This document shows, in pieces, positions 1 through 64,000 of a DNA stretch of 64,000 nucleotides. The first letter of the stretch is position 1. Every line of letters starts with the position of its first letter. Position numbers and translations under genes: made by a program. The DNA comes from a virus. Location of the stretch: the IMG/VR virus record IMGVR_UViG_3300031873_000003, positions 29,791-93,790 of that record. The stretch is one strand, 5' to 3'. The notes under the pieces are model-generated. The model ran no database searches and had not been told where the DNA came from. It saw nothing but the letters and a program-made list of their open reading frames with translations.

Positions 1-17
1 TAAAGGAGGCAATAATT

Positions 18-341
18 ATGGATAACGGGAATCAACAAAAAAGGCCAAATGCAACTCGACGAGCATTCTCTGAATATTTTAAACCCTCATTAACTAAAAC
101 CTCATCAGGAGCCGTGGATTATATTCCCCGGCCAATGAAGTCCCCAATCATTGCAAGAGAAGAGAGAGAAACTACTATTAGAGGAGGCGGGGAGCTGAAT
201 TTGTTGAAAAATAAGACACCATTATTCCCAAGGGCTAAAGGGGGGCCTGTTTCTCCTGGAAGATCCCTTATGAAAATGAAGGGTAGCGCATTGTCGGGGT
301 TCATGCCGGAAGCCAAGAAATTGAAGAAGGGGAGCAAATGA
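18..341 (+). CDS. Hypothetical protein, 107 aa, in the head gene cluster
   Basis: The gene starts at ATG 18 after a strong ribosome binding site (AAAGGAGG at about 2-9). The product is basic and polar, with no membrane segment or motif that I recognise. Its stop overlaps the start of the next gene (ATGA), so the two are probably translationally coupled. It sits three genes before the capsid gene, so a role in head assembly or packaging is possible, but only its position suggests that. Confidence 0.75.
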   Translation: MDNGNQQKRPNATRRAFSEYFKPSLTKTSSGAVDYIPRPMKSPIIAREERETTIRGGGELNLLKNKTPLFPRAKGGPVSPGRSLMKMKGSALSGFMPEAKKLKKGSK

Positions 342-694
342 CAGATAGCATTTCTGGGGGGATGGCGGTCGATATTTTGACCGGTAGGCCAAAGGGCGTC
401 TATCCTACGGAAAAAGATCGGTTACTGGAAGGGCAACTTGAGGTGGATGTCGCCACAGGTTTTGAGGCAGACCAGAAACTCAAGACAAGGGCCGGAAAAC
501 TATTCGTATCCCTGATTGACGCTTCCCTCCAGCGACGCATTGAAGAGTTGGTAAATGCCGATCCAGAGTCGATGGCCCTCCTTGGGTTACTATCGAAACT
601 TGGGCATGACATCCAAAAAGGAGAGGCGGCGGCCAAGAGGTTAACACGGATGAGATTGGGAAGGCAATCGAGAGAACTACCGAGTATAGAATAA
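338..694 (+). CDS. Hypothetical protein, 118 aa, coupled to the preceding gene
   Basis: The start codon overlaps the upstream stop in an ATGA junction. The protein looks soluble and mostly helical in its second half, with many Arg and Lys near the C-terminus. I see no catalytic motif. It is followed by about 100 bases without a gene (695-802), in which I see only the ribosome binding site for the next gene. Confidence 0.75.
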   Translation: MTDSISGGMAVDILTGRPKGVYPTEKDRLLEGQLEVDVATGFEADQKLKTRAGKLFVSLIDASLQRRIEELVNADPESMALLGLLSKLGHDIQKGEAAAKRLTRMRLGRQSRELPSIE

Positions 695-802
695 TTCTGC
701 ATCCATTAAACGCCCCTGCTCTTAACGCAGATTCGGTGTTTTTGGAAATATAAGAAAGGCTTGGACCCCTACAAAAGGGATTCTCCAGGAGAGTGAAGAT
801 TA

Positions 803-1828
803 ATGGGAAGACAGGTTACGGCAAAAGAGTTGGATCTGGATGATGGGTACGAGGAAAGGGATGATGTCCCTGCTGGCGAGGGTCCCGATAAGGATTCACC
901 CGAAACCAAATTTAAGGGCGCACCCGATCATGGCGCAATAGGGGCAGAAGTAGTTGAAGAGGAAGTGGAAGAAGCAAAGGCACGGCAGAAAAAGGCTGAC
1001 AAAGACCGAGCGGCAGAGGAGTCAGAAAAAGTAGAGGGAGGGGAAAATGAAAAAGAACAACCCCTTCAATACAAAGACCAGGTCGCCGCTGAAAAGGCCG
1101 TCAGAGAAGCCAAAAGGAAGATGACGGAGGCCACCACAAAGGCTGCGAAGTTACAAAGCATTGTCACAGACCTTGAAAAACGTGTGCAAACAGCCTCCAG
1201 TGAAGCTCCCAATACGGCTCCTGCCGAAAACCCCTGGGATATGAAACGCCAGAAGGTTGCCGATGACACCATAACCAAGGCTGCGGCCATTGCGTCTCCC
1301 GCACCACCACAGGACAGGGATGATCCAGACTTCGACGCCAAGTGGACCGATTATCAAAAGAAGATGGGGGAATACAACGCAAAGGTAGCAAGAGCGTGGG
1401 CGGATGCGCAAACAGAGATTGCCAATCTTGCAATCGAAGAGCGTGAGGAAGCCAAAAAAAACAAAGAAACCGTTATCTTCGCTGTTGATAACGCACTTGA
1501 GGAAGCTGGACTAATCACCGACAAGTCGTCCCAGAAAGAGAAAGATAGCGTACTGAAACTCTTCTGGTCGATGTCGGGAGACGTATCAAAGTCTCTTCCA
1601 ATGGAAGACCAGATCAAACAGACCGCCGATCTGTGTAAGGATTTTGTTGATGAACTTAGAGGCAAAGAGAGGGAGCGTGTCAAGAAAGAGAAAATTAACC
1701 AGGACGATCTACAGGTCTTGGGACGTGGCTCCAGAGTAACCACCCAAAAACAACCGGAGATCACTCTAACCATAGGGGAAGCTCAAAGAGCAGTTATGGA
1801 AAGGAGAAGACTCCGCCGTAATCCATAA
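803..1828 (+). CDS. Putative capsid scaffold protein, 341 aa
   Basis: The product is very rich in Glu, Lys, Asp and Ala. Its first ~110 residues are strongly acidic and charged, and residues ~85-130 look like a coiled coil. That composition, the length and the position directly upstream of the capsid gene (14 bp gap) fit a scaffold protein that guides procapsid assembly and then leaves the head. The start has a purine-rich site (CAGGAGAG) about 10 bases upstream. Scaffold proteins are poorly conserved, so this rests on composition and position, not on a motif. Confidence 0.55.
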   Translation: MGRQVTAKELDLDDGYEERDDVPAGEGPDKDSPETKFKGAPDHGAIGAEVVEEEVEEAKARQKKADKDRAAEESEKVEGGENEKEQPLQYKDQVAAEKAVREAKRKMTEATTKAAKLQSIVTDLEKRVQTASSEAPNTAPAENPWDMKRQKVADDTITKAAAIASPAPPQDRDDPDFDAKWTDYQKKMGEYNAKVARAWADAQTEIANLAIEEREEAKKNKETVIFAVDNALEEAGLITDKSSQKEKDSVLKLFWSMSGDVSKSLPMEDQIKQTADLCKDFVDELRGKERERVKKEKINQDDLQVLGRGSRVTTQKQPEITLTIGEAQRAVMERRRLRRNP

Positions 1829-1841
1829 GGAGGAATATATC

Positions 1842-3349
1842 ATGGCAGAAATGACATGGGAATTTAGTGCACCATCAGGCGTCAATGTAGGCGCCATTAA
1901 GGAGTGATTCTTAATGCAAACCCAGAATTTGCTGGAAACACCGAGAATCCAACACTACTTGCCAGAAGGCAGTGAAAACGTGCTTGGTGCGGTCAATCAG
2001 CAGGCAGAACAACCCTTAGCGAATGCTATGCCAACTCTTTACGAAGAGGTAGGTTGTTCGGCCCCAGAGACTTACAATGGGCATCTCTTACGAGAGATGG
2101 TGATAAAGTCCGGCCCTCCGGCGACGGAAGGGATGAGCCGCTACAAAAATTCCGCTATAAGTTCGAAGCTCCGTGAACAGTCGATTGCCGAGTCCAAGTT
2201 CATGGATTTCGTCAGGACGGAACCGGGTTTCGGAAAAAAGCGCGGAGAATCTATCACCATTACACGGGCTGATATTTTGACACAGCCTACCAGCGCCACC
2301 CTCTCCGAACACGATCGGATTCCTGTGGACGACTTTTCTCTGTCTACCACAGCTATCACAGTGTCGGAGTATGGCCGAGCAGTAACATTTACTCACATGA
2401 GTCAATTGCTTTCAAGGTTTGACCCACAAGACCCGATCCAGAAGGCTTTGCGGAAACAGATGACCAAGGCGCTGGACAGGCTTGCGGCAACAACCATGAA
2501 GACGACCTACCTTATTTACGCTCCAACCTCATTGACGGGTGGAACGTTCATGGAGGACGGGACGATTGACACGGCGGCCTTAGTGAACGTCAACATCGAT
2601 CACCTTGGGGCCATCAGGGATGCCTTTGCGGACACCTACGTCGTAGACCCCTACGAGGGAGACGACTACATTGGGCTGCTCTCAACAAAGGCCCTCAGAG
2701 GAATCAAGTCTGACGAAAATTTTGAGACTTGGAAACAGTATCTCCGGGAAGGAGACACCCTGCACAATTCCGAGGTCGGAAAGGTTGAGTCTATTCGGTG
2801 TATCGAGATCAAGGATACCAGTTGCCTTGCCAACAACAAGGGAACGGGATCTGTTCTTGGAGAAGGGATCATCTTCGGAGATGACTTCTGCGCCATGATC
2901 GAGGCAGAAACGCCAGAGGTTAGGGTACAGGTCAACTTCGGACAAGATCATGGTAGAGTGAACTCAGCAGCCTGGTACGGTGTTGAACCCAACTACTTGA
3001 ATTAATTGGGGAATGGCACCATTAAGGAGCGATCTTTAATGAAAAACCCTGAATTTGCTGGAATAACCGAGAATCCGACACTACTCGCCAATGGCAGTGA
3101 AAATGTGTTCGGTGCGGTCAATCAGCAGACAGGACGATCCTTAGCGTCTTCAAACGCTTTGCCAACTCTTACCGAAAGAGGTAGATCGTCCGGTTTCAGA
3201 GGCCACCAAGGGGCATCTCCACAAGGAGATGATGGTATGGTCCATCCCACCGGCGACGGATGGGGAGCCAATGCGTAGGCTTAGGTTTAGTTTGGCCGTT
3301 GACTGCCACGGCAGGAAAAGTCCGAGGGGCGTTCATAAGTTCCTCGTGA
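1842..3349 (+). CDS. Major capsid protein (N4-gp56-like), split by two group I introns
   Basis: Proposed exons are 1842-1882, 2141-2983 and 3274-3349, which join to 319 codons. Exon 1 starts at ATG 1842 after AAGGAGG and encodes MAEMTWEFSAPSG. Splicing then gives SAPSGVYKNSAISS, which reads like the usual N-terminus of this capsid family, followed by FMDFVRTEPGFGKKRGESIT. Exon 3 would end the protein with VVGLGLVWPLTATAGK and a short tail. A continuous reading frame from 1914 to 3005 also exists, but it begins inside intron 1 and stops inside intron 2, and its first ~70 residues are intron sequence. The family call comes from recognised sequence patterns (FGKK.GE.ITI; the NSAAWYGV region near the end). 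Exon 3 is less certain than exons 1 and 2. Confidence 0.75.
1883..2140 (+). ncRNA. Group I self-splicing intron 1 in the capsid gene
   Basis: About 258 nt, with no ORF of its own. Exon 1 ends GGCGT, which pairs with the internal guide GCGCC (1891-1895) and leaves a U:G pair at the 5' splice site. The next intron bases TGTAG (1886-1890) pair with the first exon 2 bases CTACA (2141-2145) as P10. The intron ends in G (2140). An R/S-like core is visible: CAGAGACTTACAATGGGC and GATAAAGTCC near 2070-2110, and AATCAGCAGGCAG near 1993 as a Q-like box. A GCGA-capped P9 hairpin lies near 2115-2132. Removing it restores a sensible capsid N-terminus. This is a prediction from pairing and is not experimentally shown. 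Confidence 0.8.
2984..3273 (+). ncRNA. Group I self-splicing intron 2 in the capsid gene
   Basis: This stretch is a diverged copy of intron 1 (shared blocks include ACCATTAAGGAG, GAATTTGCTGGAA, GGTGCGGTCAATCAGCAG and a GCGA-capped P9). Exon 2 would end GGTGT (2979-2983), which pairs with the internal guide GCACC (3016-3020) with a final U:G pair. S-like GGTATGGTCC lies near 3233-3243. The P1 loop is longer than in intron 1 and can form its own CCCAA/TTGGG stem. The 3' splice site is uncertain: after G3273 or after G3267. Either choice keeps exon 3 open to TGA 3347-3349. Confidence 0.7.
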
Positions 3350-3368
3350 TAATTGAGGAATTTTAAGA

Positions 3369-3482
3369 ATGATAGCGGCGGGAATCGCCGGTACTGCCAG
3401 TCGAGGCACTGTTAGTCGAGCCAGGGGGCGAAAACCCTCTGTCCTTGCCCGTGCCGTTGAAGCTGGAAGCCCCCGCCTTTAG
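3369..3482 (+). CDS. Small ORF of 37 aa, probably cut by a mini-element
   Basis: An ATG at 3369 follows GAGG by ten bases and opens a 37-codon, Arg- and Ala-rich reading frame. Its last residues (EAGSPRL) are encoded by the left hairpin of the downstream mini-element, so any original gene is probably truncated. I do not recognise it. It may equally be non-coding leader sequence between the capsid gene and the next gene. Confidence 0.25.
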   Translation: MIAAGIAGTASRGTVSRARGRKPSVLARAVEAGSPRL

Positions 3483-3598
3483 GCGTGGGGTAATTCACAT
3501 AGGGCAGGAACTGCCCAAATCAACGTTTGGGGAGAGGCGGTGTATCAATGCCCTTCAACGAACCAAGAAGCCCCGTCCGTAAGGGCGGGGTAGTTCAC
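3453..3598 (+). mobile_element. Mini-element A: IS200/IS605-type ends with a tnpB 3' tail
   Basis: Two GC-rich hairpins (3470-3490 and 3571-3590), each followed by TAATTCAC or TAGTTCAC, flank about 75 bp. That inner part reads RAGTAQINVWGEA, the C-terminal tail of TnpB-family proteins. The right end (GCCCCGTCCGTAAGGGCGGGG then TAGTTCAC, 3570-3598) is the usual TnpB right end, which also forms the 3' part of the guide RNA scaffold. No tnpA or tnpB body remains, so the element is non-autonomous, like palindrome-associated elements known from other genomes. If transcribed, its guide would be the bases just after 3598. Confidence 0.65.
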
Positions 3599-3604
3599 AC
3601 AATC

Positions 3605-3620
3605 TTACGCTAAGGCGTAA
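3605..3620 (+). promoter_or_regulatory. Leader hairpin TTACGC/GCGTAA before gene 3638
   Basis: A six-base-pair stem (TTACGC, loop TAAG, GCGTAA) sits just before the ribosome binding site of the next gene. The same motif, AATCTTACGC with a four-base loop, recurs before the gene at 26828. It could be an RNA processing or stability hairpin for abundant late transcripts. No U-tract of terminator type follows (only A residues). Confidence 0.35.
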
Positions 3621-3637
3621 AAAAGGAGGTAACAACG

Positions 3638-4087
3638 ATGGCTTACACAGATTCTAAGTGTTTATGTATTGGTGAAGGAGAAGCAACATCAGCTACTTTA
3701 GGTTTTGCCGCAAGTGCAACGGTTGTTTGCTTGGTGAGACAGCCCTGTACCCTTTATGCGGTTGGTGCTCTGGTCCGGGTAGTCATGGATACAAATGCCG
3801 CAGCCATAGTGGTGACTCGAAGAGTTATCCCGAATAGCGATGTCGGTGCAACGGCGGTGGCTACCGTTACCCTTCCAACCCTCACCGCTGCGGGGAAGAT
3901 TGTCTATAAGGGAGGTGTTAATCCGCAGACCGTCGCAAATCTTCTTCCTGTCAAGCTCAATGCTGGGGATGAATTAAAATTTGTTGCGGATGGTGGAGGA
4001 GGGTCTTATTACTGGAAGCCCTGGTTTGAGGCATATCCTCGACCAGAAACGATGGATAACAACACTGACTTTATTGAAAGTGCATAA
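3638..4087 (+). CDS. Probable virion protein, 149 aa
   Basis: The start follows AAAGGAGGTAACAACG, a near-perfect ribosome binding site, as expected for an abundant product. The sequence is rich in Ala, Val, Thr and Gly with alternating hydrophobic residues, as in small beta-sandwich head decoration or fiber proteins. I do not recognise a family. Its place directly after the capsid gene suggests a head decoration or stabilising protein, but this is inference from position. Confidence 0.6.
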   Translation: MAYTDSKCLCIGEGEATSATLGFAASATVVCLVRQPCTLYAVGALVRVVMDTNAAAIVVTRRVIPNSDVGATAVATVTLPTLTAAGKIVYKGGVNPQTVANLLPVKLNAGDELKFVADGGGGSYYWKPWFEAYPRPETMDNNTDFIESA

Positions 4088-4095
4088 CCTAACCC

Positions 4096-4121
4096 GGGGA
4101 GGGAGCCTAGTCTCTCTCCCC
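4096..4121 (+). terminator. GC-rich hairpin after gene 3638 (possible terminator)
   Basis: GGGGAGGGAG (4096-4105) and CTCTCTCCCC (4112-4121) form a strong stem with a six-base loop shortly after the stop codon. There is no clear T-run after it, so it may act as an RNA stability element or a weak attenuator. The rest of the 4088-4210 gap holds only the next ribosome binding site. Confidence 0.4.
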
Positions 4122-4210
4122 GCAATGTCTCTGTAGGTATTCAACCCTCGCTCTAACTGGGGGATACCCCAAATACTAATGAGGGCAAGGGAAACTAATG
4201 GAGGTGAAAT

Positions 4211-5476
4211 ATGGGCAGTATCGTAGCAACAGACGTAACGATTACGGGGCACCTTAATCGCTTAGGCAGAAAGAAAATGTATGACGCAACCCTCACCTTT
4301 GGGGGTGGCGCACTTCAGTATCCTTATGGCGGGGTACCTCTTCCCCCGATAGGAAGATTCGGGATGCATTCTGCTCCTGAAATGGAAATTTCCCAGCCGG
4401 ACACATCAGGAATTATCTGGAAGTATGATCAGACAAACCACAAACTTAAGGCATATCATAGGGCGCCGGTGGTTGTGTTTGAAGAAGTGGTTACGTCGAC
4501 ACATGGAGTAACTTATTCAACCGGCACGACAAAATACCCTATGGCATGGCCTCTTTATGCCAGCAATGGGAACCAGGCTCTTGGGCTCTTGCCTGCCGGC
4601 CTCAATCCTGTGACCACAACGATTGCGATCAACATGTATTCGGCAACCCCGGGAACAAGAGCGTTGATCACATCGTTACATGCAACAGATCATTATGACA
4701 CCGTTACAATCAGTTACATCACTCAGGCATGGGCAGAAGTGTTTGAAAATCTGGTGGAAGCTGAGACCATGACTGCCGGTGCAACGACCACAAACGGGAT
4801 TACGCTTACTGCGGACGTGGGGACAACAGACCTCATTAGCTTTTTAACGCCTGGCCCATTTCTATGTGGCTTGATGGTCGGATTGAGCCGAGCTGGAACC
4901 GTAACCTGTCCAAAACCATTAGGTTTGTTACAGGTTGCTGCGGCAGGAGAATATGCACTTGACTTTACGGATGCAAACCCAGTTGCAACGACTATGGCAA
5001 GTCTCGCAAGCCAAGCATGGGATGCGGGAACGGCTATTATCAAATTTAACTACCTCAAAAAGCCCTCTTCAGGTTTTCTCTATGATAGGTTCGTAGAAGA
5101 AGAGGCCATTACGGCCAGTGGTCAGATAGCTACTCATGCGGCTGGGGGCGATGTTTTGCAGCCTCTCTTATGGGCAACCCCTGGGTTTATGCCTTCAGTG
5201 ACGGTTAGCACAACCTCCGCTACCTGGCCTATCGGTGGTACAGGCATGACAATAGGGACGACCGCACAATGGCAGCCAACAAATTTTTATCCGAAACAGA
5301 AATTAACGACGGCTGCAACATGGACTTCAGGGACAGGGGTCTTAGTAACCCTTGCAGTTAAACCCTCTTATATTTGGGGGATTCCAGAGGATATTGACGT
5401 TATCGTTCCCCTTGAGATGCCGCACGGAGTGAGATTGAAAAGTCGAAGTATCCGGGCACAGGTCTGGGGACAGTAA
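4211..5476 (+). CDS. Putative structural protein, 421 aa, beta-rich
   Basis: The start follows TGGAGGTGAAAT. The protein is rich in Thr, Ala, Gly and Pro and has repeated short beta-like segments with no transmembrane helix. It lies among head genes and is followed by a convincing terminator, so it is probably an abundant virion component. I do not recognise a named family; a head fiber, decoration or tail-sheath-like role cannot be separated from sequence alone. Confidence 0.6.
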   Translation: MGSIVATDVTITGHLNRLGRKKMYDATLTFGGGALQYPYGGVPLPPIGRFGMHSAPEMEISQPDTSGIIWKYDQTNHKLKAYHRAPVVVFEEVVTSTHGVTYSTGTTKYPMAWPLYASNGNQALGLLPAGLNPVTTTIAINMYSATPGTRALITSLHATDHYDTVTISYITQAWAEVFENLVEAETMTAGATTTNGITLTADVGTTDLISFLTPGPFLCGLMVGLSRAGTVTCPKPLGLLQVAAAGEYALDFTDANPVATTMASLASQAWDAGTAIIKFNYLKKPSSGFLYDRFVEEEAITASGQIATHAAGGDVLQPLLWATPGFMPSVTVSTTSATWPIGGTGMTIGTTAQWQPTNFYPKQKLTTAATWTSGTGVLVTLAVKPSYIWGIPEDIDVIVPLEMPHGVRLKSRSIRAQVWGQ

Positions 5477-5496
5477 TCAGATCGTTTATGATTATC

Positions 5497-5533
5497 GTGG
5501 GAGCCTCGTTTCTTGAGGCCCCCACTTTTCTAA
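5497..5533 (+). terminator. Rho-independent terminator after gene 4211
   Basis: GTGGGAGCCTC and GAGGCCCCCAC form a long GC-rich stem with a short loop, followed by TTTTCT. It lies 20 bases after the stop at 5476 and before the ribosome binding site of the next gene, so it probably separates the strongly expressed capsid-region transcript from downstream genes. Confidence 0.75.
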
Positions 5534-5554
5534 AAAACAGAAAGGAGATCATAG

Positions 5555-6010
5555 ATGTTGCCACAACCAACAAGGACGGAAGGGTCGAGAAAGACGTTGA
5601 ATGGAAGGGAGGTTTGGACAAGGCATAATTTTACGACTGAGCAAGGCAATGTTTTAGAAACGATGGGTGGAGAATATATCCTCCCCAACGGGGAACCAGC
5701 GACAGATAGGGCTATCCTTGAGTTGCTTCCCGATCAGCATAAGCAAAAAGCTCTTGCGTGGTGGGACAGGATGTTTGGTGGAAGCCAGACACAGGAAAAA
5801 CCAGTCCATACGACAGAGTTTGTGCCGGAAACAGTTGAATCTCTGATGGCGCAAATGGCAATCATTCAGGAACGAATCGCTACGGTCCAGGGAGCAAAGG
5901 TTGCGAAGGACGTGGAGCCTGATGCTGACAAAGAACCCAAGAAGCCGCCGGTAAAGTCAAGAACCGAGAAGATACCCGATGTCCTTGCCCAGATGGGCAT
6001 AGCGAGGTGA
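5555..6010 (+). CDS. Hypothetical protein, 151 aa
   Basis: The start follows AAAGGAGATCATAG. The N-terminal half (~75 residues) looks globular; the second half is polar and Lys/Glu/Pro-rich, with a likely short helix around residues 90-110. No family is recognised. It is separated from its upstream neighbour by a terminator and overlaps the ribosome binding region of the tiny zinc-ribbon gene that follows. Confidence 0.65.
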   Translation: MLPQPTRTEGSRKTLNGREVWTRHNFTTEQGNVLETMGGEYILPNGEPATDRAILELLPDQHKQKALAWWDRMFGGSQTQEKPVHTTEFVPETVESLMAQMAIIQERIATVQGAKVAKDVEPDADKEPKKPPVKSRTEKIPDVLAQMGIAR

Positions 6011-6014
6011 ATGA

Positions 6015-6167
6015 GTGACCCAAACAGTTGCCGAAGGGACTACTGACCCCAACCCGGGGACAAGCAGCGTTACACATTGTCCGAAATGCGGAAATATCTT
6101 CATTATGGACGAAGATTTTGAGAATAAGTGTCCATTCTGCGGGTACTCGTTCGAGAATAAGGATTAG
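6015..6167 (+). CDS. Small zinc-ribbon protein, 50 aa (GTG start)
   Basis: A GTG at 6015 lies a few bases after AGGTGA and opens a 50-codon frame. Two CxxC pairs, CPKCGN and CPFCGY, are spaced as in a zinc ribbon, so the product probably binds one zinc ion. Such tiny ribbons are common in phage genomes, but the partner is unknown. An ATG at 6011 in another frame gives only 11 codons. Confidence 0.6.
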   Translation: MTQTVAEGTTDPNPGTSSVTHCPKCGNIFIMDEDFENKCPFCGYSFENKD

Positions 6168-6174
6168 GATTGAA

Positions 6175-6399
6175 GTGTCGCCGAACGCATTCCCCTGATT
6201 TTAATCGGGGGTAAGTGAGGCACTTGACAAATTCAGGTAGGGCAGGATATGCCCTAATTAACGCCTGTGGAGAGACTCACCTCTGCTTTTCGATTTCGTC
6301 GAAAAGTAAGTGGACTCAAAGAAGCAGGAACCGTACTTGGAGGTTGCTAATGAGCAACCAACAAGGATGCCCCCGAATTCATTCGGGGGAGGATGTCAC
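6175..6399 (+). mobile_element. Mini-element B: IS605-type ends with tnpB tail and guide-RNA-like scaffold
   Basis: A left hairpin (CCCCTGATTTTAATCGGGG, 6193-6211) and a right hairpin (GCCCCCGAATTCATTCGGGGG followed by AGGATGTCAC, 6369-6399) flank about 160 bp. The inner sequence reads GRAGYALINACGET, the C-terminal tail of TnpB, then EAGT-like remains. Further stems (CTTTTCGATTTCGTCGAAAAG near 6278; GGTTGCTAATGAGCAACC near 6342) look like the folded 3' guide-RNA scaffold of TnpB. No protein-coding tnpB remains. It sits in the gap before gene 6435. Confidence 0.7.
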
Positions 6400-6434
6400 G
6401 TGGGAGGAAACTTAACAGAGGTGGAGAAGGTGTA

Positions 6435-7121
6435 ATGTGTGAATTAATAGTGAAGGCGGTAGATGCAACTCATCCAGACCCTGAGAAGGATAGAAGAGGA
6501 TGCTATAAAAGGGGATACCCTGTCGCAGTCTATCCTGATGGAACTAAGTGGGGAGCCTGTGAGTGTTTACCCAGGTTTGTCATTATCAAATTTCCTGGAG
6601 TTCCTGTAGATAATCCAATAGTGCAGAAATATACGAAACCTCATATTGAACCTTGTCAACAGACAAGAAGTTGGAATATTATCGAGTGGAATAGAGCTGT
6701 AGCAAGGAGTAAGTATCGGGAATTTTTATCCAAGCCTGTGGTTCTATCTACAGTGGATGAACCTTTTGAGAAAATAATTACTTTGGATCAATGGCAGGAA
6801 ATGCAGGATGAAAACGATTATTATCCATTTTTTGTAATGCCAACCATTGAAATCCTTATAGGAGAAATAACAGGAATAAAGTTGTCTGGAACTGTTCGTT
6901 TAGTTGAGCTACAGGGAGATATTAATACAACCATTATAAGGAGGCTTTGGCAAATACGTTGGGCGTCTTTGCCTCTTGTAGCAAGAAATAAGTTGGCATC
7001 GTTGGGAGAGTTAGTGATAAAGGTTGGTTTATATGGTGGCACGTATGATTACACTTGGGCACAGGTGAAAGGTTATTTCAGGAACCAGCAGACCAATCTG
7101 GATGAGACCGAGGACTTATAA
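6435..7121 (+). CDS. Hypothetical protein, 228 aa
   Basis: I chose ATG 6435 (MCELIVKAVDA) because GGAGAAGG lies just upstream; a longer frame from 6393 would begin inside mini-element B. The N-terminal region has several Cys (MCEL, GCYK, GACEC) and aromatic residues. No family is recognised. The stop abuts the start of the next gene (TAA then ATG 7122), so the two are probably co-translated, which suggests a role linked to the Ser-Pro fiber protein. Confidence 0.65.
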   Translation: MCELIVKAVDATHPDPEKDRRGCYKRGYPVAVYPDGTKWGACECLPRFVIIKFPGVPVDNPIVQKYTKPHIEPCQQTRSWNIIEWNRAVARSKYREFLSKPVVLSTVDEPFEKIITLDQWQEMQDENDYYPFFVMPTIEILIGEITGIKLSGTVRLVELQGDINTTIIRRLWQIRWASLPLVARNKLASLGELVIKVGLYGGTYDYTWAQVKGYFRNQQTNLDETEDL

Positions 7122-10100
7122 ATGGCAACAGAAGTAACCCATATAGTTGACCCTGGAGAAGGTGCAGGACACGATTACCATTCCCTATCCTTATGGGAGG
7201 CTGGTGAAGTGGGCGACCTCACGGGCGTAAGGGATGAGATCGCTGTTGCCAAGTGCCGAGCTACAGATGGGGATGCGGATACGACTGCCGTAGTTCTTGA
7301 CGGTTGGATAACTTCCCCCACCCAGTATATCAAAATCTGGACTGATCCTGCGGAATCACATCGCCATGATGGGAAATGGAATACAAGTAAATATCGTCTA
7401 ACTGTTAGTGGTGCTTATACAATACAAAATAGTGAAAATTATACGAAAATAGATGGTATCCAATTTTCCGGGAATACGGGCGCCATATATAGGGGTTTGG
7501 CAATCGGTGCTCTTTCAAATTGTATATTAAATGGACTTAATACTAATAATCTTTCTGGTGTGTTACAAGAATCTGGAGGAGCGGTTACTTGTTGGAATGT
7601 TGTTGTTTTCAATTTGGGGACTGGTGCGAGTGGTTTTATTTCTTATACAAATGGTTCTAATTTTCGTAATTGTACTGCTTTTAATTGTGATAACGTAGGT
7701 ATCGAGAATGGTTATGCGGATGCTGTAGCAACAAATTGTGTGGCACTTACTTGTGGGTCTTGCTTTGATGGCGGTATTGTTGGAAATTATAATTGTTCCT
7801 CAGATACGACTGCTCCTGGGGCTAACTCTCTAAAAAGTAAGTCCGCAGCAAATAATTTTGTTGATATAGGTGCCGGAACAGAAGATTTGCATCTAAAACT
7901 TGGTGCAGATTGTATAGATACAGGAACTGATTTATCTGCTTATTTTACAACTGACATAGATGGTACGACCCGACCGACAGGAGCAAATACCTGGGACATC
8001 GGGGCGGATGAGTATGTAGCTGGTGCAGAATCCCTATCTCCATCTGCTAGTCCTAGTTTAAGTCCATCACCATCCTTATCTCCCAGTGCAAGTTTGTCTC
8101 CTTCCGAGTCGCCATCCCTATCCCCCAGTGCAAGCTTGTCTCCATCTGCCTCGCTTTCGTCTTCTCTTAGTCCTTCGACCTCACCGTCAAAAAGTCCATC
8201 TAAAAGTCCTTCGACCTCACCCTCCAGGAGTCCCTCCAAAAGTCCCTCCAGGAGTCCCAGCGCCAGCCCAAGCTTAAGTCCATCAGCGTCAGCGTCTCCG
8301 TCTTTATCACCATCTATTTCCCCAAGCATATCTCCTTCGGGATCTCCTTCGTTAAGTGCGAGTATAAGTCCAAGTGAGAGCCCGAGTTTGTCACCTTCGG
8401 CTTCGGTAAGCCCGTCTGTCAGTCCTTCAGTCAGTCCATCGGCATCTCCGTCAATGTCACCGAGTGTATCACCGTCGGCATCGCCTTCCGTATCGCCAAG
8501 CCTGAGTCCATCAGCTTCTATTAGCCCTTCGCTTAGTCCATCTGCGAGTCCCTCGGAGAGCCCAAGTGAATCACCGTCGTTGAGTCCTTCTGCTTCAGTT
8601 TCACCAAGCGAATTGCCATCTGTATCACCGAGTATTTCCCCTTCGGGATCACCAAGTGAAAGTCCAAGCCTGTCTCCAAGCGTAAGCCCATCGGAATCTT
8701 TTTCAGAAAGTCCCTCAGAGTCGCCATCCTTATTACCCTCGGCCTCTGTGAGTCCTTCTTTGTCCCCATCTGCAAGCGTGTCACCTTCCGAGTCACCATC
8801 GTTGAGTCCGAGCATCTCACCATCGGTATCTCCATCTGCATCCCCATCACTATCTCCATCAGCGAGTATAAGTCCGTCGGTATCTCCATCAGTTTCACCC
8901 AGCGAAAGTCCTTCATTAAGCCCATCGGCTTCCGTAAGTCCCTCGGTTTCACCTTCGTTATCACCTTCTATCAGTCCAAGCATTAGTCCAAGTCTATCAC
9001 CATCCGTTAGCCCAAGCAAAAGTCCTTCATTAAGCCCCAGCGCTTCACTATCTCCAAGTGTTTCACCAAGCGTCTCTCCATCAGTGAGTCCCAGTATTAG
9101 TCCTTCGGTAAGCCCCTCATTGTCTCCAAGTGCTTCGGTTTCACCGAGTATCAGTCCATCTCTATCGCCGAGCATAAGTCCGAGTGTTAGCCCAAGTGTT
9201 TCACCCAGTATATCACCGTCAATAAGCCCATCTGAATCACCATCGTTTTCTCCGTCAGTTTCGCCATCTGTATCGCCAAGCGTAAGTCCTTCAATCAGTC
9301 CAAGTTTATCACCGTCCCTGAGCCCATCAGTTTCACCATCGGTAAGTCCATCAATCAGTCCATCGGCGTCACCGTCCATGAGTCCGTCTTTAAGCCCCAG
9401 TGCTTCTGTCTCTCCATCAATGTCTCCCTCGGCTTCTCCGAGTTTATCTCCTTCTATTTCGCCATCGGTATCGCCAAGCGTAAGTCCTTCAATCAGTCCA
9501 TCGGTTAGCCCGTCTGTAAGTCCGAGCATTAGTCCATCATTAAGTCCCAGTTTAAGTCCTTCAAAGAGTCCAAGTTTAAGTCCCAGTGCATCATTAAGTC
9601 CCAGTTTAAGTCCGTCTTTATCACCTTCCGAGAGCCCTTCACTTTTACCATCGGCTTCGCTCTCCCCGAGCTTGTCACCGAGCGCCAGCCCAAGCGTATC
9701 ACCATCGGAATCTCCGAGCTTATCGCCCTCGGCTTCGGTAAGTCCTTCCATAAGCCCGAGTTTGTCGGCTTCTGAATCTCCCTCGGTATCCCCAAGCTTT
9801 AGTCCGAGTGAATCACCATCCCTGAGTCCATCCGTTAGTCTTTCAATCTCTCCGTCGATCAGCCCCTCGGTTAGTCCGAGCAAATCACCTTCGGTTTCAC
9901 CCTCTGAGAGTCCGAGTTTAAGTCCTTCCATTAGTCCATCTCTCAGCCCTTCAGCGAGCGTTTCACCATCGATTAGTCCATCCCTCTCCTTAAGTGAGTC
10001 ACCATCGGTAAGCTATAGCCTATCGCCCAGCGCAAGTCCGTCCCTTAGCCCATCGATCTCACCCTCGGAGAGTGCAAGCTTAAGTCCAAGTATCAGTCCT

Positions 10101-10229
10101 TCGGTCTCTCCTTCGGCATCCGAGAGTCCATCAAGGTCGCCCTCAATATCTCCTTCTATGTCTCCGTCTATTGAGGGCGCTATGCTTTTGCAAAATTTTC
10201 ATTACTACTATCAAAACATAGGGGCTTGA
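7122..10229 (+). CDS. Fiber-like protein: beta-helix head plus ~700-residue Ser-Pro repeat, 1035 aa
   Basis: Residues ~1-300 look like a right-handed beta-helix of the kind found in phage tail spikes (rows of N, G, T and C with repeated short strands; ends with DIGADEYV). Residues ~307-1015 are an almost unbroken repeat of SPSx and SLSPSxSPS, where x is A, L, V, I, E or K. The last ~20 residues are ordinary. The repeat is encoded with freely mixed AGY and TCN serine codons, so the DNA is far less repetitive than the protein. It would be an extended, mucin-like stalk on the virion and a good acceptor for O-linked sugars (inference). Confidence 0.75.
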   Translation: MATEVTHIVDPGEGAGHDYHSLSLWEAGEVGDLTGVRDEIAVAKCRATDGDADTTAVVLDGWITSPTQYIKIWTDPAESHRHDGKWNTSKYRLTVSGAYTIQNSENYTKIDGIQFSGNTGAIYRGLAIGALSNCILNGLNTNNLSGVLQESGGAVTCWNVVVFNLGTGASGFISYTNGSNFRNCTAFNCDNVGIENGYADAVATNCVALTCGSCFDGGIVGNYNCSSDTTAPGANSLKSKSAANNFVDIGAGTEDLHLKLGADCIDTGTDLSAYFTTDIDGTTRPTGANTWDIGADEYVAGAESLSPSASPSLSPSPSLSPSASLSPSESPSLSPSASLSPSASLSSSLSPSTSPSKSPSKSPSTSPSRSPSKSPSRSPSASPSLSPSASASPSLSPSISPSISPSGSPSLSASISPSESPSLSPSASVSPSVSPSVSPSASPSMSPSVSPSASPSVSPSLSPSASISPSLSPSASPSESPSESPSLSPSASVSPSELPSVSPSISPSGSPSESPSLSPSVSPSESFSESPSESPSLLPSASVSPSLSPSASVSPSESPSLSPSISPSVSPSASPSLSPSASISPSVSPSVSPSESPSLSPSASVSPSVSPSLSPSISPSISPSLSPSVSPSKSPSLSPSASLSPSVSPSVSPSVSPSISPSVSPSLSPSASVSPSISPSLSPSISPSVSPSVSPSISPSISPSESPSFSPSVSPSVSPSVSPSISPSLSPSLSPSVSPSVSPSISPSASPSMSPSLSPSASVSPSMSPSASPSLSPSISPSVSPSVSPSISPSVSPSVSPSISPSLSPSLSPSKSPSLSPSASLSPSLSPSLSPSESPSLLPSASLSPSLSPSASPSVSPSESPSLSPSASVSPSISPSLSASESPSVSPSFSPSESPSLSPSVSLSISPSISPSVSPSKSPSVSPSESPSLSPSISPSLSPSASVSPSISPSLSLSESPSVSYSLSPSASPSLSPSISPSESASLSPSISPSVSPSASESPSRSPSISPSMSPSIEGAMLLQNFHYYYQNIGA

Positions 10230-10230
10230 T

Positions 10231-10932
10231 ATGTATGAACTAAAAACCAATACAGCAGTAAGAATACCGGTTGGGCCATTCGTTGACCCTACAGACGGTA
10301 AAACCGCAGAGACATCATTAGTTGTGACTGATATATCTGTCCAGCTTTATCAAACCAAGACAGACGGTACAGCCGTTGTTCGTGCTCAATTCGCCCCTAC
10401 CTCCTCTGGTGGTAATAATGACATGGCCTTAGTTGCAAGTTCAACCGACGGAATGTACGACTTGGAGTTGACGGCCAATCAACTTAATTGGCTTGGGAAT
10501 GGTCGAATCACGTTCTACGATATTGATGGAGCCTTGGTTCACTGGATAGATGTCCAAGTTGTAAATGCTGATTATTTTAATGGTAAGTATGGAACGTCGG
10601 GGGATATTTGGTCAAAGGTTTTACCTGGAACCTATGGAGCAACCGAGGCAGGACATATTTTGGCTGATATAAAAACAAAAACAGATACTATTGGGGGAGC
10701 GGGAGCCCTTGCCTGGACATACACTCTAACGGACGAAGGTACGGGAGACCCCATCGATGGCGCAGAGGTCTGGATAACCACGGATTCATTAGGATCAAAT
10801 ATTGTTGCGTCAGGGGTAACAAATACCTTTGGGGTCGTAAACTTTACATTGGATGCAGGAAGTTACTTTGTTTGGAGGAAAAAGGCAGGATGGAATTTTA
10901 GTCCAGAGCCGGATACCGAAATAGTTTCTTAA
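10231..10932 (+). CDS. Virion protein with C-terminal Ig/CNA-B-like domain, 233 aa
   Basis: It starts two bases after the stop of the Ser-Pro protein. Residues ~1-120 resemble N-terminal domains of baseplate-type upper proteins (VRIPVGPFVDPTDGK). Residues ~155-230 look like a carboxypeptidase-regulatory or CNA-B-like beta sandwich (GTGDPIDGAEVWITTD, then GVVNFTLDAGSYFVWRKKAG). Such domains serve as spacers in phage tail proteins. A tail or fiber attachment role fits the position. Confidence 0.6.
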   Translation: MYELKTNTAVRIPVGPFVDPTDGKTAETSLVVTDISVQLYQTKTDGTAVVRAQFAPTSSGGNNDMALVASSTDGMYDLELTANQLNWLGNGRITFYDIDGALVHWIDVQVVNADYFNGKYGTSGDIWSKVLPGTYGATEAGHILADIKTKTDTIGGAGALAWTYTLTDEGTGDPIDGAEVWITTDSLGSNIVASGVTNTFGVVNFTLDAGSYFVWRKKAGWNFSPEPDTEIVS

Positions 10933-10942
10933 GGGGGGTTAA

Positions 10943-11968
10943 ATGGCTGGAACAGGCACAGGGAAAAGGGTAAGCGTGACTCCGGTTGCGGGGGTAACAA
11001 GTCCTCCGGCAGGAGCCATGAGTATCGGGGGAGATGGTGGCATCATTGACCTGGCAAGAAAGGCCATCCTTGATGATGACATTGAACCCTACTTATGGAG
11101 TGGGATTGAACTCATCCACTACTTGAACATTATTACCGAAGAGTTATACCGAGAAACGCTTCTAATTGAAGATCGCACCACAACCGCACTTACACAACTG
11201 AAACTCTTGAGCAATCTTAGCGACTATACCATTGACGATAGGGTATTGAACGTCAAGGAAGGCGCCAAGCTGTCCGAGAACACAAACGACAATTATGGCG
11301 TGCTAAAACGAACCTCCCAGGCTTATATGGATCAACTCAAGGCAACATGGCGAGAAATCACAGACATCGCTCCAACACGATTTATCCCTGATTGTGGTAG
11401 AGGGTCTTTGTCTATCTATCCCAAATTTGACGATGAGGGAGAAGTTGTTGGCGCATCAAACATTACTTTCACAGCAGCCACCAAGAAGATATCTAAGGTG
11501 GGAGAGGATTTTACCGCCCACTACGTGGTGGGAGACGAGATTAATGTTTCTGGAACAACCTACAACGACGGATATGTGACGGCAACATTAGTGAGTGCAA
11601 CGGAAATTACTGTTACAGAGACACTTGTTAATGAGACGCTTACCTCGGCAACCTTGCGGAAGGTTCGTGATACCCTTCTGATGGTAGTCAATCGCCTTCC
11701 TCTTACGCCATTTGTTGTTGCTGATATTACTGCTGTTACCGCTGTTTATCCTGAGATTAAGACCATGTATCATAGGGAGCTTCTTTACGGGATTGGGAGG
11801 GAAGCGTTTCAGAAAGAGGACACCCAAACCCTTGACCTGGCAGCGGCGGATCGAAACGGGAAGAGGTTTGAGGAATTCAAGGATAAAGTCAAGAGGAGCT
11901 TGGTGTTCCTAAATCGATCGGAAAGGCAGGGGAGTTCGGGGAGTTCGGGGATTTGGAAGAGTTATTGA
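10943..11968 (+). CDS. Putative head-tail adaptor protein, 341 aa
   Basis: The N-terminal ~100 residues (LWSGIELIHYLNIITEELY, then rows of helix) and the C-terminal segment (YPEIKTMYHRELLYGIGREA) resemble adaptor proteins that sit below the portal in short-tailed phages. Residues ~170-235 appear to be an inserted beta domain (NITFTAATKKI to TLVNETLTSATLRKV). The extreme C-terminus is Gly/Ser-rich. The family call is by pattern only. Start after AAGGGGGGTTAA. Confidence 0.45.
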   Translation: MAGTGTGKRVSVTPVAGVTSPPAGAMSIGGDGGIIDLARKAILDDDIEPYLWSGIELIHYLNIITEELYRETLLIEDRTTTALTQLKLLSNLSDYTIDDRVLNVKEGAKLSENTNDNYGVLKRTSQAYMDQLKATWREITDIAPTRFIPDCGRGSLSIYPKFDDEGEVVGASNITFTAATKKISKVGEDFTAHYVVGDEINVSGTTYNDGYVTATLVSATEITVTETLVNETLTSATLRKVRDTLLMVVNRLPLTPFVVADITAVTAVYPEIKTMYHRELLYGIGREAFQKEDTQTLDLAAADRNGKRFEEFKDKVKRSLVFLNRSERQGSSGSSGIWKSY

Positions 11969-11983
11969 TCAAAAAGGCGTGAA

Positions 11984-12988
11984 ATGTCAAACATAACCAC
12001 GAGCGTGATTATACCGAGCAGAAATTGCAAGTATGTGTCCCGCACAATACAGGACGTTTTTGAAAAGGCAGGGGGACCGATAGAAGTGATTTGCCTCTTA
12101 GATGGGTACTATCCCGATCCTCCAATCAAGGATCATCCTAATTTAACGATAGTCCATAAACCAGAAGTCACGGGAATGAGAAAGAGCATTAACATGGGGG
12201 TTCAGCTTGCAAAAGGAAAATATATTTGCAAAATGGATGATCATACGATGGTCGGAGAGAACTTTGATAGGATTATCAGTGAGAGTATAGATGACGACTG
12301 GCTTGCTGTCCCGAGTCGATATTCACTCGATCCAGAGAAGTGGGAGAAGGGCAGAGGACCAACTGAATACCTATTCGTTACCTACCCATACAATCACGAC
12401 AATTTGTATGGAAATGGCCTCCACGGAAAGAAGTGGATCGGGGAAGATGGTATCGGAAAGAATATGGGCAAGACTGAGTTCTATTGGATGGAGGATCATC
12501 GAAAGGATAAACGGATTGACGATTTACAAACGTTCCAGGGCTCGTTTTGGGCAATGTCGAAAGAACACTATTTCAGGATCGGAATGTTGGACGAAAAACA
12601 TTGTGATTTGATGGAGAATGAACCGCAGGAGCTGGGGTTTAAAACTTTTTTGTCGGGGGGACGTTGTGTTTTGATAAAAGACGCCTGGCACGCCCATATG
12701 CACAAAAACGAGCGTGAGTTAGACAACAGGGGACGAAGCTGGAAACTTAGTTGGCAGGCCATGAGAGACACGGGAAGGTTTCAAACTTTTGTGTGGATGA
12801 ATAATCGCTGGGCCGGGGCAACTAAAAAGATTGAAGATTTTGTGGAGCATTTCTGGCCTATCCCTAGTTGGCCGTCGGACTGGATTTCGCAAAGGGATCA
12901 GTGGAACAAGGAACACCCAGAGATGAACACAAACTTCCGGATTTTTGACCCCGATGGGCATGACGGATTACCCCTTCGGGAAACATAG
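11984..12988 (+). CDS. Family 2 glycosyltransferase, 334 aa
   Basis: The N-terminus has the GT-A/GT2 pattern SVIIPSRNCKYVSRTIQDV, then IEVICLLDGYYPDPPIK, and a DxD-like metal and nucleotide-sugar site in CKMDDH near residue 85. A tryptophan-rich C-terminus (WPIPSWPSDW) may bind the acceptor. It opens the sugar island and is clearly related to the N-terminal part of the protein at 23146, which also carries YPDPPIKD. The donor and acceptor cannot be told from sequence. Confidence 0.8.
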   Translation: MSNITTSVIIPSRNCKYVSRTIQDVFEKAGGPIEVICLLDGYYPDPPIKDHPNLTIVHKPEVTGMRKSINMGVQLAKGKYICKMDDHTMVGENFDRIISESIDDDWLAVPSRYSLDPEKWEKGRGPTEYLFVTYPYNHDNLYGNGLHGKKWIGEDGIGKNMGKTEFYWMEDHRKDKRIDDLQTFQGSFWAMSKEHYFRIGMLDEKHCDLMENEPQELGFKTFLSGGRCVLIKDAWHAHMHKNERELDNRGRSWKLSWQAMRDTGRFQTFVWMNNRWAGATKKIEDFVEHFWPIPSWPSDWISQRDQWNKEHPEMNTNFRIFDPDGHDGLPLRET

Positions 12989-13008
12989 AGGGGCGGCGGG
13001 AAACGAAA

Positions 13009-13770
13009 ATGCGTGAACTCATTACCCTAACGGGAAGCCGAGGTTTTCTTGGAACCGCCATCAGGAAGGACATCAAATATCCTTATAGTGAGGTCGATTA
13101 CCTTATCGGAAAAGACCATAAGGACGTCATCGGAAGAAAGGGAACGTTGATCTTTATGTCGTCATGGGTGGACCAGGGAGAGTCGATGGTGAACCCCGCA
13201 AAGTATATTCAAAATAATTTAGTTTACCTTGCGATGATACTGACCAACAATGCGTTCGATCAAGTGATCTTCCCCTCTTCCTGTATGGTCTACGACAAGG
13301 ACGGGAAATTGGAACCAAGCTCAGTGTATGGCTTTACGAAACTCGCTGGAGAGAAGTTGATTAAAATTTACTCTAAGAATTACTGGATATTGAGGATCGG
13401 GAACCCCTACGGGCCGAACGACCATCGATCGGTCTTTCGTGAACTGGCAAGATGCAAAAAAGAAGGGGATACGTTTATAATCTCTGGCGGAAAGATCGTT
13501 AGGGATTATTTTCCTGTTGCTCATATCGCAAAGCTTGTGAACAGGATATTGGACGGAGGTATCGAGCCAGGTATTTATAATGTTGGGTCTGGAAACCACG
13601 TCGTGACATCGGAATATTTAAAAATGTTTTGTGTGAACCATGCGATTAAGCATGTGGTGGTTGATGGGACGGGGACGCTTGCTTCCGGGTACGCAGCCAA
13701 GGATCACATGTTGGCCTGTAGGCAAAAGAAAATATCCGACAGAGAATGGAAGGATTACTATTTGGGATAG
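13009..13770 (+). CDS. NAD(P)-dependent nucleotide-sugar epimerase/dehydratase, 253 aa
   Basis: The N-terminus has a Rossmann nucleotide-binding motif, LTGSRGFLGTAI (GxxGxxG). The catalytic part is seen in FPSSCMVYDKDGK and SSVYGFTKLAGEK, which gives the SDR Ser and YxxxK. The sequence is of the extended SDR class (UDP-glucose epimerase, dehydratase or fucose-synthase-like). At 253 residues it is shorter than usual (~310), mostly at the C-terminus. It probably makes or tailors a nucleotide sugar for the neighbouring transferases. Confidence 0.8.
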   Translation: MRELITLTGSRGFLGTAIRKDIKYPYSEVDYLIGKDHKDVIGRKGTLIFMSSWVDQGESMVNPAKYIQNNLVYLAMILTNNAFDQVIFPSSCMVYDKDGKLEPSSVYGFTKLAGEKLIKIYSKNYWILRIGNPYGPNDHRSVFRELARCKKEGDTFIISGGKIVRDYFPVAHIAKLVNRILDGGIEPGIYNVGSGNHVVTSEYLKMFCVNHAIKHVVVDGTGTLASGYAAKDHMLACRQKKISDREWKDYYLG

Positions 13771-13780
13771 GGGTATCATC

Positions 13781-14440
13781 GTGAGTGACATAACTCTTCT
13801 GTACTATACAGCAAACAGAATACCTGATCGCTTTGCGGTGAACGTCAGAAACCACTTGATTATAACGGCACAAGGGAAGCCTATTATCAGTATCTCCCAA
13901 CAACCTATCAATCTTGGAGAAAACATATGTGTTGGTGATATAGGATATACCGTTCCAAATGTCTATGCACAGATTTTGGTGGGAGCCAAGATGGCAAAAA
14001 CACAGTACGTTGCTTGTTGTGAAGACGATACCCTGTATGTCCCGGAGCATTTTGACTATATTCCGCCAGACGATACGTTTGGATACAATAAGAACAGGTG
14101 GAATCTTACCGAAAGCCATTTCTATTTACAGTCTCGAAGGTCAAACATGTGTGTATGCATAGTTCCAACCGAATCGATGATAAGGACGCTTGAGGAAAGG
14201 GTAACTAAGTTTGGTTCTGGAGGGCCTCCTCACCTTGGAGAACCTGGGAGACGTGAGAGAACGATGGGAATCAATACAGTAAAGGCTTGTAAGTTCAACA
14301 CTATTGATCCTGTGTTACAAATTAATCATGCCATATCCCTTGGTGGAATTCGGAGGCGGGCGAATTACAACGTAATCCAGGCAGAACATCCTGCGTGGGG
14401 GAAAGCCTCCGCTTTATGGGAAAAAATGGTGAATGGATAG
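13781..14440 (+). CDS. Putative glycosyltransferase (GT-A-like), 219 aa
   Basis: I chose the GTG at 13781, which begins MSDITLLYYTANRIPD; a longer frame from 13640 overlaps the epimerase gene deeply. An acidic metal-site-like motif, CCEDDTLYVPEHFDY, lies near residue 78. The protein is a clear paralogue of the C-terminal domain of the product at 23146 (which has AEHDILYPKEHFDF). The substrate is unknown. The stop overlaps the next start. Confidence 0.65.
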   Translation: MSDITLLYYTANRIPDRFAVNVRNHLIITAQGKPIISISQQPINLGENICVGDIGYTVPNVYAQILVGAKMAKTQYVACCEDDTLYVPEHFDYIPPDDTFGYNKNRWNLTESHFYLQSRRSNMCVCIVPTESMIRTLEERVTKFGSGGPPHLGEPGRRERTMGINTVKACKFNTIDPVLQINHAISLGGIRRRANYNVIQAEHPAWGKASALWEKMVNG

Positions 14441-14723
14441 CAACGACTGGTTCAGTTGGAGCCCCGAAACAGAAGAGCGGATGAATTTTGTTGGTGGACG
14501 GTATACTGCCTGCGAAGTAATCAGGCAAGCATACCGTAGGATTCAAGACCCGGAAGTAAAGTTGATGTTAAGGATTGCTACAACGATGTGCAAGTCGATG
14601 GCAACAAGAATCACCAAATATGATGGGCGAAGGTGGGGAAAGGATATATACCCGCTTAATCCATACTTAAATAGAGAAACGGAAATGTTGGTGAAGGTTG
14701 ACATCCTCCCCCCACTAAAGTAG
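14433..14723 (+). pseudogene. Small island protein, 3' end replaced by the TnpB element
   Basis: The first ~88 residues match a paralogue at 25577 (shared pattern: C.V/TLR.IY, DPE.KL..R.A..M.K.M..R). The last residues (VDILPPLK) are encoded by the right end of the transposon at 14697. Joining the flanks, the original end may have been a few residues more and an ATGA overlap with the gene at 16033 (TTCTCATGAACC). Function unknown; both copies follow a glycosyltransferase, so it may be an accessory subunit. Confidence 0.65.
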
Positions 14724-14850
14724 GGGGATTCCCAGAAAGGTTAAACAGAGTGCTTAACATTTCCAAGTTGGTTCACGTTTCTACGAGGTCTGCCTTTTCG
14801 AGCCGAAGCCCGAACTGGTCTTGTAACCTCTCCACGCGCTTTTACGGAGT
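14698..14850 (-). ncRNA. Predicted TnpB guide (omega/re) RNA
   Basis: In studied TnpB elements the guide RNA comes from the 3' end of tnpB and the right end, with the guide taken from flanking DNA. Here the scaffold would end in the hairpin and GGATGTCAAC at 14698. The guide would then be phage sequence reading leftward from about 14697 (starting CTTCACC). The 5' limit is a guess. Known biology plus visible hairpin; transcription is not shown. Confidence 0.5.
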
Positions 14851-15931
14851 GTCCCTCCGCATCACGGATATTTATCGCTGCGTTATCATCGCGGTCGTGG
14901 TGAGTCTTACACTCGGGGCAATACCACTCACGAATGCTCAAGGGAAGCGATTCCAGTATGTACCCGCAGACATTACAGCGTTTACTACTTGGGAAAAATG
15001 GATCGATAATCCGAAGATCCTTTTCGTACCAGTCGCATTTGTAGGTAAGCATTCCCCGAAACATGCCAAAGGCGGCATCGCCGATAACTCTTGCCAGTTT
15101 GTGATTTCTGACCATACCTCGAACATTCAGATCTTCGATTTGAATTACGTCAAAGCGACGAACCAAATCGGTGGTCACTTTGTAGAGGTGGTCTTTCCGC
15201 ATGTTAGCAATATGCTCTTGAAGACGAGCAACCTTGAGAATAGCCCGGCGCCGTCTACCGCTCCCCTTCTTCTTCTTGGCAAGCTTCCGCTGCAGCTTCT
15301 TCAGCTTCAGGAGATTCGTCCCAAGAGCCCTGGGGTTTGGGATTTGTTCGCCATTGGACAAGGTAGCCAGACGAGAAACGCCGAGGTCGATGCCGATTTT
15401 CAAGCCAGTCTTCGGAAGGGGCAGCCTCACTTCATCGAGGCAGAGAGTAACAAAGTATTTCCCACTTGGCAACTTGGTTATTGTCACCGTGGTGGGGATA
15501 CTCTGGAAACCTCTGCTCCAGTGAATGTCAAGTCTGCCAATGCCGGAGATGCTCAAATTGCGATTGGCAGCATCCCACTTGAACGCGCTTCGGGTGTACT
15601 CAGCGGTCTGCTTGCCTCGCTTCTTCTTGAATGTCGGATACTTCGCAGTCTTGTTCCAGAAGTTGATGTAAGCAGTCTGGAGATGCCGAAGCGCTTGCTG
15701 GGTCGGGACGCAAGAGATCTCGTTGAGCCATTCGGTTTCCGGTTGCCTTTTCAGTTCGGTGAGCATAGCGGAAGATTCGTTGTACCCAATGCTTCGGTTC
15801 TCTTTGAACCAAGCATCAGTACGGATGCGCAGAAAACGATTGAAGACGAACCGACAGGAACCGAAAATCCGAGAAAGGCTCTCGGCCTGTTGTTTTGTCG
15901 GGTAAACCCGGTATGTGTGTCTCATCTTCAC
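14741..15931 (-). CDS. tnpB: TnpB RNA-guided nuclease (IS605 OrfB family), 396 aa
   Basis: Full-length for the family. N-terminal helix-turn-helix-like region: RVYPTKQQAESLSRIFGSCR. The RuvC catalytic residues all look intact: Asp in KIGIDLGVSR, Glu in IQIEDLNVRGM and Asp in HDRDDNAAINI. A zinc ribbon is formed by CNVCG and CPEC. TnpB uses an RNA made from the element's right end to cut DNA next to a short adjacent motif and keeps the element in place after excision. Intact motifs suggest recent insertion or selection. A long antisense frame on the + strand over this gene is a shadow. Confidence 0.92.
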   Translation of the reverse strand: MKMRHTYRVYPTKQQAESLSRIFGSCRFVFNRFLRIRTDAWFKENRSIGYNESSAMLTELKRQPETEWLNEISCVPTQQALRHLQTAYINFWNKTAKYPTFKKKRGKQTAEYTRSAFKWDAANRNLSISGIGRLDIHWSRGFQSIPTTVTITKLPSGKYFVTLCLDEVRLPLPKTGLKIGIDLGVSRLATLSNGEQIPNPRALGTNLLKLKKLQRKLAKKKKGSGRRRRAILKVARLQEHIANMRKDHLYKVTTDLVRRFDVIQIEDLNVRGMVRNHKLARVIGDAAFGMFRGMLTYKCDWYEKDLRIIDPFFPSSKRCNVCGYILESLPLSIREWYCPECKTHHDRDDNAAINIRDAEGHSVKARGEVTRPVRASARKGRPRRNVNQLGNVKHSV

Positions 15932-16032
15932 AATACTATTGTATCTTGTGTAAATTCAGAAGTCAAACAAAAATAAAAGATGGCATTTCCTCCCCCGGCT
16001 AAAGTCGGGGGTATCCATGCCGAAAAATTCTC

Positions 16033-16782
16033 ATGAACCATCCAACCTGTGAAGTAATAACGATGTGGTATAACGATGTGTTTCTGGCGCCATTTTTCCT
16101 GAAACATTATTCGTATGCAGACCATATTCGAGTCATTATAGATGCGGATACAGATGATAAGGCAGAATGCGAGGCGCTTGTTCATCAGTATCCAAACGCA
16201 TCCGCAGAGTTCTTCAGTTTTCCTGATGGGTATAACGTAGATGTTCGGCAAAATTTAATCTTTTCCGCATGTAATGAATCTAAGGCTGACTGGGTGATTG
16301 TGCCAGATTCAGATGAGTTTATATTTTGTGGAGATATGCATCAGTTTCTATCATCTCAAACGGCAGACATAGTTGTTGTTAGGCTATACCAGGTTTTTAG
16401 GAATAGTTTAGACGCAGACCTTGATTTATCTCAACCAATAGAGGGTCAGCGTAGACATGGAGACCCAAATTATGTCAAGGGAAGAAACTCGCATGGAAGC
16501 AAACCAATCATCATAAGGACAGGCAAGAAGATACACCTTATGCCGGGAAATCATAATGTTTGGAATAAACATCGCTACACGGTAAGCAAAGATATTCTTA
16601 TTGGCCAGCACTGGCAAATGGCTGATCCTTGTTTTTGTGTTCCTCGAAGGCTGTCGAGGAGCAAGAGGTTAGGCGATGCAAGCCTCCCGACCGGATATGC
16701 TTTTCATGACCTTCATGTGACCGAAGAATATATTCTATCTCAATGTAATGCTCACTTAAACGATGGAGAATTGCCGGCTTGA
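16033..16782 (+). CDS. Glycosyltransferase, GT2-like, 249 aa
   Basis: The pattern VITMWYNDVFLAPFFLKHY and later WVIVPDSDEFIF matches a GT-A type (glycosyltransferase family 2, group 4) domain, with DSDE as the metal-binding motif. The start codon ATG 16033 is only ~13 bases from the left end of the TnpB element, so its ribosome binding site may have been displaced. The stop overlaps the TTG start of the next gene (TTGA). Confidence 0.75.
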   Translation: MNHPTCEVITMWYNDVFLAPFFLKHYSYADHIRVIIDADTDDKAECEALVHQYPNASAEFFSFPDGYNVDVRQNLIFSACNESKADWVIVPDSDEFIFCGDMHQFLSSQTADIVVVRLYQVFRNSLDADLDLSQPIEGQRRHGDPNYVKGRNSHGSKPIIIRTGKKIHLMPGNHNVWNKHRYTVSKDILIGQHWQMADPCFCVPRRLSRSKRLGDASLPTGYAFHDLHVTEEYILSQCNAHLNDGELPA

Positions 16783-17339
16783 AAGCAACAGACATACCTG
16801 GATGGATGGACGAAAAAGAGATTGAGTGGCTCGCAGAACAGGCCAAGCACCACAATCTTATCGTTGAAATCGGAACGTGGCTTGGAAGGTCTGCCTATGC
16901 GATGGGAGAAGTAACGCCAGGAAAAATTATCACTATTGATAGTTTTAAGATGGAGGGTGTTCCTCCGAAAAGGTGGCCAACGGCAATAGAGGCACACAAG
17001 GAAATGGAAACCGATCCGGATTGGATTTATCGCCGTTGCCTGGATAACCTTGATGAACTTATAACAAGCGGAAAGGTAGAGGTTATTCGGGGAGATAGCC
17101 TTAAGGTTATCAAGGATTTGGATGGTATAAAAGGTCAGGTGGACATGGTATTTATTGATGGAAGTCATGATTATGTTTCTGTTCAAGAGGATATCTATAA
17201 ATATCGGCCTTTACTAAAAAAGGGTGGGTTACTGTGCGGGCACGACTTGGCTCACCAGGTAAAAAAGGCGGTTAGTCGCTTAGTTCCTGACTATAAGTTA
17301 GTTGCAGGAACTTTGATCTGGGCAGCAATAGAGAGTTAA
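16779..17339 (+). CDS. SAM-dependent methyltransferase (class I), 186 aa
   Basis: A TTG at 16779 overlaps the upstream stop as TTGA. Motif I is NLIVEIGTWLGRSAYAM; an acidic residue follows at ITIDSF; then VDMVFIDGSHDY and KKGGLLCGHD fit the Methyltransf_24 type. The target is not known, but these enzymes often methylate sugars or small molecules in surface-glycan clusters, which suits this island. Confidence 0.75.
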   Translation: MKATDIPGWMDEKEIEWLAEQAKHHNLIVEIGTWLGRSAYAMGEVTPGKIITIDSFKMEGVPPKRWPTAIEAHKEMETDPDWIYRRCLDNLDELITSGKVEVIRGDSLKVIKDLDGIKGQVDMVFIDGSHDYVSVQEDIYKYRPLLKKGGLLCGHDLAHQVKKAVSRLVPDYKLVAGTLIWAAIES

Positions 17340-17344
17340 GGGTG

Positions 17345-17935
17345 ATGGGAACCGATAACGAGATACGTAATAGGTTTAGGGTTCGTTCTGGGGACACCCT
17401 TCCCCACAAGACACATAATTGCACCAGGGAAACCTTGGCTAAATTTATGGGAGATATGGCATTTCAAGCAGGGGCGGAAATAGGGGTTGCGAAGGGAGAC
17501 TTTTCTCTCGTTCTTTGTTCTTACATTCCCAATCTAAAACTGAAACTGATAGACCCCTGGGATACATTTGGAAGACGTACGACAAGGGAAAGTAACGAGA
17601 AGAACTTACAAAGGGCCATGAACAGACTGAAAGGGTTTCCAAATTGCGAATTTATACGGAAGGGCAGCTTGGATGCGGTCAAAGATGTTCCAGACAATTC
17701 CCTTGATTTTGTCTATATCGATGAGATGCATGAATTCGACCCTGTGATGATGGACTTGATCCAGTGGAGCCCAAAGGTAAGGTCTGGGGGGATTGTGTCT
17801 GGTCATGATTACTCGAATGTCTTCTATCAGTTTGGCGTAATACAAGCAGTGCATTCCTATACATACATACATAATATATATAATTGGTATATAACTTCAG
17901 ACGATGTACATCCGTCATTTTTTTGGGTAAAGTGA
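17345..17935 (+). CDS. SAM-dependent methyltransferase (class I), 196 aa
   Basis: A GTG at 17342 and an ATG at 17345 are both possible starts; I use ATG. Motif I is GAEIGVAKGDFSLVL, with LKLIDPW as the following acidic strand and SLDFVYIDEMHEFD then GGIVSGHDY. It is related in pattern to its upstream neighbour, so the pair may have arisen by duplication. Probably modifies a sugar or glycan intermediate. Confidence 0.7.
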   Translation: MGTDNEIRNRFRVRSGDTLPHKTHNCTRETLAKFMGDMAFQAGAEIGVAKGDFSLVLCSYIPNLKLKLIDPWDTFGRRTTRESNEKNLQRAMNRLKGFPNCEFIRKGSLDAVKDVPDNSLDFVYIDEMHEFDPVMMDLIQWSPKVRSGGIVSGHDYSNVFYQFGVIQAVHSYTYIHNIYNWYITSDDVHPSFFWVK

Positions 17936-17936
17936 A

Positions 17937-18662
17937 GTGATACTTGATATTTTAAGTGGCATGGTTAAACGGACGGACGTTGGGCTAACGGCGGCAGTGG
18001 CTATTTCAGGTGGAATAGATAGCGCCGTGATTCTTCATCATGTGGTGCATGACCTTATGGATGGGGATGGCTCTAAGGTTCATACGTTCACCGCTGTGTT
18101 TAAGAACAGTTCAGACGAAAGAGAGAAGGCCAAGAGGGTTGCTGAGTTTTATCATACTAACCATACAGAGGTTTTAATATCAAGAGAGCGTATGGCCTCA
18201 ATGTTTCCGGTAGCCCTTCAACATTATCCATTTCCAAGATTTAATATATGGCCGTGGATAGTAGTTGAGGCAGTGAAAGAAAATGGACTTGGATGTTTAT
18301 TTATTGCAGAAGGGGCAGACGAACTTTTTGGGTACTCCGATCGTTCATTTCTTGAGGGATGGGCGGGTCAATTGATATGGGTATGGCCTGCATGGGAGGA
18401 ACCATGCCGACACTATGACGTTAAGCTATTCGCACCCTTTATGGCTATACAGGACAGCCGGTTGCCAGTCATAGAGTTTTATAAACCACCTAACAAGGAA
18501 TTGTTAAGGCGGGAATATCAAGGAATACTTCCAGGATTTATTATAGCACAATCTTCTACTTCTCCGGCATTAGGATTCTATAAGATGATGGGGATGACCA
18601 GGGAACAGCTTCAGTTGGAAGCCTCAAAAGTATGGCATGAAGTACATATTAGAGCTAACTAA
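17937..18662 (+). CDS. Asparagine-synthetase-like ATP pyrophosphatase, 241 aa
   Basis: A GTG start one base after the previous stop. The PP-loop AISGGIDSAVI binds ATP, and FIAEGADELFGYSDR is the second hallmark of the asparagine synthetase C-terminal domain. The N-terminal glutaminase domain of full AsnB is missing, so ammonia must come from another source or partner. In glycan clusters such enzymes amidate uronic acids. That would fit here but is inference. Confidence 0.75.
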   Translation: MILDILSGMVKRTDVGLTAAVAISGGIDSAVILHHVVHDLMDGDGSKVHTFTAVFKNSSDEREKAKRVAEFYHTNHTEVLISRERMASMFPVALQHYPFPRFNIWPWIVVEAVKENGLGCLFIAEGADELFGYSDRSFLEGWAGQLIWVWPAWEEPCRHYDVKLFAPFMAIQDSRLPVIEFYKPPNKELLRREYQGILPGFIIAQSSTSPALGFYKMMGMTREQLQLEASKVWHEVHIRAN

Positions 18663-19284
18663 TGACTGTAATATAACTTGCAGCATGTGTCCACGGAACT
18701 ATATCGATATGGAAATTGGATATATGTCTATGGGGTTATGGAAAATGATGGTAGATAGGATGCCTCTTGGATCAACCGTGCTTCCGTTTTGGAGGGGGGA
18801 ATCAACCATGCACCCAGATTTCTGCGAGATGATCAGTTGTTTGAATGGGTGCAAGGTGGTGTTGGCTACCAATGGAATTATCACTGATAAAATTATTGAT
18901 GTACTACCATACATCGACGTTATCAATGTAAGTATTCATAATCAGGATTCATACACGGGATATGTAAGTCTAAGGGATCATGTAATCGGTTCAAAACCGA
19001 TTGTCATTGCATCAATGGTTGAAGGAGAAAGGCCGCTGGTCGAGAACCCAAGAATATATAAGAAGCATAGCGTTGATGGATCATGGGGAAAGGTGGAGGA
19101 AATACCTCTTGGCCTATCAAGGGGTAATTCGTGCTCAAGGCTGAACGAGACAGTATTATCATGGGATGGTAGGTCCTGCCGGTGTTGTTATGTGTGGGAT
19201 ACCTCCAAGACTAAACAGTTTAATTATCCTGACGAAACATGTAGCACATGCAACCAGTGGGCGGGCGGAGACCGAACGTTATGA
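18637..19284 (+). CDS. Radical SAM enzyme with SPASM-like C-terminus, 215 aa
   Basis: The cluster-binding motif is CNITCSMC (Cx3Cx2C) at residues ~11-18. Near the end, further Cys (CSRL, CRCC, CSTC) resemble a SPASM or twitch region that holds auxiliary iron-sulfur clusters. The protein is short for this class. It overlaps the upstream gene by 26 bases and the next by four. Substrate unknown; a carbohydrate or peptide modification is possible. Confidence 0.75.
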   Translation: MKYILELTNDCNITCSMCPRNYIDMEIGYMSMGLWKMMVDRMPLGSTVLPFWRGESTMHPDFCEMISCLNGCKVVLATNGIITDKIIDVLPYIDVINVSIHNQDSYTGYVSLRDHVIGSKPIVIASMVEGERPLVENPRIYKKHSVDGSWGKVEEIPLGLSRGNSCSRLNETVLSWDGRSCRCCYVWDTSKTKQFNYPDETCSTCNQWAGGDRTL

Positions 19285-19970
19285 GCAGAATCGGAGCATT
19301 ACTTACGTCTATAGATGAACCACAACTCCAAAGATGCCTTACGTCTATAGGTTCCCAGGCAGTTCCATTTTCAGATTTTGTGCATATCAATAACGTAGTT
19401 CCTGCGTCTGCGGCACTTAACTTAGGGATTAGCAAGGTAAGTTCGGAATGGTTCATGTATATTGGGGGAGACTTCATTCTTCACCAAAACGCAGTAGAGG
19501 TTGCGCATGGATATATCGACCATGAGGGAAATGATCAAATATGTGGATATTGCTTCGGAATTTACGATACGTTCCTGCAATGCACCACCGGATATTGCAA
19601 TGTGTACCGTACCATAGTTTTTAAGCTTGAATTGGCTCGTGACACCCTGTATGACGATAGGCAACTTTCAGGGAGATTAAGAAGGAAGGGGTGGAAGTTT
19701 AGGAAACCCAAGGAAGTTCTTGCTACGCATTTTGATGATCCAAGCGAGTTTCAGGTATTCTGTAGATTTTTCTTTCATGCTAATAAGTTTAACGATGACA
19801 ACTCTTACGTCAGGGATAGAATGAACGAGTTACTGAAGGATACGGGAAATCCGTTGTATCAGGTTGGACTTGATGCCTTAAACTTTGCAAAGCTTAAACA
19901 TAATTATCCCGGAAGCCCTAATCTGGACTTTAATAAAAAGATGTTTGAGGAATTTAAAAGGAGGGATTAA
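19281..19970 (+). CDS. Glycosyltransferase, GT2-like, 229 aa
   Basis: I use ATG 19281 (ATGA overlap), which begins MSRIGALLTSIDEPQLQ; a frame from 19248 extends further but has no ribosome site. The middle has a metal-site region in WFMYIGGDFIL, where one acidic residue of the usual DxD is replaced, so activity is uncertain. It is followed by AGGAGG for the next gene. Confidence 0.6.
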   Translation: MSRIGALLTSIDEPQLQRCLTSIGSQAVPFSDFVHINNVVPASAALNLGISKVSSEWFMYIGGDFILHQNAVEVAHGYIDHEGNDQICGYCFGIYDTFLQCTTGYCNVYRTIVFKLELARDTLYDDRQLSGRLRRKGWKFRKPKEVLATHFDDPSEFQVFCRFFFHANKFNDDNSYVRDRMNELLKDTGNPLYQVGLDALNFAKLKHNYPGSPNLDFNKKMFEEFKRRD

Positions 19971-19977
19971 AGAGAAG

Positions 19978-20739
19978 TTGGCAGAGAAGAAAGTCTCAAT
20001 TGTCGTTGCAGTCTTGAACTCGCATATTATCGTTCTTAGGCAAATACGAGCGTGGAAATCTATGCATTTACCCGATGGCGTTGAGATCATTCTTGTTGAT
20101 GATGGAAGCAATCCACCTATTTTACATACAGCAGAGAGTACTGGACTTAGGAATTTAATTGTACTTGCAACTCACGACAAGAGGCCCTGGACGCAAGGAT
20201 TGGCGAGAAATATGGGGGCAGCAAAAGCACAAGGTGAATATCTATTTTTTACCGACATAGATCATATCATTACAAGAGAGGCAATAGATGATGTGCTTAA
20301 GTTTGATGGTAACAAGATGGTGTTTCCCAGGTACTTCGGGATACTTGATAGGAAGGGAAATATTATCAATGACGAAAAGTCACTGCTGGACTTTGGGCTT
20401 GATCCTGCAAGAGTGAGGACACATCGGGGACATCTATGCGGAGGGTTTCACGGAAACACCTACGCTATTCGGAAAAGTATTTTTGAAAAGATTGGTGGGT
20501 ACATACCTCGTTACTGCGAGTCGGGCTTCCATGTGGGAGGCAAACATCAATCGGAAGAGAGTAAGTTTAACAGTATGTATAGGAATTTTAAAGAGGAAGG
20601 ATTTATTCCAACCGAGACCATAGGTTCCAAGATTTATCATTATCCCGTAAGTAAATTCAGAACGGACGGAGACAATAATCCGTTTGGACTGTTCCATGAG
20701 CTGAGCTTGGAACAAGTTCCACAACCCAGGAAGTTATGA
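19978..20739 (+). CDS. Family 2 glycosyltransferase, 253 aa (TTG start)
   Basis: The TTG at 19978 lies 13 bases after AGGAGG and begins AEKKVSIVVAVLNSH, the usual GT2 N-terminus. IILVDDGSNPP and FFTDIDHIIT give the nucleotide-sugar and metal sites. A longer frame from 19885 would overlap the previous gene. The stop overlaps the next start by four bases. Confidence 0.8.
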   Translation: MAEKKVSIVVAVLNSHIIVLRQIRAWKSMHLPDGVEIILVDDGSNPPILHTAESTGLRNLIVLATHDKRPWTQGLARNMGAAKAQGEYLFFTDIDHIITREAIDDVLKFDGNKMVFPRYFGILDRKGNIINDEKSLLDFGLDPARVRTHRGHLCGGFHGNTYAIRKSIFEKIGGYIPRYCESGFHVGGKHQSEESKFNSMYRNFKEEGFIPTETIGSKIYHYPVSKFRTDGDNNPFGLFHELSLEQVPQPRKL

Positions 20740-21608
20740 AACTTCTACTTATTCGTTCGGCCAGTTGCAGTGGTCACTCCTACATGGTTCAGTGTTTGCA
20801 CTACATGACGGGAATCGAACCGACCGTAGTTCATATTGATAGTTGCCACACGATTGACTATGGCGAGCACGACTACCTTATTTATAATGCATTTTCTAAC
20901 GAGAGTTACGCACCGAAGTTTGACACCAAGATTATATATCCAGCCGATGAGCGATTCCATGCGTTCAAGGGCAAAAAGATATTGTTTGATACACACGACG
21001 AAGGAAATAGGGATGGGTTCGAGAGGATGAAGGGTTACGGCTACCCAAGGCTTAAGATAAATCCTGGATATGATTTCATGACTAAGTTCAACGTAGTGGC
21101 TGCAATACCATTTACGGCATACCATAGATTTTTCTTGAAGTCTCCTGTGCCCAAAACAATTCCCCTGCTCTATTGTGTCAATTGTAAGGGGATTACGTTT
21201 CCCCCCAACATAAGACCTACGGTATTCGAGAGACTAAAGCCGTTTAATCCATACACTACCAGAACATCCATGAACTATTATGCGGATACGCTAAAGACCG
21301 CAAAGATATCGGTAACTGTGCCGGGATATGGAACTGGATGTAAGTCCCATGTTGAGGCGTTAGCGGCAAGTACACTTCTTTTTTCGTATGATTCTATTAG
21401 CATGGTAAAGACCTTACCATTCGCAGACCTTGTTGATGGAAAGCATTACATTTCATTTAACCTTGATAATCTTGAGGAGAAATTATCCTTATGCTTATCT
21501 GACGATAAACTTGTGGAAGAGGTTAGCAGGGAGGGTCATTTGTGCTTTAGGTTGGGTTACGATCCCCGTCGGACGGGGGAGGAGATAGCAAGATGGTTCA
21601 GCTCATAG
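20736..21608 (+). CDS. Putative GT-B glycosyltransferase, 290 aa
   Basis: The N-terminus starts MKLLLIRSAS as in a Rossmann strand, and the C-terminal segment VTVPGYGTGCKSHVEALAAS followed by LLFSYDS resembles the donor-binding domain of GT-B transferases (glycosyltransferase 1-like). The sequence between is not recognised. It overlaps the next gene by 16 bases. Confidence 0.55.
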   Translation: MKLLLIRSASCSGHSYMVQCLHYMTGIEPTVVHIDSCHTIDYGEHDYLIYNAFSNESYAPKFDTKIIYPADERFHAFKGKKILFDTHDEGNRDGFERMKGYGYPRLKINPGYDFMTKFNVVAAIPFTAYHRFFLKSPVPKTIPLLYCVNCKGITFPPNIRPTVFERLKPFNPYTTRTSMNYYADTLKTAKISVTVPGYGTGCKSHVEALAASTLLFSYDSISMVKTLPFADLVDGKHYISFNLDNLEEKLSLCLSDDKLVEEVSREGHLCFRLGYDPRRTGEEIARWFSS

Positions 21609-22354
21609 ACTGCTTTATGTTCTTTAATGAGATAGACCTGCTTGAAATAAGATTGAATTCTCTTGCTCCTTACGTCAATCGTTTCGTGCTGTGCGAGATG
21701 CCAATAACTCATAGCGGTAAACCAAAGCCTCTTTTTTTCCAGGACAATAAGGATAGGTTTAAGGATTTCAATATCACTTATCTGGTGGCGCCCCCCAGGG
21801 AAGGTAGTTCATGGAAATTGGAGCATTACCAGAGGGATTATTTGTTAAATGGAATTACAGACGTAGACCCAGATGATATTATGTTGATCTCAGACATGGA
21901 CGAGATTCCTGACATCAGCAAGTATCACCTCGGAGATGAGGGAGTCTTCAGGCAAAGCATGTATTACTACTACTTTAATGTCTATGTATCCGGAAGTTGG
22001 AAGGGGACGATTGCGAAAAAACGTAAAAGCTTTGCAAACTTTAATGACATAAGAAATCTTAGAAACAGAATGCCAACCATTGTTAAGCAGGGGGGATGGC
22101 ATTTTTCCACTATGGGAACCGCAGAGGACATTAAGTATAAGATTGAATCTTTCGCCCACATTGAACTGGATAAACCTGAATTCAAGTCCAGGATTGAAGA
22201 AAATAGAAAGAACTTGGTTGATCCTTATAATCGTGGTGCGCCAAATTGGGGCGAGAGAGGACTAAAATTGATAGTGCAGATGCCCAGTGGGCCGCAATGG
22301 TTATTAGAGAATAGGGAAAAATACGAACATTTATTTTGGAAGGGCGATGCATAG
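21593..22354 (+). CDS. Family 17-like glycosyltransferase, 253 aa
   Basis: The pattern LIDCFMFFNEIDLLEIRLN, then THSGKPKPLFFQDNKDRF and IMLISDMDEIPD, is typical of glycosyltransferase family 17 (beta-1,4-mannosyl-glycoprotein GlcNAc-transferase related). Bacterial and phage members occur in glycan clusters. SDMDE is the metal site. This suggests a branch-forming transferase, but the true sugar is not known. Confidence 0.8.
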   Translation: MVQLIDCFMFFNEIDLLEIRLNSLAPYVNRFVLCEMPITHSGKPKPLFFQDNKDRFKDFNITYLVAPPREGSSWKLEHYQRDYLLNGITDVDPDDIMLISDMDEIPDISKYHLGDEGVFRQSMYYYYFNVYVSGSWKGTIAKKRKSFANFNDIRNLRNRMPTIVKQGGWHFSTMGTAEDIKYKIESFAHIELDKPEFKSRIEENRKNLVDPYNRGAPNWGERGLKLIVQMPSGPQWLLENREKYEHLFWKGDA

Positions 22355-22820
22355 CAATAGCATTAAACTTATGCGTTGGTTTAGGGATAAGTATTTACAG
22401 GAGTTGAAAGGATGTACCGTGCTGGATATTGGGTCTAAGGTAGGCAGAACTTCAAGGAATGCTACGTACGGAGGTAGGGTATTTTTTCCCCCAGACTATA
22501 ATTATATTGGAATGGATGTTGTTCCGGGAAGAAACGTGACAATAGTGGGATACGATAATCTTCCAGTGTGTGAGGTGGTTGTCAGTGGGCAGGTTATGGA
22601 GCATGTGCAGAGGCCGTGGGAGTGGCTGAAGAATTTGGTGCAATATTACACAAAGTTTATCTGTGTTATTGCTCCGAATACTTGCCCGGAGCATAAGTTT
22701 CCTTTCGATACATATAGATATTTCACAGATGGAATGCGTGATTTATTTGAGTACGCAGGTATTCGAGAGATTGAAATCAGAATGAGTGGAAATGATACGA
22801 TAGGAGTTGGGGGGAAATAA
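22347..22820 (+). CDS. SAM-dependent methyltransferase (type 11-like), 157 aa
   Basis: Motif I reads CTVLDIGSKVGRTS, followed by YIGMDVVPGRNV and then VVVSGQVMEHVQRPWEW, the HV..P pattern of Methyltransf_11/25. It lies at the end of the continuous island before the minus-strand Tad2-like gene. It overlaps the GT17 gene by eight bases. Probably acts on a glycan or lipid intermediate. Confidence 0.7.
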   Translation: MHSNSIKLMRWFRDKYLQELKGCTVLDIGSKVGRTSRNATYGGRVFFPPDYNYIGMDVVPGRNVTIVGYDNLPVCEVVVSGQVMEHVQRPWEWLKNLVQYYTKFICVIAPNTCPEHKFPFDTYRYFTDGMRDLFEYAGIREIEIRMSGNDTIGVGGK

Positions 22821-22840
22821 TGCCAAACTTTACGGCAAGC

Positions 22841-23062
22841 TTAATTGCCCTTGGACAATACAACCCAGTCCGTTCCCGACATGTCTCCAGTAGAGATGAC
22901 CAGGGGGTGAAGACTTTGGTCTTTGGGCGTGAAAATGACAAGTTTTTCCTGGGACATGACCACATAGGTTCCGTCGTCGGGCCATTCAAGGCGTCTCAGT
23001 TTTTTCCCTTCGAGAAGACTCTCGGTACAATCGGGGAAATCCATGGTGTTTTCTTCGTTCAT
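22841..23062 (-). CDS. Tad2-like (DUF2829) anti-Thoeris candidate, 73 aa
   Basis: The only minus-strand gene of phage type in the late region apart from mobile genes. ATG 23062 follows AAAGGAGGTCAGCCAACA. The fold pattern (LEGKKLRRLEWPDDGTYVV near the N-terminus, GTDWVVL near the C-terminus) matches the small DUF2829/Tad2 family, whose studied members bind the cyclic ADP-ribose signal of Thoeris defence. It has its own consensus promoter, which suits early expression. The family match is by pattern, and many DUF2829 members are untested. Confidence 0.6.
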   Translation of the reverse strand: MNEENTMDFPDCTESLLEGKKLRRLEWPDDGTYVVMSQEKLVIFTPKDQSLHPLVISTGDMSGTDWVVLSKGN

Positions 23063-23089
23063 TGTTGGCTGACCTCCTTTTTGGGCAAT

Positions 23090-23119
23090 ATTATACGCAA
23101 AGGCGTTGGTGAATGTCAA
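23090..23119 (-). promoter_or_regulatory. Consensus sigma-70 promoter for the Tad2-like gene
   Basis: On the minus strand, TTGACA (23114-23119), an 18-base spacer and TATAAT (23090-23095) match both consensus hexamers exactly. The Tad2-like start is 28 bases after the -10 box. This is the clearest host-type promoter in the window. The -35 box overlaps the ATG at 23113 on the other strand, one reason to prefer ATG 23146 for that gene. Confidence 0.8.
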
Positions 23120-23145
23120 GAAAAATCGACTTAGCAAGGGGGTAT

Positions 23146-25587
23146 ATGTCTCAAAAATATAGTTTAAGCGTGTGCATTCCCGCAAGAAACGAACAATTTC
23201 TTTCCCTTACGGTTGATGATCTCTTGAAGAATATCCGAGGGAATACTGAAATCATCGTGATATGTGACGGGAACTATCCTGACCCTCCCATTAAGGATGA
23301 CCCAAGGGTAACGCTGATCTATCATAGCCAGTCTATTGGACAGAGAGCGGCATGTAATGAGGCGGCGAGGTATTCAAGGGCGAAATATCTGGCGAAGTGT
23401 GATAGCCACTGTTCCTTTGATGAAGGGTTTGATGTGAAGTTACTTGAAGATATGCAGGATGATTGGACGATGGTTCCGATCATGAAAAATTTATGGATTT
23501 ATGATTGGGTGTGCGAATCAGGCCACCGTAGGTACCAAGGTCCTTCTGGCCCCTGTACGGAATGTGGTAAACCAACTGTAAGAGATTTGAAGTGGATCGG
23601 GAAAAATAATCCACAGAGTACAGTATACTGCTTTGACCCCGAACCGCATTTCCAGTACGCAGTAGACTTTAAGAAACGGGATTGGTATCAAAAGTCTCTT
23701 AAAGAAACAGGGTTGACCGAGACAATGAGTTTACAGGGGTCTTTTTTCATGTTAACCCGACAGAAGTATTTTGAACTCAATATGAATGACGAGGAGTTCG
23801 AGAACTGGGGATCGCAAGGTTTAGAAGTGGCAATAAAAACATGGACTTCTGGGGGAAAGGTTATCTGTTCTCATAAGACATGGTATTCTCACTGCTTTCA
23901 CACGCAAGGGGGGGATTTCGGGTTTTCATGGCCTTGTTCTGGTAGACAGGTTGCCCGAACAAAGAGAAGGGCGAAACAAGTTTTCTTCAAACAAAAATGG
24001 GGACCACAGCAAAGATATCCCCTGAGCTGGCTTGTGGAACGATTTTGGCCTACTTCTTATTGGAAAGATGAGGATTTAAGGATTCTCAAGGCGACGGAGG
24101 CGACATTCTTTGACTTTGACCTTAAACTTTTCAGGGTTCCTGGCGTAGTTGGTTCTGTTCCAAGCCCGGTGACAGATCATACATCTTCTGTGTCCTCTCT
24201 TGTCGGGAGGAGGGAGCAAGTGCCCGTTTCTGCAATGAGTCAACCTGGTCTTCCAGGGGATAATCTTATCTCCGGGACCACGGTTCTCTCTGACGTTGGC
24301 ACGTCGCCTACGTTGACCGTCGGCAGCACAGATAGTACAGATACGAAAAGGAGGACTGTTGGGAAAGTGTCTCGTGGGGGGCAAGAGGTGTCCTCTGGGG
24401 CAGTGAGTTTTGGCACGGTTGACGGAAGAAACAGCATTGGAGGGACGGAGATTATCAATCTGCAAAGCCAATCTGAGATGGAAAGGACTACAACAAGCCC
24501 TATTATTACAGACAACATGATCAACAACGGGAATGCCAGTGGCGTAACCCATAGGGACGGGTCCGATAAGCCAGGCGAAAGTCAATCTGTGCATTCTGAA
24601 GGTGTGGTTGTGTCCGATAGAGTTGGCGAGACGTTTGAAGTTGCCAAGCCCATATCCATCCTTGTCGAGACTCCCCAGCCAGTTCCAGCACCCAGTGATA
24701 GGGTCAATCTCAATCTTGGAAAAAATTCTGTCGATGTCTCTTGCGGAAAGGGTGGGGATTATGAGAAAATTGGAATTAGACATGAATCCTCCCATAGTAA
24801 GGATTTGTGTTTAGGATTGGAACGGTGCGACGAACATCGTTCCATTCCGAATACTATACCACAAGCCGATAAATTACGCAAGTGTATAATATTTTACAGT
24901 GACAATGAATTAGATGAAACGATCTTCAAGGCAGTCCAGAAACAACTCCTTCGATCCCTCAATGGCAACGAACTCATTTCTGTCACTCTCAAGCCAATAG
25001 ACTTCGGCAAAAACATCGTCCTCCCCCTAAAACGTAGCCACCTTTCTATGGCACGTCAACAGCTTGCAGGGTTGGAGGCAAGTACAGCAGACATCATATT
25101 TTTCGCAGAGCACGATATTTTATATCCAAAAGAGCATTTTGATTTTACTCCCCCACGTAAAGATGTTTTTTATTACAATTTGAACTGGTACAAGGTTCGC
25201 ACCCAGGACGGCCAATCTCTTCACTTTACGGCCAAGCAAGTAAGTGGCCTATGCGCTTACCGAGACATCCTTCTCGACTACTACCGGAAGAGGGTTTCCA
25301 TGATCGAGAGTGGAGAGATTGGAGGGAGAAGGCATTTTGAGCCAGGAAGCAATCATTACAGGGATGCGTATGATAAGCTTACCAACCTTGGGTCTGATAC
25401 CTGGCGATCTTCCGTCCCTTACGTGGACATTAGGCACAAAGGAACTGTGACCAGGAATATCTTCGATCCCTCTGGTTATCGCAACACGATGAAGGATTGG
25501 ACAATGGTGGACGAGATACCTGGAGGGTGGGGAAAAACAAAAGGAAGATTTTGGGAGTTCTTGCAGGAGGCGGTCGATGCCATATAA
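23146..25587 (+). CDS. Two glycosyltransferases joined through sequence antisense to an HNH gene, 813 aa
   Basis: I use ATG 23146 (after AAGGGGGTAT), which begins MSQKYSLSVCIPARNEQ. Residues ~1-310 are a GT2 transferase related to the gene at 11984. Residues ~578-813 are a second transferase related to the gene at 13781 (AEHDILYPKEHFDF). Residues ~311-546 are Ser/Thr/Gly-rich filler and lie exactly antisense to the HNH gene 24076-24783, in the same codon register. Most likely the HNH gene landed between two genes, and the frame happens to stay open. Whether a fusion protein is made or two separate enzymes is unknown; no good internal start was found for the second part. Confidence 0.65.
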   Translation: MSQKYSLSVCIPARNEQFLSLTVDDLLKNIRGNTEIIVICDGNYPDPPIKDDPRVTLIYHSQSIGQRAACNEAARYSRAKYLAKCDSHCSFDEGFDVKLLEDMQDDWTMVPIMKNLWIYDWVCESGHRRYQGPSGPCTECGKPTVRDLKWIGKNNPQSTVYCFDPEPHFQYAVDFKKRDWYQKSLKETGLTETMSLQGSFFMLTRQKYFELNMNDEEFENWGSQGLEVAIKTWTSGGKVICSHKTWYSHCFHTQGGDFGFSWPCSGRQVARTKRRAKQVFFKQKWGPQQRYPLSWLVERFWPTSYWKDEDLRILKATEATFFDFDLKLFRVPGVVGSVPSPVTDHTSSVSSLVGRREQVPVSAMSQPGLPGDNLISGTTVLSDVGTSPTLTVGSTDSTDTKRRTVGKVSRGGQEVSSGAVSFGTVDGRNSIGGTEIINLQSQSEMERTTTSPIITDNMINNGNASGVTHRDGSDKPGESQSVHSEGVVVSDRVGETFEVAKPISILVETPQPVPAPSDRVNLNLGKNSVDVSCGKGGDYEKIGIRHESSHSKDLCLGLERCDEHRSIPNTIPQADKLRKCIIFYSDNELDETIFKAVQKQLLRSLNGNELISVTLKPIDFGKNIVLPLKRSHLSMARQQLAGLEASTADIIFFAEHDILYPKEHFDFTPPRKDVFYYNLNWYKVRTQDGQSLHFTAKQVSGLCAYRDILLDYYRKRVSMIESGEIGGRRHFEPGSNHYRDAYDKLTNLGSDTWRSSVPYVDIRHKGTVTRNIFDPSGYRNTMKDWTMVDEIPGGWGKTKGRFWEFLQEAVDAI
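24076..24783 (-). CDS. HNH homing endonuclease, 235 aa
   Basis: ATG 24783 follows GGAGGATTC. The sequence has the phage HNH pattern: DPITGCWNWLGSLDKDGYG near residue 30, an HNH core around VDHVVCNNRACCSPFHLRL, then two CPRGH/CRNGH-type zinc motifs (THCPRGHLLPP, THCRNGHLLPP with CTIC and CMIC). Such enzymes cut intronless or empty sites and copy themselves. It is antisense to a continuous + strand reading frame in the same codon register. That requires that it uses no TTA, CTA or TCA codons. Confidence 0.85.
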   Translation of the reverse strand: MSNSNFLIIPTLSARDIDRIFSKIEIDPITGCWNWLGSLDKDGYGLGNFKRLANSIGHNHTFRMHRLTFAWLIGPVPMGYATGIPVVDHVVCNNRACCSPFHLRLALQIDNLRPSNAVSSVNRAKTHCPRGHLLPPTRHFPNSPPFRICTICAADGQRRRRANVRENRGPGDKIIPWKTRLTHCRNGHLLPPPDKRGHRRCMICHRAWNRTNYARNPEKFKVKVKECRLRRLENP

Positions 25588-25819
25588 AAAATACCCACCC
25601 GTAGATGAAGCGACGATGGACAGAAAAAGATTCGAGGGACATCATTCCGTGTGCCAGACCCTAAGAGATATTTATCATCTTACGGATGATCCGGAGATTA
25701 AGCTTAAGTGCAGGTTGGCGGTGGCAATGACGAAAGCTATGCACGAGCGCCTAAAATGGTACAAGGCAAAGAACCTTGCCGAAGCAGAAATAAGGGAGAA
25801 AAAGGATGCCTCAACTTAA
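25577..25819 (+). CDS. Small island protein, 80 aa, paralogue of gene 14433
   Basis: Overlaps the end of the transferase gene. The middle (HSVCQTLRDIYHLTDDPEIK, then CRLAVAMTKAMHERL) matches the gene at 14433. It is a small helical protein with no known family. Both copies follow the same kind of transferase, which suggests a partner or chaperone role. Its stop overlaps the start of the tail gene at 25806. Confidence 0.65.
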   Translation: MPYKKYPPVDEATMDRKRFEGHHSVCQTLRDIYHLTDDPEIKLKCRLAVAMTKAMHERLKWYKAKNLAEAEIREKKDAST

Positions 25820-26789
25820 CTTTGAATATAAAAACCTTATAGGCATTTCAAGGCAGAAGGATACCAACAGAATTCCGGTAGGATATGTTGCCTACGCCAT
25901 GAATGTTGATTCGGATGATGAAAAGAAACTTCGTAGACGCAGGGGTCTTACTTCTGTTTCCACGGTGAATACCCATAGCGTATGGTCAAACAGGGATATC
26001 TGTCTATGTGTCCAGGGAGGCGTCTTAAAAGAGGTAACAATTAACCTTGTTACCAACACAGCCACCTATGTTACCCTGTTATCTGGGGCGGGCGATACAC
26101 CCATGATCTTTCGGGAAGCGGGGGATATGGTCTTTTTTTCCAATAGCGACGTTTTTGGATATATCCGGGAACATGCGGTACATGGTATTTCAGAAGTTAG
26201 CGAGACCTTTAAGGTTCGGATGGTGGGAGGACACCTGATGGAATATTGGGATTCTCGCCTATGGGTATTTCAGGATAACATTCTGATTTATTCCGATGCC
26301 ACAGAACCAATGGTTAGAGACGAGAGGCATAACTTCGTGACGTTCAATGGCCGTGGAAGGATGCTTGAGGCCGTCAGGGACGGGATTTACGTGAGCGATA
26401 ACGAAAGGTGTGGTTTTCTTCAGGGAGGAGCGGGAGACCCTCCCAAGTTCAATTATACCGAGGTCTGTCCTTCTCCATGTATCGAAGGCATGGCAGTCTC
26501 AAGTGTTGAACAATTAGCAGGAATATCGGTTAAGGTGGTATTCTGGGTTACAGAGGAAGGTTGTTACATGGGACTGCCAGGGGGGCAAGTGAATAAGGTT
26601 ACGGGGGATCATTTTTACATTGAAGGGGCGTCAATAGGGAGGATGATGGTTTTGAATAGGTCTTTTCCGGATCATACAAGTATTGACCAGCTATTAGGGA
26701 CCTATGACTTATGGCCTGGCTATGGAGGAATGGAAATAGAGTTAGATGTTCCGGCGACGGACGTTGACGGTCGCATTACTGCGGCTTAA
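25806..26789 (+). CDS. Putative tail tube/hub-like structural protein, 327 aa
   Basis: The opening pattern (NRIPVGYVAYAMNVDSDDEK, then LRRRRGLTSVS) is typical of phage proteins with a beta-propeller-like fold in the short tail of podoviruses. They list data such as 'my sample time-line' repeats, here seen as VFFSNSDVFGYI, LWVFQDNILIYSDA and GIYVSDNERCGFLQG. The call is by pattern and position. It marks the return from the sugar island to virion genes. Confidence 0.5.
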   Translation: MPQLNFEYKNLIGISRQKDTNRIPVGYVAYAMNVDSDDEKKLRRRRGLTSVSTVNTHSVWSNRDICLCVQGGVLKEVTINLVTNTATYVTLLSGAGDTPMIFREAGDMVFFSNSDVFGYIREHAVHGISEVSETFKVRMVGGHLMEYWDSRLWVFQDNILIYSDATEPMVRDERHNFVTFNGRGRMLEAVRDGIYVSDNERCGFLQGGAGDPPKFNYTEVCPSPCIEGMAVSSVEQLAGISVKVVFWVTEEGCYMGLPGGQVNKVTGDHFYIEGASIGRMMVLNRSFPDHTSIDQLLGTYDLWPGYGGMEIELDVPATDVDGRITAA

Positions 26790-26792
26790 TCT

Positions 26793-26806
26793 TACGCTTT
26801 TGCGTA
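26793..26806 (+). promoter_or_regulatory. Leader hairpin TACGC/GCGTA before gene 26828
   Basis: Same AATCTTACGC-N4-GCGTA motif as before gene 3638, again just before a strong ribosome binding site (GGGAGGAAAGG). Two occurrences in equivalent positions point to a shared leader function, such as RNA processing. Confidence 0.35.
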
Positions 26807-26827
26807 GAAGAAAGGGAGGAAAGGAAA

Positions 26828-27619
26828 ATGACGGTAAAATATTCGAGGGCTTTAATAAATTTGTTGGCTGATGGAAAGGGATTAAGGGAAATTTATGGAG
26901 ATTGCGTCTTAGATGTGTATTCTGGGACGGCTCCTACAAACCCGGAAGATGCGGCAACGGGAACAAAGCTTTGCAAGTTTACCTTGTCAAGTGCCGCCGT
27001 AGTAACTACTGACCGAGGCGTTCCGAGAGTCTACAAGCTTGTTCCTGCTACCGGTTCTACGCCGGGCAGCACCATTAAAGTTACCGTTACGGTGGAGGGA
27101 GTTGGTACCACACACATCTATACCATTTTGGCGGCTGACAGTACAGACCAGAAGGTTGCCGTGAAGGTGGCACAGATGTTAAACGATCTTCCTCAGATTC
27201 AGGCTATCTGTGAGGGAGACACAGTAAATATCTGGGCACAATGTAGGATTCCTGGTTTGGCATTGACGATTGCCGATGGAACCGGTACTTATGGAATCAA
27301 CTGCTCGGCAAAGGTGGCGGCGGTCGCCACAAACGCCCTCCAGTTTAGTGCGCCAACGGCAGGGGTTATTTCAAAACCAACGGCAGCTACCTGGACAGGA
27401 ACTAACCTTGCAACCGGAACGGCAGGATATTTTAGATTATGCCTTCCGGTAGACCCCGAAAGTGCGGGAACTCCAACCGCTGACACTGGTTACATCTACA
27501 AGAGAACTCAAGGAACGCTTGCGACGGTAGGAGGGGACGCACAGATTGATCCAACAACGGTGACATTGAGTGCAACGTCAACGGTTACATCGTTCAGCTT
27601 GACAGTACCGACGTCTTAG
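26828..27619 (+). CDS. Structural protein, 263 aa, beta-rich
   Basis: Start after GGGAGGAAAGGAAA. The sequence is rich in Thr, Val and Ala (VKVTVTVEGVGTTHIYTIL-like strands). The end (TVTLSATSTVTSFSLTVP) looks like a beta domain. Not recognised, but both its neighbours and its strong ribosome site point to a virion component of the tail or a fiber base. Confidence 0.55.
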   Translation: MTVKYSRALINLLADGKGLREIYGDCVLDVYSGTAPTNPEDAATGTKLCKFTLSSAAVVTTDRGVPRVYKLVPATGSTPGSTIKVTVTVEGVGTTHIYTILAADSTDQKVAVKVAQMLNDLPQIQAICEGDTVNIWAQCRIPGLALTIADGTGTYGINCSAKVAAVATNALQFSAPTAGVISKPTAATWTGTNLATGTAGYFRLCLPVDPESAGTPTADTGYIYKRTQGTLATVGGDAQIDPTTVTLSATSTVTSFSLTVPTS

Positions 27620-27664
27620 GACGTGTTTTTTAAAACCATTCTTGCTTTATAATAGAGGGAAACT

Positions 27665-30600
27665 ATGCCTGAATCTGCTTCGATGAGTCCGAGCGAATCG
27701 CCGAGCGAATCACCTTCGTTGAGTCCATCGGCCTCTGCATCACCATCGATTTCGCCGTCGCTCAGCCCGAGCGCAAGCGTCAGTCCATCGATTTCGCCTT
27801 CGAGATCACCCTCCGGGAGTCCTTCGGCGTCACCATCGTTAAGTCCGAGCGCAAGCATTTCGCCTTCGACGTCACCATCCAAAAGTCCGTCGGAGTCGCC
27901 ATCGAGAAGTCCATCCAAAAGTCCTTCTGGAAGTCCTTCAATGTCTCCAAGCGAAAGTCCCTCAAAATCGCCTTCGGCGTCACCATCCTTAAGTCCGTCA
28001 ACGTCACCATCGTTAAGCCCCAGCGCAAGCCTTTCTCCGTCCCTGAGTCCTTCGGCCAGCTTGTCGCCGAGTGCAAGCCCAAGCGTATCACCCAGCATGT
28101 CACCCTCTGCATCGCCATCGTTAAGTCCAAGTCCCGTGATAGATATTATTAAGGCTGGATGTTCGATAAGCAGCATAAGCTCAAATAATGGACGAAAACT
28201 TGTCCGAGATAGCACAGGAAGATTGCACGTTGTTTATCATAGGGTTGCAACTGTCTGGAATATTTATCATTCGTATTCGGATGACAGCGGACAAACATGG
28301 ACGGAAGAAGCGATTACAAGTGATGCATCGTACAACCAGTGGAGTCCATCCATAGCCATCGATAGTAGCAATCACTTGCATGTGGTATGGCATGGAACAT
28401 CTGTCTTATCCACCACTATTGACCAAATCAGATATTCTAAATACGAAGGTTCGTGGAGTACGCCGGTTGACTTAACCGGGGAAGTTTACACGCAGGCACT
28501 TCCTTCGATAGCCATTGATAGCGGTGATCATATACATGTGGTTTGGGAGGGAATGTCCTCCGTGTCCCCAAGTTACACTCAGGTTAGGTATTCTCAGTAC
28601 GAATCTTCCTGGAGTGCGCCTACCAACCTAACCAGCGGAAACCTCTGGAGGTGGAATCCCTCCGTAGCCATTGATAGTGGGAATAATTTGCATATTGTTT
28701 GGGGGGAAGGCCCCGATAGTCTTACCAGCCAAATAATGTATTCTAAGGGTGCGCCCTGGAGCCCCGTCCAGTTAAGCGATGGCAGTTATATGCAGGCTGA
28801 CGCCTCTATTGCCATCGATAGCAGTAATCATGTGCACGTTGTCTGGGAGGGTAGGTCTCCCGCTCTCCCGGACTATAATCAAATCAGGTATGCTAAATAT
28901 GAAGCTTCGTGGAGCACGGTTGTCGATTTAACTGGGACGAAGACCGTGGGTTATGATCAGCAAAGCCCTTCCATAGCGATCGATACCGGTGACCGGTTAC
29001 ATGTAGTGTGGTATGGCGCATCGGTGGTTTCTCCAAGCGCTTATCAAATCAGGCATACCAAATATGACGGTTCATGGAGTACGGACACTGACTTAACTAC
29101 TGATAGTGTGTCTCAATATTATCCTTCAACTCTATGGGCAAACAATATTTATTCGGTCAATGCACAGGGTTATTGTTTCGCCTACATGGATGACACAACC
29201 CTAACGTTTTATGCGAGCGACGAAATATCTTTCTATGGAATGGCTTCCCCCAGCTTATCGCCAAGCCTGAGCCCAAGCAAATCGCCAAGTCAATCTCCAT
29301 CACTCTCTTCTTCGGGCAGCCCAAGCTTAAGTCCGAGCCCGTCGCCATCGCTTTCACCCTCGGCCTCGGAAAGCCCTTCGGCGTCACCATCGTTGAGTCC
29401 AAGCGCAAGCCTATCTCCTTCGGCCTCTGTCAGTCCAAGCACATCACCCTCGCTATCTCCATCGGCCTCTATTAGCCCAAGCGAGTCACCGTCGAGAAGT
29501 CCCTCTAAATCACCTTCGGCGTCACCATCTATAAGCCCTTCGGCGTCACCATCGTTAAGTCCGAGCGCAAGCCTATCGCCTTCGGCCTCTGTCAGTCCAA
29601 GCGCATCTCCTTCGCTATCTGCAAGTTTGAGTCCATCGCCTTCGGCCTCTGTCAGTCCAAGCGCATCTCCTTCGGTGAGCCCAAGCCCAAGTGCGGGAAC
29701 CCTTATCTGTGATTTAGCCTTTGCTCTTAGCGTTCCGGCAATAGAGGTTAGCGGAAAAATCGCTGGCCCAGGGTTGATAGGACCATCGCTTGAATTACCG
29801 GCGATTGTGGTTTCAGGCAATATCGTTACCGGCGGGGCGTTTTCGGCAATCCTTGAGCTTGCACCTCATGCATCAGGAACTATTCGTGTTGGAGGGTTGT
29901 TTTCGGGGACAATCAATGTTCCCATTGAGGTATCAGGAACGATTTATAGTGGTGGCGGATTGGTTGCCTCGTTAATCCTTCCTGCGATACATGTTGATGG
30001 CCTCATTGCCAAAAACACGACTGGGTTTGAAATCACTGTTCCCGTGATAACCCTTTCGGGCACGATCATTACCGGAAGAGTGGTTAGTGGCGGAGTAAGC
30101 GTTCCTGCGATTAAGGTTCTGGCAACCATCGGCCATTATAATTCGCTGACATTTGACCTCGATTTGCCTGAGATAACTACCAACCTTTTTATTATGGGAG
30201 CGCAAAAGATCACGGTTCAAGGCGCTCCTCTTCGGAAGGCGTTCGTTGTTAATTTAGCTCATTTCGGGGTGACAGAATACTCTGGATACTCTTTCAATTC
30301 ATTTGCTAACTACCATTTTAGTAAAACCTACATAGGCGCCAGCGAAGAAGGTATTTTTGTGCTGGACGGGGATGACGACAATGGCGTTAGGATCAATGCT
30401 ACAATTCAACCAGGGAATGAAGACCTTTGGTCACAGACGATAAAGCGACTTAGGGAGGGTTTTGTAACGATGAGGGGTGGGCCAATTTCCATCGAACTGA
30501 TTCTTGACGAAGGAAGGTTAGACCCGGTGACGAGGGATTTAGAGTATGTCGAAAGTACGATTCATGAAGAGCGATTTAAAATATCACGGGGGTTGAAGAA

Positions 30601-30700
30601 TAGATTTTTTTCTGTGATTTTTAAAAACTTAGGTGGGAATGACTTTAGCCTTGAGTCTTTCCGATTTTTTTGCGATGAGATTCAAAGGAGAAAACGTTGA
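27665..30700 (+). CDS. Receptor-binding-type fiber: Ser-Pro repeats around a sialidase-like propeller, 1011 aa
   Basis: Residues ~1-157 are SPSx repeats. Residues ~165-520 form a beta-propeller with at least five copies of SIAIDSsnHLHVVWhG and an Asp-box-like SDDSGQTW, as in BNR/sialidase folds. Residues ~526-676 are a second Ser-Pro block. Then follow short repeats such as LPAIVVSGNI and VPAIKV (residues ~680-840) and an ordinary C-terminal domain. Sialidase-like propellers bind or cut sugars, so it may recognise a host glycan. Catalytic residues of true sialidases were not seen. Confidence 0.7.
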   Translation: MPESASMSPSESPSESPSLSPSASASPSISPSLSPSASVSPSISPSRSPSGSPSASPSLSPSASISPSTSPSKSPSESPSRSPSKSPSGSPSMSPSESPSKSPSASPSLSPSTSPSLSPSASLSPSLSPSASLSPSASPSVSPSMSPSASPSLSPSPVIDIIKAGCSISSISSNNGRKLVRDSTGRLHVVYHRVATVWNIYHSYSDDSGQTWTEEAITSDASYNQWSPSIAIDSSNHLHVVWHGTSVLSTTIDQIRYSKYEGSWSTPVDLTGEVYTQALPSIAIDSGDHIHVVWEGMSSVSPSYTQVRYSQYESSWSAPTNLTSGNLWRWNPSVAIDSGNNLHIVWGEGPDSLTSQIMYSKGAPWSPVQLSDGSYMQADASIAIDSSNHVHVVWEGRSPALPDYNQIRYAKYEASWSTVVDLTGTKTVGYDQQSPSIAIDTGDRLHVVWYGASVVSPSAYQIRHTKYDGSWSTDTDLTTDSVSQYYPSTLWANNIYSVNAQGYCFAYMDDTTLTFYASDEISFYGMASPSLSPSLSPSKSPSQSPSLSSSGSPSLSPSPSPSLSPSASESPSASPSLSPSASLSPSASVSPSTSPSLSPSASISPSESPSRSPSKSPSASPSISPSASPSLSPSASLSPSASVSPSASPSLSASLSPSPSASVSPSASPSVSPSPSAGTLICDLAFALSVPAIEVSGKIAGPGLIGPSLELPAIVVSGNIVTGGAFSAILELAPHASGTIRVGGLFSGTINVPIEVSGTIYSGGGLVASLILPAIHVDGLIAKNTTGFEITVPVITLSGTIITGRVVSGGVSVPAIKVLATIGHYNSLTFDLDLPEITTNLFIMGAQKITVQGAPLRKAFVVNLAHFGVTEYSGYSFNSFANYHFSKTYIGASEEGIFVLDGDDDNGVRINATIQPGNEDLWSQTIKRLREGFVTMRGGPISIELILDEGRLDPVTRDLEYVESTIHEERFKISRGLKNRFFSVIFKNLGGNDFSLESFRFFCDEIQRRKR

Positions 30701-30739
30701 CAGTGACTTTTTATAGAAACCATGTAAAGGAGAAACAAC

Positions 30740-31933
30740 ATGGCCTTCCCGACTAACTTAAGTTCCGCAATAGACAATGTCACAGAGATCGTAGCGGCAC
30801 ATCTGAACAACCTTGAGGTTAAGGTTGGAATAGATGGGTCGGCGGTCAACACTACCCTGGACTATCTGATCAAGAGTGCATCCAGCACTGACCCTGGGCA
30901 TAAACATCCGCAGGCTAAGATAACAGGGTTGACTACGGGAGATAGTCCTGTGTTTGGAACGGTTTACCTGTCAAATGTTGGTGATGGTCATGTTCCTTAT
31001 CAGAACAATGGAATGGCAGGGTTAGTGTCAGGTTCAATTCACACAGATGGGTCGAATGTTTTTATAGGTGATACACAGAATGCTAATACAACCCTTGGAC
31101 TAACAATCAATCAGGGAGCTAATGACGATCAGATATTGGCTCTCAAATCCAGTGATATTGCTCATACCGTTACAACTGACACCGAAGCAGATACCTTTGG
31201 ATATATTTCAAAGTATTCAGCTACCCTCGGTGGAGTTTTATTCCGAGGTCTCACGGATGCTGATGCGGCGGGAGCAATGGTCGTTGAGGGTATCATAGGG
31301 GCAACTGACCCAACGGATACGAATGCGGCCTTGATCCTGATTGGAAGTAAGCAGACGGGGACAACTACAGCAGCCTTGGCAGCAGCAGAGACGGTGTTAC
31401 AGGTTAAGAATAGGACTACTAATCTGGTAACTGTTTTGGGAAGCGGCAACGTCGGCATCGGGACGACGGGACCGAATGATAAATTAACCTTAGCTAATTC
31501 TTCTGCTAACAGCACGGGTATTCAGTTGCGTTCGAGCGTTTTGACCCCCAATGGTACTGACTATTCTGCGGGTAGAATTCTTGGAGGATTCAGAGGTGAA
31601 AGCGGGTATGATAATGGATATTTGGATTTACAATATCCTACCGCAGAAAACACTTTTACAACGGGGCTAAGGTTAATAAACGGCAAAGTCGGCATCGGGA
31701 CGACGGCACCACAGCAAGCATTACATGTGGTAGGCACTATCCTAGCAGATGGAGATGGTGGAGGATACGCTGGTACAACTGGATTTACTGATGTTGTAGA
31801 TATAGCGGCGAGGTCAACCGGAGTGGGAACGGTACTATTTGATGATGCAACAAATCGAAACAGTGCAGGGTTTATCAAGATATACATTGGGACCGTTCCT
31901 TATTTTTTACCTGCGTTTGCAGCTATAACCTAA
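30740..31933 (+). CDS. Tail fiber protein, 397 aa
   Basis: Start after AAAGGAGAAACAAC. The sequence holds the fiber-type repeats NVGIGTTGPNDKLTL and KVGIGTTAPQQALHV, common in phage tail fiber shafts before a tip or chaperone domain. The C-terminal ~70 residues (IYIGTVPYFLPAFAAIT) form the end. An HNH gene follows directly, with an oddly similar last few residues. Confidence 0.75.
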   Translation: MAFPTNLSSAIDNVTEIVAAHLNNLEVKVGIDGSAVNTTLDYLIKSASSTDPGHKHPQAKITGLTTGDSPVFGTVYLSNVGDGHVPYQNNGMAGLVSGSIHTDGSNVFIGDTQNANTTLGLTINQGANDDQILALKSSDIAHTVTTDTEADTFGYISKYSATLGGVLFRGLTDADAAGAMVVEGIIGATDPTDTNAALILIGSKQTGTTTAALAAAETVLQVKNRTTNLVTVLGSGNVGIGTTGPNDKLTLANSSANSTGIQLRSSVLTPNGTDYSAGRILGGFRGESGYDNGYLDLQYPTAENTFTTGLRLINGKVGIGTTAPQQALHVVGTILADGDGGGYAGTTGFTDVVDIAARSTGVGTVLFDDATNRNSAGFIKIYIGTVPYFLPAFAAIT

Positions 31934-31974
31934 ATGTAGTATACTTCAATGTATGCAACCATTTAGGAGGGACT

Positions 31975-32676
31975 ATGCCAGAGCGACTAAATAAAAGGAT
32001 TTGCGAGTTTTGCGGCAAGGAATATCAGACACACAACAGTACAAGAACGTGCTCTATAAAGTGTCGTGACCACTTAAAAACGCAGAACAGGATACAGCGA
32101 TCTGAAACTAAGGAATGCCCGATCTGCGGAGAGATAAGTAAGTTGCAGTGGATTGCTCACGGGATAAGTGTGTGCAGTTTGAGATGCAAACGAACAATTA
32201 ACTCAAGGGAATGGCGCAACCAACATGGCGGATCAGTTGATATTAGTAAACGTAGCACAATAAAGCCTTTTGTAACTTGTAAGGTGTGCGGGAAAATCGT
32301 TTTGGGTAAAAGCTACAAACAATTATATTGCAGTAGAGAGTGTAAAATAATTGGCGGACATCGAAACAAGAAAATGATAGTTGATAATAAAAGGGAGTCT
32401 ATAAAGACTTGCGAAATATGCGGCGTGTCTATTGATAAAATTCCAACTCCAAGAGAACTCAACTTCAGATCGTTTGGGCAAAGGGCGATGGATACTAAGG
32501 TGCAATTCGATCACATTGTTTGCCGAGTTGATAACGGACAAAACAACGACGAGAATCTTCGAGGTGTGTGTTGGATGTGTAACCACGTAAGGGGAACGAT
32601 GGACAAGAAGTTCGACAACGCCGTGGCAAAAGCGTCAATAGCGTTTTGGGCTGAGGTATTTGCTACAATTACCTAG
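31975..32676 (+). CDS. HNH endonuclease with several zinc fingers, 233 aa
   Basis: Start after TTAGGAGGGACT. The N-terminus has CEFCGKEY, CPICGE, CKVCGK and CEICGV motifs with matching CSxxC pairs, and the C-terminus has an HNH core, VQFDHIVCRVDNGQNNDEN then CWMCNHVRGTMD. The gene sits free-standing between the fiber gene and the gene at 32685. A weak promoter (TTGCAG at 31917, 17 bases, TATACT at 31940) may be its own. It ends VFATIT, close to the fiber's FAAIT end, so its insertion may have copied the site. Confidence 0.8.
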   Translation: MPERLNKRICEFCGKEYQTHNSTRTCSIKCRDHLKTQNRIQRSETKECPICGEISKLQWIAHGISVCSLRCKRTINSREWRNQHGGSVDISKRSTIKPFVTCKVCGKIVLGKSYKQLYCSRECKIIGGHRNKKMIVDNKRESIKTCEICGVSIDKIPTPRELNFRSFGQRAMDTKVQFDHIVCRVDNGQNNDENLRGVCWMCNHVRGTMDKKFDNAVAKASIAFWAEVFATIT

Positions 32677-32684
32677 GAGGATCA

Positions 32685-33050
32685 ATGGACATAAAACGTA
32701 ATCCCGCTGGATTAGGATGGATGGTAAGGTACGATAATGGAACGTATACAATATTTTACACACAAAAGGAGGCAGTGAAATGTATGGCAAAAATTGATAC
32801 AGTAAAAGCGATCATCAATGCAGTTAAAAGTCTGGCAACAGCAACCGATCAAGCAACAGATTTAGTCAGCGAATACTGGGATGTTGGAACATTCGTTGAC
32901 GAGGATGTAGCAGCGTTGGGCATCACTGCTGCACAGCTTACATCCTGCATTACGTTATTAGAGCAGGTAGATAAACTCATGACGAACCAAGAGACAAGCC
33001 TATCTATGTATAGAACTACCCTGAATCAAGTTCGAAGGGTTGCAACGTAA
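32685..33050 (+). CDS. Hypothetical protein, 121 aa, with possible internal start
   Basis: The first ATG has TAGGAGGATCA upstream. A second good start is the in-frame ATG at about 32784 (MAKIDTVKAIINAVKSL) after AAAGGAGGCAGTG. Both may be used. The first ~32 residues look like a separate small domain; the rest is a helical protein of unknown role. It lies among tail genes. Confidence 0.6.
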   Translation: MDIKRNPAGLGWMVRYDNGTYTIFYTQKEAVKCMAKIDTVKAIINAVKSLATATDQATDLVSEYWDVGTFVDEDVAALGITAAQLTSCITLLEQVDKLMTNQETSLSMYRTTLNQVRRVAT

Positions 33051-33124
33051 ATTATAGAATATACGTTGCTTACGATACAACGAACTGGAGACCGATTAAC
33101 TAAGTAAATAAGAAGGGAGATCCC

Positions 33125-33439
33125 ATGAAGATTAATTTTAGTCAAGCGTTAAAGGCGTTGGATGGAACACCAATCTCAAGACTTGACGGAAAGGGAGAAT
33201 TTACCCTCAAGTTTGTTTCCCAGGAAGCGTTACTTTTATCCTTTCAGGACGAACAGGGGTTGGGGGGAGAAGAGAAAACCAGGAGGTGGGTTTTGGCTAC
33301 GATGATTGAGGCAAACCCAGAGAAAATTGATTTAACCTCGGAGCAGATAGCGTTGATTAAGAAACTTATTGGCAAGGCTTATGGGCCGCTTATCGTTGGT
33401 CAGGCATGGGAGTTGTTGGAGGCGGGAGTCACTGGTTAG
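33125..33439 (+). CDS. Hypothetical protein, 104 aa, tail assembly region
   Basis: The start follows AGAAGGGAGATCCC. The product is a small mixed alpha/beta protein of the size of a tail assembly chaperone and lies directly before a fiber gene. No motif confirms that. The preceding gap (33051-33124) holds nothing that I recognise besides the ribosome site. Confidence 0.55.
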   Translation: MKINFSQALKALDGTPISRLDGKGEFTLKFVSQEALLLSFQDEQGLGGEEKTRRWVLATMIEANPEKIDLTSEQIALIKKLIGKAYGPLIVGQAWELLEAGVTG

Positions 33440-33452
33440 GGGGAACTGAACT

Positions 33453-35660
33453 TTGGCCGACATCATAAAGTATGGAACTGGAATTCTATATGGTACGGGT
33501 CATCTATATGGAGAATATATTCCCTCGGCCTCGATATCTCCGAGCCTTTCGCCCTCTAAGGGTCCTTCGGTTTCTCCATCCCTAAGTCCTTCGGCTTCTA
33601 TAAGTCCTTCGTTATCTCCATCAGTCTCACCTTCAATCAGTCCTTCGGTCTCACCTTCGGTCTCACCCTCTTTAAGCCCATCTGTTAGTCCAAGTTTATC
33701 ACCGTCGGCCAGTCCATCCTTGAGTCCATCATTGAGTCCTTCTGCTTCCTTGAGTCCCAGTCTAAGTCCGTCTAAATCTCCTTCTGTATCACCCTCGGTA
33801 TCACCTTCACTATCACCCTCTCTTAGTCCGAGTGAATCTCCGAGTCTCTCTCCTTCGGCCTCATTATCTCCATCATTGAGTCCGTCTGTTTCACCGTCCG
33901 TTAGCCCATCGATTTCACCGAGCCTATCACCGAGTTTATCTCCGTCGGAAAGTCCGAGTCTTTCACCCTCTGCGAGTTTAAGCCCATCTGAAAGTCCGTC
34001 ACTTAGTCCAAGTGTATCGCCTTCTTTTTCGCCATCGATGAGTCCGTCTTTATCACCTTCGGAGAGCCCTTCGTTAAGTCCAAGTGCTTCGCTCTCTCCG
34101 AGCCTGTCACCAAGCAAATCTCCAAGTCTGTCACCATCGGCTTCGCTCTCACCCAGCTTGTCACCGAGCGAAAGTCCTTCTGCCAGTCCTTCTGTAGGCA
34201 GTTTTTCCTTATCTCCAAGTGCATCGCCTTCACTTTCTCCCTCTGCGAGCCTGAGTCCATCCATTTCTCCAAGTGAATCCTTGAGCCTTAGTCCGAGTGC
34301 CAGTCCAAGCGTATCGCCTTCGGCATCACCGAGCCTTAGTCCGAGCGAATCTCTATCCATAAGTCCATCTCTTAGTCCTTCAATCTCTCCATCAATCAGC
34401 CCTTCGGTTAGTCCAAGTAAATCGCCTTCGTTAAGCCCATCTGAGAGTCCAAGTGTAAGTCCGAGTCTGTCACCGAGCGTCAGTCCGTCAATATCTCCGA
34501 GTTTATCGCCCTCCCTGAGCCCTTCGGAAAGCCCGAGTGAATCACCTTCAATCAGCCCATCGGCAAGTCTTTCGCCGAGCCTTAGCCCCAGCGGGTCGCC
34601 AAGTCTTTCCCCAAGCGTCTCTATCTCACCGAGTATGTCTCCGAGTGCCTCTCCATCCATTAGTCCTTCAAAGAGTCCCTCGGAGTCACCCTCGATGTCT
34701 GCTTCGGTAAGCCCGTCTTTATCCCCATCAGTCTCCGAATCTCCATCGGTTTCTCCATCGGTATCACCTTCGGCATCACCCAGCCTTAGTCCAAGTGAGT
34801 TAGCGTCCTTATCTCCATCGGAGAGTCCCAGTAAATCACCAAGCTTGTCTCCGAGTATTTCACCCTCGGGATCACCGAGCTTAAGTGTGAGCGAATCACC
34901 TTCAGAGAGTCCAAGCCTATCAGCCTCTCTGTCTCCAAGTGAATCTCCCTCGGAATCTAAGAGTCTGAGCGCATCAGAAAGTCCGTCAGAATCACCAAGC
35001 GTTAGTCCATCGGTTAGTCCATCTTTATCGCCGTCAATGTCGCCTTCCAAGAGTGAAAGCGAATCACCAAGCCTTTCGCCTTCGGAAAGTCCTTCGAGGT
35101 CGCCCTCGTTAAGTCCCTCGGCGAGTCCGTCGATATCTCCATCACTTTCCCTTAGTCTTTCGCCTTCGGAAAGTCCATCGGTTTCTCCAAGCGTTAGTCC
35201 CTCAGCGAGTCCGTCGATGTCTCCATCGATATCTCCAAGCGTGAGTCCCTCGTTCAGTCCTTCGGCCAGCTTATCTCCATCCGAAGAACCGATCGAGCTT
35301 CCTCCTCTTTTTTCGCCAGAATTATACTATAAGAAATTAAAGATGGTTCGTTCTTCAATAACGCCCGATGGTGATTTTTTATATAAAACAATGAAAATGG
35401 TTGTTCCTCCCCTGCTTAGCCTAGAGGGTGGGTTTGGGTATCAAAACCTCAAAACGGTTATTCCACCTTCGTTAAGTCCGGAAGGTGATTTTTCATATAA
35501 GACAATGAAAATGGTTGTTCCTCCCCTGCTTAGCCCAGAGGGTGGGTTTGGGTATCACAAGACAAGGATGATCAGCAAGACAGGATTGCCGGAAGGTGGT
35601 TTTATGTATAAGAAATTGAAGATGATAATTCCTCCATCACCAAGTGCAGAGGCAGGTTAG
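33453..35660 (+). CDS. Ser-Pro repeat protein with C-terminal tandem repeats, 735 aa
   Basis: A TTG start after AGGGGGAACTG. Residues ~1-25 ([16 protein letters not shown]) look like an attachment segment. Residues ~26-612 are the SPSx repeat. Residues ~618-735 contain about six copies of a ~19-residue unit, such as [18 protein letters not shown]. Two of these units are nearly identical in DNA. Like the other Ser-Pro proteins it has a long antisense open frame, which is a by-product of the codon pattern. Likely a long flexible virion fiber. Confidence 0.65.
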
Positions 35661-35661
35661 A

Positions 35662-37827
35662 TTGAAGAAAACGACAGAAGAAGAACTCAATATGTGGAGA
35701 TACGGATATCCGTCCACTGCCGTATCTTGGAACCTAAACGGCGATGTGACCTCTTGCCAGGCGTATGTAGGAGAAGCCGCAAACCTTCTCTATGGCCTCA
35801 AGAACAGGATGAAGTTGGGTGGGTTAAAGTCCCTGCAAACATATCGCAACTACCCTGATGGGACAACGATTATTGCAAGATCGGTATTTGGGATGGATTA
35901 TATTGAGATTATATCAGGAAAGGCCATTGCTCCTTCATGCAAGATAAGATTGTATGATGACAATTATATGTTGCTTCACCTTGGAGCCCCAAGGGTAGTT
36001 CCTCCTATGAAGTGGTACGAGTTGGACGTTGGACAGGAGGAACACCACAAAGAGTTGAGGGTTTACGATAAAACATCCAAAACGTTGAGCATCAAGAATC
36101 CAGAGGGTGAGGAGGAGGTTGAGGGTTATGATTACATCAAAACCTATTACTCATGGACAACCATAGATTGTGCAGCTTGTAGTCCATTGACCCTTACCGT
36201 TGCCCAGGGAGATGATTCATGGGTGCTTACTGGAAGTTCTCCGAACCGACCATTCTGGTATAAATCAGAGAACGATAATGGAACATTGATCTACAACTAC
36301 AATGGTATCATGGTGCCTCACCACATGGGGTATGATTGGACAGACCCTGTTGTTCCACCGAACCCGTTGAACCATACGATCTATAGTTTTTCTGGCTGTC
36401 AGGCAGAGATACTTGAGATAAGCGTATACAAAGATGGAGTGGATTCCGGCAAGACAACCTTCTTCATGTCCGATGAGAGAGGAAGTTATTTCGTCTGGAA
36501 AGCCTATACCGAGTGGACAAATAATGGCCCAAGGGGCATGTTTGGTATCCCTATCGTCTTCTCTCGCACAGGGCTTGGCTACATGTTGATGAAGGGATTT
36601 ATTACAAACCAGGGAATTGTGCTCTGTGAAAGCGACCCAACTATCATCAAGGTGGACTGTTGCGAAAAGACTGCTGACGAGAGAGCGGTCATCATGTACT
36701 GGGAATCGTTAGGTGGACATGAGGTTACGGGTCCAACCTGCGTAGACCAGCCGTTTATGTTCATGGGAAACATGAAGGTTTGCGAAGTTCCCCCAGAAGT
36801 TGCTGGTTGGTATGCCAGGTTTTGTGTAGGCTTTGCAGGTAAACGTGGGAATAATATGTATTACTACATGTTCCCAGAAACCAAGGGTAGCTGTCTACCG
36901 CTCACCTGGACATGGGATAACCCTTTCTTTGAGGTTCTTCCAGCGATACCGAACGGAGAGACGGCAGCCATCCACTTAGCAGAAGGTTGTGTTGACCCAG
37001 AAACAGCTCCCAAGACAATGGGAGGGTGTGAGACTAACGTTATCGTAACTGTCAAGGATAGATGTAGGGTGGAAAGAGACCTCGCTGGTCTACCTGGTAC
37101 TGACGAAACTGAAGGAATGGATCAGACGAAATTCCTTTCGTGTTGTGAAATTGTAGAACTAAATCCATTCTCTATAGGATATACAACATTATCACCAGGT
37201 CTTAGCGTAGAACAAATGCTAAACACAAACAATGGATGTGTTCCGGTGACATGGTCTTTTACTGGGAATGGTTCATTGAAACAGGGAGCAGAGTTACCAT
37301 ACGTTCCGACGAGAACTGATGTTGCATATTATACGTCACCAGACTCTAACCCAGGTTGCGAAAATGTTGACACAGTCACGGCAACTGATTGTTGTGGAAG
37401 ATCAGCTACGATAGAGTTTACGGTAACCGCTAATACGGCAGGATCAATATGCCTGTCAACGCTAAGTGTTTTTCCTGGAGCGTGTGCCCCTTATTGGGGC
37501 ACCTATATGTGCTATACTTCATGGTCCGCAACCGAAACGGTTTGGGATTGTGCGGGCAACGAGACTCATTCGCACAGCGATAGTGGTGCAGGTTATGGTG
37601 CGTATTGCTATGAAGGTGCGGGAACTGACCCTAGAAATTATTTGTGCGAAGGGTGTGGTAGCTGTGTTGTGACCATGATGGAGATGTTTTGGAATCAGGG
37701 AACAGTATACCGATGTTGGGCCAAGGGGCAGCCTGTACCATGGAATGTAGTAGGAGACCAGCGGTCCGCTGCCCAAATCGCAGCAGGTTGTTGTCCAATA
37801 AATCCATTGACTGGTCTACCATTTTAG
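35662..37827 (+). CDS. Cysteine-rich virion or adhesin-like protein, ~722 aa
   Basis: I favour the TTG at 35662 just after the upstream stop; the ATG at 35692 is also possible and a longer frame begins at 35644. The protein is large, with many Cys (CSPL, CCEK, CCGRS, CEGCGSC) in the second half and mixed beta segments. Cys-rich, secreted-looking composition and its position in the fiber region suggest a surface protein. No family is recognised. Confidence 0.55.
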   Translation: MKKTTEEELNMWRYGYPSTAVSWNLNGDVTSCQAYVGEAANLLYGLKNRMKLGGLKSLQTYRNYPDGTTIIARSVFGMDYIEIISGKAIAPSCKIRLYDDNYMLLHLGAPRVVPPMKWYELDVGQEEHHKELRVYDKTSKTLSIKNPEGEEEVEGYDYIKTYYSWTTIDCAACSPLTLTVAQGDDSWVLTGSSPNRPFWYKSENDNGTLIYNYNGIMVPHHMGYDWTDPVVPPNPLNHTIYSFSGCQAEILEISVYKDGVDSGKTTFFMSDERGSYFVWKAYTEWTNNGPRGMFGIPIVFSRTGLGYMLMKGFITNQGIVLCESDPTIIKVDCCEKTADERAVIMYWESLGGHEVTGPTCVDQPFMFMGNMKVCEVPPEVAGWYARFCVGFAGKRGNNMYYYMFPETKGSCLPLTWTWDNPFFEVLPAIPNGETAAIHLAEGCVDPETAPKTMGGCETNVIVTVKDRCRVERDLAGLPGTDETEGMDQTKFLSCCEIVELNPFSIGYTTLSPGLSVEQMLNTNNGCVPVTWSFTGNGSLKQGAELPYVPTRTDVAYYTSPDSNPGCENVDTVTATDCCGRSATIEFTVTANTAGSICLSTLSVFPGACAPYWGTYMCYTSWSATETVWDCAGNETHSHSDSGAGYGAYCYEGAGTDPRNYLCEGCGSCVVTMMEMFWNQGTVYRCWAKGQPVPWNVVGDQRSAAQIAAGCCPINPLTGLPF

Positions 37828-37837
37828 GAGAAATGTT

Positions 37838-38317
37838 ATGGCATTTGATCCAGAGGTTCACCAAGCCAAGCAGATACTAATCAGGTGTGGTCGGGCACTA
37901 CGTGAATGTAAGGGGCTTCCACCAGAGAATAATATCACTATCCTATACGAAGAAGCTTCCATAGCTCTTGGAATACCTTTGCTCGAAACAACTACTGCCG
38001 ACGCAGGACGTATTCCTCCTGTACACGAAATGAAGACAATAGACGGCACCAAGTTCCTTGTCCCCCGCAAGGACTGTCCCTCCTGTGGTGGCAAGGAAAC
38101 CATGATCCTTGGGCCACTATGTGGCAGTTGTGTAGATGCTAAGGACGAGGATGGTAAACGTAAGTACCATACCATGTGGCAGTGCACAGAGTGTAAGGTA
38201 AAGGACAGGTCGGAAAAGTTCTTCGCACAATGGATGACAGAGTTAGGGGTAGAGATGCCAACGGGAACGAAGGAACAGTTAGGGATTCGCACGTTTACCG
38301 ACACCGGGTTAAAATAG
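37838..38317 (+). CDS. Zinc-binding hypothetical protein, 159 aa
   Basis: Start after TTTTAGGAGAAATGTT. The middle holds CPSCGGKE, CGSC and CTEC, four Cys pairs that could hold one or two zinc ions. The N-terminus is helical. Its role among virion genes is unclear; it might be an assembly factor. Confidence 0.6.
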   Translation: MAFDPEVHQAKQILIRCGRALRECKGLPPENNITILYEEASIALGIPLLETTTADAGRIPPVHEMKTIDGTKFLVPRKDCPSCGGKETMILGPLCGSCVDAKDEDGKRKYHTMWQCTECKVKDRSEKFFAQWMTELGVEMPTGTKEQLGIRTFTDTGLK

Positions 38318-38329
38318 AGGGAGGTTGAT

Positions 38330-39964
38330 ATGGCTATTCCAATTTATGATATAAGCAGGGCTGCGATAACGGAGGTTCAGAGTCAGTTCGACTTAGCGAG
38401 AGATTATGCGACAGAGGCAAAAACTGATGCGGATACGTTACTTACCTCTCTCTCCGTCTTAGCAGAATCAATCCATGCAATCGACAGTAGTGTCGGTATA
38501 GACGATGTGGATTCTTCCGTTACGTCTTTTGTGGGAACCGCTCCTACCCCTCCCGACCCTACAATGACCATCCCCGATCTTCCGACAAAGACTACCAGCA
38601 GTCTCGTTCTGGAACCCATCAGCCCAACAATGAGTCCAGGGACTATCCCTGGAAAACCAACCGTTGTAATTGATGCAGGGTCTCTCACCGTAAGCTGGAA
38701 CCCCGGCGCCTCTCTTCCGTCCTTGGGAGATATCAGTATTGACACGGGTGGTTCTCCTGTAATAGATGTTTCGACCAACGTATCTCCGATTAATCCGGCG
38801 GGAGCATCTTATGACTCTCCGTTATTGACAGCCCTCAAGACAAGGCTGTTGGCCGATGTTCAGACGGACATAGATAGGCCGTCGGTTGAAGTAGCAAAGT
38901 GGGACAGGGCCAGGGCCAGAGACTTATTGACTCATCAAGCCAGTCTGGACACGATCCGGGGAGATTGGTCAAAGAGTGGACTTCCCTTGCCGGACGGAGC
39001 ATTAACGGCAGGCATTGAATCTGAGAACGTAAGATACTCAAATACATACGATGATAGAAGTGGGCAGATTGCGATTGAAGAGGCGAACCTCGCCATACAG
39101 GTCAGGCAGTCGGCTATTGCGCAGGCAGTTCAAACGGAAAATATCCTTATGACCTTTGCCAATACTGTGCAGGAAAGGATATTCCAAGCATCACGAGCTA
39201 CGGTTGAAGCCGAAATCCAGGTTATTAATGCTGTTATGATGAAGTATCGCATTATGACCGATATTTACCAAGCAGTTTCAAACATAAGGATAGCAAAGAG
39301 CAGGGCCGAGGTTGACGCTTATTCTGCTGGCGCAGGCGTGTATAAGGCGGCCGTTGACGCAGAGGCGGCCAGATGGAACGCTGAGGCCAATATTTACCAG
39401 ACCAAAGCAAGCGTTGAAATTGCGGAAGGAAAAGGTGCTATAGATATTTATGGGTCAGAAGTGCAAGCGTACAAGGCAAACGTTGATGCGGAGGCAGCCA
39501 GGGTTAACGCCGAAGTTAATGTATATCAGGCATTGTCAAGCGTTCAGATAGCAGAGGCTAAGTCATTGGTAGACACCTACGTAGCAGAAGTGCAAGCGTA
39601 CAAGGCAAACGTTGATGCGGAGGCAGCCAGGGTGGATGCCTTAGCTAAGCTTTTTAGCTCAGAAGTGGAGGGATATAAGGCTGATGCGTCGGTATATCAG
39701 GCCGTAAGTGGTGTTGAAATTGAAATTATCAAAAACAAGACAGCGCTCTCCATATCAAGAGCAAACCTTGAAATGAAGGAAGCCGAGATTCAGATTGCGC
39801 AATACCAGGCTTTGACTAATTTAAAAATTGAGGCCATGAAGGCTATGGGCAGTATGGTTGCCCAGCAAATAGCTGGCGCATTGTCGAGCATCCATGCGAC
39901 CGCAAGTATGGACCGTAAAGATGGGGTTGATTACAACTATAATGTAAGCGAAACACTTGAATAA
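38330..39964 (+). CDS. Alpha-helical repeat virion protein, 544 aa
   Basis: After a Pro/Thr-rich segment (residues ~55-165) the protein is a long run of Ala-rich helix. Units of about 43 residues repeat, for example EVQAYKANVDAEAARVNAEV; 49 bases are identical at 39456-39504 and 39585-39633. Such repeats form long helical bundles. A place just before the internal virion proteins suggests a tail needle, a core protein or part of an ejection conduit (inference). Confidence 0.6.
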   Translation: MAIPIYDISRAAITEVQSQFDLARDYATEAKTDADTLLTSLSVLAESIHAIDSSVGIDDVDSSVTSFVGTAPTPPDPTMTIPDLPTKTTSSLVLEPISPTMSPGTIPGKPTVVIDAGSLTVSWNPGASLPSLGDISIDTGGSPVIDVSTNVSPINPAGASYDSPLLTALKTRLLADVQTDIDRPSVEVAKWDRARARDLLTHQASLDTIRGDWSKSGLPLPDGALTAGIESENVRYSNTYDDRSGQIAIEEANLAIQVRQSAIAQAVQTENILMTFANTVQERIFQASRATVEAEIQVINAVMMKYRIMTDIYQAVSNIRIAKSRAEVDAYSAGAGVYKAAVDAEAARWNAEANIYQTKASVEIAEGKGAIDIYGSEVQAYKANVDAEAARVNAEVNVYQALSSVQIAEAKSLVDTYVAEVQAYKANVDAEAARVDALAKLFSSEVEGYKADASVYQAVSGVEIEIIKNKTALSISRANLEMKEAEIQIAQYQALTNLKIEAMKAMGSMVAQQIAGALSSIHATASMDRKDGVDYNYNVSETLE

Positions 39965-39978
39965 TGAGGAGGAGAAAA

Positions 39979-42900
39979 ATGGAACTTTCGAATGATTGGC
40001 ACAAGAGAACAAATAAAAGACTCTTTGATATCCTTGGGGATATCCTAAAAGATTCGCAACCACCGAGGCCGACCTTACCACCTAAACCAGGGTTGCCACA
40101 AAGATCGGGGGTTCCATCAAGACCTTCGCATGGATATGCGATAGCAGAGAAGGCCCCAGAGATCGTGACTGCTCCTGGCGCATATTTCCCGGCTAAAAAG
40201 GGGGAGGTTATACCGCTTGTGCCAAGACAGGCCGGAGGAAATGTTGATCCAAACCTTTTCCAGAATAAGATGACCTTCGAGGGGATGGGTTCGATGGATG
40301 ACGCACAGTCTCGACGCATACAGTCGATAACCCAAGACATAGAAAGGAACAGAAATATACCAACTCCTCCCCCACCCGTTGCACCGGTTACGCCTCCCCC
40401 ACCCGTTTCGCAACCAGTTGCATCTCCTCCTGTTACTCCGCAAGCGGCCCCCGCTCAACCCTTAACATGGTATCAACAGAGAACTCAGGCGAACCTTCCT
40501 GAGAATAAACCGTTGAACTCCTATTCTCCGCAACAGTTTGTAATGCAGGCGCCTAAACAGTTTAAATATAAAAGTGGGGGGTCAGGGTTTGAGAGTGATC
40601 AGAGGGCGGCATACGATAAACAGAACAAACCCTATTTTGATATGATAAACCGAATAGGACAACCCCAGGCGGATACCCCGTTGATTCCGAGACAGGCCGG
40701 AGGAGGCGTTGATCCTTCGATCCCAGAAGGAGAGTTAAATCGGTTAAAGGCATTGGCGGCCCAACAGAACAGACAGAACGTGGCTCCATCGGTTCCAGAA
40801 CCAACGGAAGCCGACAGGTTTCTTCAGCGCCCTACGCCAACAACGGAAAACACTGCATTACCAAAAGAAGCGTTAAGCAGCCATTACCCAGCTCCACGGG
40901 GGAGGCGTTGGTATATTGAAGCTAGGGACCCTAATGGTATGCGAGAGGCAACATACCAAGGGTCGAGAACTCTCCCTACGCCAACAACGGAAAACACTGC
41001 ATTACCACGAATTGACGTGACAGAGCTGGAGCGAAGGGTTAAGGCTTTGCCTCAAGGAGCTACTGGAAATTGGGGGGAGACAGGGGAACAAGAAATGCTA
41101 AGCAGTCATGCTCCAATGGAAGTTAGGGACCCTAATGGTATGCGAGAGGCAACATACCAAGGGTCGAGAACTCTCCCTGCGCCAACAACGGCAAGTTCCG
41201 AAAAAATATTTGACCGGGGAACAGGCATCGAAGATTGGTCTATTAAAAAAGAAGTCCTACCTTCAGGGAAAACACAGTATACAATTCCGGGCACTCAAGG
41301 AACCGCAACGGTAAGCCCGGAAGAAGGGAAACCACCTCCAGGCAAGCCTTTGGGTGGTTATGCTCCTAAGATAGAGGGTGGAACCCTTTCCGTGATTCCT
41401 ACGAGAGAAACAGGGGCCTCTGATACAGGACAACCGGCGGCGAGTCGCAAGGCATGGGATTTCCCTGAATATTATGATAAAATTTCAGCAGATCGTGCTA
41501 AGTGGACAGCTCCCGGATATTACGAGAAAGCGTTGGCCGAGAGGAGGGCGCAACCCGGTGGGGAGAATGTGATTGGCATTACCCCTGGATACGAACAGGC
41601 AGAGAGAGAACGTTATCTGGCCGAGAACCCTGAAGCCAGAGAGAAAAAGTATAGAGAGGCGATGGTAGAACAGGCAAGGGAAGCCAACAAACCCATGATG
41701 GACGCCTACATGAAGATGATCGAGCAGAACCAGAATATCATCAATGGGAACTACGGAAACGTCATGATGAGCAAAAGGGCTAAAAGAGAAGCCCGGAATG
41801 CGGCGATCGGTAACGTTGCGCATCTCCAAGATGGACTTGCACAGTTGATGAGCGGCAATACGGGAATGGCGTCAGGGATGTATGGCGCAGATTCAAGGGT
41901 TGAGGCTTCCGAAGCGAGAGGTGCAAGGGGGGCCGGAAGGAATGAGTGGGTTGATTGGGGACATGGGCAAAAGATGAACACAAGGACGGGTCAGGTGGCG
42001 GGGATTCCGGTAAAGCCGGATGAGAAATCCCCTACCGAATTAGGACTGATTCAGGAGGCCAGCAAGGTAGGTCCTGACGGGAAACCAACTGAGGGAGCAA
42101 AGGAAGCCCAAAGGGTATTGGACAAACAAAAACAACACAAAATAGACATTGCAAGTCGTGGGATAATCCCTATGATTGGTGATATTGGGCGTGCTGTTCC
42201 GGGAGAAAAAAATGAAAAAGCACTGGAAGGGCTTGATCAGGGAGCACAGGAAATGGTCAGAAAGATTGTGAATTACGATTGGAAACTTCCGAGTGGCAAT
42301 GTCTTAAGGGAACCTTATTGGCAAAACATTCTATCACGGGCAGCCTCGTATGATCCCAGTTTTAGTGAGAGAGAATTTGATGTTAGAAAAAAATTGAGGA
42401 TTGACTTTACTTCGGGAAATGCTTCAAAAAATATTAGATCTTTAAACACCGCAGTATACCATATAAACACTTTAAAAAGAGCGGCTAAAGATCTTAATAA
42501 TGCTCCAGTTCAATTATGGAACAAAATAGCCAATGCCAGTCTCAATGCAGTAGGAGACCCAAGGGTTGTTGCTTTTAATAATGCGGCTACGGCTGTGGCC
42601 GGGGAACTGGCAAATGTGTTTAAGAATACAACCGGTACAGATCAGGAGATTAAGGCTTGGCGGGAGAACCAGAATTCATCTCAATCTCCAAAACAGATAA
42701 ACGCTGGCATCGACACGGTTATTGAACTGTTAGGAGGACGAGTTGGGTCAGTACGGTCTCAATATGAAACTGGGATGGGAAAACCAAAAGATTTTAGGTT
42801 TTTTTCCCCCGAGTCCCGTAAAATCCTTGAGGGCATTGGGATTGATGTGAATACATTGGATCCGGTGGGTGGAACCTCCATGGGAGGAAATAAACCAGCT

Positions 42901-43008
42901 ATCGAAAGTTTAGGAGGAAATCCCCAAGAGAAGCAGGGCAATGTTCAAGAAACTCCGATAGAGAAAATATGGAAAAAGAACCCTGATGGAGTTTGGGTAC
43001 AGGAGTAA
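39979..43008 (+). CDS. Internal virion-type protein, 1009 aa
   Basis: I use ATG 39979, which follows AGGAGGAGAAAA. The first ~300 residues are Pro/Gln-rich and disordered. Two copies of a 55-base DNA repeat (40923-40977 and 41124-41178) encode DPNGMREATYQGSRTL. The C-terminal ~250 residues (YDPSFSEREFDVRKKLRIDF, SLNTAVYHI, then VAGELANVF) match a domain common in large ejected virion proteins of short-tailed phages. It probably enters the cell with the DNA. Confidence 0.65.
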   Translation: MELSNDWHKRTNKRLFDILGDILKDSQPPRPTLPPKPGLPQRSGVPSRPSHGYAIAEKAPEIVTAPGAYFPAKKGEVIPLVPRQAGGNVDPNLFQNKMTFEGMGSMDDAQSRRIQSITQDIERNRNIPTPPPPVAPVTPPPPVSQPVASPPVTPQAAPAQPLTWYQQRTQANLPENKPLNSYSPQQFVMQAPKQFKYKSGGSGFESDQRAAYDKQNKPYFDMINRIGQPQADTPLIPRQAGGGVDPSIPEGELNRLKALAAQQNRQNVAPSVPEPTEADRFLQRPTPTTENTALPKEALSSHYPAPRGRRWYIEARDPNGMREATYQGSRTLPTPTTENTALPRIDVTELERRVKALPQGATGNWGETGEQEMLSSHAPMEVRDPNGMREATYQGSRTLPAPTTASSEKIFDRGTGIEDWSIKKEVLPSGKTQYTIPGTQGTATVSPEEGKPPPGKPLGGYAPKIEGGTLSVIPTRETGASDTGQPAASRKAWDFPEYYDKISADRAKWTAPGYYEKALAERRAQPGGENVIGITPGYEQAERERYLAENPEAREKKYREAMVEQAREANKPMMDAYMKMIEQNQNIINGNYGNVMMSKRAKREARNAAIGNVAHLQDGLAQLMSGNTGMASGMYGADSRVEASEARGARGAGRNEWVDWGHGQKMNTRTGQVAGIPVKPDEKSPTELGLIQEASKVGPDGKPTEGAKEAQRVLDKQKQHKIDIASRGIIPMIGDIGRAVPGEKNEKALEGLDQGAQEMVRKIVNYDWKLPSGNVLREPYWQNILSRAASYDPSFSEREFDVRKKLRIDFTSGNASKNIRSLNTAVYHINTLKRAAKDLNNAPVQLWNKIANASLNAVGDPRVVAFNNAATAVAGELANVFKNTTGTDQEIKAWRENQNSSQSPKQINAGIDTVIELLGGRVGSVRSQYETGMGKPKDFRFFSPESRKILEGIGIDVNTLDPVGGTSMGGNKPAIESLGGNPQEKQGNVQETPIEKIWKKNPDGVWVQE

Positions 43009-43011
43009 ATT

Positions 43012-44754
43012 ATGGCAACTCAATATGTTGAAGATCCCGAAACAAAGCAGAGGATACCTTTTCAATGGGATAACCCTAATCCCCCTACGTCTGTAGACAT
43101 TGAGTCTCTATTGAGTGCGACGAAGGGGAATCAACCCAAACCAGAAAGTCCATTTCCCTCGATCCCTCAAGTACCAAATAAATCCATTAGCGGATTTATC
43201 GGTAACGTAGGAACGAATGTTGCCGATATTGCAAAAGGTGTTGCTACGGCAGTTACCCATCCGATCCAAACAGTCAAGAACGTGGCTTCGGGCGCAAGTG
43301 ACATCATGTATGGAGCAGCCGAAAAAATCGCAGGGGCTCCTCCTGGGTCAGAAGAACAAGCAATGTTTGAACAGGTCTCAAAGCCATTTGTTGATGCCTA
43401 TAAAAATCCATCCAAAATACCAGGGATGGTTTTTGATTACCTTTACGAGAAGCCGGTAGATGCTGCAATGTTAGTTTCTGGGGGAGCTGGCTTGGTTGGG
43501 AAGGCCGCAAAAATGGGGGGGTTAGCTAAGACAGCAAGGGTGTTGGAAACAACGGCAAAAGTTACCGATCCTCTATTTCTTCCCACAAAGGTTGTAAAAC
43601 CAGTAATTGGTGCAGTTGGTAAGGTGGCGAAGGAAACTACTGGAGCACTTACCGGAGGAGGCCCGGGATTTATTGAGGAGATGAAACTGGGGGGTGCTGC
43701 AGCGGATAAAGTAATGAGAGGGAATGTGACAGGAGAACAGGTCGTAAAACATGCGAAGGATGCTTTTAAGTCAATGTACAATATGATGCGTGACGAATAT
43801 TTAGTAAAATTAGATAAAATAAGAGTAAATCCTAAAGCATTAAAAAGTGTGCAAGATGATTTAGTAAATACCCTAAAGACAATAAGTGATGATGATCATT
43901 TTGGTGTGGGTGTGTCTATTCATCCAGTAACCGGAGAACCGATTATTAATTTCAGAACAGGTGCGAGTCCATACGGTGGGACGGGAAGTACAATTACGGA
44001 ACATCAACGTGCGGTTCGTAACGCAATCAAAGACGTAATCCAGTGGCAAGACAATAGTGCAAAGGGGTTAGATGTCCTTAAAAAGAGGTTAGGTGATTTT
44101 GTCGATCAGACCGGACAAAGAACTCCAGCAAGAAGTTTTATTACCCAATTAAGAAATAATCTCAGTGATGGATTAAAAAATGCCATACCAGAATACGAAG
44201 CCATGACAAAGCCTTATCATGATTCCATAAATTTGCTTAAAGATATTGAAAGTAACCTTATGATCAGAAAAGAGGGGATGAGTGGTCGTATAACGGCAGA
44301 CCAAACACTGAGAAGGTTGTCGTCTTCTCTTCGAGAAGGCTTTGAAATGAGGAAAACTTTATTGAGGACATTGGGAAATAAATCTGGAATGGATATACCC
44401 GGTGAAGTAGCTGGCTATATTGCTACTCAATGGATACCAAGAGGAATAATTGGAAAAGGTTTAGCTGCTGGCAATATTTATGCGCTTCACTTTTTGAACC
44501 CGAAGTTATGGCCTATATTAGCCGCAAGTTCTCCGAGGATTGTTGGGGAATTTCTAAGCGCATATGGGAAAGCAAGGAAACTGGCTGAACCTGTTACGAA
44601 GGTAATTTCGAAGGTGGCCAAAAATGCAACGAAACCTGAAGTTTTAGCTCCCGTAAGCCTTGCCGGAAGGATAAGGCCACCGGCAACCCACTACGAAGGA
44701 GAACCAATGAAACCAGAGACACCAATTGACCCGTGGAACTACGAAGGAGACTAA
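43012..44754 (+). CDS. Putative internal virion protein with hydrophobic helices, 580 aa
   Basis: Starts three bases after the previous stop. Hydrophobic Gly/Ala-rich stretches lie near residues 60-90, 140-175 and 480-510 (AAMLVSGGAGLVGKAAKMGG; RGIIGKGLAAGNIYALHFLN). These could insert into membranes during DNA ejection, as in internal core proteins. The last ~30 residues are Pro-rich. No catalytic motif is seen. Confidence 0.55.
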   Translation: MATQYVEDPETKQRIPFQWDNPNPPTSVDIESLLSATKGNQPKPESPFPSIPQVPNKSISGFIGNVGTNVADIAKGVATAVTHPIQTVKNVASGASDIMYGAAEKIAGAPPGSEEQAMFEQVSKPFVDAYKNPSKIPGMVFDYLYEKPVDAAMLVSGGAGLVGKAAKMGGLAKTARVLETTAKVTDPLFLPTKVVKPVIGAVGKVAKETTGALTGGGPGFIEEMKLGGAAADKVMRGNVTGEQVVKHAKDAFKSMYNMMRDEYLVKLDKIRVNPKALKSVQDDLVNTLKTISDDDHFGVGVSIHPVTGEPIINFRTGASPYGGTGSTITEHQRAVRNAIKDVIQWQDNSAKGLDVLKKRLGDFVDQTGQRTPARSFITQLRNNLSDGLKNAIPEYEAMTKPYHDSINLLKDIESNLMIRKEGMSGRITADQTLRRLSSSLREGFEMRKTLLRTLGNKSGMDIPGEVAGYIATQWIPRGIIGKGLAAGNIYALHFLNPKLWPILAASSPRIVGEFLSAYGKARKLAEPVTKVISKVAKNATKPEVLAPVSLAGRIRPPATHYEGEPMKPETPIDPWNYEGD

Positions 44755-44757
44755 CTG

Positions 44758-47700
44758 ATGGCCTATAATGTTAATCAAGCGTTAAGGGATGGTTTGTCGG
44801 AAGAAGAGATAGCAAAGCACCTTGCCACGACCCGAAATTACAGGTTTGATGATGCAATTAAGGCAGGTTACTCCCACAAAGAGATTATCGACCACCTGGC
44901 TCCCCAAAAACCGATTGGCCAGAAGCCGACAACACCACCTCCACCATCGCTCGACGTTGCTCCGCCACCGCCGGAACCTGTTGTCCAAAAGCCTACCCCA
45001 TTACCACCGGAACCTAATGCGCCCACCGAAGCTCCTACAACAGGGGTTTATCCGGATTATGTCGGAGAACTTTTTGGGAGAAAACCGATCCCTGATGTTG
45101 AACCTATAAAGCAAGACGTTACCCCTTTGGTTGCGCCTCCAGAAAAAACCCCGCAACCTCCAGCGCTGGGGGGGATTTTACCCCCTGGTTTTGGCGGAAT
45201 GGATGTGATGAGGCATAGGCCGGTGGCACGCCCGGTTCAACCATCGGCTGATTTAACGCAAATGCGTCAAGAACCTCCCCCGTCTAATGTGCCGATAGAA
45301 CGTCCATCTCTACCTCCCGCCGAACCTTTTGCACAGGAGGGCGAACCCACGGTAGTTCCAGAACCCGAACGTGCAAGACAACTTGCATTGGCAGAGGAGG
45401 CTAAGGCGACCGCCCCCGTGATCAGTACCCTAAAGGATCAGGCGGCCCTTGAACGACCTCGTGGATGGACAGAGTTAAGTCTGCCAGAAACTCTCGGAAG
45501 GCTTGGGGTTGGTAGTCCATTTGGAGTTAAGCCTACGCCTAAAAAGCCATTAAGCCCAGAAGAATTAGGGGTAAGAGGGGCAAGGGATACCAATATTCTT
45601 GCTATAAGCAAAAACACAGATCTTTCTCCTTCATTTATAGAGCAAAATTATGATGCCATCACAAAAGAGTTGGGTGTCAGAAATATACAAACAACAGGAG
45701 AACTTTTAGGTTCGTTAATGACTGCCGCCATTGGTGTAGGATTGATAGCAACCCCCATTCCTACCATGACGGGCATTGCAACCGTCATGGGAATAAAGGA
45801 GGCTGAAAGCCTTGCTACCCAATTCTTGATGGGTGAAAAGCCTAAACTTCTTGCCGGTAGGGAATTAAAGGAGTATCTTGGCCCCCTGGAAGAACACGAC
45901 CAAACAACGGTAGATGCCTTAGAATTTGTATTGCCTGGTTTGCTTGGCGCTAAGGTAATGAGCACCACCAAGCATAAGTTGAGTGGTGTTCTCAGTAGAA
46001 AAATAATTCATGAAGCATGGGAAAGAGCTTTAAAAACTGAGTATGGGAAGAAACTTCTTGATTATAAGGGAACATACAAGTGGGAACCTGGAGCAGAGGG
46101 CGCACCACCAGAAATTAAAGTTATAGACCCTGCTGGATTCATCAAAAGACCAGATACACCTGTTGGCCCAAAACCCACGGTCGCAGAGGTTGTAGGCAGC
46201 GACATCCCCTCACCAGGGGGTCGTCCTGTTGCATCTAAACCCATCCCCTCATCAGGATACCCTCAACTTGAATCCAGACCCTTCATGCCTCCATCGATGC
46301 AAGGGACGTCACTTCAATCAGGATACCCTCAACTTGAACCCAGACCCTCTCAGGTAGCGAAGGCTCAACCCGAGGTAGTTGGAACAACAATACCGGGGGG
46401 GGGTGTGCCAGTAACGTCTGTTACCCCACAACCTAAACCCCCCATTGTAACGCCTCAGACGATACCCACTGAAGTAGTCTCCCCTCCTGTGGCTCCTCCG
46501 CAACCTATCCCACAGATGATGGGAATAGGTCAAGATATGGAAATTCCGAAGCCGAAGATGATATGGGAAGAAGTTCCCATTGATGATGAGTCCTTATCGT
46601 TACAGGTTCCCCCGACAGCACAACATCTCGAGGAAATGCCGGAAGAATACCCAGATATCAAGGCCGCAGCATTAGAACAGGACGGAAAGGTCTACACAGA
46701 TCATACTCATGTTGGTATCCTGGTGGAAAACAACTTAGACCCAGAAAAGGTAACTCCTGGGTTCGTTACTACGGACGGAAAGTTTATAGAACAATACCCA
46801 GACGATAATCGTGGCCTTCCTTCTGCCCTAACCGAACCCCTGCCTACAGAAGAAGTCTCAAAAGAGGCTATGCCGGTGGAGGAAGCACCCACAGAACAAG
46901 TATATCCACCACCAGAAACCATAACGGCACCACCCGAGGCGTTACTCCTCCCCGAAGAAAAAGTCTTGCCAGAACCACTGCCAGTAGCCGAAACAGGGGT
47001 AGAAAAGCCTCTTGTTCGTGCTATCCCCGACCTGAAGTCCCCGGAAGCGACGTTGGGAGGAAAGCAGATAACATTTAAGGAGAACAAAGAAGGCGGAGGC
47101 AAGATTATATCAGTTGACGGTAAAGACGTTGGCACGGTTATGCTTGGTGAAAAATCTGCCGACAGAATGAAATTAGAATGGATAATGCTGGACAAGGATC
47201 AGCGAGGACAAAAGACTGGGATTAATGTTTTGAATAAAATCTTCTCTGATAACCCAGACATCAATTTCATAGAGGGTGGAGCAATGCCTGGGGATATCGG
47301 ATACTGGAAGAAGATCGGAGCCCATACCGACGGCGAGAGTTTTGCCATAACCAGGCAGCAGGTTTCAAATGCCTTGGAGGCCCCCGACCTGGAGTTGGAT
47401 AAGGAGGTAGCGCAGGGAGGTAAACCAAAAAACATAGACGAAGCCGTCGGGAAAGAGATGGAAGTTTTTGCCACCAACGATTTCTTGTCGTCTATTCGTG
47501 AAGAAATTGCTCAAGGGAAACGTAACGAAGCCATTGGTCGGTGGAGGTCTTCATTTACGAACCATGCAGAAATGATCGCTTCAAACGATATAGTAAGAAA
47601 TGACTACCAGAAATTAGGGGAACTCGTTGACAGTGGTAAACTAACCATAGAACGGGCGATCCAGATGGTTGATGATGCGGTAAACGCCGGTCTTGTTGAT

Positions 47701-50700
47701 GCCAAAAACGGAGAGTATATAAAGAAGAATATTGCCCCCCTGGCGGGAGAGGCCGTAGAAACCCCGAAGCCCGTAGGTGGAAAAATTCCGATTGATGCAG
47801 ACGAGAATGAACTTGTTGATATGGATGGAGTTCCTATGGATGTTAATCCAGATGGAACGATTACCATCTATCACCGTACCTCACCCGAGAAAGCAGAACA
47901 GGTTAGAAAAACTGGTAAGTTTTTATCCCTTGAAAATACAGACGAAACTTTCTTTTCTAACAAACTCGAAGGGCAGGCAGAAGGTTACGGAGATGCTGTT
48001 GTTGCCGTAAAGGTAAAACCTTCCGACGTAAGACTCAATGATGCTTTCCATAATGGCGAAATCCATGTAGCCGTATCTAACAAAAGATTGTCCAAGAAAA
48101 ACATCCTCCCTAACCTCACCCCCCCGGCGGGAGAGGCCAGGGTATCTACAGAAGTACCTGCCAAACCATCCCCCGAACCCCAGAAGGGGGAGGTAGTCCC
48201 CCTCCCCCCAACGTTACCTCCTGGCCATCAGGTGGTTCCCGCAGTTTCCAAAAAAACCAAAAAAGTAACGGTTAATGATAAGGCCAAGGAATTTTATCAA
48301 CCCGGAAATATTGTCTATTCTGGTTACTGGAAAACATACGATAAAGTCTTGCAGATCAAGGGTACACCCGGAGAACCAAATTGGAAAGTTGAGGTTCAGC
48401 AGGTTGACAAAGATGGTAATCCAACCCCTGGGGTAAAACCAAGATGGCATAGCACATTACCGAGCAAGGGAGATAGGGTTGAGAAAGTATTTGAGACAAA
48501 GCCTATTGTTACTCCTCCCGGCCATACCCAAGTCGAGCAGCCAGAGAAGACCGTTGATGTCCAGATACCTGGGTTCAAGGCAGAAGAACCAAAACCTGAA
48601 CCGAAGAAAATTGAACCAGTGGTTGAAGAAGTTCCTGCTATTGCTGAAGGTGAATCCAAACCCCTGAAATGGGCAGACCTCCCCGAAGGAGTCCAGAAGA
48701 ACATCCCAAAGGAACTGACCGATCTCCGAACCGAACCATACTTTGGAACTCAGATTATCAAGGGTGAGAAAAAGCAGACATACGGCGAAGCAATGGGTAC
48801 TCACACCTATGATGCCAAAACGGGTGAAGAACTTTACCAATATGACTTAAACAGGATAGAAGAAAAGGTTGCGGCAGAAAAGCGTTATGAGGCCGATAAA
48901 GCCAAAATAGCTGGACTCCCCGATGTCGAGGGCAAGAAAGTAGAACCCGCCAAAACCGTAGAAGTGAAGACCCAGAAGGACCAGAAGAAGTACCTCATCG
49001 ATGCCATTGACGAGGCGATCAAGCAGGCCCCCGATAAAGAGATAAAACCTGCCTTGTTGAAGATTCCCGATACAGACAAGCCCATTATGGAGAAAACCCC
49101 CCATGTCATTATTGAAGTGCCCGGAGATGGGATATTCAGGGTAATCAACTCCAAGCAGGCATTGCAGGGGTTTAAGAAGGTAGCAGAAGAAAGATTTCCC
49201 GGAACCAAGGCGGATATTCTTCCCCCAAGTTTAAAGAAACCCTCAATGCCGAGCGAAAAGCCTACCGGGCGCCGGATATCTCCGAAGCAAGGGTCGGCTT
49301 ATGAGTATATTACAGAATATAGCCCGAAGAGGGTAAGCGAGGCCGATTATGCCACCGATCAAAGCGCACTGGTTGGAGAAGGATGGTTTAGTAATGGCCA
49401 GTATATGGTTAAAGGAGAACCTCCTACTGGGTATGGTAAGAAAGCCACAAACAAAAAGATGACAGAATTAACCAAGAAACACATCAAACAAGTTACTCCA
49501 TCCTTAAAAGGTATGTCCCCAGCAACCCATGTGGCCGAGTTCCATGTGATGGATTCCAGTATAAATTCAGGACTTGCGGTTAATGATAAAGGATTTTCCT
49601 ACTTTAACCCAGCCCTAATGGATGTGGTCAGGAAGTATTACCCGGATTCGACACTTTACATCGCTGACGAGCAAACTCCAATGGCTTTCGTGAAGGACAA
49701 GAAAGTTGTGGCAGTTCTTATGCCGATGCGAGGGGGTCCTACGGGAGAACTTATAGACAAGTATTTTGCAGACCAAGGGATTAAGGTTCCGTGGGAGAAA
49801 GAGGTGGTGAAGGAAGAAGTTAAGACCGAGGCACCTACTAAAACTAAAGAACCATGGGAAACGGCTCTGGAAAGATTATCGAATTTGAAACATACGGAAA
49901 TTAGCGATAGTGCCTATCATGGATCATCAAAAGAAATAGCAAGGGTACTTGTTGATTCAGGAATACCCTTGGATAAAATTGCAGAACATCTCAATACTCT
50001 TGAGGTTGCGAGAAAAGAACATGCCATTAATCCAAAATTGGTAAAAACAGATTACACTGTAAATGACATTGAGAACTTTATCAAAGAATATCAGAAGACT
50101 CCCGACTACGACGCCTTGTTTAAGCGTTTCAAGAACCAGACCTCAAACCAAGCCATAGACTATTTCGAAGTGGAAGGCCACAAAATTTTCAAGGTTGAAG
50201 AGGTTGAATTGCCCAAGGGACTGGGTGGAACCGGACTTGGATTTACAAACGATGCAGAAGGCAATATTTATTTGAGGAAGGATCTGAGCAGGCAAGGGTT
50301 TGAGAAGGCTCTCGATCATGAGTTGAGGCATCATAAAGAAAAGGGTTGGGAAGAAACAGTCAATCTGGCCGATATGATCGAGGCCCCCGAGACGAAAGTT
50401 GGGGTTCCCGAGAAATCCTACACTCTTGATAATCCCCCAAAACTCAACGAAAAGGTAATTTGGAGAGACCGAGAGGGAGTTGTTGATTCTGCTCCAAGTT
50501 ACGCCCAGGGAACGATACGAATTTTGGACCCAATACAGGGTAGAACTACGGTAAATATTTCAGACCTTAGACCGGCTTCTTCCGAGACTAAACCCATATC
50601 AGAACCCTCCCCGGAGTCCATCGAAGGGAAGAAACCCTGGGGGATGACCGCTGATGAATATGTGGTACAAAAGAATATTCCTGAATCAGCAGAGATTTTC

Positions 50701-51366
50701 TATAAAACTGCACAAAGTAGGAAAGCACTTAAAGAACATGAACAAACCGTTAAGCAAGCCCTCCTCTCCGGCGACCTGACCCCAGCCGAATATTCCAGAC
50801 TTCACGAGAAGGACTACGGGAAGTTGGAGGAGTTTACCCCGGGGTTTGAAAAGCAAGTTGAGGAAGCACCGAAAAAAATCAATGCCAAAACGCTGACAGA
50901 AGAGATCAAGTCAGAGCCAGATTATGTTTACCACGCAACCAACGAAGAAAGACTGTCTGAAATAGCGGATACTGGAAAATTACGAACACACAAACCAGGC
51001 GAATTTACCGATCAGAATGTATGGCCTGATGGTTCTACAAAAAAACGTGCTTATTTCAGTGATAAGGCCGATATCGTTTGGCAGTTTGCACCAGAGGAAG
51101 GTAGACCAGTTGTAATTAGGACAAAGGGTAAAGGATTATTGAAAGAATCTACCGGAGATGTTTATAGTAACAAACCAATCTCTGTGGACACATTAGAATA
51201 TCTTGGAGAGGATGATAATTGGCATCCAGTCTCAGGTTTAAAAACATCATTGTCCCAAGTGGTGGAAGAGTTTGCGCCAGAACTGCAATCAATTGCGAAA
51301 GGGGAAGGGGAGAAAAAGAAGGATGGTTCACGACCATCGTACCTACCCCCAGGTTTCGGTGGATGA
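44758..51366 (+). CDS. Giant polyvalent protein: ART-like, GNAT-like and metallopeptidase-like segments, 2202 aa
   Basis: The N-terminus has paired short helices (ALRDGLSEEEIAKHLA; AIKAGYSHKEIIDHLA), followed by long Pro-rich linkers and a hydrophobic stretch near residues 320-350. Near 765-865 is a GNAT-like segment (LEWIMLDKDQRGQKTG). Near 1033-1110 is an ADP-ribosyltransferase-like segment (ITIYHRTSPEKAEQV, then ETFFSNK). Near 1597-1650 is a segment found in phage polyvalent proteins (NDKGFSYFNPALMDVV). Near 1852 is an HExxH-like ALDHELRHH, possibly a metallopeptidase. Near 2056-2130 is a second ART-like segment (YVYHATNEERL, RAYFSDK). Such proteins are thought to be ejected into the host. 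Activities are inferred. Confidence 0.65.
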   Translation: MAYNVNQALRDGLSEEEIAKHLATTRNYRFDDAIKAGYSHKEIIDHLAPQKPIGQKPTTPPPPSLDVAPPPPEPVVQKPTPLPPEPNAPTEAPTTGVYPDYVGELFGRKPIPDVEPIKQDVTPLVAPPEKTPQPPALGGILPPGFGGMDVMRHRPVARPVQPSADLTQMRQEPPPSNVPIERPSLPPAEPFAQEGEPTVVPEPERARQLALAEEAKATAPVISTLKDQAALERPRGWTELSLPETLGRLGVGSPFGVKPTPKKPLSPEELGVRGARDTNILAISKNTDLSPSFIEQNYDAITKELGVRNIQTTGELLGSLMTAAIGVGLIATPIPTMTGIATVMGIKEAESLATQFLMGEKPKLLAGRELKEYLGPLEEHDQTTVDALEFVLPGLLGAKVMSTTKHKLSGVLSRKIIHEAWERALKTEYGKKLLDYKGTYKWEPGAEGAPPEIKVIDPAGFIKRPDTPVGPKPTVAEVVGSDIPSPGGRPVASKPIPSSGYPQLESRPFMPPSMQGTSLQSGYPQLEPRPSQVAKAQPEVVGTTIPGGGVPVTSVTPQPKPPIVTPQTIPTEVVSPPVAPPQPIPQMMGIGQDMEIPKPKMIWEEVPIDDESLSLQVPPTAQHLEEMPEEYPDIKAAALEQDGKVYTDHTHVGILVENNLDPEKVTPGFVTTDGKFIEQYPDDNRGLPSALTEPLPTEEVSKEAMPVEEAPTEQVYPPPETITAPPEALLLPEEKVLPEPLPVAETGVEKPLVRAIPDLKSPEATLGGKQITFKENKEGGGKIISVDGKDVGTVMLGEKSADRMKLEWIMLDKDQRGQKTGINVLNKIFSDNPDINFIEGGAMPGDIGYWKKIGAHTDGESFAITRQQVSNALEAPDLELDKEVAQGGKPKNIDEAVGKEMEVFATNDFLSSIREEIAQGKRNEAIGRWRSSFTNHAEMIASNDIVRNDYQKLGELVDSGKLTIERAIQMVDDAVNAGLVDAKNGEYIKKNIAPLAGEAVETPKPVGGKIPIDADENELVDMDGVPMDVNPDGTITIYHRTSPEKAEQVRKTGKFLSLENTDETFFSNKLEGQAEGYGDAVVAVKVKPSDVRLNDAFHNGEIHVAVSNKRLSKKNILPNLTPPAGEARVSTEVPAKPSPEPQKGEVVPLPPTLPPGHQVVPAVSKKTKKVTVNDKAKEFYQPGNIVYSGYWKTYDKVLQIKGTPGEPNWKVEVQQVDKDGNPTPGVKPRWHSTLPSKGDRVEKVFETKPIVTPPGHTQVEQPEKTVDVQIPGFKAEEPKPEPKKIEPVVEEVPAIAEGESKPLKWADLPEGVQKNIPKELTDLRTEPYFGTQIIKGEKKQTYGEAMGTHTYDAKTGEELYQYDLNRIEEKVAAEKRYEADKAKIAGLPDVEGKKVEPAKTVEVKTQKDQKKYLIDAIDEAIKQAPDKEIKPALLKIPDTDKPIMEKTPHVIIEVPGDGIFRVINSKQALQGFKKVAEERFPGTKADILPPSLKKPSMPSEKPTGRRISPKQGSAYEYITEYSPKRVSEADYATDQSALVGEGWFSNGQYMVKGEPPTGYGKKATNKKMTELTKKHIKQVTPSLKGMSPATHVAEFHVMDSSINSGLAVNDKGFSYFNPALMDVVRKYYPDSTLYIADEQTPMAFVKDKKVVAVLMPMRGGPTGELIDKYFADQGIKVPWEKEVVKEEVKTEAPTKTKEPWETALERLSNLKHTEISDSAYHGSSKEIARVLVDSGIPLDKIAEHLNTLEVARKEHAINPKLVKTDYTVNDIENFIKEYQKTPDYDALFKRFKNQTSNQAIDYFEVEGHKIFKVEEVELPKGLGGTGLGFTNDAEGNIYLRKDLSRQGFEKALDHELRHHKEKGWEETVNLADMIEAPETKVGVPEKSYTLDNPPKLNEKVIWRDREGVVDSAPSYAQGTIRILDPIQGRTTVNISDLRPASSETKPISEPSPESIEGKKPWGMTADEYVVQKNIPESAEIFYKTAQSRKALKEHEQTVKQALLSGDLTPAEYSRLHEKDYGKLEEFTPGFEKQVEEAPKKINAKTLTEEIKSEPDYVYHATNEERLSEIADTGKLRTHKPGEFTDQNVWPDGSTKKRAYFSDKADIVWQFAPEEGRPVVIRTKGKGLLKESTGDVYSNKPISVDTLEYLGEDDNWHPVSGLKTSLSQVVEEFAPELQSIAKGEGEKKKDGSRPSYLPPGFGG

Positions 51367-51378
51367 AAGAAGGGAGCG

Positions 51379-51596
51379 CTGTCAACTACCGCCAGCTAAA
51401 GCAGGCGGCTTGTAATTCCAAATTTCGTGCCACAACACGCCTTGCGGAATGGACTACAATTCGGTTATTGACTGAACCGACATCTTTATTGTGGTTAAAT
51501 ATATTATAGCTAACGTTGGCTATAAAGTCAATAGAATTTTTTAAGAAAGGAGAGCAGGCGATTCCTCTGTCAGCTAAAGCAGACAGTATCCTCGCC
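51379..51596 (+). mobile_element. Mini-element C: IscB-type ends without iscB
   Basis: The left end GTCAACTACCGCC, loop GCTAAAG, GGCGGCTTGTA (51379-51412) matches the left end of the IscB element at 57.86 kb (GTCAACTACCCCTTGG then GGGGCTTGTA). The right end GGCGATTCCTCTGTCAGCTA to GTATCCTCGCC (51557-51595) is a typical IS605-family right end. A TCGGTT/AACCGA hairpin lies between. About 215 bp with no nuclease gene: a mini-derivative that may still encode an omega-RNA-like transcript. Its right end runs in frame into the next gene. Confidence 0.55.
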
Positions 51597-51893
51597 CAAT
51601 ACAATATGAAGAAAGATATTATCCAAACTTTTATCGCTATTTGTGCTATAGTTGGAATTGTCCTGGGAGCTATCACCTATTTTGCCACAGCAGAGGATGT
51701 TAAGCTTATAGAAAAGCGTTTAGATTTGAAAATCCTTTGGGATCGTTACCAAATCAAACAGCAACGCATAGACCTCATTAAGGATCGGTTTGAGGGCAGG
51801 AAGATGGATAAGACTATAGCAGAAGAAATCAAAAACCTGGAGAAAGAAAAGGTTAGCATCGACCAGGAAATCAAAAACATAGAGAAAAAATAA
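51516..51893 (+). CDS. Small membrane protein with coiled-coil tail, 125 aa, N-terminus from mini-element C
   Basis: The first ~30 residues are encoded by mini-element C; the native start was probably ATG 51606 (MKKDIIQTFIAICAIVGIVL). One transmembrane helix (residues ~36-55 of the long form) is followed by a charged coiled coil (EKRLDLKI to EKEKVSIDQEIKNIEKK). No good ribosome site lies before ATG 51606, perhaps displaced by the element; GGAGAGCAGGCG lies in frame 55 bases upstream. A spanin- or holin-associated role is possible from shape and position. Confidence 0.55.
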   Translation: MAIKSIEFFKKGEQAIPLSAKADSILAQYNMKKDIIQTFIAICAIVGIVLGAITYFATAEDVKLIEKRLDLKILWDRYQIKQQRIDLIKDRFEGRKMDKTIAEEIKNLEKEKVSIDQEIKNIEKK

Positions 51894-51912
51894 TTGGCAC
51901 AAGGAGTCTCTA

Positions 51913-52308
51913 ATGGGAACCGCAGAACATGCAGGCATTTACGTTAATCTGTTTATTGCTATTGGTTGTGCAATATGGGTTTTACTTTCAGCCCTAATTG
52001 TTTATATTTGGCAAGCTCAAAAGACCCAATACAAAGAGGCATTAGATGTTGTTTTGTTACGAGTTACAGCATTGGAGCGAACTGGAACCATAGCCATCGC
52101 TAAATTAGCTGAAAATCCGATAATGAGTATAGAGTCTCATACATCAATTTGCACTAAAAATACTAATGACGTGACCACACATTTCGCTTATAGTCTGGAT
52201 GGTGCGATGAAGCTATTGACTCAGCGAATTGATTTAGTTGAAGTGAATATTGGATTAAAAATTGAAAGAGCTATTCTACAATCTTTCAGGAATGGAAAAA
52301 CAGTTTGA
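51913..52308 (+). CDS. Membrane-anchored hypothetical protein, 131 aa
   Basis: Start after AAGGAGTCTCTA. One N-terminal transmembrane helix (YVNLFIAIGCAIWVLLSALI) is followed by a cytoplasmic or periplasmic helical region. It belongs to the run of small membrane genes before the lysis enzymes. No family is recognised. Confidence 0.6.
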   Translation: MGTAEHAGIYVNLFIAIGCAIWVLLSALIVYIWQAQKTQYKEALDVVLLRVTALERTGTIAIAKLAENPIMSIESHTSICTKNTNDVTTHFAYSLDGAMKLLTQRIDLVEVNIGLKIERAILQSFRNGKTV

Positions 52309-52343
52309 AAATCCGTTAGAAACAAAAAGAACTGGAGGGCACG

Positions 52344-52784
52344 GTGAGCAAAAATAATGCAAAAATAGAGATGTTATCATACCTTACAGTCGTTCTTTTT
52401 TCCATCTTTGCGGTAGTGGTTATCCTAATTGCAGTTGCCATGTTATACCCTTACAAGACGATAGAGTTCCATAACAGTCCTTTCCCCGTGATGAACAACC
52501 CCGTGAAACGTGGCGAACCAATACGCCTTGATGTTTTCTACACGAGATATACAGACCTCCCCTGCACGGCTGTTGCTCGCTTCACTAATGGGATAACCTA
52601 CAGTTATCCTGCTCAGATATTCCATAAAAAACCAGGTTCTTATAAGGGCATATCAACAAGTTTTATTGTTCCAACCACTCTCCCACCCGGAAAATATATC
52701 ATGGAGGTCTGCTTTAGTTACGAACCTAATCCGATAAGAACTATAATTAAGTACGCCAAAACACAGGAGATCACGGTTGAGTGA
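52344..52784 (+). CDS. Membrane protein with Ig-like domain, 146 aa (GTG start)
   Basis: The GTG follows GGAGGGCACG. A transmembrane helix (LTVVLFSIFAVVVILIAVAM) is followed by a beta-sandwich-like domain (NPVKRGEPIRLDVFYTRY and LPPGKYIMEVCFSYE). It is therefore a membrane-anchored periplasmic domain. Function unknown; the lysis region is a reasonable guess. Confidence 0.6.
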   Translation: MSKNNAKIEMLSYLTVVLFSIFAVVVILIAVAMLYPYKTIEFHNSPFPVMNNPVKRGEPIRLDVFYTRYTDLPCTAVARFTNGITYSYPAQIFHKKPGSYKGISTSFIVPTTLPPGKYIMEVCFSYEPNPIRTIIKYAKTQEITVE

Positions 52785-52884
52785 CTTGGAAGCAAGGCAG
52801 GTTGTCGAGGAAACCAAAAAAGGATTGACGGAAAGGCTTAAAAACATTAAAATTAGGCAGGAATCCGATGAGTCAAAACTATAA
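52777..52884 (+). CDS. Tiny helical protein, 35 aa (TTG start)
   Basis: A TTG eight bases after AGGAGATC overlaps the previous stop. The frame encodes a charged helix (EARQVVEETKKGLTERLKNI). It is too short for family recognition, but tight overlap on both sides and a ribosome site support it. Confidence 0.45.
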   Translation: MSDLEARQVVEETKKGLTERLKNIKIRQESDESKL

Positions 52885-53047
52885 ATGGCAATTTTGTATT
52901 TCAACGACAGCCCATAATCCTCTTAGGATTGTGATAACGAATCAATACAGCCCTCTTTTCACCTACGATAAGTTTCGTATTGAAACAACCGGGGGGAATT
53001 ACCTTGAACCACAGAACTCCGACCGAACATGCAATTGCGGAGATTAG
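52868..53047 (+). CDS. Small hypothetical protein, 59 aa
   Basis: ATG 52868 follows AGGCAGGAATCCG and overlaps both neighbours. The product has an aromatic N-terminus (NYKWQFCIST) and ends in CNCGD. No family is recognised. Overlapping translation of tiny genes is usual in this part of the genome. Confidence 0.45.
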   Translation: MSQNYKWQFCISTTAHNPLRIVITNQYSPLFTYDKFRIETTGGNYLEPQNSDRTCNCGD

Positions 53048-53186
53048 GAACGCAGCAGTCTGTTTGATTGCCATACTGAGAAAGTATGATATGCAGCGAA
53101 AAACGTTAGTTTCCGTGTGGTACGAGGTTGGGGAAGAAACAAAAAGGATTGAGAAGGCGAGGGAGGTATTAAAGGTATCTTTGTGA
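53004..53186 (+). CDS. Small helical protein, 60 aa (TTG start)
   Basis: I prefer the TTG at 53004, nine bases after GGGGGGAA, which begins NHRTPTEHAIAEIRNAAVC. A frame from ATG 52980 is also open. The product is a short helix pair. Its stop overlaps the GTG of the hydrolase gene. Function unknown. Confidence 0.5.
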   Translation: MNHRTPTEHAIAEIRNAAVCLIAILRKYDMQRKTLVSVWYEVGEETKRIEKAREVLKVSL

Positions 53187-53785
53187 CAGAAACTAAAGAA
53201 AAAATAGGTGTAATTTTTCTCCATGGAAGTTTTGGGACGGCTGGAGGCCCAGTTCTTATCCTTTCCCAACTCAGATTTCTAACATCAAGGGGATATTTTG
53301 TTAAAATTGTTGAGTATAGAAATCCACCTAATTTATTAGATGACGTAGAACAGGTGAAGATTAAGCGTCAGGAATTGATTGATGAGGGATGTATAAATAT
53401 AATTCCATACGGGAATTCAAGGGGATGTTGGCCTGCTTTTTGGTCTATGATACTCCATCCTGAGTTGTTTGCGGGAATCATAGCCGTAGCAGGCCCAACC
53501 AACTTAGTAACCTTAAAAGCAATCCCAGGGGGATACTCCAATTATTTTATCTTTAAGTATGACAAAAAAGAATCCTCCCCCGTAAATTATGGGTCAATCT
53601 TAGGACGAAAACCGCTCCTTTTAATCTACGGAAAGGCGGACAAAATAGTCCCTATAACTCAAGGCATAGAGATTTCCATGATTGTTAAGAGTTCAAAATT
53701 CTATGGAATCAACGCAGGCCATGAGGTGAATTCCCATCCCTATACTCAAGCTGCGATACTAAATTTCTTGAAAGGGATTTATTGA
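53183..53785 (+). CDS. Alpha/beta-hydrolase-fold protein, 200 aa
   Basis: Starts at GTG 53183. GVIFLHGSFGTAGGP gives the oxyanion-hole strand, YGNSRG the nucleophile elbow (Ser), YGKADKIVP the acid and INAGHEV the His of a Ser-Asp-His triad. It lies just before the M15 peptidase, so it could be a lipolytic lysis enzyme or act on a cell-envelope ester. Substrate is unknown. Confidence 0.75.
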   Translation: MTETKEKIGVIFLHGSFGTAGGPVLILSQLRFLTSRGYFVKIVEYRNPPNLLDDVEQVKIKRQELIDEGCINIIPYGNSRGCWPAFWSMILHPELFAGIIAVAGPTNLVTLKAIPGGYSNYFIFKYDKKESSPVNYGSILGRKPLLLIYGKADKIVPITQGIEISMIVKSSKFYGINAGHEVNSHPYTQAAILNFLKGIY

Positions 53786-54147
53786 TGGGAAATATAACCG
53801 AACATTTCGATAGGAGTGAGTTTGCATGTCACTGCAATTGTGGATTCAACCAGATTAATATCGGGTTAGTTCATCGTTTGCAGGCAGTCAGGGATATTTT
53901 TAACATTCCCATCATCATTCTTTCAGGGTGTAGGTGCAGAAATCATAATACCATAGTTGGGGGGGAACCTGATTCTTACCACATGAATGGAGATGCGGCA
54001 GACTGGACGGTTAAAAACCGTCGATCTACGTTCCAGGATATCTCTGGGATAGCGGAGGCCCTTTTCCATTGGTCGGGAGGGTTTCATTACTACCCAAAGA
54101 AAAATTTCATTCATTGTGATTTAGGGAACCGGAGGAGATGGGTTTGA
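53785..54147 (+). CDS. Endolysin: M15-type D-Ala-D-Ala peptidase, 120 aa
   Basis: ATG 53785 follows AAGGGATTTATTG. SYHMNGDAADW is the SxHxxGxAxD zinc-binding motif and FIHCDLG the second (HxD) motif of peptidase family M15. Two CxC pairs at the N-terminus (CHCNCG) are common in phage M15-like enzymes. It should cut peptidoglycan cross-links at the end of infection. No signal peptide is seen, so a holin is needed; one follows at 54423. Confidence 0.85.
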   Translation: MGNITEHFDRSEFACHCNCGFNQINIGLVHRLQAVRDIFNIPIIILSGCRCRNHNTIVGGEPDSYHMNGDAADWTVKNRRSTFQDISGIAEALFHWSGGFHYYPKKNFIHCDLGNRRRWV

Positions 54148-54178
54148 CGCACTGTCTGTCTATCACGGAAGGATAATC

Positions 54179-54457
54179 TTGGACGCTGCATTACTAAAAA
54201 TACAAGAGCTTTACGATATCGGATGGCAATTAGGATTTTCCACAGAGGGAGCTATCCTTATGATTGGCGACAGTAATTGTTCCTATGTCAAAGAGTATGA
54301 TCCAAAGGATGGTCATGGTTGTTCGGAGGTGGTTGTTCCCATAGGGGATTTTTGGGACTTAGACGATCTAATGGAAATAGCTTACCCTAAATGCAAGTGG
54401 TTAGTGAAAGGAGGTGGAGACAGTGTGGACAAAACTTTGGACTGTAAAAACGAGTGA
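54179..54457 (+). CDS. Hypothetical protein, 92 aa (TTG start)
   Basis: The TTG follows GGAAGGATAATC. Soluble and acidic, with a short motif MIGDSNCSYVKEYDP; not recognised. It lies between endolysin and holin genes and overlaps the latter by ~35 bases, so it is probably co-expressed in the lysis module. Confidence 0.55.
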   Translation: MDAALLKIQELYDIGWQLGFSTEGAILMIGDSNCSYVKEYDPKDGHGCSEVVVPIGDFWDLDDLMEIAYPKCKWLVKGGGDSVDKTLDCKNE

Positions 54458-54644
54458 TTTTTTACGAGGTTTAGTTGTGGCGGTTGCTACTGCGCCCTTA
54501 ACTATCATCTATCAATCAGTGATGTTAGGATCGTTGACGTTTGATTGGAAGGCAATCATTACCACAGGATTAGCAGGCGGAATCGCTTATCTTTTGAAAA
54601 ACATGGTAACAGGGGTAGGAGGAAATATCCTAACAAATAAGTAG
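54423..54644 (+). CDS. Holin-like membrane protein, 73 aa
   Basis: GTG 54423 follows AAAGGAGGTGGAGACA. Two transmembrane helices are likely: FLRGLVVAVATAPLTIIYQS and AIITTGLAGGIAYLLKNMV, joined by a short loop, with charged ends. Size, topology and position next to the M15 endolysin suit a small class II-type holin. Confidence 0.65.
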   Translation: MWTKLWTVKTSDFLRGLVVAVATAPLTIIYQSVMLGSLTFDWKAIITTGLAGGIAYLLKNMVTGVGGNILTNK

Positions 54645-54656
54645 AAAGGAGGGAAA

Positions 54657-54995
54657 ATGAAACAAATTGCGTTGATGGTATTGGCTATGGTGTTAATTTT
54701 TGCAGCAGTAGCACATTGTAATCCTTTTGTGGTTTGTGATCCCCAGGCAGGAGTCCAATACTATAAGGTTACTGGGCCAGCATGGACTACATCTCCTGTA
54801 ACTGCACAGGCCGATGGATCAATCAAGATGGATGTTGCAACCTCAACGGTGGGGGTTAACTCCCTGACCTTTGCAGCTTGTAGAGGTGATGCTATCTGGG
54901 GGGAGGCTTGTAGTGCTACAGTCCCTTTTTCGTTCGCACGGCCTGTTGCAGTAGTGACACCCACACTACCTGCAAATATACGACTAACCCCATAG
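54657..54995 (+). CDS. Secreted protein with signal peptide, 112 aa
   Basis: Start after AAAGGAGGGAAA. The N-terminus MKQIALMVLAMVLIFAAVAH is a signal peptide. The mature part is beta-rich with several Cys and looks like an Ig-like or fibronectin-like domain. The role is unknown; perhaps periplasmic during lysis. Confidence 0.6.
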   Translation: MKQIALMVLAMVLIFAAVAHCNPFVVCDPQAGVQYYKVTGPAWTTSPVTAQADGSIKMDVATSTVGVNSLTFAACRGDAIWGEACSATVPFSFARPVAVVTPTLPANIRLTP

Positions 54996-55041
54996 TCTAT
55001 TGGTGGTGGAAGTTGTGGTGTCGGTAGAAAGGAGATGACTT

Positions 55042-55197
55042 ATGAGTGGTATGACAATCCCCTGGTGGATAAAGGTCGTTGTTATTATTATACAAATTAA
55101 AGAAAAGATCGCAAAATTATTCAAGAAAGGAGAAAAGAAATGCGACAACCAACAAGACGTAGATCAACCCAATGGGCCACTGGCTCCGTCATTCTAA
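55042..55197 (+). CDS. Small membrane protein overlapping the lipoprotein gene, 51 aa
   Basis: ATG 55042 follows AAAGGAGATGACTT. A hydrophobic N-terminal helix (IPWWIKVVVIIIQI) is followed by a polar Lys/Glu/Gln-rich tail. Its last 58 bases overlap the start of the lipoprotein gene in another frame. That is the layout of inner- and outer-membrane spanin pairs (Rz/Rz1), but the tail is very short for a spanin. Confidence 0.5.
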   Translation: MSGMTIPWWIKVVVIIIQIKEKIAKLFKKGEKKCDNQQDVDQPNGPLAPSF

Positions 55198-55538
55198 TCC
55201 TGATCGTTCTATTGCTCACCGGATGCTCTACACTACAAAAAAAATGGGATGGTGCAACCGAGGATGAGAGAGCAAGGATCGTTCTAAGCCAAAGTCAAAA
55301 GTCCCTGGCCACCCTGTTCTCGGCAGGGCAGGCATTCGTTGACCTCAAACCTGAGTATAAAAACGATTGGCAGACCAAGTTTAAGCCTGCCTTTAGTGTA
55401 GTAAATAAGGTTTTGGCTGACCTGATCGCCAAGGGCAAGAGGGGCGAGAAATTAACCTATGTTGATGTAACAGCGGCGGTTGGAAGTAAACTCGATGAGT
55501 TGCAGAAACTTCTTATCGCCTGGGGTGTTAAACTCTAA
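55140..55538 (+). CDS. Lipoprotein, 132 aa
   Basis: Start after AAAGGAGAAAAGAA. The N-terminus has a positive region, a hydrophobic helix and the lipobox LLTGC (Cys ~29). The mature part is helical. Together with the overlapping small membrane gene it could be the outer-membrane partner of a two-component spanin, but it is longer than usual. Lipoproteins of this layout are common next to phage holins. Confidence 0.65.
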   Translation: MRQPTRRRSTQWATGSVILILIVLLLTGCSTLQKKWDGATEDERARIVLSQSQKSLATLFSAGQAFVDLKPEYKNDWQTKFKPAFSVVNKVLADLIAKGKRGEKLTYVDVTAAVGSKLDELQKLLIAWGVKL

Positions 55539-55555
55539 AGAAAGGAGTGTGACAA

Positions 55556-55729
55556 ATGGATCCTATCACTATTACCACAACGGCATTAGCGTTGGTTCAG
55601 TTTATCATCAAGTATGGGCCTGCTGCATACGAGCAACTAGTTGATTTGTTTGGTGATTCTATCCCAACGTATGGGGAGCTGGCTGCCGAAAATGCTGAAT
55701 TGCAGGCATTGATTGAGGCGGGGAAATAA
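55556..55729 (+). CDS. Small hypothetical protein, 57 aa, last gene of the late operon
   Basis: ATG 55556 follows AAAGGAGTGTGACAA. The product has a hydrophobic helix (ALALVQFIIKYGPAAYEQLV) then a polar helix, so it may be membrane-associated. It is the last + strand gene; a hairpin terminator follows at 55738. Confidence 0.55.
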   Translation: MDPITITTTALALVQFIIKYGPAAYEQLVDLFGDSIPTYGELAAENAELQALIEAGK

Positions 55730-55737
55730 AAGTGAAA

Positions 55738-55791
55738 GAACGGCAGGCCAGATAGGAAGTGAACTGGCCTTTCGGTGATTCCGTTCCTTTC
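55738..55791 (+). terminator. Terminator at the end of the rightward late operon
   Basis: An outer stem GAACGG/CCGTTC encloses an inner stem AGGCCAG/CTGGCCT followed by TT and, after the outer stem, CTTTCT. It lies between convergent gene sets and may work for both. The inner stem with its T-run favours rightward termination. Confidence 0.6.
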
Positions 55792-55831
55792 TAATGGGTA
55801 ATATGATAACCATCCTTTTTTAACGGTCATA

Positions 55832-56017
55832 TTATTCACTCCTTTCAATAGAGTTGGTTGCTTCTGTCGTTGTGCTATTGTTTGTCGATTGCAAAATCTG
55901 GATAATCTCCACTAAAGAGTAAAAAATATAATCTTCTTTACTCACCGCCCTAATTGCACCTTTTGGATGAAAAATCTTTTCGTATTCTTCCTTCATTTCT
56001 AAAATTTTCTGTACCAT
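55832..56017 (-). CDS. Small hypothetical protein, 61 aa
   Basis: ATG 56017 follows GAGGAAGGAAGACAAA. Helical and charged; no family is recognised. It ends the leftward accessory operon. A possible further gene downstream (ATG 55830) would run antisense into the late operon; I do not accept it. Confidence 0.5.
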   Translation of the reverse strand: MVQKILEMKEEYEKIFHPKGAIRAVSKEDYIFYSLVEIIQILQSTNNSTTTEATNSIERSE

Positions 56018-56031
56018 TTTGTCTTCCTTCC

Positions 56032-56160
56032 TCAATAGCATGATTTTTCCAATACATCCCCACAAAATATGCAGCGATAATCCAATATACACCAGTAGGT
56101 TACGCCTATCGGGAAATGTTCATGCCAATCCTTGCAATGGCAGTCAAGGTGAACCCACAT
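56032..56160 (-). CDS. Small Cys/His-rich protein, 42 aa
   Basis: ATG 56160 follows GAAGGAGTGAGAAGCA, a very good ribosome site. The product (MWVHLDCHCKDWHEHF then CIFCGDVLEKSCY) has six Cys and several His and probably binds zinc. It sits between two small genes of the same strand with short gaps. Confidence 0.5.
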   Translation of the reverse strand: MWVHLDCHCKDWHEHFPIGVTYWCILDYRCIFCGDVLEKSCY

Positions 56161-56192
56161 TGCTTCTCACTCCTTCTTTTGACTATCGAATC

Positions 56193-56432
56193 CTACACAA
56201 TAAAATCTTTTGGCATTTTGCCGTGCCAAAAAATATCACCGTTCCAACTGTTTTTAACAAAATTAAGCACATCATCGGTGAGTATAGTCAAGGTGCCACA
56301 GTTCGCTCCCGGTGGATCGAAAACGTCGAATTTTACATGTCTCGGATTCCAGTCGATGCAGTGTATTTTATAAATTTTTGGCGAAGAAAACCCCTGAGTC
56401 TTTAGCTCAGGGGATGAATTCGTTTCATACAT
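56193..56432 (-). CDS. Truncated gene restarted by the IscB element, 79 aa
   Basis: ATG 56432 and its site GGAGGTTTTT lie inside the last codons of iscB. The frame runs through the element's right-end hairpin (residues NSSPELKTQGFSSP) and into native sequence from about KIYKIHCIDWNP. The native part looks like a real small phage gene that lost its own start when the element inserted. It might be the second half of the gene cut at 57846. Function unknown. Confidence 0.5.
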   Translation of the reverse strand: MYETNSSPELKTQGFSSPKIYKIHCIDWNPRHVKFDVFDPPGANCGTLTILTDDVLNFVKNSWNGDIFWHGKMPKDFIV

Positions 56433-57780
56433 AAAAACCTCCGTAATTATAAAACCTATCTATGTTTTCTATTCTGACAGTTCTGTTCTTTCCCTGATAA
56501 TCATTATAAGCAACTCTTGTTCCTAAATTCTGACATCCTTTAGAAACGAATGGTTGACCATCTATATAAATCAAATCCTTATTTTGAACCTTGTATTTTT
56601 GTTTTCTTATGGAAGGCTTAAAACCTATCCTGTTTAACTGTAAGGCTCTATTATTTCTTCTTTTTTGTGTCCACCTTACTTCTTTACATCTTTCTTGAAC
56701 TGTTCCGTTACCTATTACAAAAGCATCATTAGTATGAGATTTTTCAAGGTTTAGTTCGTTTCTTTTTACTTTAGTTTCATATCCATAAGTTACTGCTGTT
56801 GGATACAATTCCTGTGTTCTTCGGACTACTTCTTTCCTGATTATATTCATCATTGTTGCATCTTTGTATTGCTTATTTTTTGTCAAAAGATGATGCAAGT
56901 TCTTTTTATGTAGTCTTTCATGACATTTCTCATGTAAAAGAGCTAAATTATCAGGTTTATCAGTTCCTTTAGGTTTTGGAATTATATGATGCAATCTAAA
57001 ACCATTACCTTTACTTGATTCCTTGCCGCATAGCTGGCATTTTCCATGTTCTCTTGTTGTCACATAAGCCTTTACATTTTCATAACCATAAAGAATTCCT
57101 TGTTGATATTCTTTTCCCGATATTTCCGGATTTAAAATTTTCTGAATATCAAACTTTCCCGATTCCACACAAACTCTTGATACAGGAACATATTTAGAAA
57201 TCTTATCAAGAATCCCTATATGAGAATCAATCTTATGCTGTACTGATGGAGCAAATATGAATCCTTTTCTGTTGTCGAATCTTGGTTCTCTGTACCATAA
57301 TCTGTTTCTTCTATTTCTTCGATACATAGCTCTTTCTTCAATCTTGTCACTTACATCGGTTCTTAATTTTACTTCAATTCTTACTATTTCTCTCTTTTCC
57401 GTTCTTACTGATACACCTGCATATTCGTAGCCTGTATCTAAACTAAAAATAATCTCTTGTGTCTTTTCTTCACAGCTAAAATTAAGCTGGATAACAAACG
57501 GAAATCTTTTAATTACTGTAGCCTTACCCGATTTTACCATACGTTTGCTCTTAGCATAAGAACAAGGCATCAAAGGTTTACCTTCCTTTGAAAGGACAAG
57601 TACAAGTGCTTGTATTGAGCGTCCTACTTGTTGGACTTGATTCTCTTCGGGATTGATTAATACTGGCTGTATGCTCTTATCACTAAGAATTTCTTCTTTG
57701 TTTAGACAAGAACTCTCAGAGCAGAGAACTAGAGAAGTATTCTCTGGTGAATTCTTTAGCCTTATATTAATCTTCTGCAT
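56425..57780 (-). CDS. iscB: IscB RNA-guided nuclease, 451 aa as read
   Basis: The PLMP domain begins near residue 57 (VLVLSKEGKPLMPCSYAKSK). Then come RuvC-I FSLDTGYEYAGVSV (Asp), an Arg-rich bridge helix (YRRNRRNRLWYREPRF), RuvC-II RVCVESGKFD (Glu), the HNH domain (CQLCGKES, LHHIIPKPKGTDKPDNLALL) and RuvC-III KSHTNDAFVIG. All expected catalytic residues look present. The first ~55 residues are not usual for IscB and lie over the probable omega RNA, so the real start may be later, perhaps a non-ATG codon. IscB is the ancestor-like relative of Cas9. Confidence 0.9.
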   Translation of the reverse strand: MQKINIRLKNSPENTSLVLCSESSCLNKEEILSDKSIQPVLINPEENQVQQVGRSIQALVLVLSKEGKPLMPCSYAKSKRMVKSGKATVIKRFPFVIQLNFSCEEKTQEIIFSLDTGYEYAGVSVRTEKREIVRIEVKLRTDVSDKIEERAMYRRNRRNRLWYREPRFDNRKGFIFAPSVQHKIDSHIGILDKISKYVPVSRVCVESGKFDIQKILNPEISGKEYQQGILYGYENVKAYVTTREHGKCQLCGKESSKGNGFRLHHIIPKPKGTDKPDNLALLHEKCHERLHKKNLHHLLTKNKQYKDATMMNIIRKEVVRRTQELYPTAVTYGYETKVKRNELNLEKSHTNDAFVIGNGTVQERCKEVRWTQKRRNNRALQLNRIGFKPSIRKQKYKVQNKDLIYIDGQPFVSKGCQNLGTRVAYNDYQGKNRTVRIENIDRFYNYGGFYV

Positions 57781-57865
57781 AGTTTCCTAAGCTCCCTAAT
57801 CAACTCTTTTCATCGTTGTACGTCACCGTACAAGCCCCTTGGTCTTTAGCCAAGGGGTAGTTGAC
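57610..57865 (-). ncRNA. Predicted IscB omega RNA
   Basis: In known IscB systems the guide RNA is encoded just upstream of iscB, with the guide first and the scaffold after it. Here the left-end hairpin at 57828-57865, a TGTACG/CGTACA stem with GTGA loop (57820-57835) and a TCTCTGCTC/GAGAG-like stem (near 57705-57725) precede or overlap the iscB frame. The guide would be phage sequence just right of 57865. Limits are approximate; known biology plus visible stems. Confidence 0.5.
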
Positions 57866-58055
57866 ACTCGTTGGATTGAATAAGATCAACCTCCAATTTT
57901 TCTTTCTCTACTTTTTCTTTTTTCTCAATATTAGGATAACTTCTAAATCCCAGTCTAAACGAGAACTCGACCTTTTCATCTTCCCCTAGAGAATCCCACT
58001 GATTGTATCCATCAGCTATATCATTCCATTCTTTCATAATTTCAATATAGTTCAT
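57846..58055 (-). pseudogene. Small gene cut by the IscB element, 69 aa as read
   Basis: ATG 58055 follows GGAGGGAGAAACC. Residues ~1-62 look native (EWNDIADGYNQWDSLGEDEK), with a Lys/Glu-rich end. The last residues (CQLPLG) come from the IscB left end. The native C-terminus is lost or lies beyond the element. Not recognised. Confidence 0.5.
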
Positions 58056-58073
58056 GGTTTCTCCCTCCTTGTC

Positions 58074-58163
58074 GAGCAAGCGGTCAATAGCCAGCATTTC
58101 CAGTCGTGTTCGATATTACCACTCTTCCCTATCTGGCCACAGGTGTTGTATTGACCGCCGCTC
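58074..58163 (-). repeat. Imperfect inverted repeat around ~60 bp
   Basis: GAGCAAGCGGTCAATA (58074-58089) and TATTGACCGCCGCTC (58149-58163) can pair over about 14 of 16 positions, and CCAG/CTGG within could extend it. It lies between two leftward genes, so it could be an attenuator, a structured RNA or a small mobile remnant. No gene fits inside. Confidence 0.4.
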
Positions 58164-58166
58164 AGG

Positions 58167-58457
58167 TTACTCTCCCTTATTCTCTCTTAAACATTTAGGA
58201 CAATATAAACAATCCTCAAACTTTGCCAATGGTAACATCTCTCCGCATCCGTCGCACCCCTGTTCTCGATAATTATCTGTGCCGCAGCACTCAGTCTCGA
58301 CTCTCCAGTCGATCACCCCCCCGAAATCGTCCCCGAACGAGTAATCGACGGCCTCAAGTTGGGTAGGTGCAAAGTGATCCAAACAGATCACTATTTTCCC
58401 AGCCTGGTCTTGTGCTGTCTTTTTCGATCCTCTATAAACTGTGCCGACCGCTACCAT
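58167..58457 (-). CDS. Zinc-binding hypothetical protein, 96 aa
   Basis: I use ATG 58457 after GGCAGAGGAAAAAC, which begins MVAVGTVYRGSKK; it overlaps the regulator gene upstream by 26 bases. Several Cys (CCGTDN, CDGCGE, CLYCPKC) suggest one or two zinc sites near the C-terminus. Function unknown. Confidence 0.55.
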   Translation of the reverse strand: MVAVGTVYRGSKKTAQDQAGKIVICLDHFAPTQLEAVDYSFGDDFGGVIDWRVETECCGTDNYREQGCDGCGEMLPLAKFEDCLYCPKCLRENKGE

Positions 58458-58683
58458 GTTTTTCCTCTGCCTCCTCCAAAAAAAACGCATCAAATGGGAT
58501 GTTGTGTGCATTCACTATTTTTAAGAGACTTGACACAGTTGGAACCTGTGCGCCGCCTTCCCATTGCTGGACAAGTTGTTTTGAAACCGTTACCATCCCG
58601 CACAGGGATAGCGCAAACTGTTCTAGGGTTAGGGATCGAGCCAATCGGATTCTCCGTATGGAACCTGGATCAAATTTTATCAT
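58432..58683 (-). CDS. Cro/C1-type (XRE) DNA-binding regulator, 83 aa
   Basis: The helix-turn-helix reads RRIRLARSLTLEQFALSL, then VSKQLVQQWEGGAQVPTVSS, the usual XRE pattern. It has no second domain. It overlaps both neighbours and so is part of the small-gene operon. It may control this operon or an early/late switch; no operator can be assigned. Confidence 0.7.
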   Translation of the reverse strand: MIKFDPGSIRRIRLARSLTLEQFALSLCGMVTVSKQLVQQWEGGAQVPTVSSLLKIVNAHNIPFDAFFLEEAEEKHGSGRHSL

Positions 58684-58832
58684 TCAAGCCCCCGGCCAGT
58701 TATTTCTTTGTAATGGAACAACTCTTTTTGGATTTCCTTTGCCAGATTGTAAGCCTCTTTTGCTGTAAGAATATCGTCCACCGTAACATTGATCCCTTCC
58801 TCTGTTGCCCAAACTACGAATTTTTTAGGCAT
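58680..58832 (-). CDS. Small hypothetical protein, 50 aa
   Basis: ATG 58832 (MPKKFVVWATEEGINVTVDD) follows CAAGGAGACCAA. Mixed alpha/beta; not recognised. The stop overlaps the start of the XRE gene (ATGA), so they are coupled. Confidence 0.5.
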   Translation of the reverse strand: MPKKFVVWATEEGINVTVDDILTAKEAYNLAKEIQKELFHYKEITGRGLE

Positions 58833-58845
58833 TTGGTCTCCTTGT

Positions 58846-59259
58846 TTAGACTCCAAACCCTTTGACATTTGCCTCTAATTCCTCAACTCTTTCCACCAAT
58901 ATCCTTTTACACTCACAACTATGTCGCTCTGAATCAACCAGGGCAGCCTCTAACTCTACAATCCTTGCCACTAACATCTTTTTATGCTCATGACAACACC
59001 ACTCAGGATCAACCAGGTTAGTCTCTAACTCCTTAATTCGGAATAAAAGCTCTACGATATTATCCTCTAACTCCAGGATTCTTTTGCCCTGGCTATTCAT
59101 TGTTTCGGCATGAGCCTCTCTGGATATGTCGAGCAATTCCTGTAACCCTTCAACTCTTTTGGCCAGACGGCAGGTCAAACAAGTACCATCCGGTTCCAAG
59201 TTATTCCAGCAGACCTCACAAATTGTGCTAGCAACTACGCCCATCACTTCCAAACCCAT
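58846..59259 (-). CDS. Coiled-coil protein with zinc motif, 137 aa
   Basis: ATG 59259 follows GGGAGGGCG. Residues ~14-30 have CEVCWNNLEPDGTCLTC, which could bind zinc. The rest is a long coiled coil with heptad-like repeats, and two similar halves (ARIVELEAALVDSE and ERVEELEANV) suggest internal duplication. Function unknown. Confidence 0.55.
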   Translation of the reverse strand: MGLEVMGVVASTICEVCWNNLEPDGTCLTCRLAKRVEGLQELLDISREAHAETMNSQGKRILELEDNIVELLFRIKELETNLVDPEWCCHEHKKMLVARIVELEAALVDSERHSCECKRILVERVEELEANVKGFGV

Positions 59260-59609
59260 CGCCCTCCCTTCCTTTCACCCTTCAAGATAAGATCATCGAT
59301 GCGTCGTCTTGTCACCCGAAGTTCTTCCTCCAATTCCACGATTCTGATCCTTGCCTCGATTAGCAGTTTTGATAGGCGTGACCTTTCAGCCTCACCATCC
59401 CTGATATTTTCTTCATAGCCATCTATCAATGATTCAAACTCATCCCTGGGCCACGAGGCTGTGCCTCCAGTTTTGATATACTTTCTCCAGGTATCCCATA
59501 ACTTCATGATTCCATCCCTGCCATGTTTATTTCCGAAGTGAACTGGACGGCAATCCTCCCAGGTCGGTTCTTGAAACCCTTCAACGATTTTCTCGGTTGC
59601 CCTTTTCAT
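59244..59609 (-). CDS. Hypothetical coiled-coil protein, 121 aa
   Basis: ATG 59609 follows TGGAGGAATT. The N-terminal half has a Trp-rich stretch (PTWEDCRPVHFGNKHGRDG, then LWDTWRKYIKT), a pattern common in phage early proteins; the second half is a coiled coil (ARIRIVELEEELRVTRRRI). First gene after the promoter at 59652-59680. It overlaps the next gene by 16 bases. Confidence 0.55.
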   Translation of the reverse strand: MKRATEKIVEGFQEPTWEDCRPVHFGNKHGRDGIMKLWDTWRKYIKTGGTASWPRDEFESLIDGYEENIRDGEAERSRLSKLLIEARIRIVELEEELRVTRRRIDDLILKGERKGGRWVWK

Positions 59610-59651
59610 AATTCCTCCAGGCGGATTCTGTAAAAATCGACTATAAGCCGT

Positions 59652-59680
59652 GCTATACAGAATTTTTTCTGTATAATCAA
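59652..59680 (-). promoter_or_regulatory. Sigma-70-like promoter with TATACAG repeats
   Basis: On the minus strand TTGATT (59675-59680), 17 bases, TATAGC (59652-59657). It stands 43 bases before the gene at 59609. Three copies of TATACAG/CTGTATA lie in and next to it (59654, 59668, 59685), one pair forming a perfect 8-bp hairpin around TTTT, so a repressor site is likely. TATACAG or TATACGG recurs near 60873 and 60893. Confidence 0.6.
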
Positions 59681-59683
59681 TTG

Positions 59684-59923
59684 TTATACAGCACGGGAAA
59701 TAACGGCAGATGAAGTCAGATGATGCCTCATCCGTGCCCCCAAAATCCTATCAGCATATTTTTCCAGCGTGCGACTATGCTGTTGACACGCCACATGGTT
59801 AAAATCTTTTCCGTCGGTGTGGATACGAAAATAACAGCGGCGAGACTTACAGAAAAGACATTGGTTATTAAAACGTATAACAACCGCATCGACCCGATGC
59901 GGAATAGACTTTTGCTTTTTCAT
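59684..59923 (-). CDS. Small cassette protein, 79 aa
   Basis: ATG 59923 has its own strong site (AAGGAGGTAAT). It is in frame with the upstream gene, so two products may arise from one frame. The protein is basic, with three Cys (CLFCKSRRC) and His, perhaps zinc-binding. The stop lies in a GTTATAC core at 59683-59689. Confidence 0.5.
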   Translation of the reverse strand: MKKQKSIPHRVDAVVIRFNNQCLFCKSRRCYFRIHTDGKDFNHVACQQHSRTLEKYADRILGARMRHHLTSSAVISRAV

Positions 59924-60196
59924 ATTACCTCCTTGCCCGCACAGGTCATGCGGAATGTTGGCGGTATCGGTGAACGGCCTGTCCACGCTCGGCCGTTGCG
60001 GTTGCAGCGGGTGGTTGAACGTCAGCACGCTCCACCACATCCGCCCGGTCAGCAGGACGCGCAGCCGTTCTCGCCACGTCAGCGCCCAGCAGGAAATCAC
60101 CATGCCGTCTTCCGTCTTGTGGACCGGCAGGGGCAGGTATTCCGGCTGGTCCTTCGCGTACACGCAGTTCTGTTCTGGGAACTCAATCGGTTTCAT
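59684..60196 (-). CDS. Cassette gene, 170 aa frame: known-type N-terminal part fused to a second gene
   Basis: ATG 60196 follows GGAGGTTGAAG. The first ~75 residues (MKPIEFPEQN, YLPLPVHKTEDG, SVLTFNHPLQPQ) resemble a small protein often seen in phages and cassettes, usually ending soon after QPQ.PSVD.PF. Here the frame stays open and runs into the separate gene that starts at 59923. Base composition here is clearly more GC-rich than in neighbours, a sign of transfer. Function unknown. Confidence 0.5.
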   Translation of the reverse strand: MKPIEFPEQNCVYAKDQPEYLPLPVHKTEDGMVISCWALTWRERLRVLLTGRMWWSVLTFNHPLQPQRPSVDRPFTDTANIPHDLCGQGGNMKKQKSIPHRVDAVVIRFNNQCLFCKSRRCYFRIHTDGKDFNHVACQQHSRTLEKYADRILGARMRHHLTSSAVISRAV

Positions 60197-60241
60197 TCTT
60201 CAACCTCCGTTGTTCTGTTTTCAACCCCGGTTGATGGCACC

Positions 60242-60301
60242 CGCCAACAACCGAATGCAGGCTACTCCGCTTCGCTCCGAGCCTGATTCGGAGCGTTATA
60301 C
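60242..60301 (+). other. attC site 1
   Basis: Left arm CCGAATGCAGGCT pairs with right arm AGCCTGATTCGG with one extra base in the left arm; the end core is GTTATAC (60295-60301). The first core (near CGCCAAC) is degenerate. Confidence 0.65.
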
Positions 60302-60559
60302 GGAAACATTAATTGGCGTTATCGCCAGCCCAACGTGGTTTTGCTGTAACCCCGAAAAGTCAGACATAACGTAGTTGATCCGATATTCGGGTATTGGAGA
60401 AGTTATTTTGTAGGCATCGTAGTCCCCATCCTCTATGGGAAGAAATCTAATTGTATCGCCTACTTGGAAATCACGGTCGTTTTTCCGGATCTCAAAGGTT
60501 TTCCCCCCTTCGAGAATGTGGCATAAATAACATTGTTTTATTTTTAGTTGATGCAGCAT
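60296..60559 (-). CDS. DUF3850/ASCH-like protein, 87 aa
   Basis: ATG 60559 follows TTGGAGGTACAT; a longer frame to 60682 runs through attC 2 and is not used. The pattern HQLKIKQCYLCHILEGGKTF then EIRKNDRDFQVGDTIRFLPI matches DUF3850, a PUA/ASCH-like fold thought to bind RNA or modified bases. It is common in phage genomes. The stop falls in the attC 1 core. Confidence 0.75.
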   Translation of the reverse strand: MLHQLKIKQCYLCHILEGGKTFEIRKNDRDFQVGDTIRFLPIEDGDYDAYKITSPIPEYRINYVMSDFSGLQQNHVGLAITPINVSV

Positions 60560-60586
60560 ATGTACCTCCAATATAATTAAGAAAAT

Positions 60587-60641
60587 GGATAACAAGTCAC
60601 TCCAGCGGACGGTCAAGGCGCCGCTGACCTCTACGTTATCT
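60587..60641 (+). other. attC site 2
   Basis: Cores GGATAAC and GTTATCT; left arm ACTCCAGCGGACG and right arm CGCCGCTGACCT pair with an extra A in the left arm. Confidence 0.85.
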
Positions 60642-60833
60642 CCATACAATTCCAGTTCCACAACAGGTTCGACATGTTTCAAATTCTATTGTTGAGCTTG
60701 CCCATTGACCGGTAACTTGGGAATAAAACCCTTGTGACACTAATCCATTGCCCGAACATATCGGACAACGATGAGGCATTTCAGAAATAACCACCGGCTG
60801 CACTTGAGCCGGAATAGCTCTTTTAGATTTCAT
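60636..60833 (-). CDS. Small zinc-ribbon protein, 65 aa
   Basis: ATG 60833 follows AAGGAGAAAAC. CPICSGNGLV and CRTCCGTGIVW give two CxxC knuckles of DnaJ type (CxxCxGxG), so one zinc ion is likely. The stop codon is the TTA of the attC 2 core. Confidence 0.65.
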   Translation of the reverse strand: MKSKRAIPAQVQPVVISEMPHRCPICSGNGLVSQGFYSQVTGQWASSTIEFETCRTCCGTGIVWR

Positions 60834-60930
60834 GTTTTCTCCTTGTCCGGCAACGGTGTCGTATCACCAGCTATACAGATGTTTAGTATTGCTATACGGA
60901 TGAAATAGGTTCGGTGGAATCACATACGGC

Positions 60931-61128
60931 CTATTTCTGGTCATGTTCAGTTATCGGCCACCGGTACGGCCCATGAGTGATCGTAGCCCCGAGAATCCCC
61001 TTCTTGTGACCGAGCTTCGCCGTTTTCCACACCGGACCGCTTGGAGTTTGCACAATAGAGGAGACAGTGCATCTCTTGTGACGGTTTCTTGCCTCTCGCT
61101 CACGTTTCCCGGCTCGGTTTGCACTCAT
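60931..61128 (-). CDS. Small basic hypothetical protein, 65 aa
   Basis: ATG 61128 follows TGAGGTAACCCGCT. Very basic N-terminus (NRAGKREREARNRHKRC), so nucleic-acid binding is possible. It shares one cassette with the zinc-ribbon gene downstream; the gap 60834-60930 has two TATACAG-like repeats and no attC site. Confidence 0.5.
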   Translation of the reverse strand: MSANRAGKREREARNRHKRCTVSSIVQTPSGPVWKTAKLGHKKGILGATITHGPYRWPITEHDQK

Positions 61129-61170
61129 GTTTTAGCGGGTTACCTCATATACCTACTAATGACCAATTCC

Positions 61171-61227
61171 GTATAACAAGTCATTCGACCGGATGCCCAA
61201 AAGCGCCGGTCAATTCAATCGTTCTTT
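61171..61227 (+). other. attC site 3
   Basis: First core GTATAAC, end core GTTCTTT. Left arm TTCGACCGGATGC pairs with right arm GCGCCGGTCAATT, with an extra base on the left. Confidence 0.75.
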
Positions 61228-61361
61228 TACGGTGGTCGGATGCTATCCCGACTGAGTGCTGCCGATTCTACGGCTCGTTTGCTCATCAGCAATAGTTATT
61301 CGGTTGAGCTTGCCCGAAAGGACTATGCGTGTCTGCTTTCCACGCCGCACCGTAAAAGAAC
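61222..61361 (+). other. Cassette with no convincing gene, ends inverted
   Basis: About 140 bp between attC 3 and attC 4, bounded by GTTCTTTTACGGTG (61221-61234) and its exact inverted copy CACCGTAAAAGAAC (61348-61361). Only a 19-codon frame without a ribosome site lies inside. It may carry a promoter, a small RNA or nothing. Confidence 0.6.
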
Positions 61362-61410
61362 AAATCACTAGAGCCGAACTGTAACCAGTCGGCTCACTTC
61401 TGCGTTATCC
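61355..61410 (+). other. attC site 4
   Basis: Cores AAAGAAC and GTTATCC. Left arm CACTAGAGCCGAAC pairs with right arm GTCGGCTCACTTC, one extra base on the left. Confidence 0.8.
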
Positions 61411-61611
61411 TGCGCCCAATATGGCCTTTACTTTCGGCCCCCATTTCTGCATTACATCAAAACACTCAGACCCGAATGTGTGCGGGTCCTCTCCGTATAG
61501 CCTCAACGCCATAACCATAGCATCGGCTTCAAGTTCTCGAACATCAGAAACAAGATAAAATTCCTCTTCGACATTACTGCTCCCCGGCAACTTACGAATA
61601 TGAACATCCAT
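61405..61611 (-). CDS. Cassette-encoded hypothetical protein, 68 aa
   Basis: ATG 61611 follows GAGGAGGAGTGAA. Acidic, mixed alpha/beta (EEFYLVSDVRELEADAMVMA). No family is recognised. The stop is the TTA of the attC 4 core and the start is 23 bases from attC 5, so the gene fills its cassette. Confidence 0.6.
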   Translation of the reverse strand: MDVHIRKLPGSSNVEEEFYLVSDVRELEADAMVMALRLYGEDPHTFGSECFDVMQKWGPKVKAILGAG

Positions 61612-61634
61612 TTCACTCCTCCTCATAATGATGC

Positions 61635-61690
61635 GGATAACCGTTCACTCCAGCGGACGCCCAGGAGCGCCGCTGACCTCTGCGTTAGAC
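61635..61690 (+). other. attC site 5
   Basis: Cores GGATAAC and GTTAGAC. Left arm ACTCCAGCGGACG and right arm CGCCGCTGACCT, as in attC 2; extra A on the left. The first core matches the attC 4 end core. Confidence 0.9.
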
Positions 61691-62182
61691 GGTTTTCAAT
61701 ATAAGAGTGCATTCACCATGATACCATTTGCTAAAATGAAACGTTCCTACGGAAAACCCGAACGGGAACCCCACAATACTTCCAGATCCGTAGACCACCA
61801 AACCCCTTATCCCTCCATAATCGTTTATCATTTTCATAATTTTCTGTCGTTGAAATACCTTATTTGTCGGAAGGATGTAAGCTATCTCCGTAGCCAACTC
61901 GAAATTATGTTGCAACCAAAGCTCAAAACAAGAATAAGGAGGGTTTCCGATAATCCAATCAACTTTTTTATCGTAGTCAAAGAAGTTTCTACCAGCTTCA
62001 ATTTCGCACCAATCGGAGCCTTCAGGCAGGTGTCGATAAAATGCCCCATCGCCTCGACAAGGATCAAGGCAAAGACCGGATGGCTGTAACCATTGAATGA
62101 TCTCCTGTGCAACATTGTCTGGTGTGTAAACAATGTCTTTCTCAAGCGGTGGTCTCTCTATGAGTTCTAATTGATGAATCAT
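61685..62182 (-). CDS. Adenine-specific DNA methyltransferase-like protein, 165 aa
   Basis: CLDPCRGDGAFYRHL is the SAM-binding motif and IIGNPPYSCF the catalytic NPPY motif of N6-adenine methyltransferases. The protein is small for the class, with the target recognition part reduced. It may protect phage DNA from restriction. No clear ribosome site precedes ATG 62182, which lies 11 bases from attC 6. The stop is within the attC 5 core. Confidence 0.8.
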   Translation of the reverse strand: MIHQLELIERPPLEKDIVYTPDNVAQEIIQWLQPSGLCLDPCRGDGAFYRHLPEGSDWCEIEAGRNFFDYDKKVDWIIGNPPYSCFELWLQHNFELATEIAYILPTNKVFQRQKIMKMINDYGGIRGLVVYGSGSIVGFPFGFSVGTFHFSKWYHGECTLILKTV

Positions 62183-62192
62183 AAAAAATAGC

Positions 62193-62256
62193 GTCTAACA
62201 AGGCGCTCCACCGGATTGCCAATAAACCTGGCAACCGGTGAGCTTAGTCGTTATGC
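62193..62256 (+). other. attC site 6
   Basis: Cores GTCTAAC and GTTATGC. Left arm CTCCACCGGATTGCC pairs with GGCAACCGGTGAGC, an extra A on the left; the longest site of the array. Confidence 0.9.
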
Positions 62257-62490
62257 GACTTCAATTGGCTCTGGGACTGGAAATGCTACAAATTTCGATG
62301 AAATCCCATGTCCACAAACTACTTCATATACTCTTGTTTCACCCTTCATTTTTGTCAGTGAACTGCAAACAATCAAGGTTCCTTCTCCTCCTTCTACTCC
62401 TTGAATACGCCATGGAACTATATATTCTTTTCCATTACAATCACAACCCGTTTTCTTACAAATACTGCATCGTGTTATTCGCTCTCTCAT
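62251..62490 (-). CDS. Cys-rich cassette protein, 79 aa
   Basis: ATG 62490 follows TTGGAGGTGAAAG. The N-terminus RCSICKKTGCDCNGKEY may bind zinc; VYEVVCGHGISS follows in a second half. Not recognised. The stop is in the attC 6 core. Confidence 0.6.
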   Translation of the reverse strand: MRERITRCSICKKTGCDCNGKEYIVPWRIQGVEGGEGTLIVCSSLTKMKGETRVYEVVCGHGISSKFVAFPVPEPIEVA

Positions 62491-62520
62491 CTTTCACCTC
62501 CAATTATAAATTAGAAAATC

Positions 62521-62577
62521 GCATAACAAATCATTCGACCGGACGCTCAAGGGCGCCGGTCAACTTAGTCGTTATGC
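62521..62577 (+). other. attC site 7
   Basis: Cores GCATAAC and GTTATGC. Starts TAACAAATCATTCGACC, very like the classic attC consensus; arms pair with one extra A on the left. Confidence 0.9.
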
Positions 62578-62748
62578 TTCTTCCCAAACCACCCTACCGT
62601 CAAAACTACCGTCTTTGTGTAATCTGATCACAGTTACGGAAACCCCGATATCCATATCATCACAGAAAACATCTATGACTTGGCCAATCTTTAGGTTCTC
62701 TGGCATCCCTTTATCTACCAATTCACATAAAAACATCTCGCTAATCAT
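62572..62748 (-). CDS. Small cassette protein, 58 aa
   Basis: ATG 62748 opens 58 codons after TTAAGGATTTTGTT (weak site). The frame (LKIGQVIDVFCDDMDIGVSV, then VIRLHKDGSFDG) fills its cassette and ends in the attC 7 core. Beta-rich; not recognised. Confidence 0.55.
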   Translation of the reverse strand: MISEMFLCELVDKGMPENLKIGQVIDVFCDDMDIGVSVTVIRLHKDGSFDGRVVWEEA

Positions 62749-62768
62749 AACAAAATCCTTAATTTACA

Positions 62769-62823
62769 GCATAACCAATCACTCCAGCGGACGGTCAAGG
62801 CGCCGCTTAGTTTTACGTTATAC
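62769..62823 (+). other. attC site 8
   Basis: Cores GCATAAC and GTTATAC. Left arm CCAGCGGACG pairs with CGCCGCTTAG, an extra A on the left. The first core matches the attC 7 end core. Confidence 0.85.
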
Positions 62824-63135
62824 CCCAACAAAATCCTCACACGTGTCAGCCCTATCAAAAACTTTTCGATGTGCTAGTTTTAGTTTTTCCCAGAAAGTTT
62901 TCCTACCAAATTCGTTTTTTTCCTGGGCTGTTACAAATTCTTGAGGATAGATAGAAAAAATATGCTCTCCCCCTTTTTCCAATATCCAATGTCCCATAGG
63001 ATTCCCAGACTGATCAACCCCTGGATTACACCGGATAGTGTTTTTGGAAATATTCACCTTGCAATGTAAACAATCCTTACATGATTTGAACCTCCCCACG
63101 GCTAAAGCCGGGGGATTCCTGTTAATTAAGGACAT
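62818..63135 (-). CDS. Cassette gene restarted by a TnpB right end, 105 aa
   Basis: ATG 63135 and its site AAGGAGGTCAGCA lie inside the 3' end of a tnpB relic. The frame crosses the right-end hairpin (NRNPPALAVGRF) and continues into what looks like a native gene with Cys pairs (CKDCLHCKV) and an ordinary C-terminus. The stop is in the attC 8 core. The native start has been lost. Function unknown. Confidence 0.55.
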   Translation of the reverse strand: MSLINRNPPALAVGRFKSCKDCLHCKVNISKNTIRCNPGVDQSGNPMGHWILEKGGEHIFSIYPQEFVTAQEKNEFGRKTFWEKLKLAHRKVFDRADTCEDFVGV

Positions 63136-63290
63136 TGCTGACCTCCTTGTGGCTCGTTCCAAGCCCGAAATTAAGAATTACTTGGGCAGCATTAATGTCT
63201 CTGTCCAAGATGGAGCCACACTCCTTACATTCCCAATTTCGTACCTTAAGCCCACTCAATCCTGTAGGTCCAGTTAAGTTACTTGTTCTC
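63085..63290 (-). pseudogene. tnpB: tnpB 3' fragment with right end
   Basis: The frame ending at TAA 63122 reads SGLKVRNWECKECGSILDRD then INAAQVIL, the second half of the TnpB zinc ribbon and the last RuvC motif. The right-end hairpin CCCCCGGCTTTAGCCGTGGGG and GAGGTTCAA follow at 63085-63118. The first Cys pair and everything before it are missing; an HNH gene abuts at ~63290. Confidence 0.8.
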
Positions 63291-63824
63291 ATTGTTTCCT
63301 GCTAAAGCATGGACCATGCCGTCTATCAGTGCTTGTAATTCGCACAATGTAGCGGTTCCCTTCATGCGATTAGCACGATGGCTGAGAACCCATACATTGC
63401 CTTTTACATACCCCTTTGTAGGGATTATCCTGTCCAAAGACGGACTGTTCGGGGAAGGTTTATTTTTTCCTACAATAAGAGGCAAACGAAGAACGGGGCA
63501 CATTGTGGGAATAACTATGTCCGAAACAGACAAGTCAAAGGGCAAGTGCAATTCTCTTGCTCTGCGTCTTGCATGTTTCCACAATCCATATTCTGGCGTT
63601 CCACACTTGCCGTGTAAAGTAACTCTCGTTTTGAATTTCTCGTGACTCATACAGCCACAACTCAGAGTTGCCTTTCTGCGTAGGTTGCCGCCAGAAGTCC
63701 TAGTTTCTTTTCCACAATCGCAACGACACCGCCAACGAGCTTGACCATCGGACAAATTCATATCACGGGCTAAGACGACAAGACGCCCAAACCGCTGACC
63801 CGTCAAATCTTTCAGACTACTCAT
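63279..63824 (-). CDS. HNH homing endonuclease inside tnpB, 181 aa
   Basis: I use ATG 63824 (MSSLKDLTGQRFGRLVVLA); a longer frame to 63851 starts in tnpB. The pattern CRCDCGKET, LSCGCMSHE (zinc) and SLDRIIPTKGYVKGNVWVLS with SHRANRMK is that of a common phage HNH class. A GGAGGAAAAACGC site lies upstream. It takes the place of the middle of tnpB. Confidence 0.85.
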   Translation of the reverse strand: MSSLKDLTGQRFGRLVVLARDMNLSDGQARWRCRCDCGKETRTSGGNLRRKATLSCGCMSHEKFKTRVTLHGKCGTPEYGLWKHARRRARELHLPFDLSVSDIVIPTMCPVLRLPLIVGKNKPSPNSPSLDRIIPTKGYVKGNVWVLSHRANRMKGTATLCELQALIDGMVHALAGNNENK

Positions 63825-63828
63825 ATTG

Positions 63829-63966
63829 CGTTTTTCCTCCGTCCCTAGCATTGAGTTCGATTTTCCTCAAGCCCCAGTTGTAGATAGATGCCAAGTGGAC
63901 AAGCCAACGAGACAGGTCAACTTCTTGTCCCTTGGTCAGCTTGAGTTTGAGGGTTCGGACGATCAC
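63829..63966 (-). pseudogene. tnpB: tnpB 5' fragment
   Basis: From a GTG near 63966 the frame reads MIVRTLKLKLTKGQEVDLSR, then HLASIYNWGLRKIELNARDG, which is the start of TnpB. It is stopped by TAG just where the HNH gene starts. The two tnpB pieces are in the same orientation and belong to one former gene that has lost about its middle 250 codons. Confidence 0.75.
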
Positions 63967-64000
63967 TTCTTTCGTCTCTTCTCGTTGAGTTGCTTCATCC

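Follow-up and report, generated by a model that had tools for sequence, protein, structure and literature searches.

Gene cassettes antiparallel to their attC sites in a tailed-phage array and in other viral arrays

Arrays of attC sites without intI (CALINs) are known from virulent and other phages (Qi et al. 2023, PMC9892861). Two attC sites of phage PH101 were recombined by IntI1, the bottom strand better than the top, and the arrays of TJE1 and PH101 were classed as typical bacterial-like arrays (PMC9892861). In chromosomal integrons the attC bottom strand lies mostly on the leading-strand template, and lagging-strand exposure raises attC folding (PMC8946536). By the depositors' gene annotation, the arrays of PH101 and ctTUS972 are reversed, with genes running antiparallel to attC, and that of TJE1 is forward. 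The text of PMC9892861 does not mention the reversal in PH101 and ctTUS972, and in the open-licence literature we found no paper naming reversed phage cassettes or such a rule; a report elsewhere is possible. Phage P12002L gave no covariance model match, and queries of INPHARED returned a P1 isolate and record AB571791 only (class-1-like attC) and nothing meaningful (phage-type attC).

The attC array and its genes

The window, i.e. the whole 64,000-nt stretch analyzed here, covers the last 64 kb of a 93,790-bp IMG/VR record (G000). The record has genes for head proteins and a Terminase_2 small subunit on a backbone common to other viral contigs. Positions 1-149 and 93642-93790 of the record (window 63852-64000) differ at a single base, even though end repeats are not listed for the record. 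Because of this match the genome is probably near complete; it may be complete or nearly so, or circularly permuted, or its two termini may each belong to a copy of the same TnpB gene. An intI gene was also sought outside the window, and the PF00589 and TIGR02249 profiles detected no integron integrase in the entire 93.8-kb record. The locus therefore differs from a complete integron (intI, attI and Pc promoter) in lacking intI, and corresponds to a CALIN (two or more attC sites without an integron integrase in the vicinity), with seven sites detected by covariance model.

Rfam yielded no attC family match, so we built our own covariance model (R1) from ten attC sites, none of them from the phage under study. 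These came from class 1 integrons (aadA1, aadA2, qacL and aadA5), whose polarity was set by annotated intI and genes, from Arenimonas, Nitrospirae, Lysobacterales and other loci, and from one viral contig. Applied with filters off to 56-64 kb of the window, R1 found seven attC sites, all on the plus strand, scoring 26.0-55.1 bits (E values 6.6e-14 to 1.5e-5), and the top minus-strand score in the array region was 11.7 bits. A 24-base attC pattern had six matches versus 0.01 expected, the pattern itself having been derived from these sites.

Of 70 positions compared between the R' core of each site and the R'' core of the following one (R'(n) with R''(n+1)), 64 were complementary, against a mean of 49.7 in permutations (p = 1.2e-4); for pairing within sites the figure was 48 of 70, the random level. 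This cassette-wise pairing added two sites (s0 and s1) and a doubtful one (s3), extending the array to s0-s9, and it marks mobile units that moved as circles. Its use as proof of polarity was considered and rejected, since the pairing is symmetric and serves for mobility alone; the polarity of the array therefore rests on the covariance model and on sequence homology. Like integron attC sites, those found here have R''/R' cores, L''/L' arms with an extrahelical base, and a covariance model match on one strand, and like gene cassettes the units are bounded by attC and have their own complementary R' and R'' ends. The sequence-only reading had counted eight attC sites pointing rightward. The polarity was borne out by the scan, which yielded neither minus-strand sites nor a lack of attC score, and the count changed slightly, to seven by covariance model plus two and a doubtful tenth by core pairing. 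The sites are as follows.

59683-59689, plus strand: first core, GTTATAC, at the end of the array that is downstream in transcription; complementary to the s0 R'' at 7/7 positions
59875-59963, plus strand: attC s0, 89 nt with a long loop; cassette-wise cores 7/7 and hairpin; missed by the covariance model
60242-60301, plus strand: attC s1, 60 nt; cassette-wise cores 7/7 and hairpin; covariance model match not significant
60587-60641, plus strand: attC s2; 42.3 bits
60848-60956, plus strand: doubtful attC s3, 109 nt; core GTTATCG and hairpin only; cores 4/7
61171-61227, plus strand: attC s4; 41.6 bits
61355-61410, plus strand: attC s5; 26.0 bits; cores GTTCTTT/AAAGAAC, 7/7
61635-61690, plus strand: attC s6; 36.9 bits
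62193-62256, plus strand: attC s7; 37.0 bits
62521-62577, plus strand: attC s8; 55.1 bits (minus strand 11.7)
62769-62823, plus strand: attC s9; 33.9 bits

In a canonical cassette array the genes run parallel to attC; all clear genes of this array were antiparallel to it. They lay on the minus strand, had no room for a promoter, and were usually provided with an RBS. Read in gene sense, a cassette consists of the attC site (reverse complement), a spacer of about 15-35 nt (typically about 22 nt) that mostly contains an RBS, the ORF, and a TAA stop, which is the complement of the core TTA and often lies inside the boundary core.

59684-59923, minus strand: cassette gene, 79 aa; RBS and ATG inside the s0 loop; TAA stop in the first core
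60296-60559, minus strand: cassette gene, 87 aa, DUF3850 (PF12961, E value 1.3e-18); stop in core
60636-60833, minus strand: cassette gene, 65 aa, with CxxC motifs; strong RBS; stop in core
61405-61626, minus strand: cassette gene, 73 aa; stop in core
61685-62182, minus strand: cassette gene, 165 aa, DNA adenine methyltransferase-like (NPPY); stop in core
62251-62490, minus strand: cassette gene, 79 aa; RBS; stop in core
62572-62748, minus strand: cassette gene, 58 aa; stop in core
62818-63162, minus strand: flanking gene, transcriptionally upstream; its stop lies on the last core, and an IS200/IS605-like element interrupts its 5' end

The earlier claim that the genes point left and stop within the cores stood for the clear genes and needs correction for three cassettes: 61222-61404 has no convincing gene, the content of 60951-61221 is ambiguous, and in 59958-60295 the reading frame lacks a stop and continues into the next cassette. 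The methyltransferase-like product of 61685-62182 matched PADLOC MTase_II (6.5e-8) and, weakly, N6_Mtase; its DNA was similar to a methyltransferase of Shewanella phage 1/40, and the cassette had no relatives in IMG/VR. A search of plasmid DNA returned no matches.

Other elements lie close to the array. An IS200/IS605 TnpB-like gene (window 63122-63966, minus strand) disrupts the gene at the upstream edge; a 190-aa gene (63279-63851), which looks like a homing endonuclease and has no Pfam match, takes the place of the central part of the TnpB-like gene. An IscB-like HNH protein of 451 aa (window 56425-57865, minus strand) adjoins a HEARO RNA (RF02033, 108 bits).

A second array is located outside the window, with these sites (record coordinates).

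16951-17009, minus strand: attC site
17210-17268, minus strand: weak attC site
18590-18647, minus strand: attC site

With filters off, two of these scored 35.7 and 22.5 bits; the weak third scored 9.2 bits but had cassette-wise cores of 7/7. The cassette genes lie on the plus strand; their products are a 64-aa protein, an N6_N4 methyltransferase (PF01555, 4.9e-23) and a truncated Mom. The terminase small-subunit gene lies downstream. The two arrays are therefore on opposite strands of one record, each antiparallel to its own genes, and the sign of the GC skew flips between the two regions. Since the second array is reversed within a rightward operon, polarity tracks transcription and not a fixed direction of the genome. 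In an empty-site comparison, the backbone relatives G028-G032 had no attC sites and the array flanks were not conserved among relatives.

Locus L002, which holds the second array, has further features. Within the array, at 2285-3607, a LAGLIDADG-like ORF (2333-2785, minus strand) splits a duplicated methyltransferase start from the full N6_N4 methyltransferase gene. An 890-aa ORF at 6056-8728 with LAGLIDADG_3 and Hom_end matches is 73-81% identical to ORFs that related phages have beside the terminase small subunit, and is probably an intein-bearing TerL. Ahead of the terminase, at 4700-5180, a motif GAAACCCA...GCGAGCGA is repeated in several plus-strand genes and looks like a coding repeat.

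Cassette orientation in viral and bacterial arrays

Viral contigs were gathered by attC pattern alone, blind to genes, and then scanned with the covariance model. A site was called forward or reverse from the RBS-led ORF (50 aa or longer) that abutted it, ORFs being defined by simple rules. With three attC patterns as seeds, mostly of proteobacterial type and representing few attC families, 126 viral sites were reverse, 16 forward and 31 undecided (42 contigs reverse, 5 forward), versus 4 reverse and 76 forward among bacterial sites including class 1 integrons (0 and 38 contigs). The difference was significant for sites (p = 6e-38) and for contigs (p = 5e-19). Within this bacterial set, the class of Smithella, whose integron attC sites are the closest to those of the window phage, was represented by 29 loci with 41 sites, which gave 35 forward, 6 undecided and none reverse. 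A test free of any coding model, requiring an RBS-led ORF to fill at least 60% of the cassette, gave 62 reverse to 12 forward in viruses (about 5 each by shuffling) and 4 to 18 in bacteria (about 2). A codon-score gene caller was dropped for its false-reverse bias on bacterial arrays (21 reverse to 26 forward).

The start codon lay 10-34 nt from R'', typically about 22 nt, in 59 of 84 reversed cassettes, and in 37 of 40 cases the gene upstream of the array ran in the same direction as the cassette genes. A reverse ORF ended exactly on the core stop at 66 of 154 viral sites, a share of about 40% that is little above the one third that might result from frame alone, versus 10 of 74 bacterial sites. 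Phage genes were found in the reversed loci, and 29 of 30 viral records contained no IntI above the cut-off. The single IntI-bearing record (L094/L095) had mostly forward cassettes, and L094 had more of them than any other viral record.

Four contigs with reversed arrays (L136-L139, from the Propionivibrio and Pseudomonadota MAGs G008 and G009) were considered as bacterial exceptions and rejected as phages or prophages; their gene products include tail, tape-measure, endolysin and primase proteins, and among the cassettes of their long reversed attC arrays are those for Mom and N6_N4 methyltransferase. The rule is not without exceptions: TJE1 is forward, as are a few isolated sites. We consider it nearly certain that the reversed layout is real and general.

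Possible causes of the antiparallel layout

We read the array, with a probability of roughly 0.7, as a CALIN in a tailed phage whose phage-typical cassettes lie antiparallel to attC, are handled by host IntI in trans and are expressed as the tail of an operon. The combination of host IntI in trans with operon expression is in itself probable. A phage without an integrase of its own must use that of another, most simply the host's, and the similarity to Smithella attC sites suggests the link to an IntI. Cassettes would be inserted or exchanged by the host integron integrase during infection and transcribed from phage promoters at the end of a co-directional phage operon, where only genes antiparallel to attC would be expressed. 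The arrays look like operon tails because of the co-directional upstream genes (37 of 40) and the starts some 22 nt from R''. The cargo (DNA methyltransferases, Mom and small proteins) would act mainly in anti-restriction and host take-over. Of the two ideas in the sequence-only reading, selection for expression from the phage's leftward operon agrees with the data as to operon expression and not as to direction, the rightward operon being reversed as well; a distinct type of cassette fits, and the reversal holds across phages.

Two causes of the polarity itself may be proposed. With the antiparallel layout, the bottom strand of attC, the recombinogenic one, would coincide with the coding strand, which may be exposed by transcription and, for genes co-directional with the fork, as the lagging-strand template. 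Insertion between G and TTA, antisense of a TAA-C stop, would spare the preceding gene, and docking behind stop codons is suggested by the core stops. We would give less than even odds to either cause. It is also conceivable, at less than even odds, that phages maintain an inverted cassette pool of their own, separated by polarity from the bacterial one, in which the exposed strand lets host IntI shuffle anti-defence genes. If so, inverted cassettes would be silent behind a bacterial Pc, and bacterial cassettes silent in phage arrays.

Pure expression selection is a comparably tentative alternative, in which arrays are seeded either way and only antiparallel ones survive; its equally tentative premise is that the G-TTA junction behind stop codons is the sole harmless docking point in packed operons. 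Many terminal sites do abut the stops of larger genes (243 aa in L006, 229 aa in L077, 794 aa in L101), and both the core stops (66 of 154 sites) and the co-directional upstream genes (37:3) agree with it, but exact stop overlap occurs in well below all cases and forward cassettes could dock in intergenic GTT sites just as well. Somewhat less likely is an inherited polarity, by which one ancestral reversed cassette pool was exchanged among phages and newcomers had to match the transcription of the array. Several phages do have related attC types, and an array seeded by one site sets the orientation of later insertions; the reversal is nevertheless seen in distinct attC families (Smithella-like, TTCCACCGGACGG type and TTCAAGCCGACGC type) and on either strand of a single record. 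A chimeric or misclassified contig containing part of a host chromosomal integron is very improbable: the L094/L095 record, with IntI and mostly forward cassettes, is of exactly this kind, but here opposite-strand arrays occur in a record with terminase, head and phage-shared backbone genes and without IntI, and bacterial arrays are forward. Least probable of all are terminator-like structures at gene ends in place of attC, since, although every hairpin sits between a stop codon and the following RBS, terminators would need neither covariance model E values down to 6.6e-14, nor R''/L'' sequence in common with bacterial sites, nor cassette-wise core pairing (p = 1e-4).

The direction of cassette genes relative to attC has been treated as near-constant, and the consistent inversion in phages departs from it. 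Phage arrays may be a separately adapted form and not merely stolen pieces of bacterial integrons, with a polarity shaped by expression and strand exposure rather than by chance, and phages may be able to reshuffle anti-restriction genes by means of host integrases. A contig of phage origin can be recognized from orientation alone, as happened with the four MAG-binned contigs, and what sets cassette polarity becomes a directly testable question.

Comparison with known systems

In T4-type phages, PeSL mobile regulatory cassettes are gene-end stem-loop units tied to the shuffling of phage genes; they are not known to have attC features or an integron integrase. Sedentary chromosomal integrons (Vibrio, Xanthomonadales, the class of Smithella) resemble the window array in attC sequence and structure, in cassette-wise complementary cores, and in promoterless genes with an RBS, but their genes are parallel to attC and IntI and attI stand at one end. 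The described phage CALINs share attC arrays without intI and DNA methyltransferase cargo (PMC9892861); their attC sites were competent for IntI1 in an assay. In the window array the genes are antiparallel to attC. Single reversed or promoter-bearing cassettes of the Vibrio superintegron, for example toxin-antitoxin cassettes, are likewise transcribed against Pc (PMC11014356). Those, however, are a minority with promoters of their own, whereas the arrays described here are wholly reversed and promoterless.
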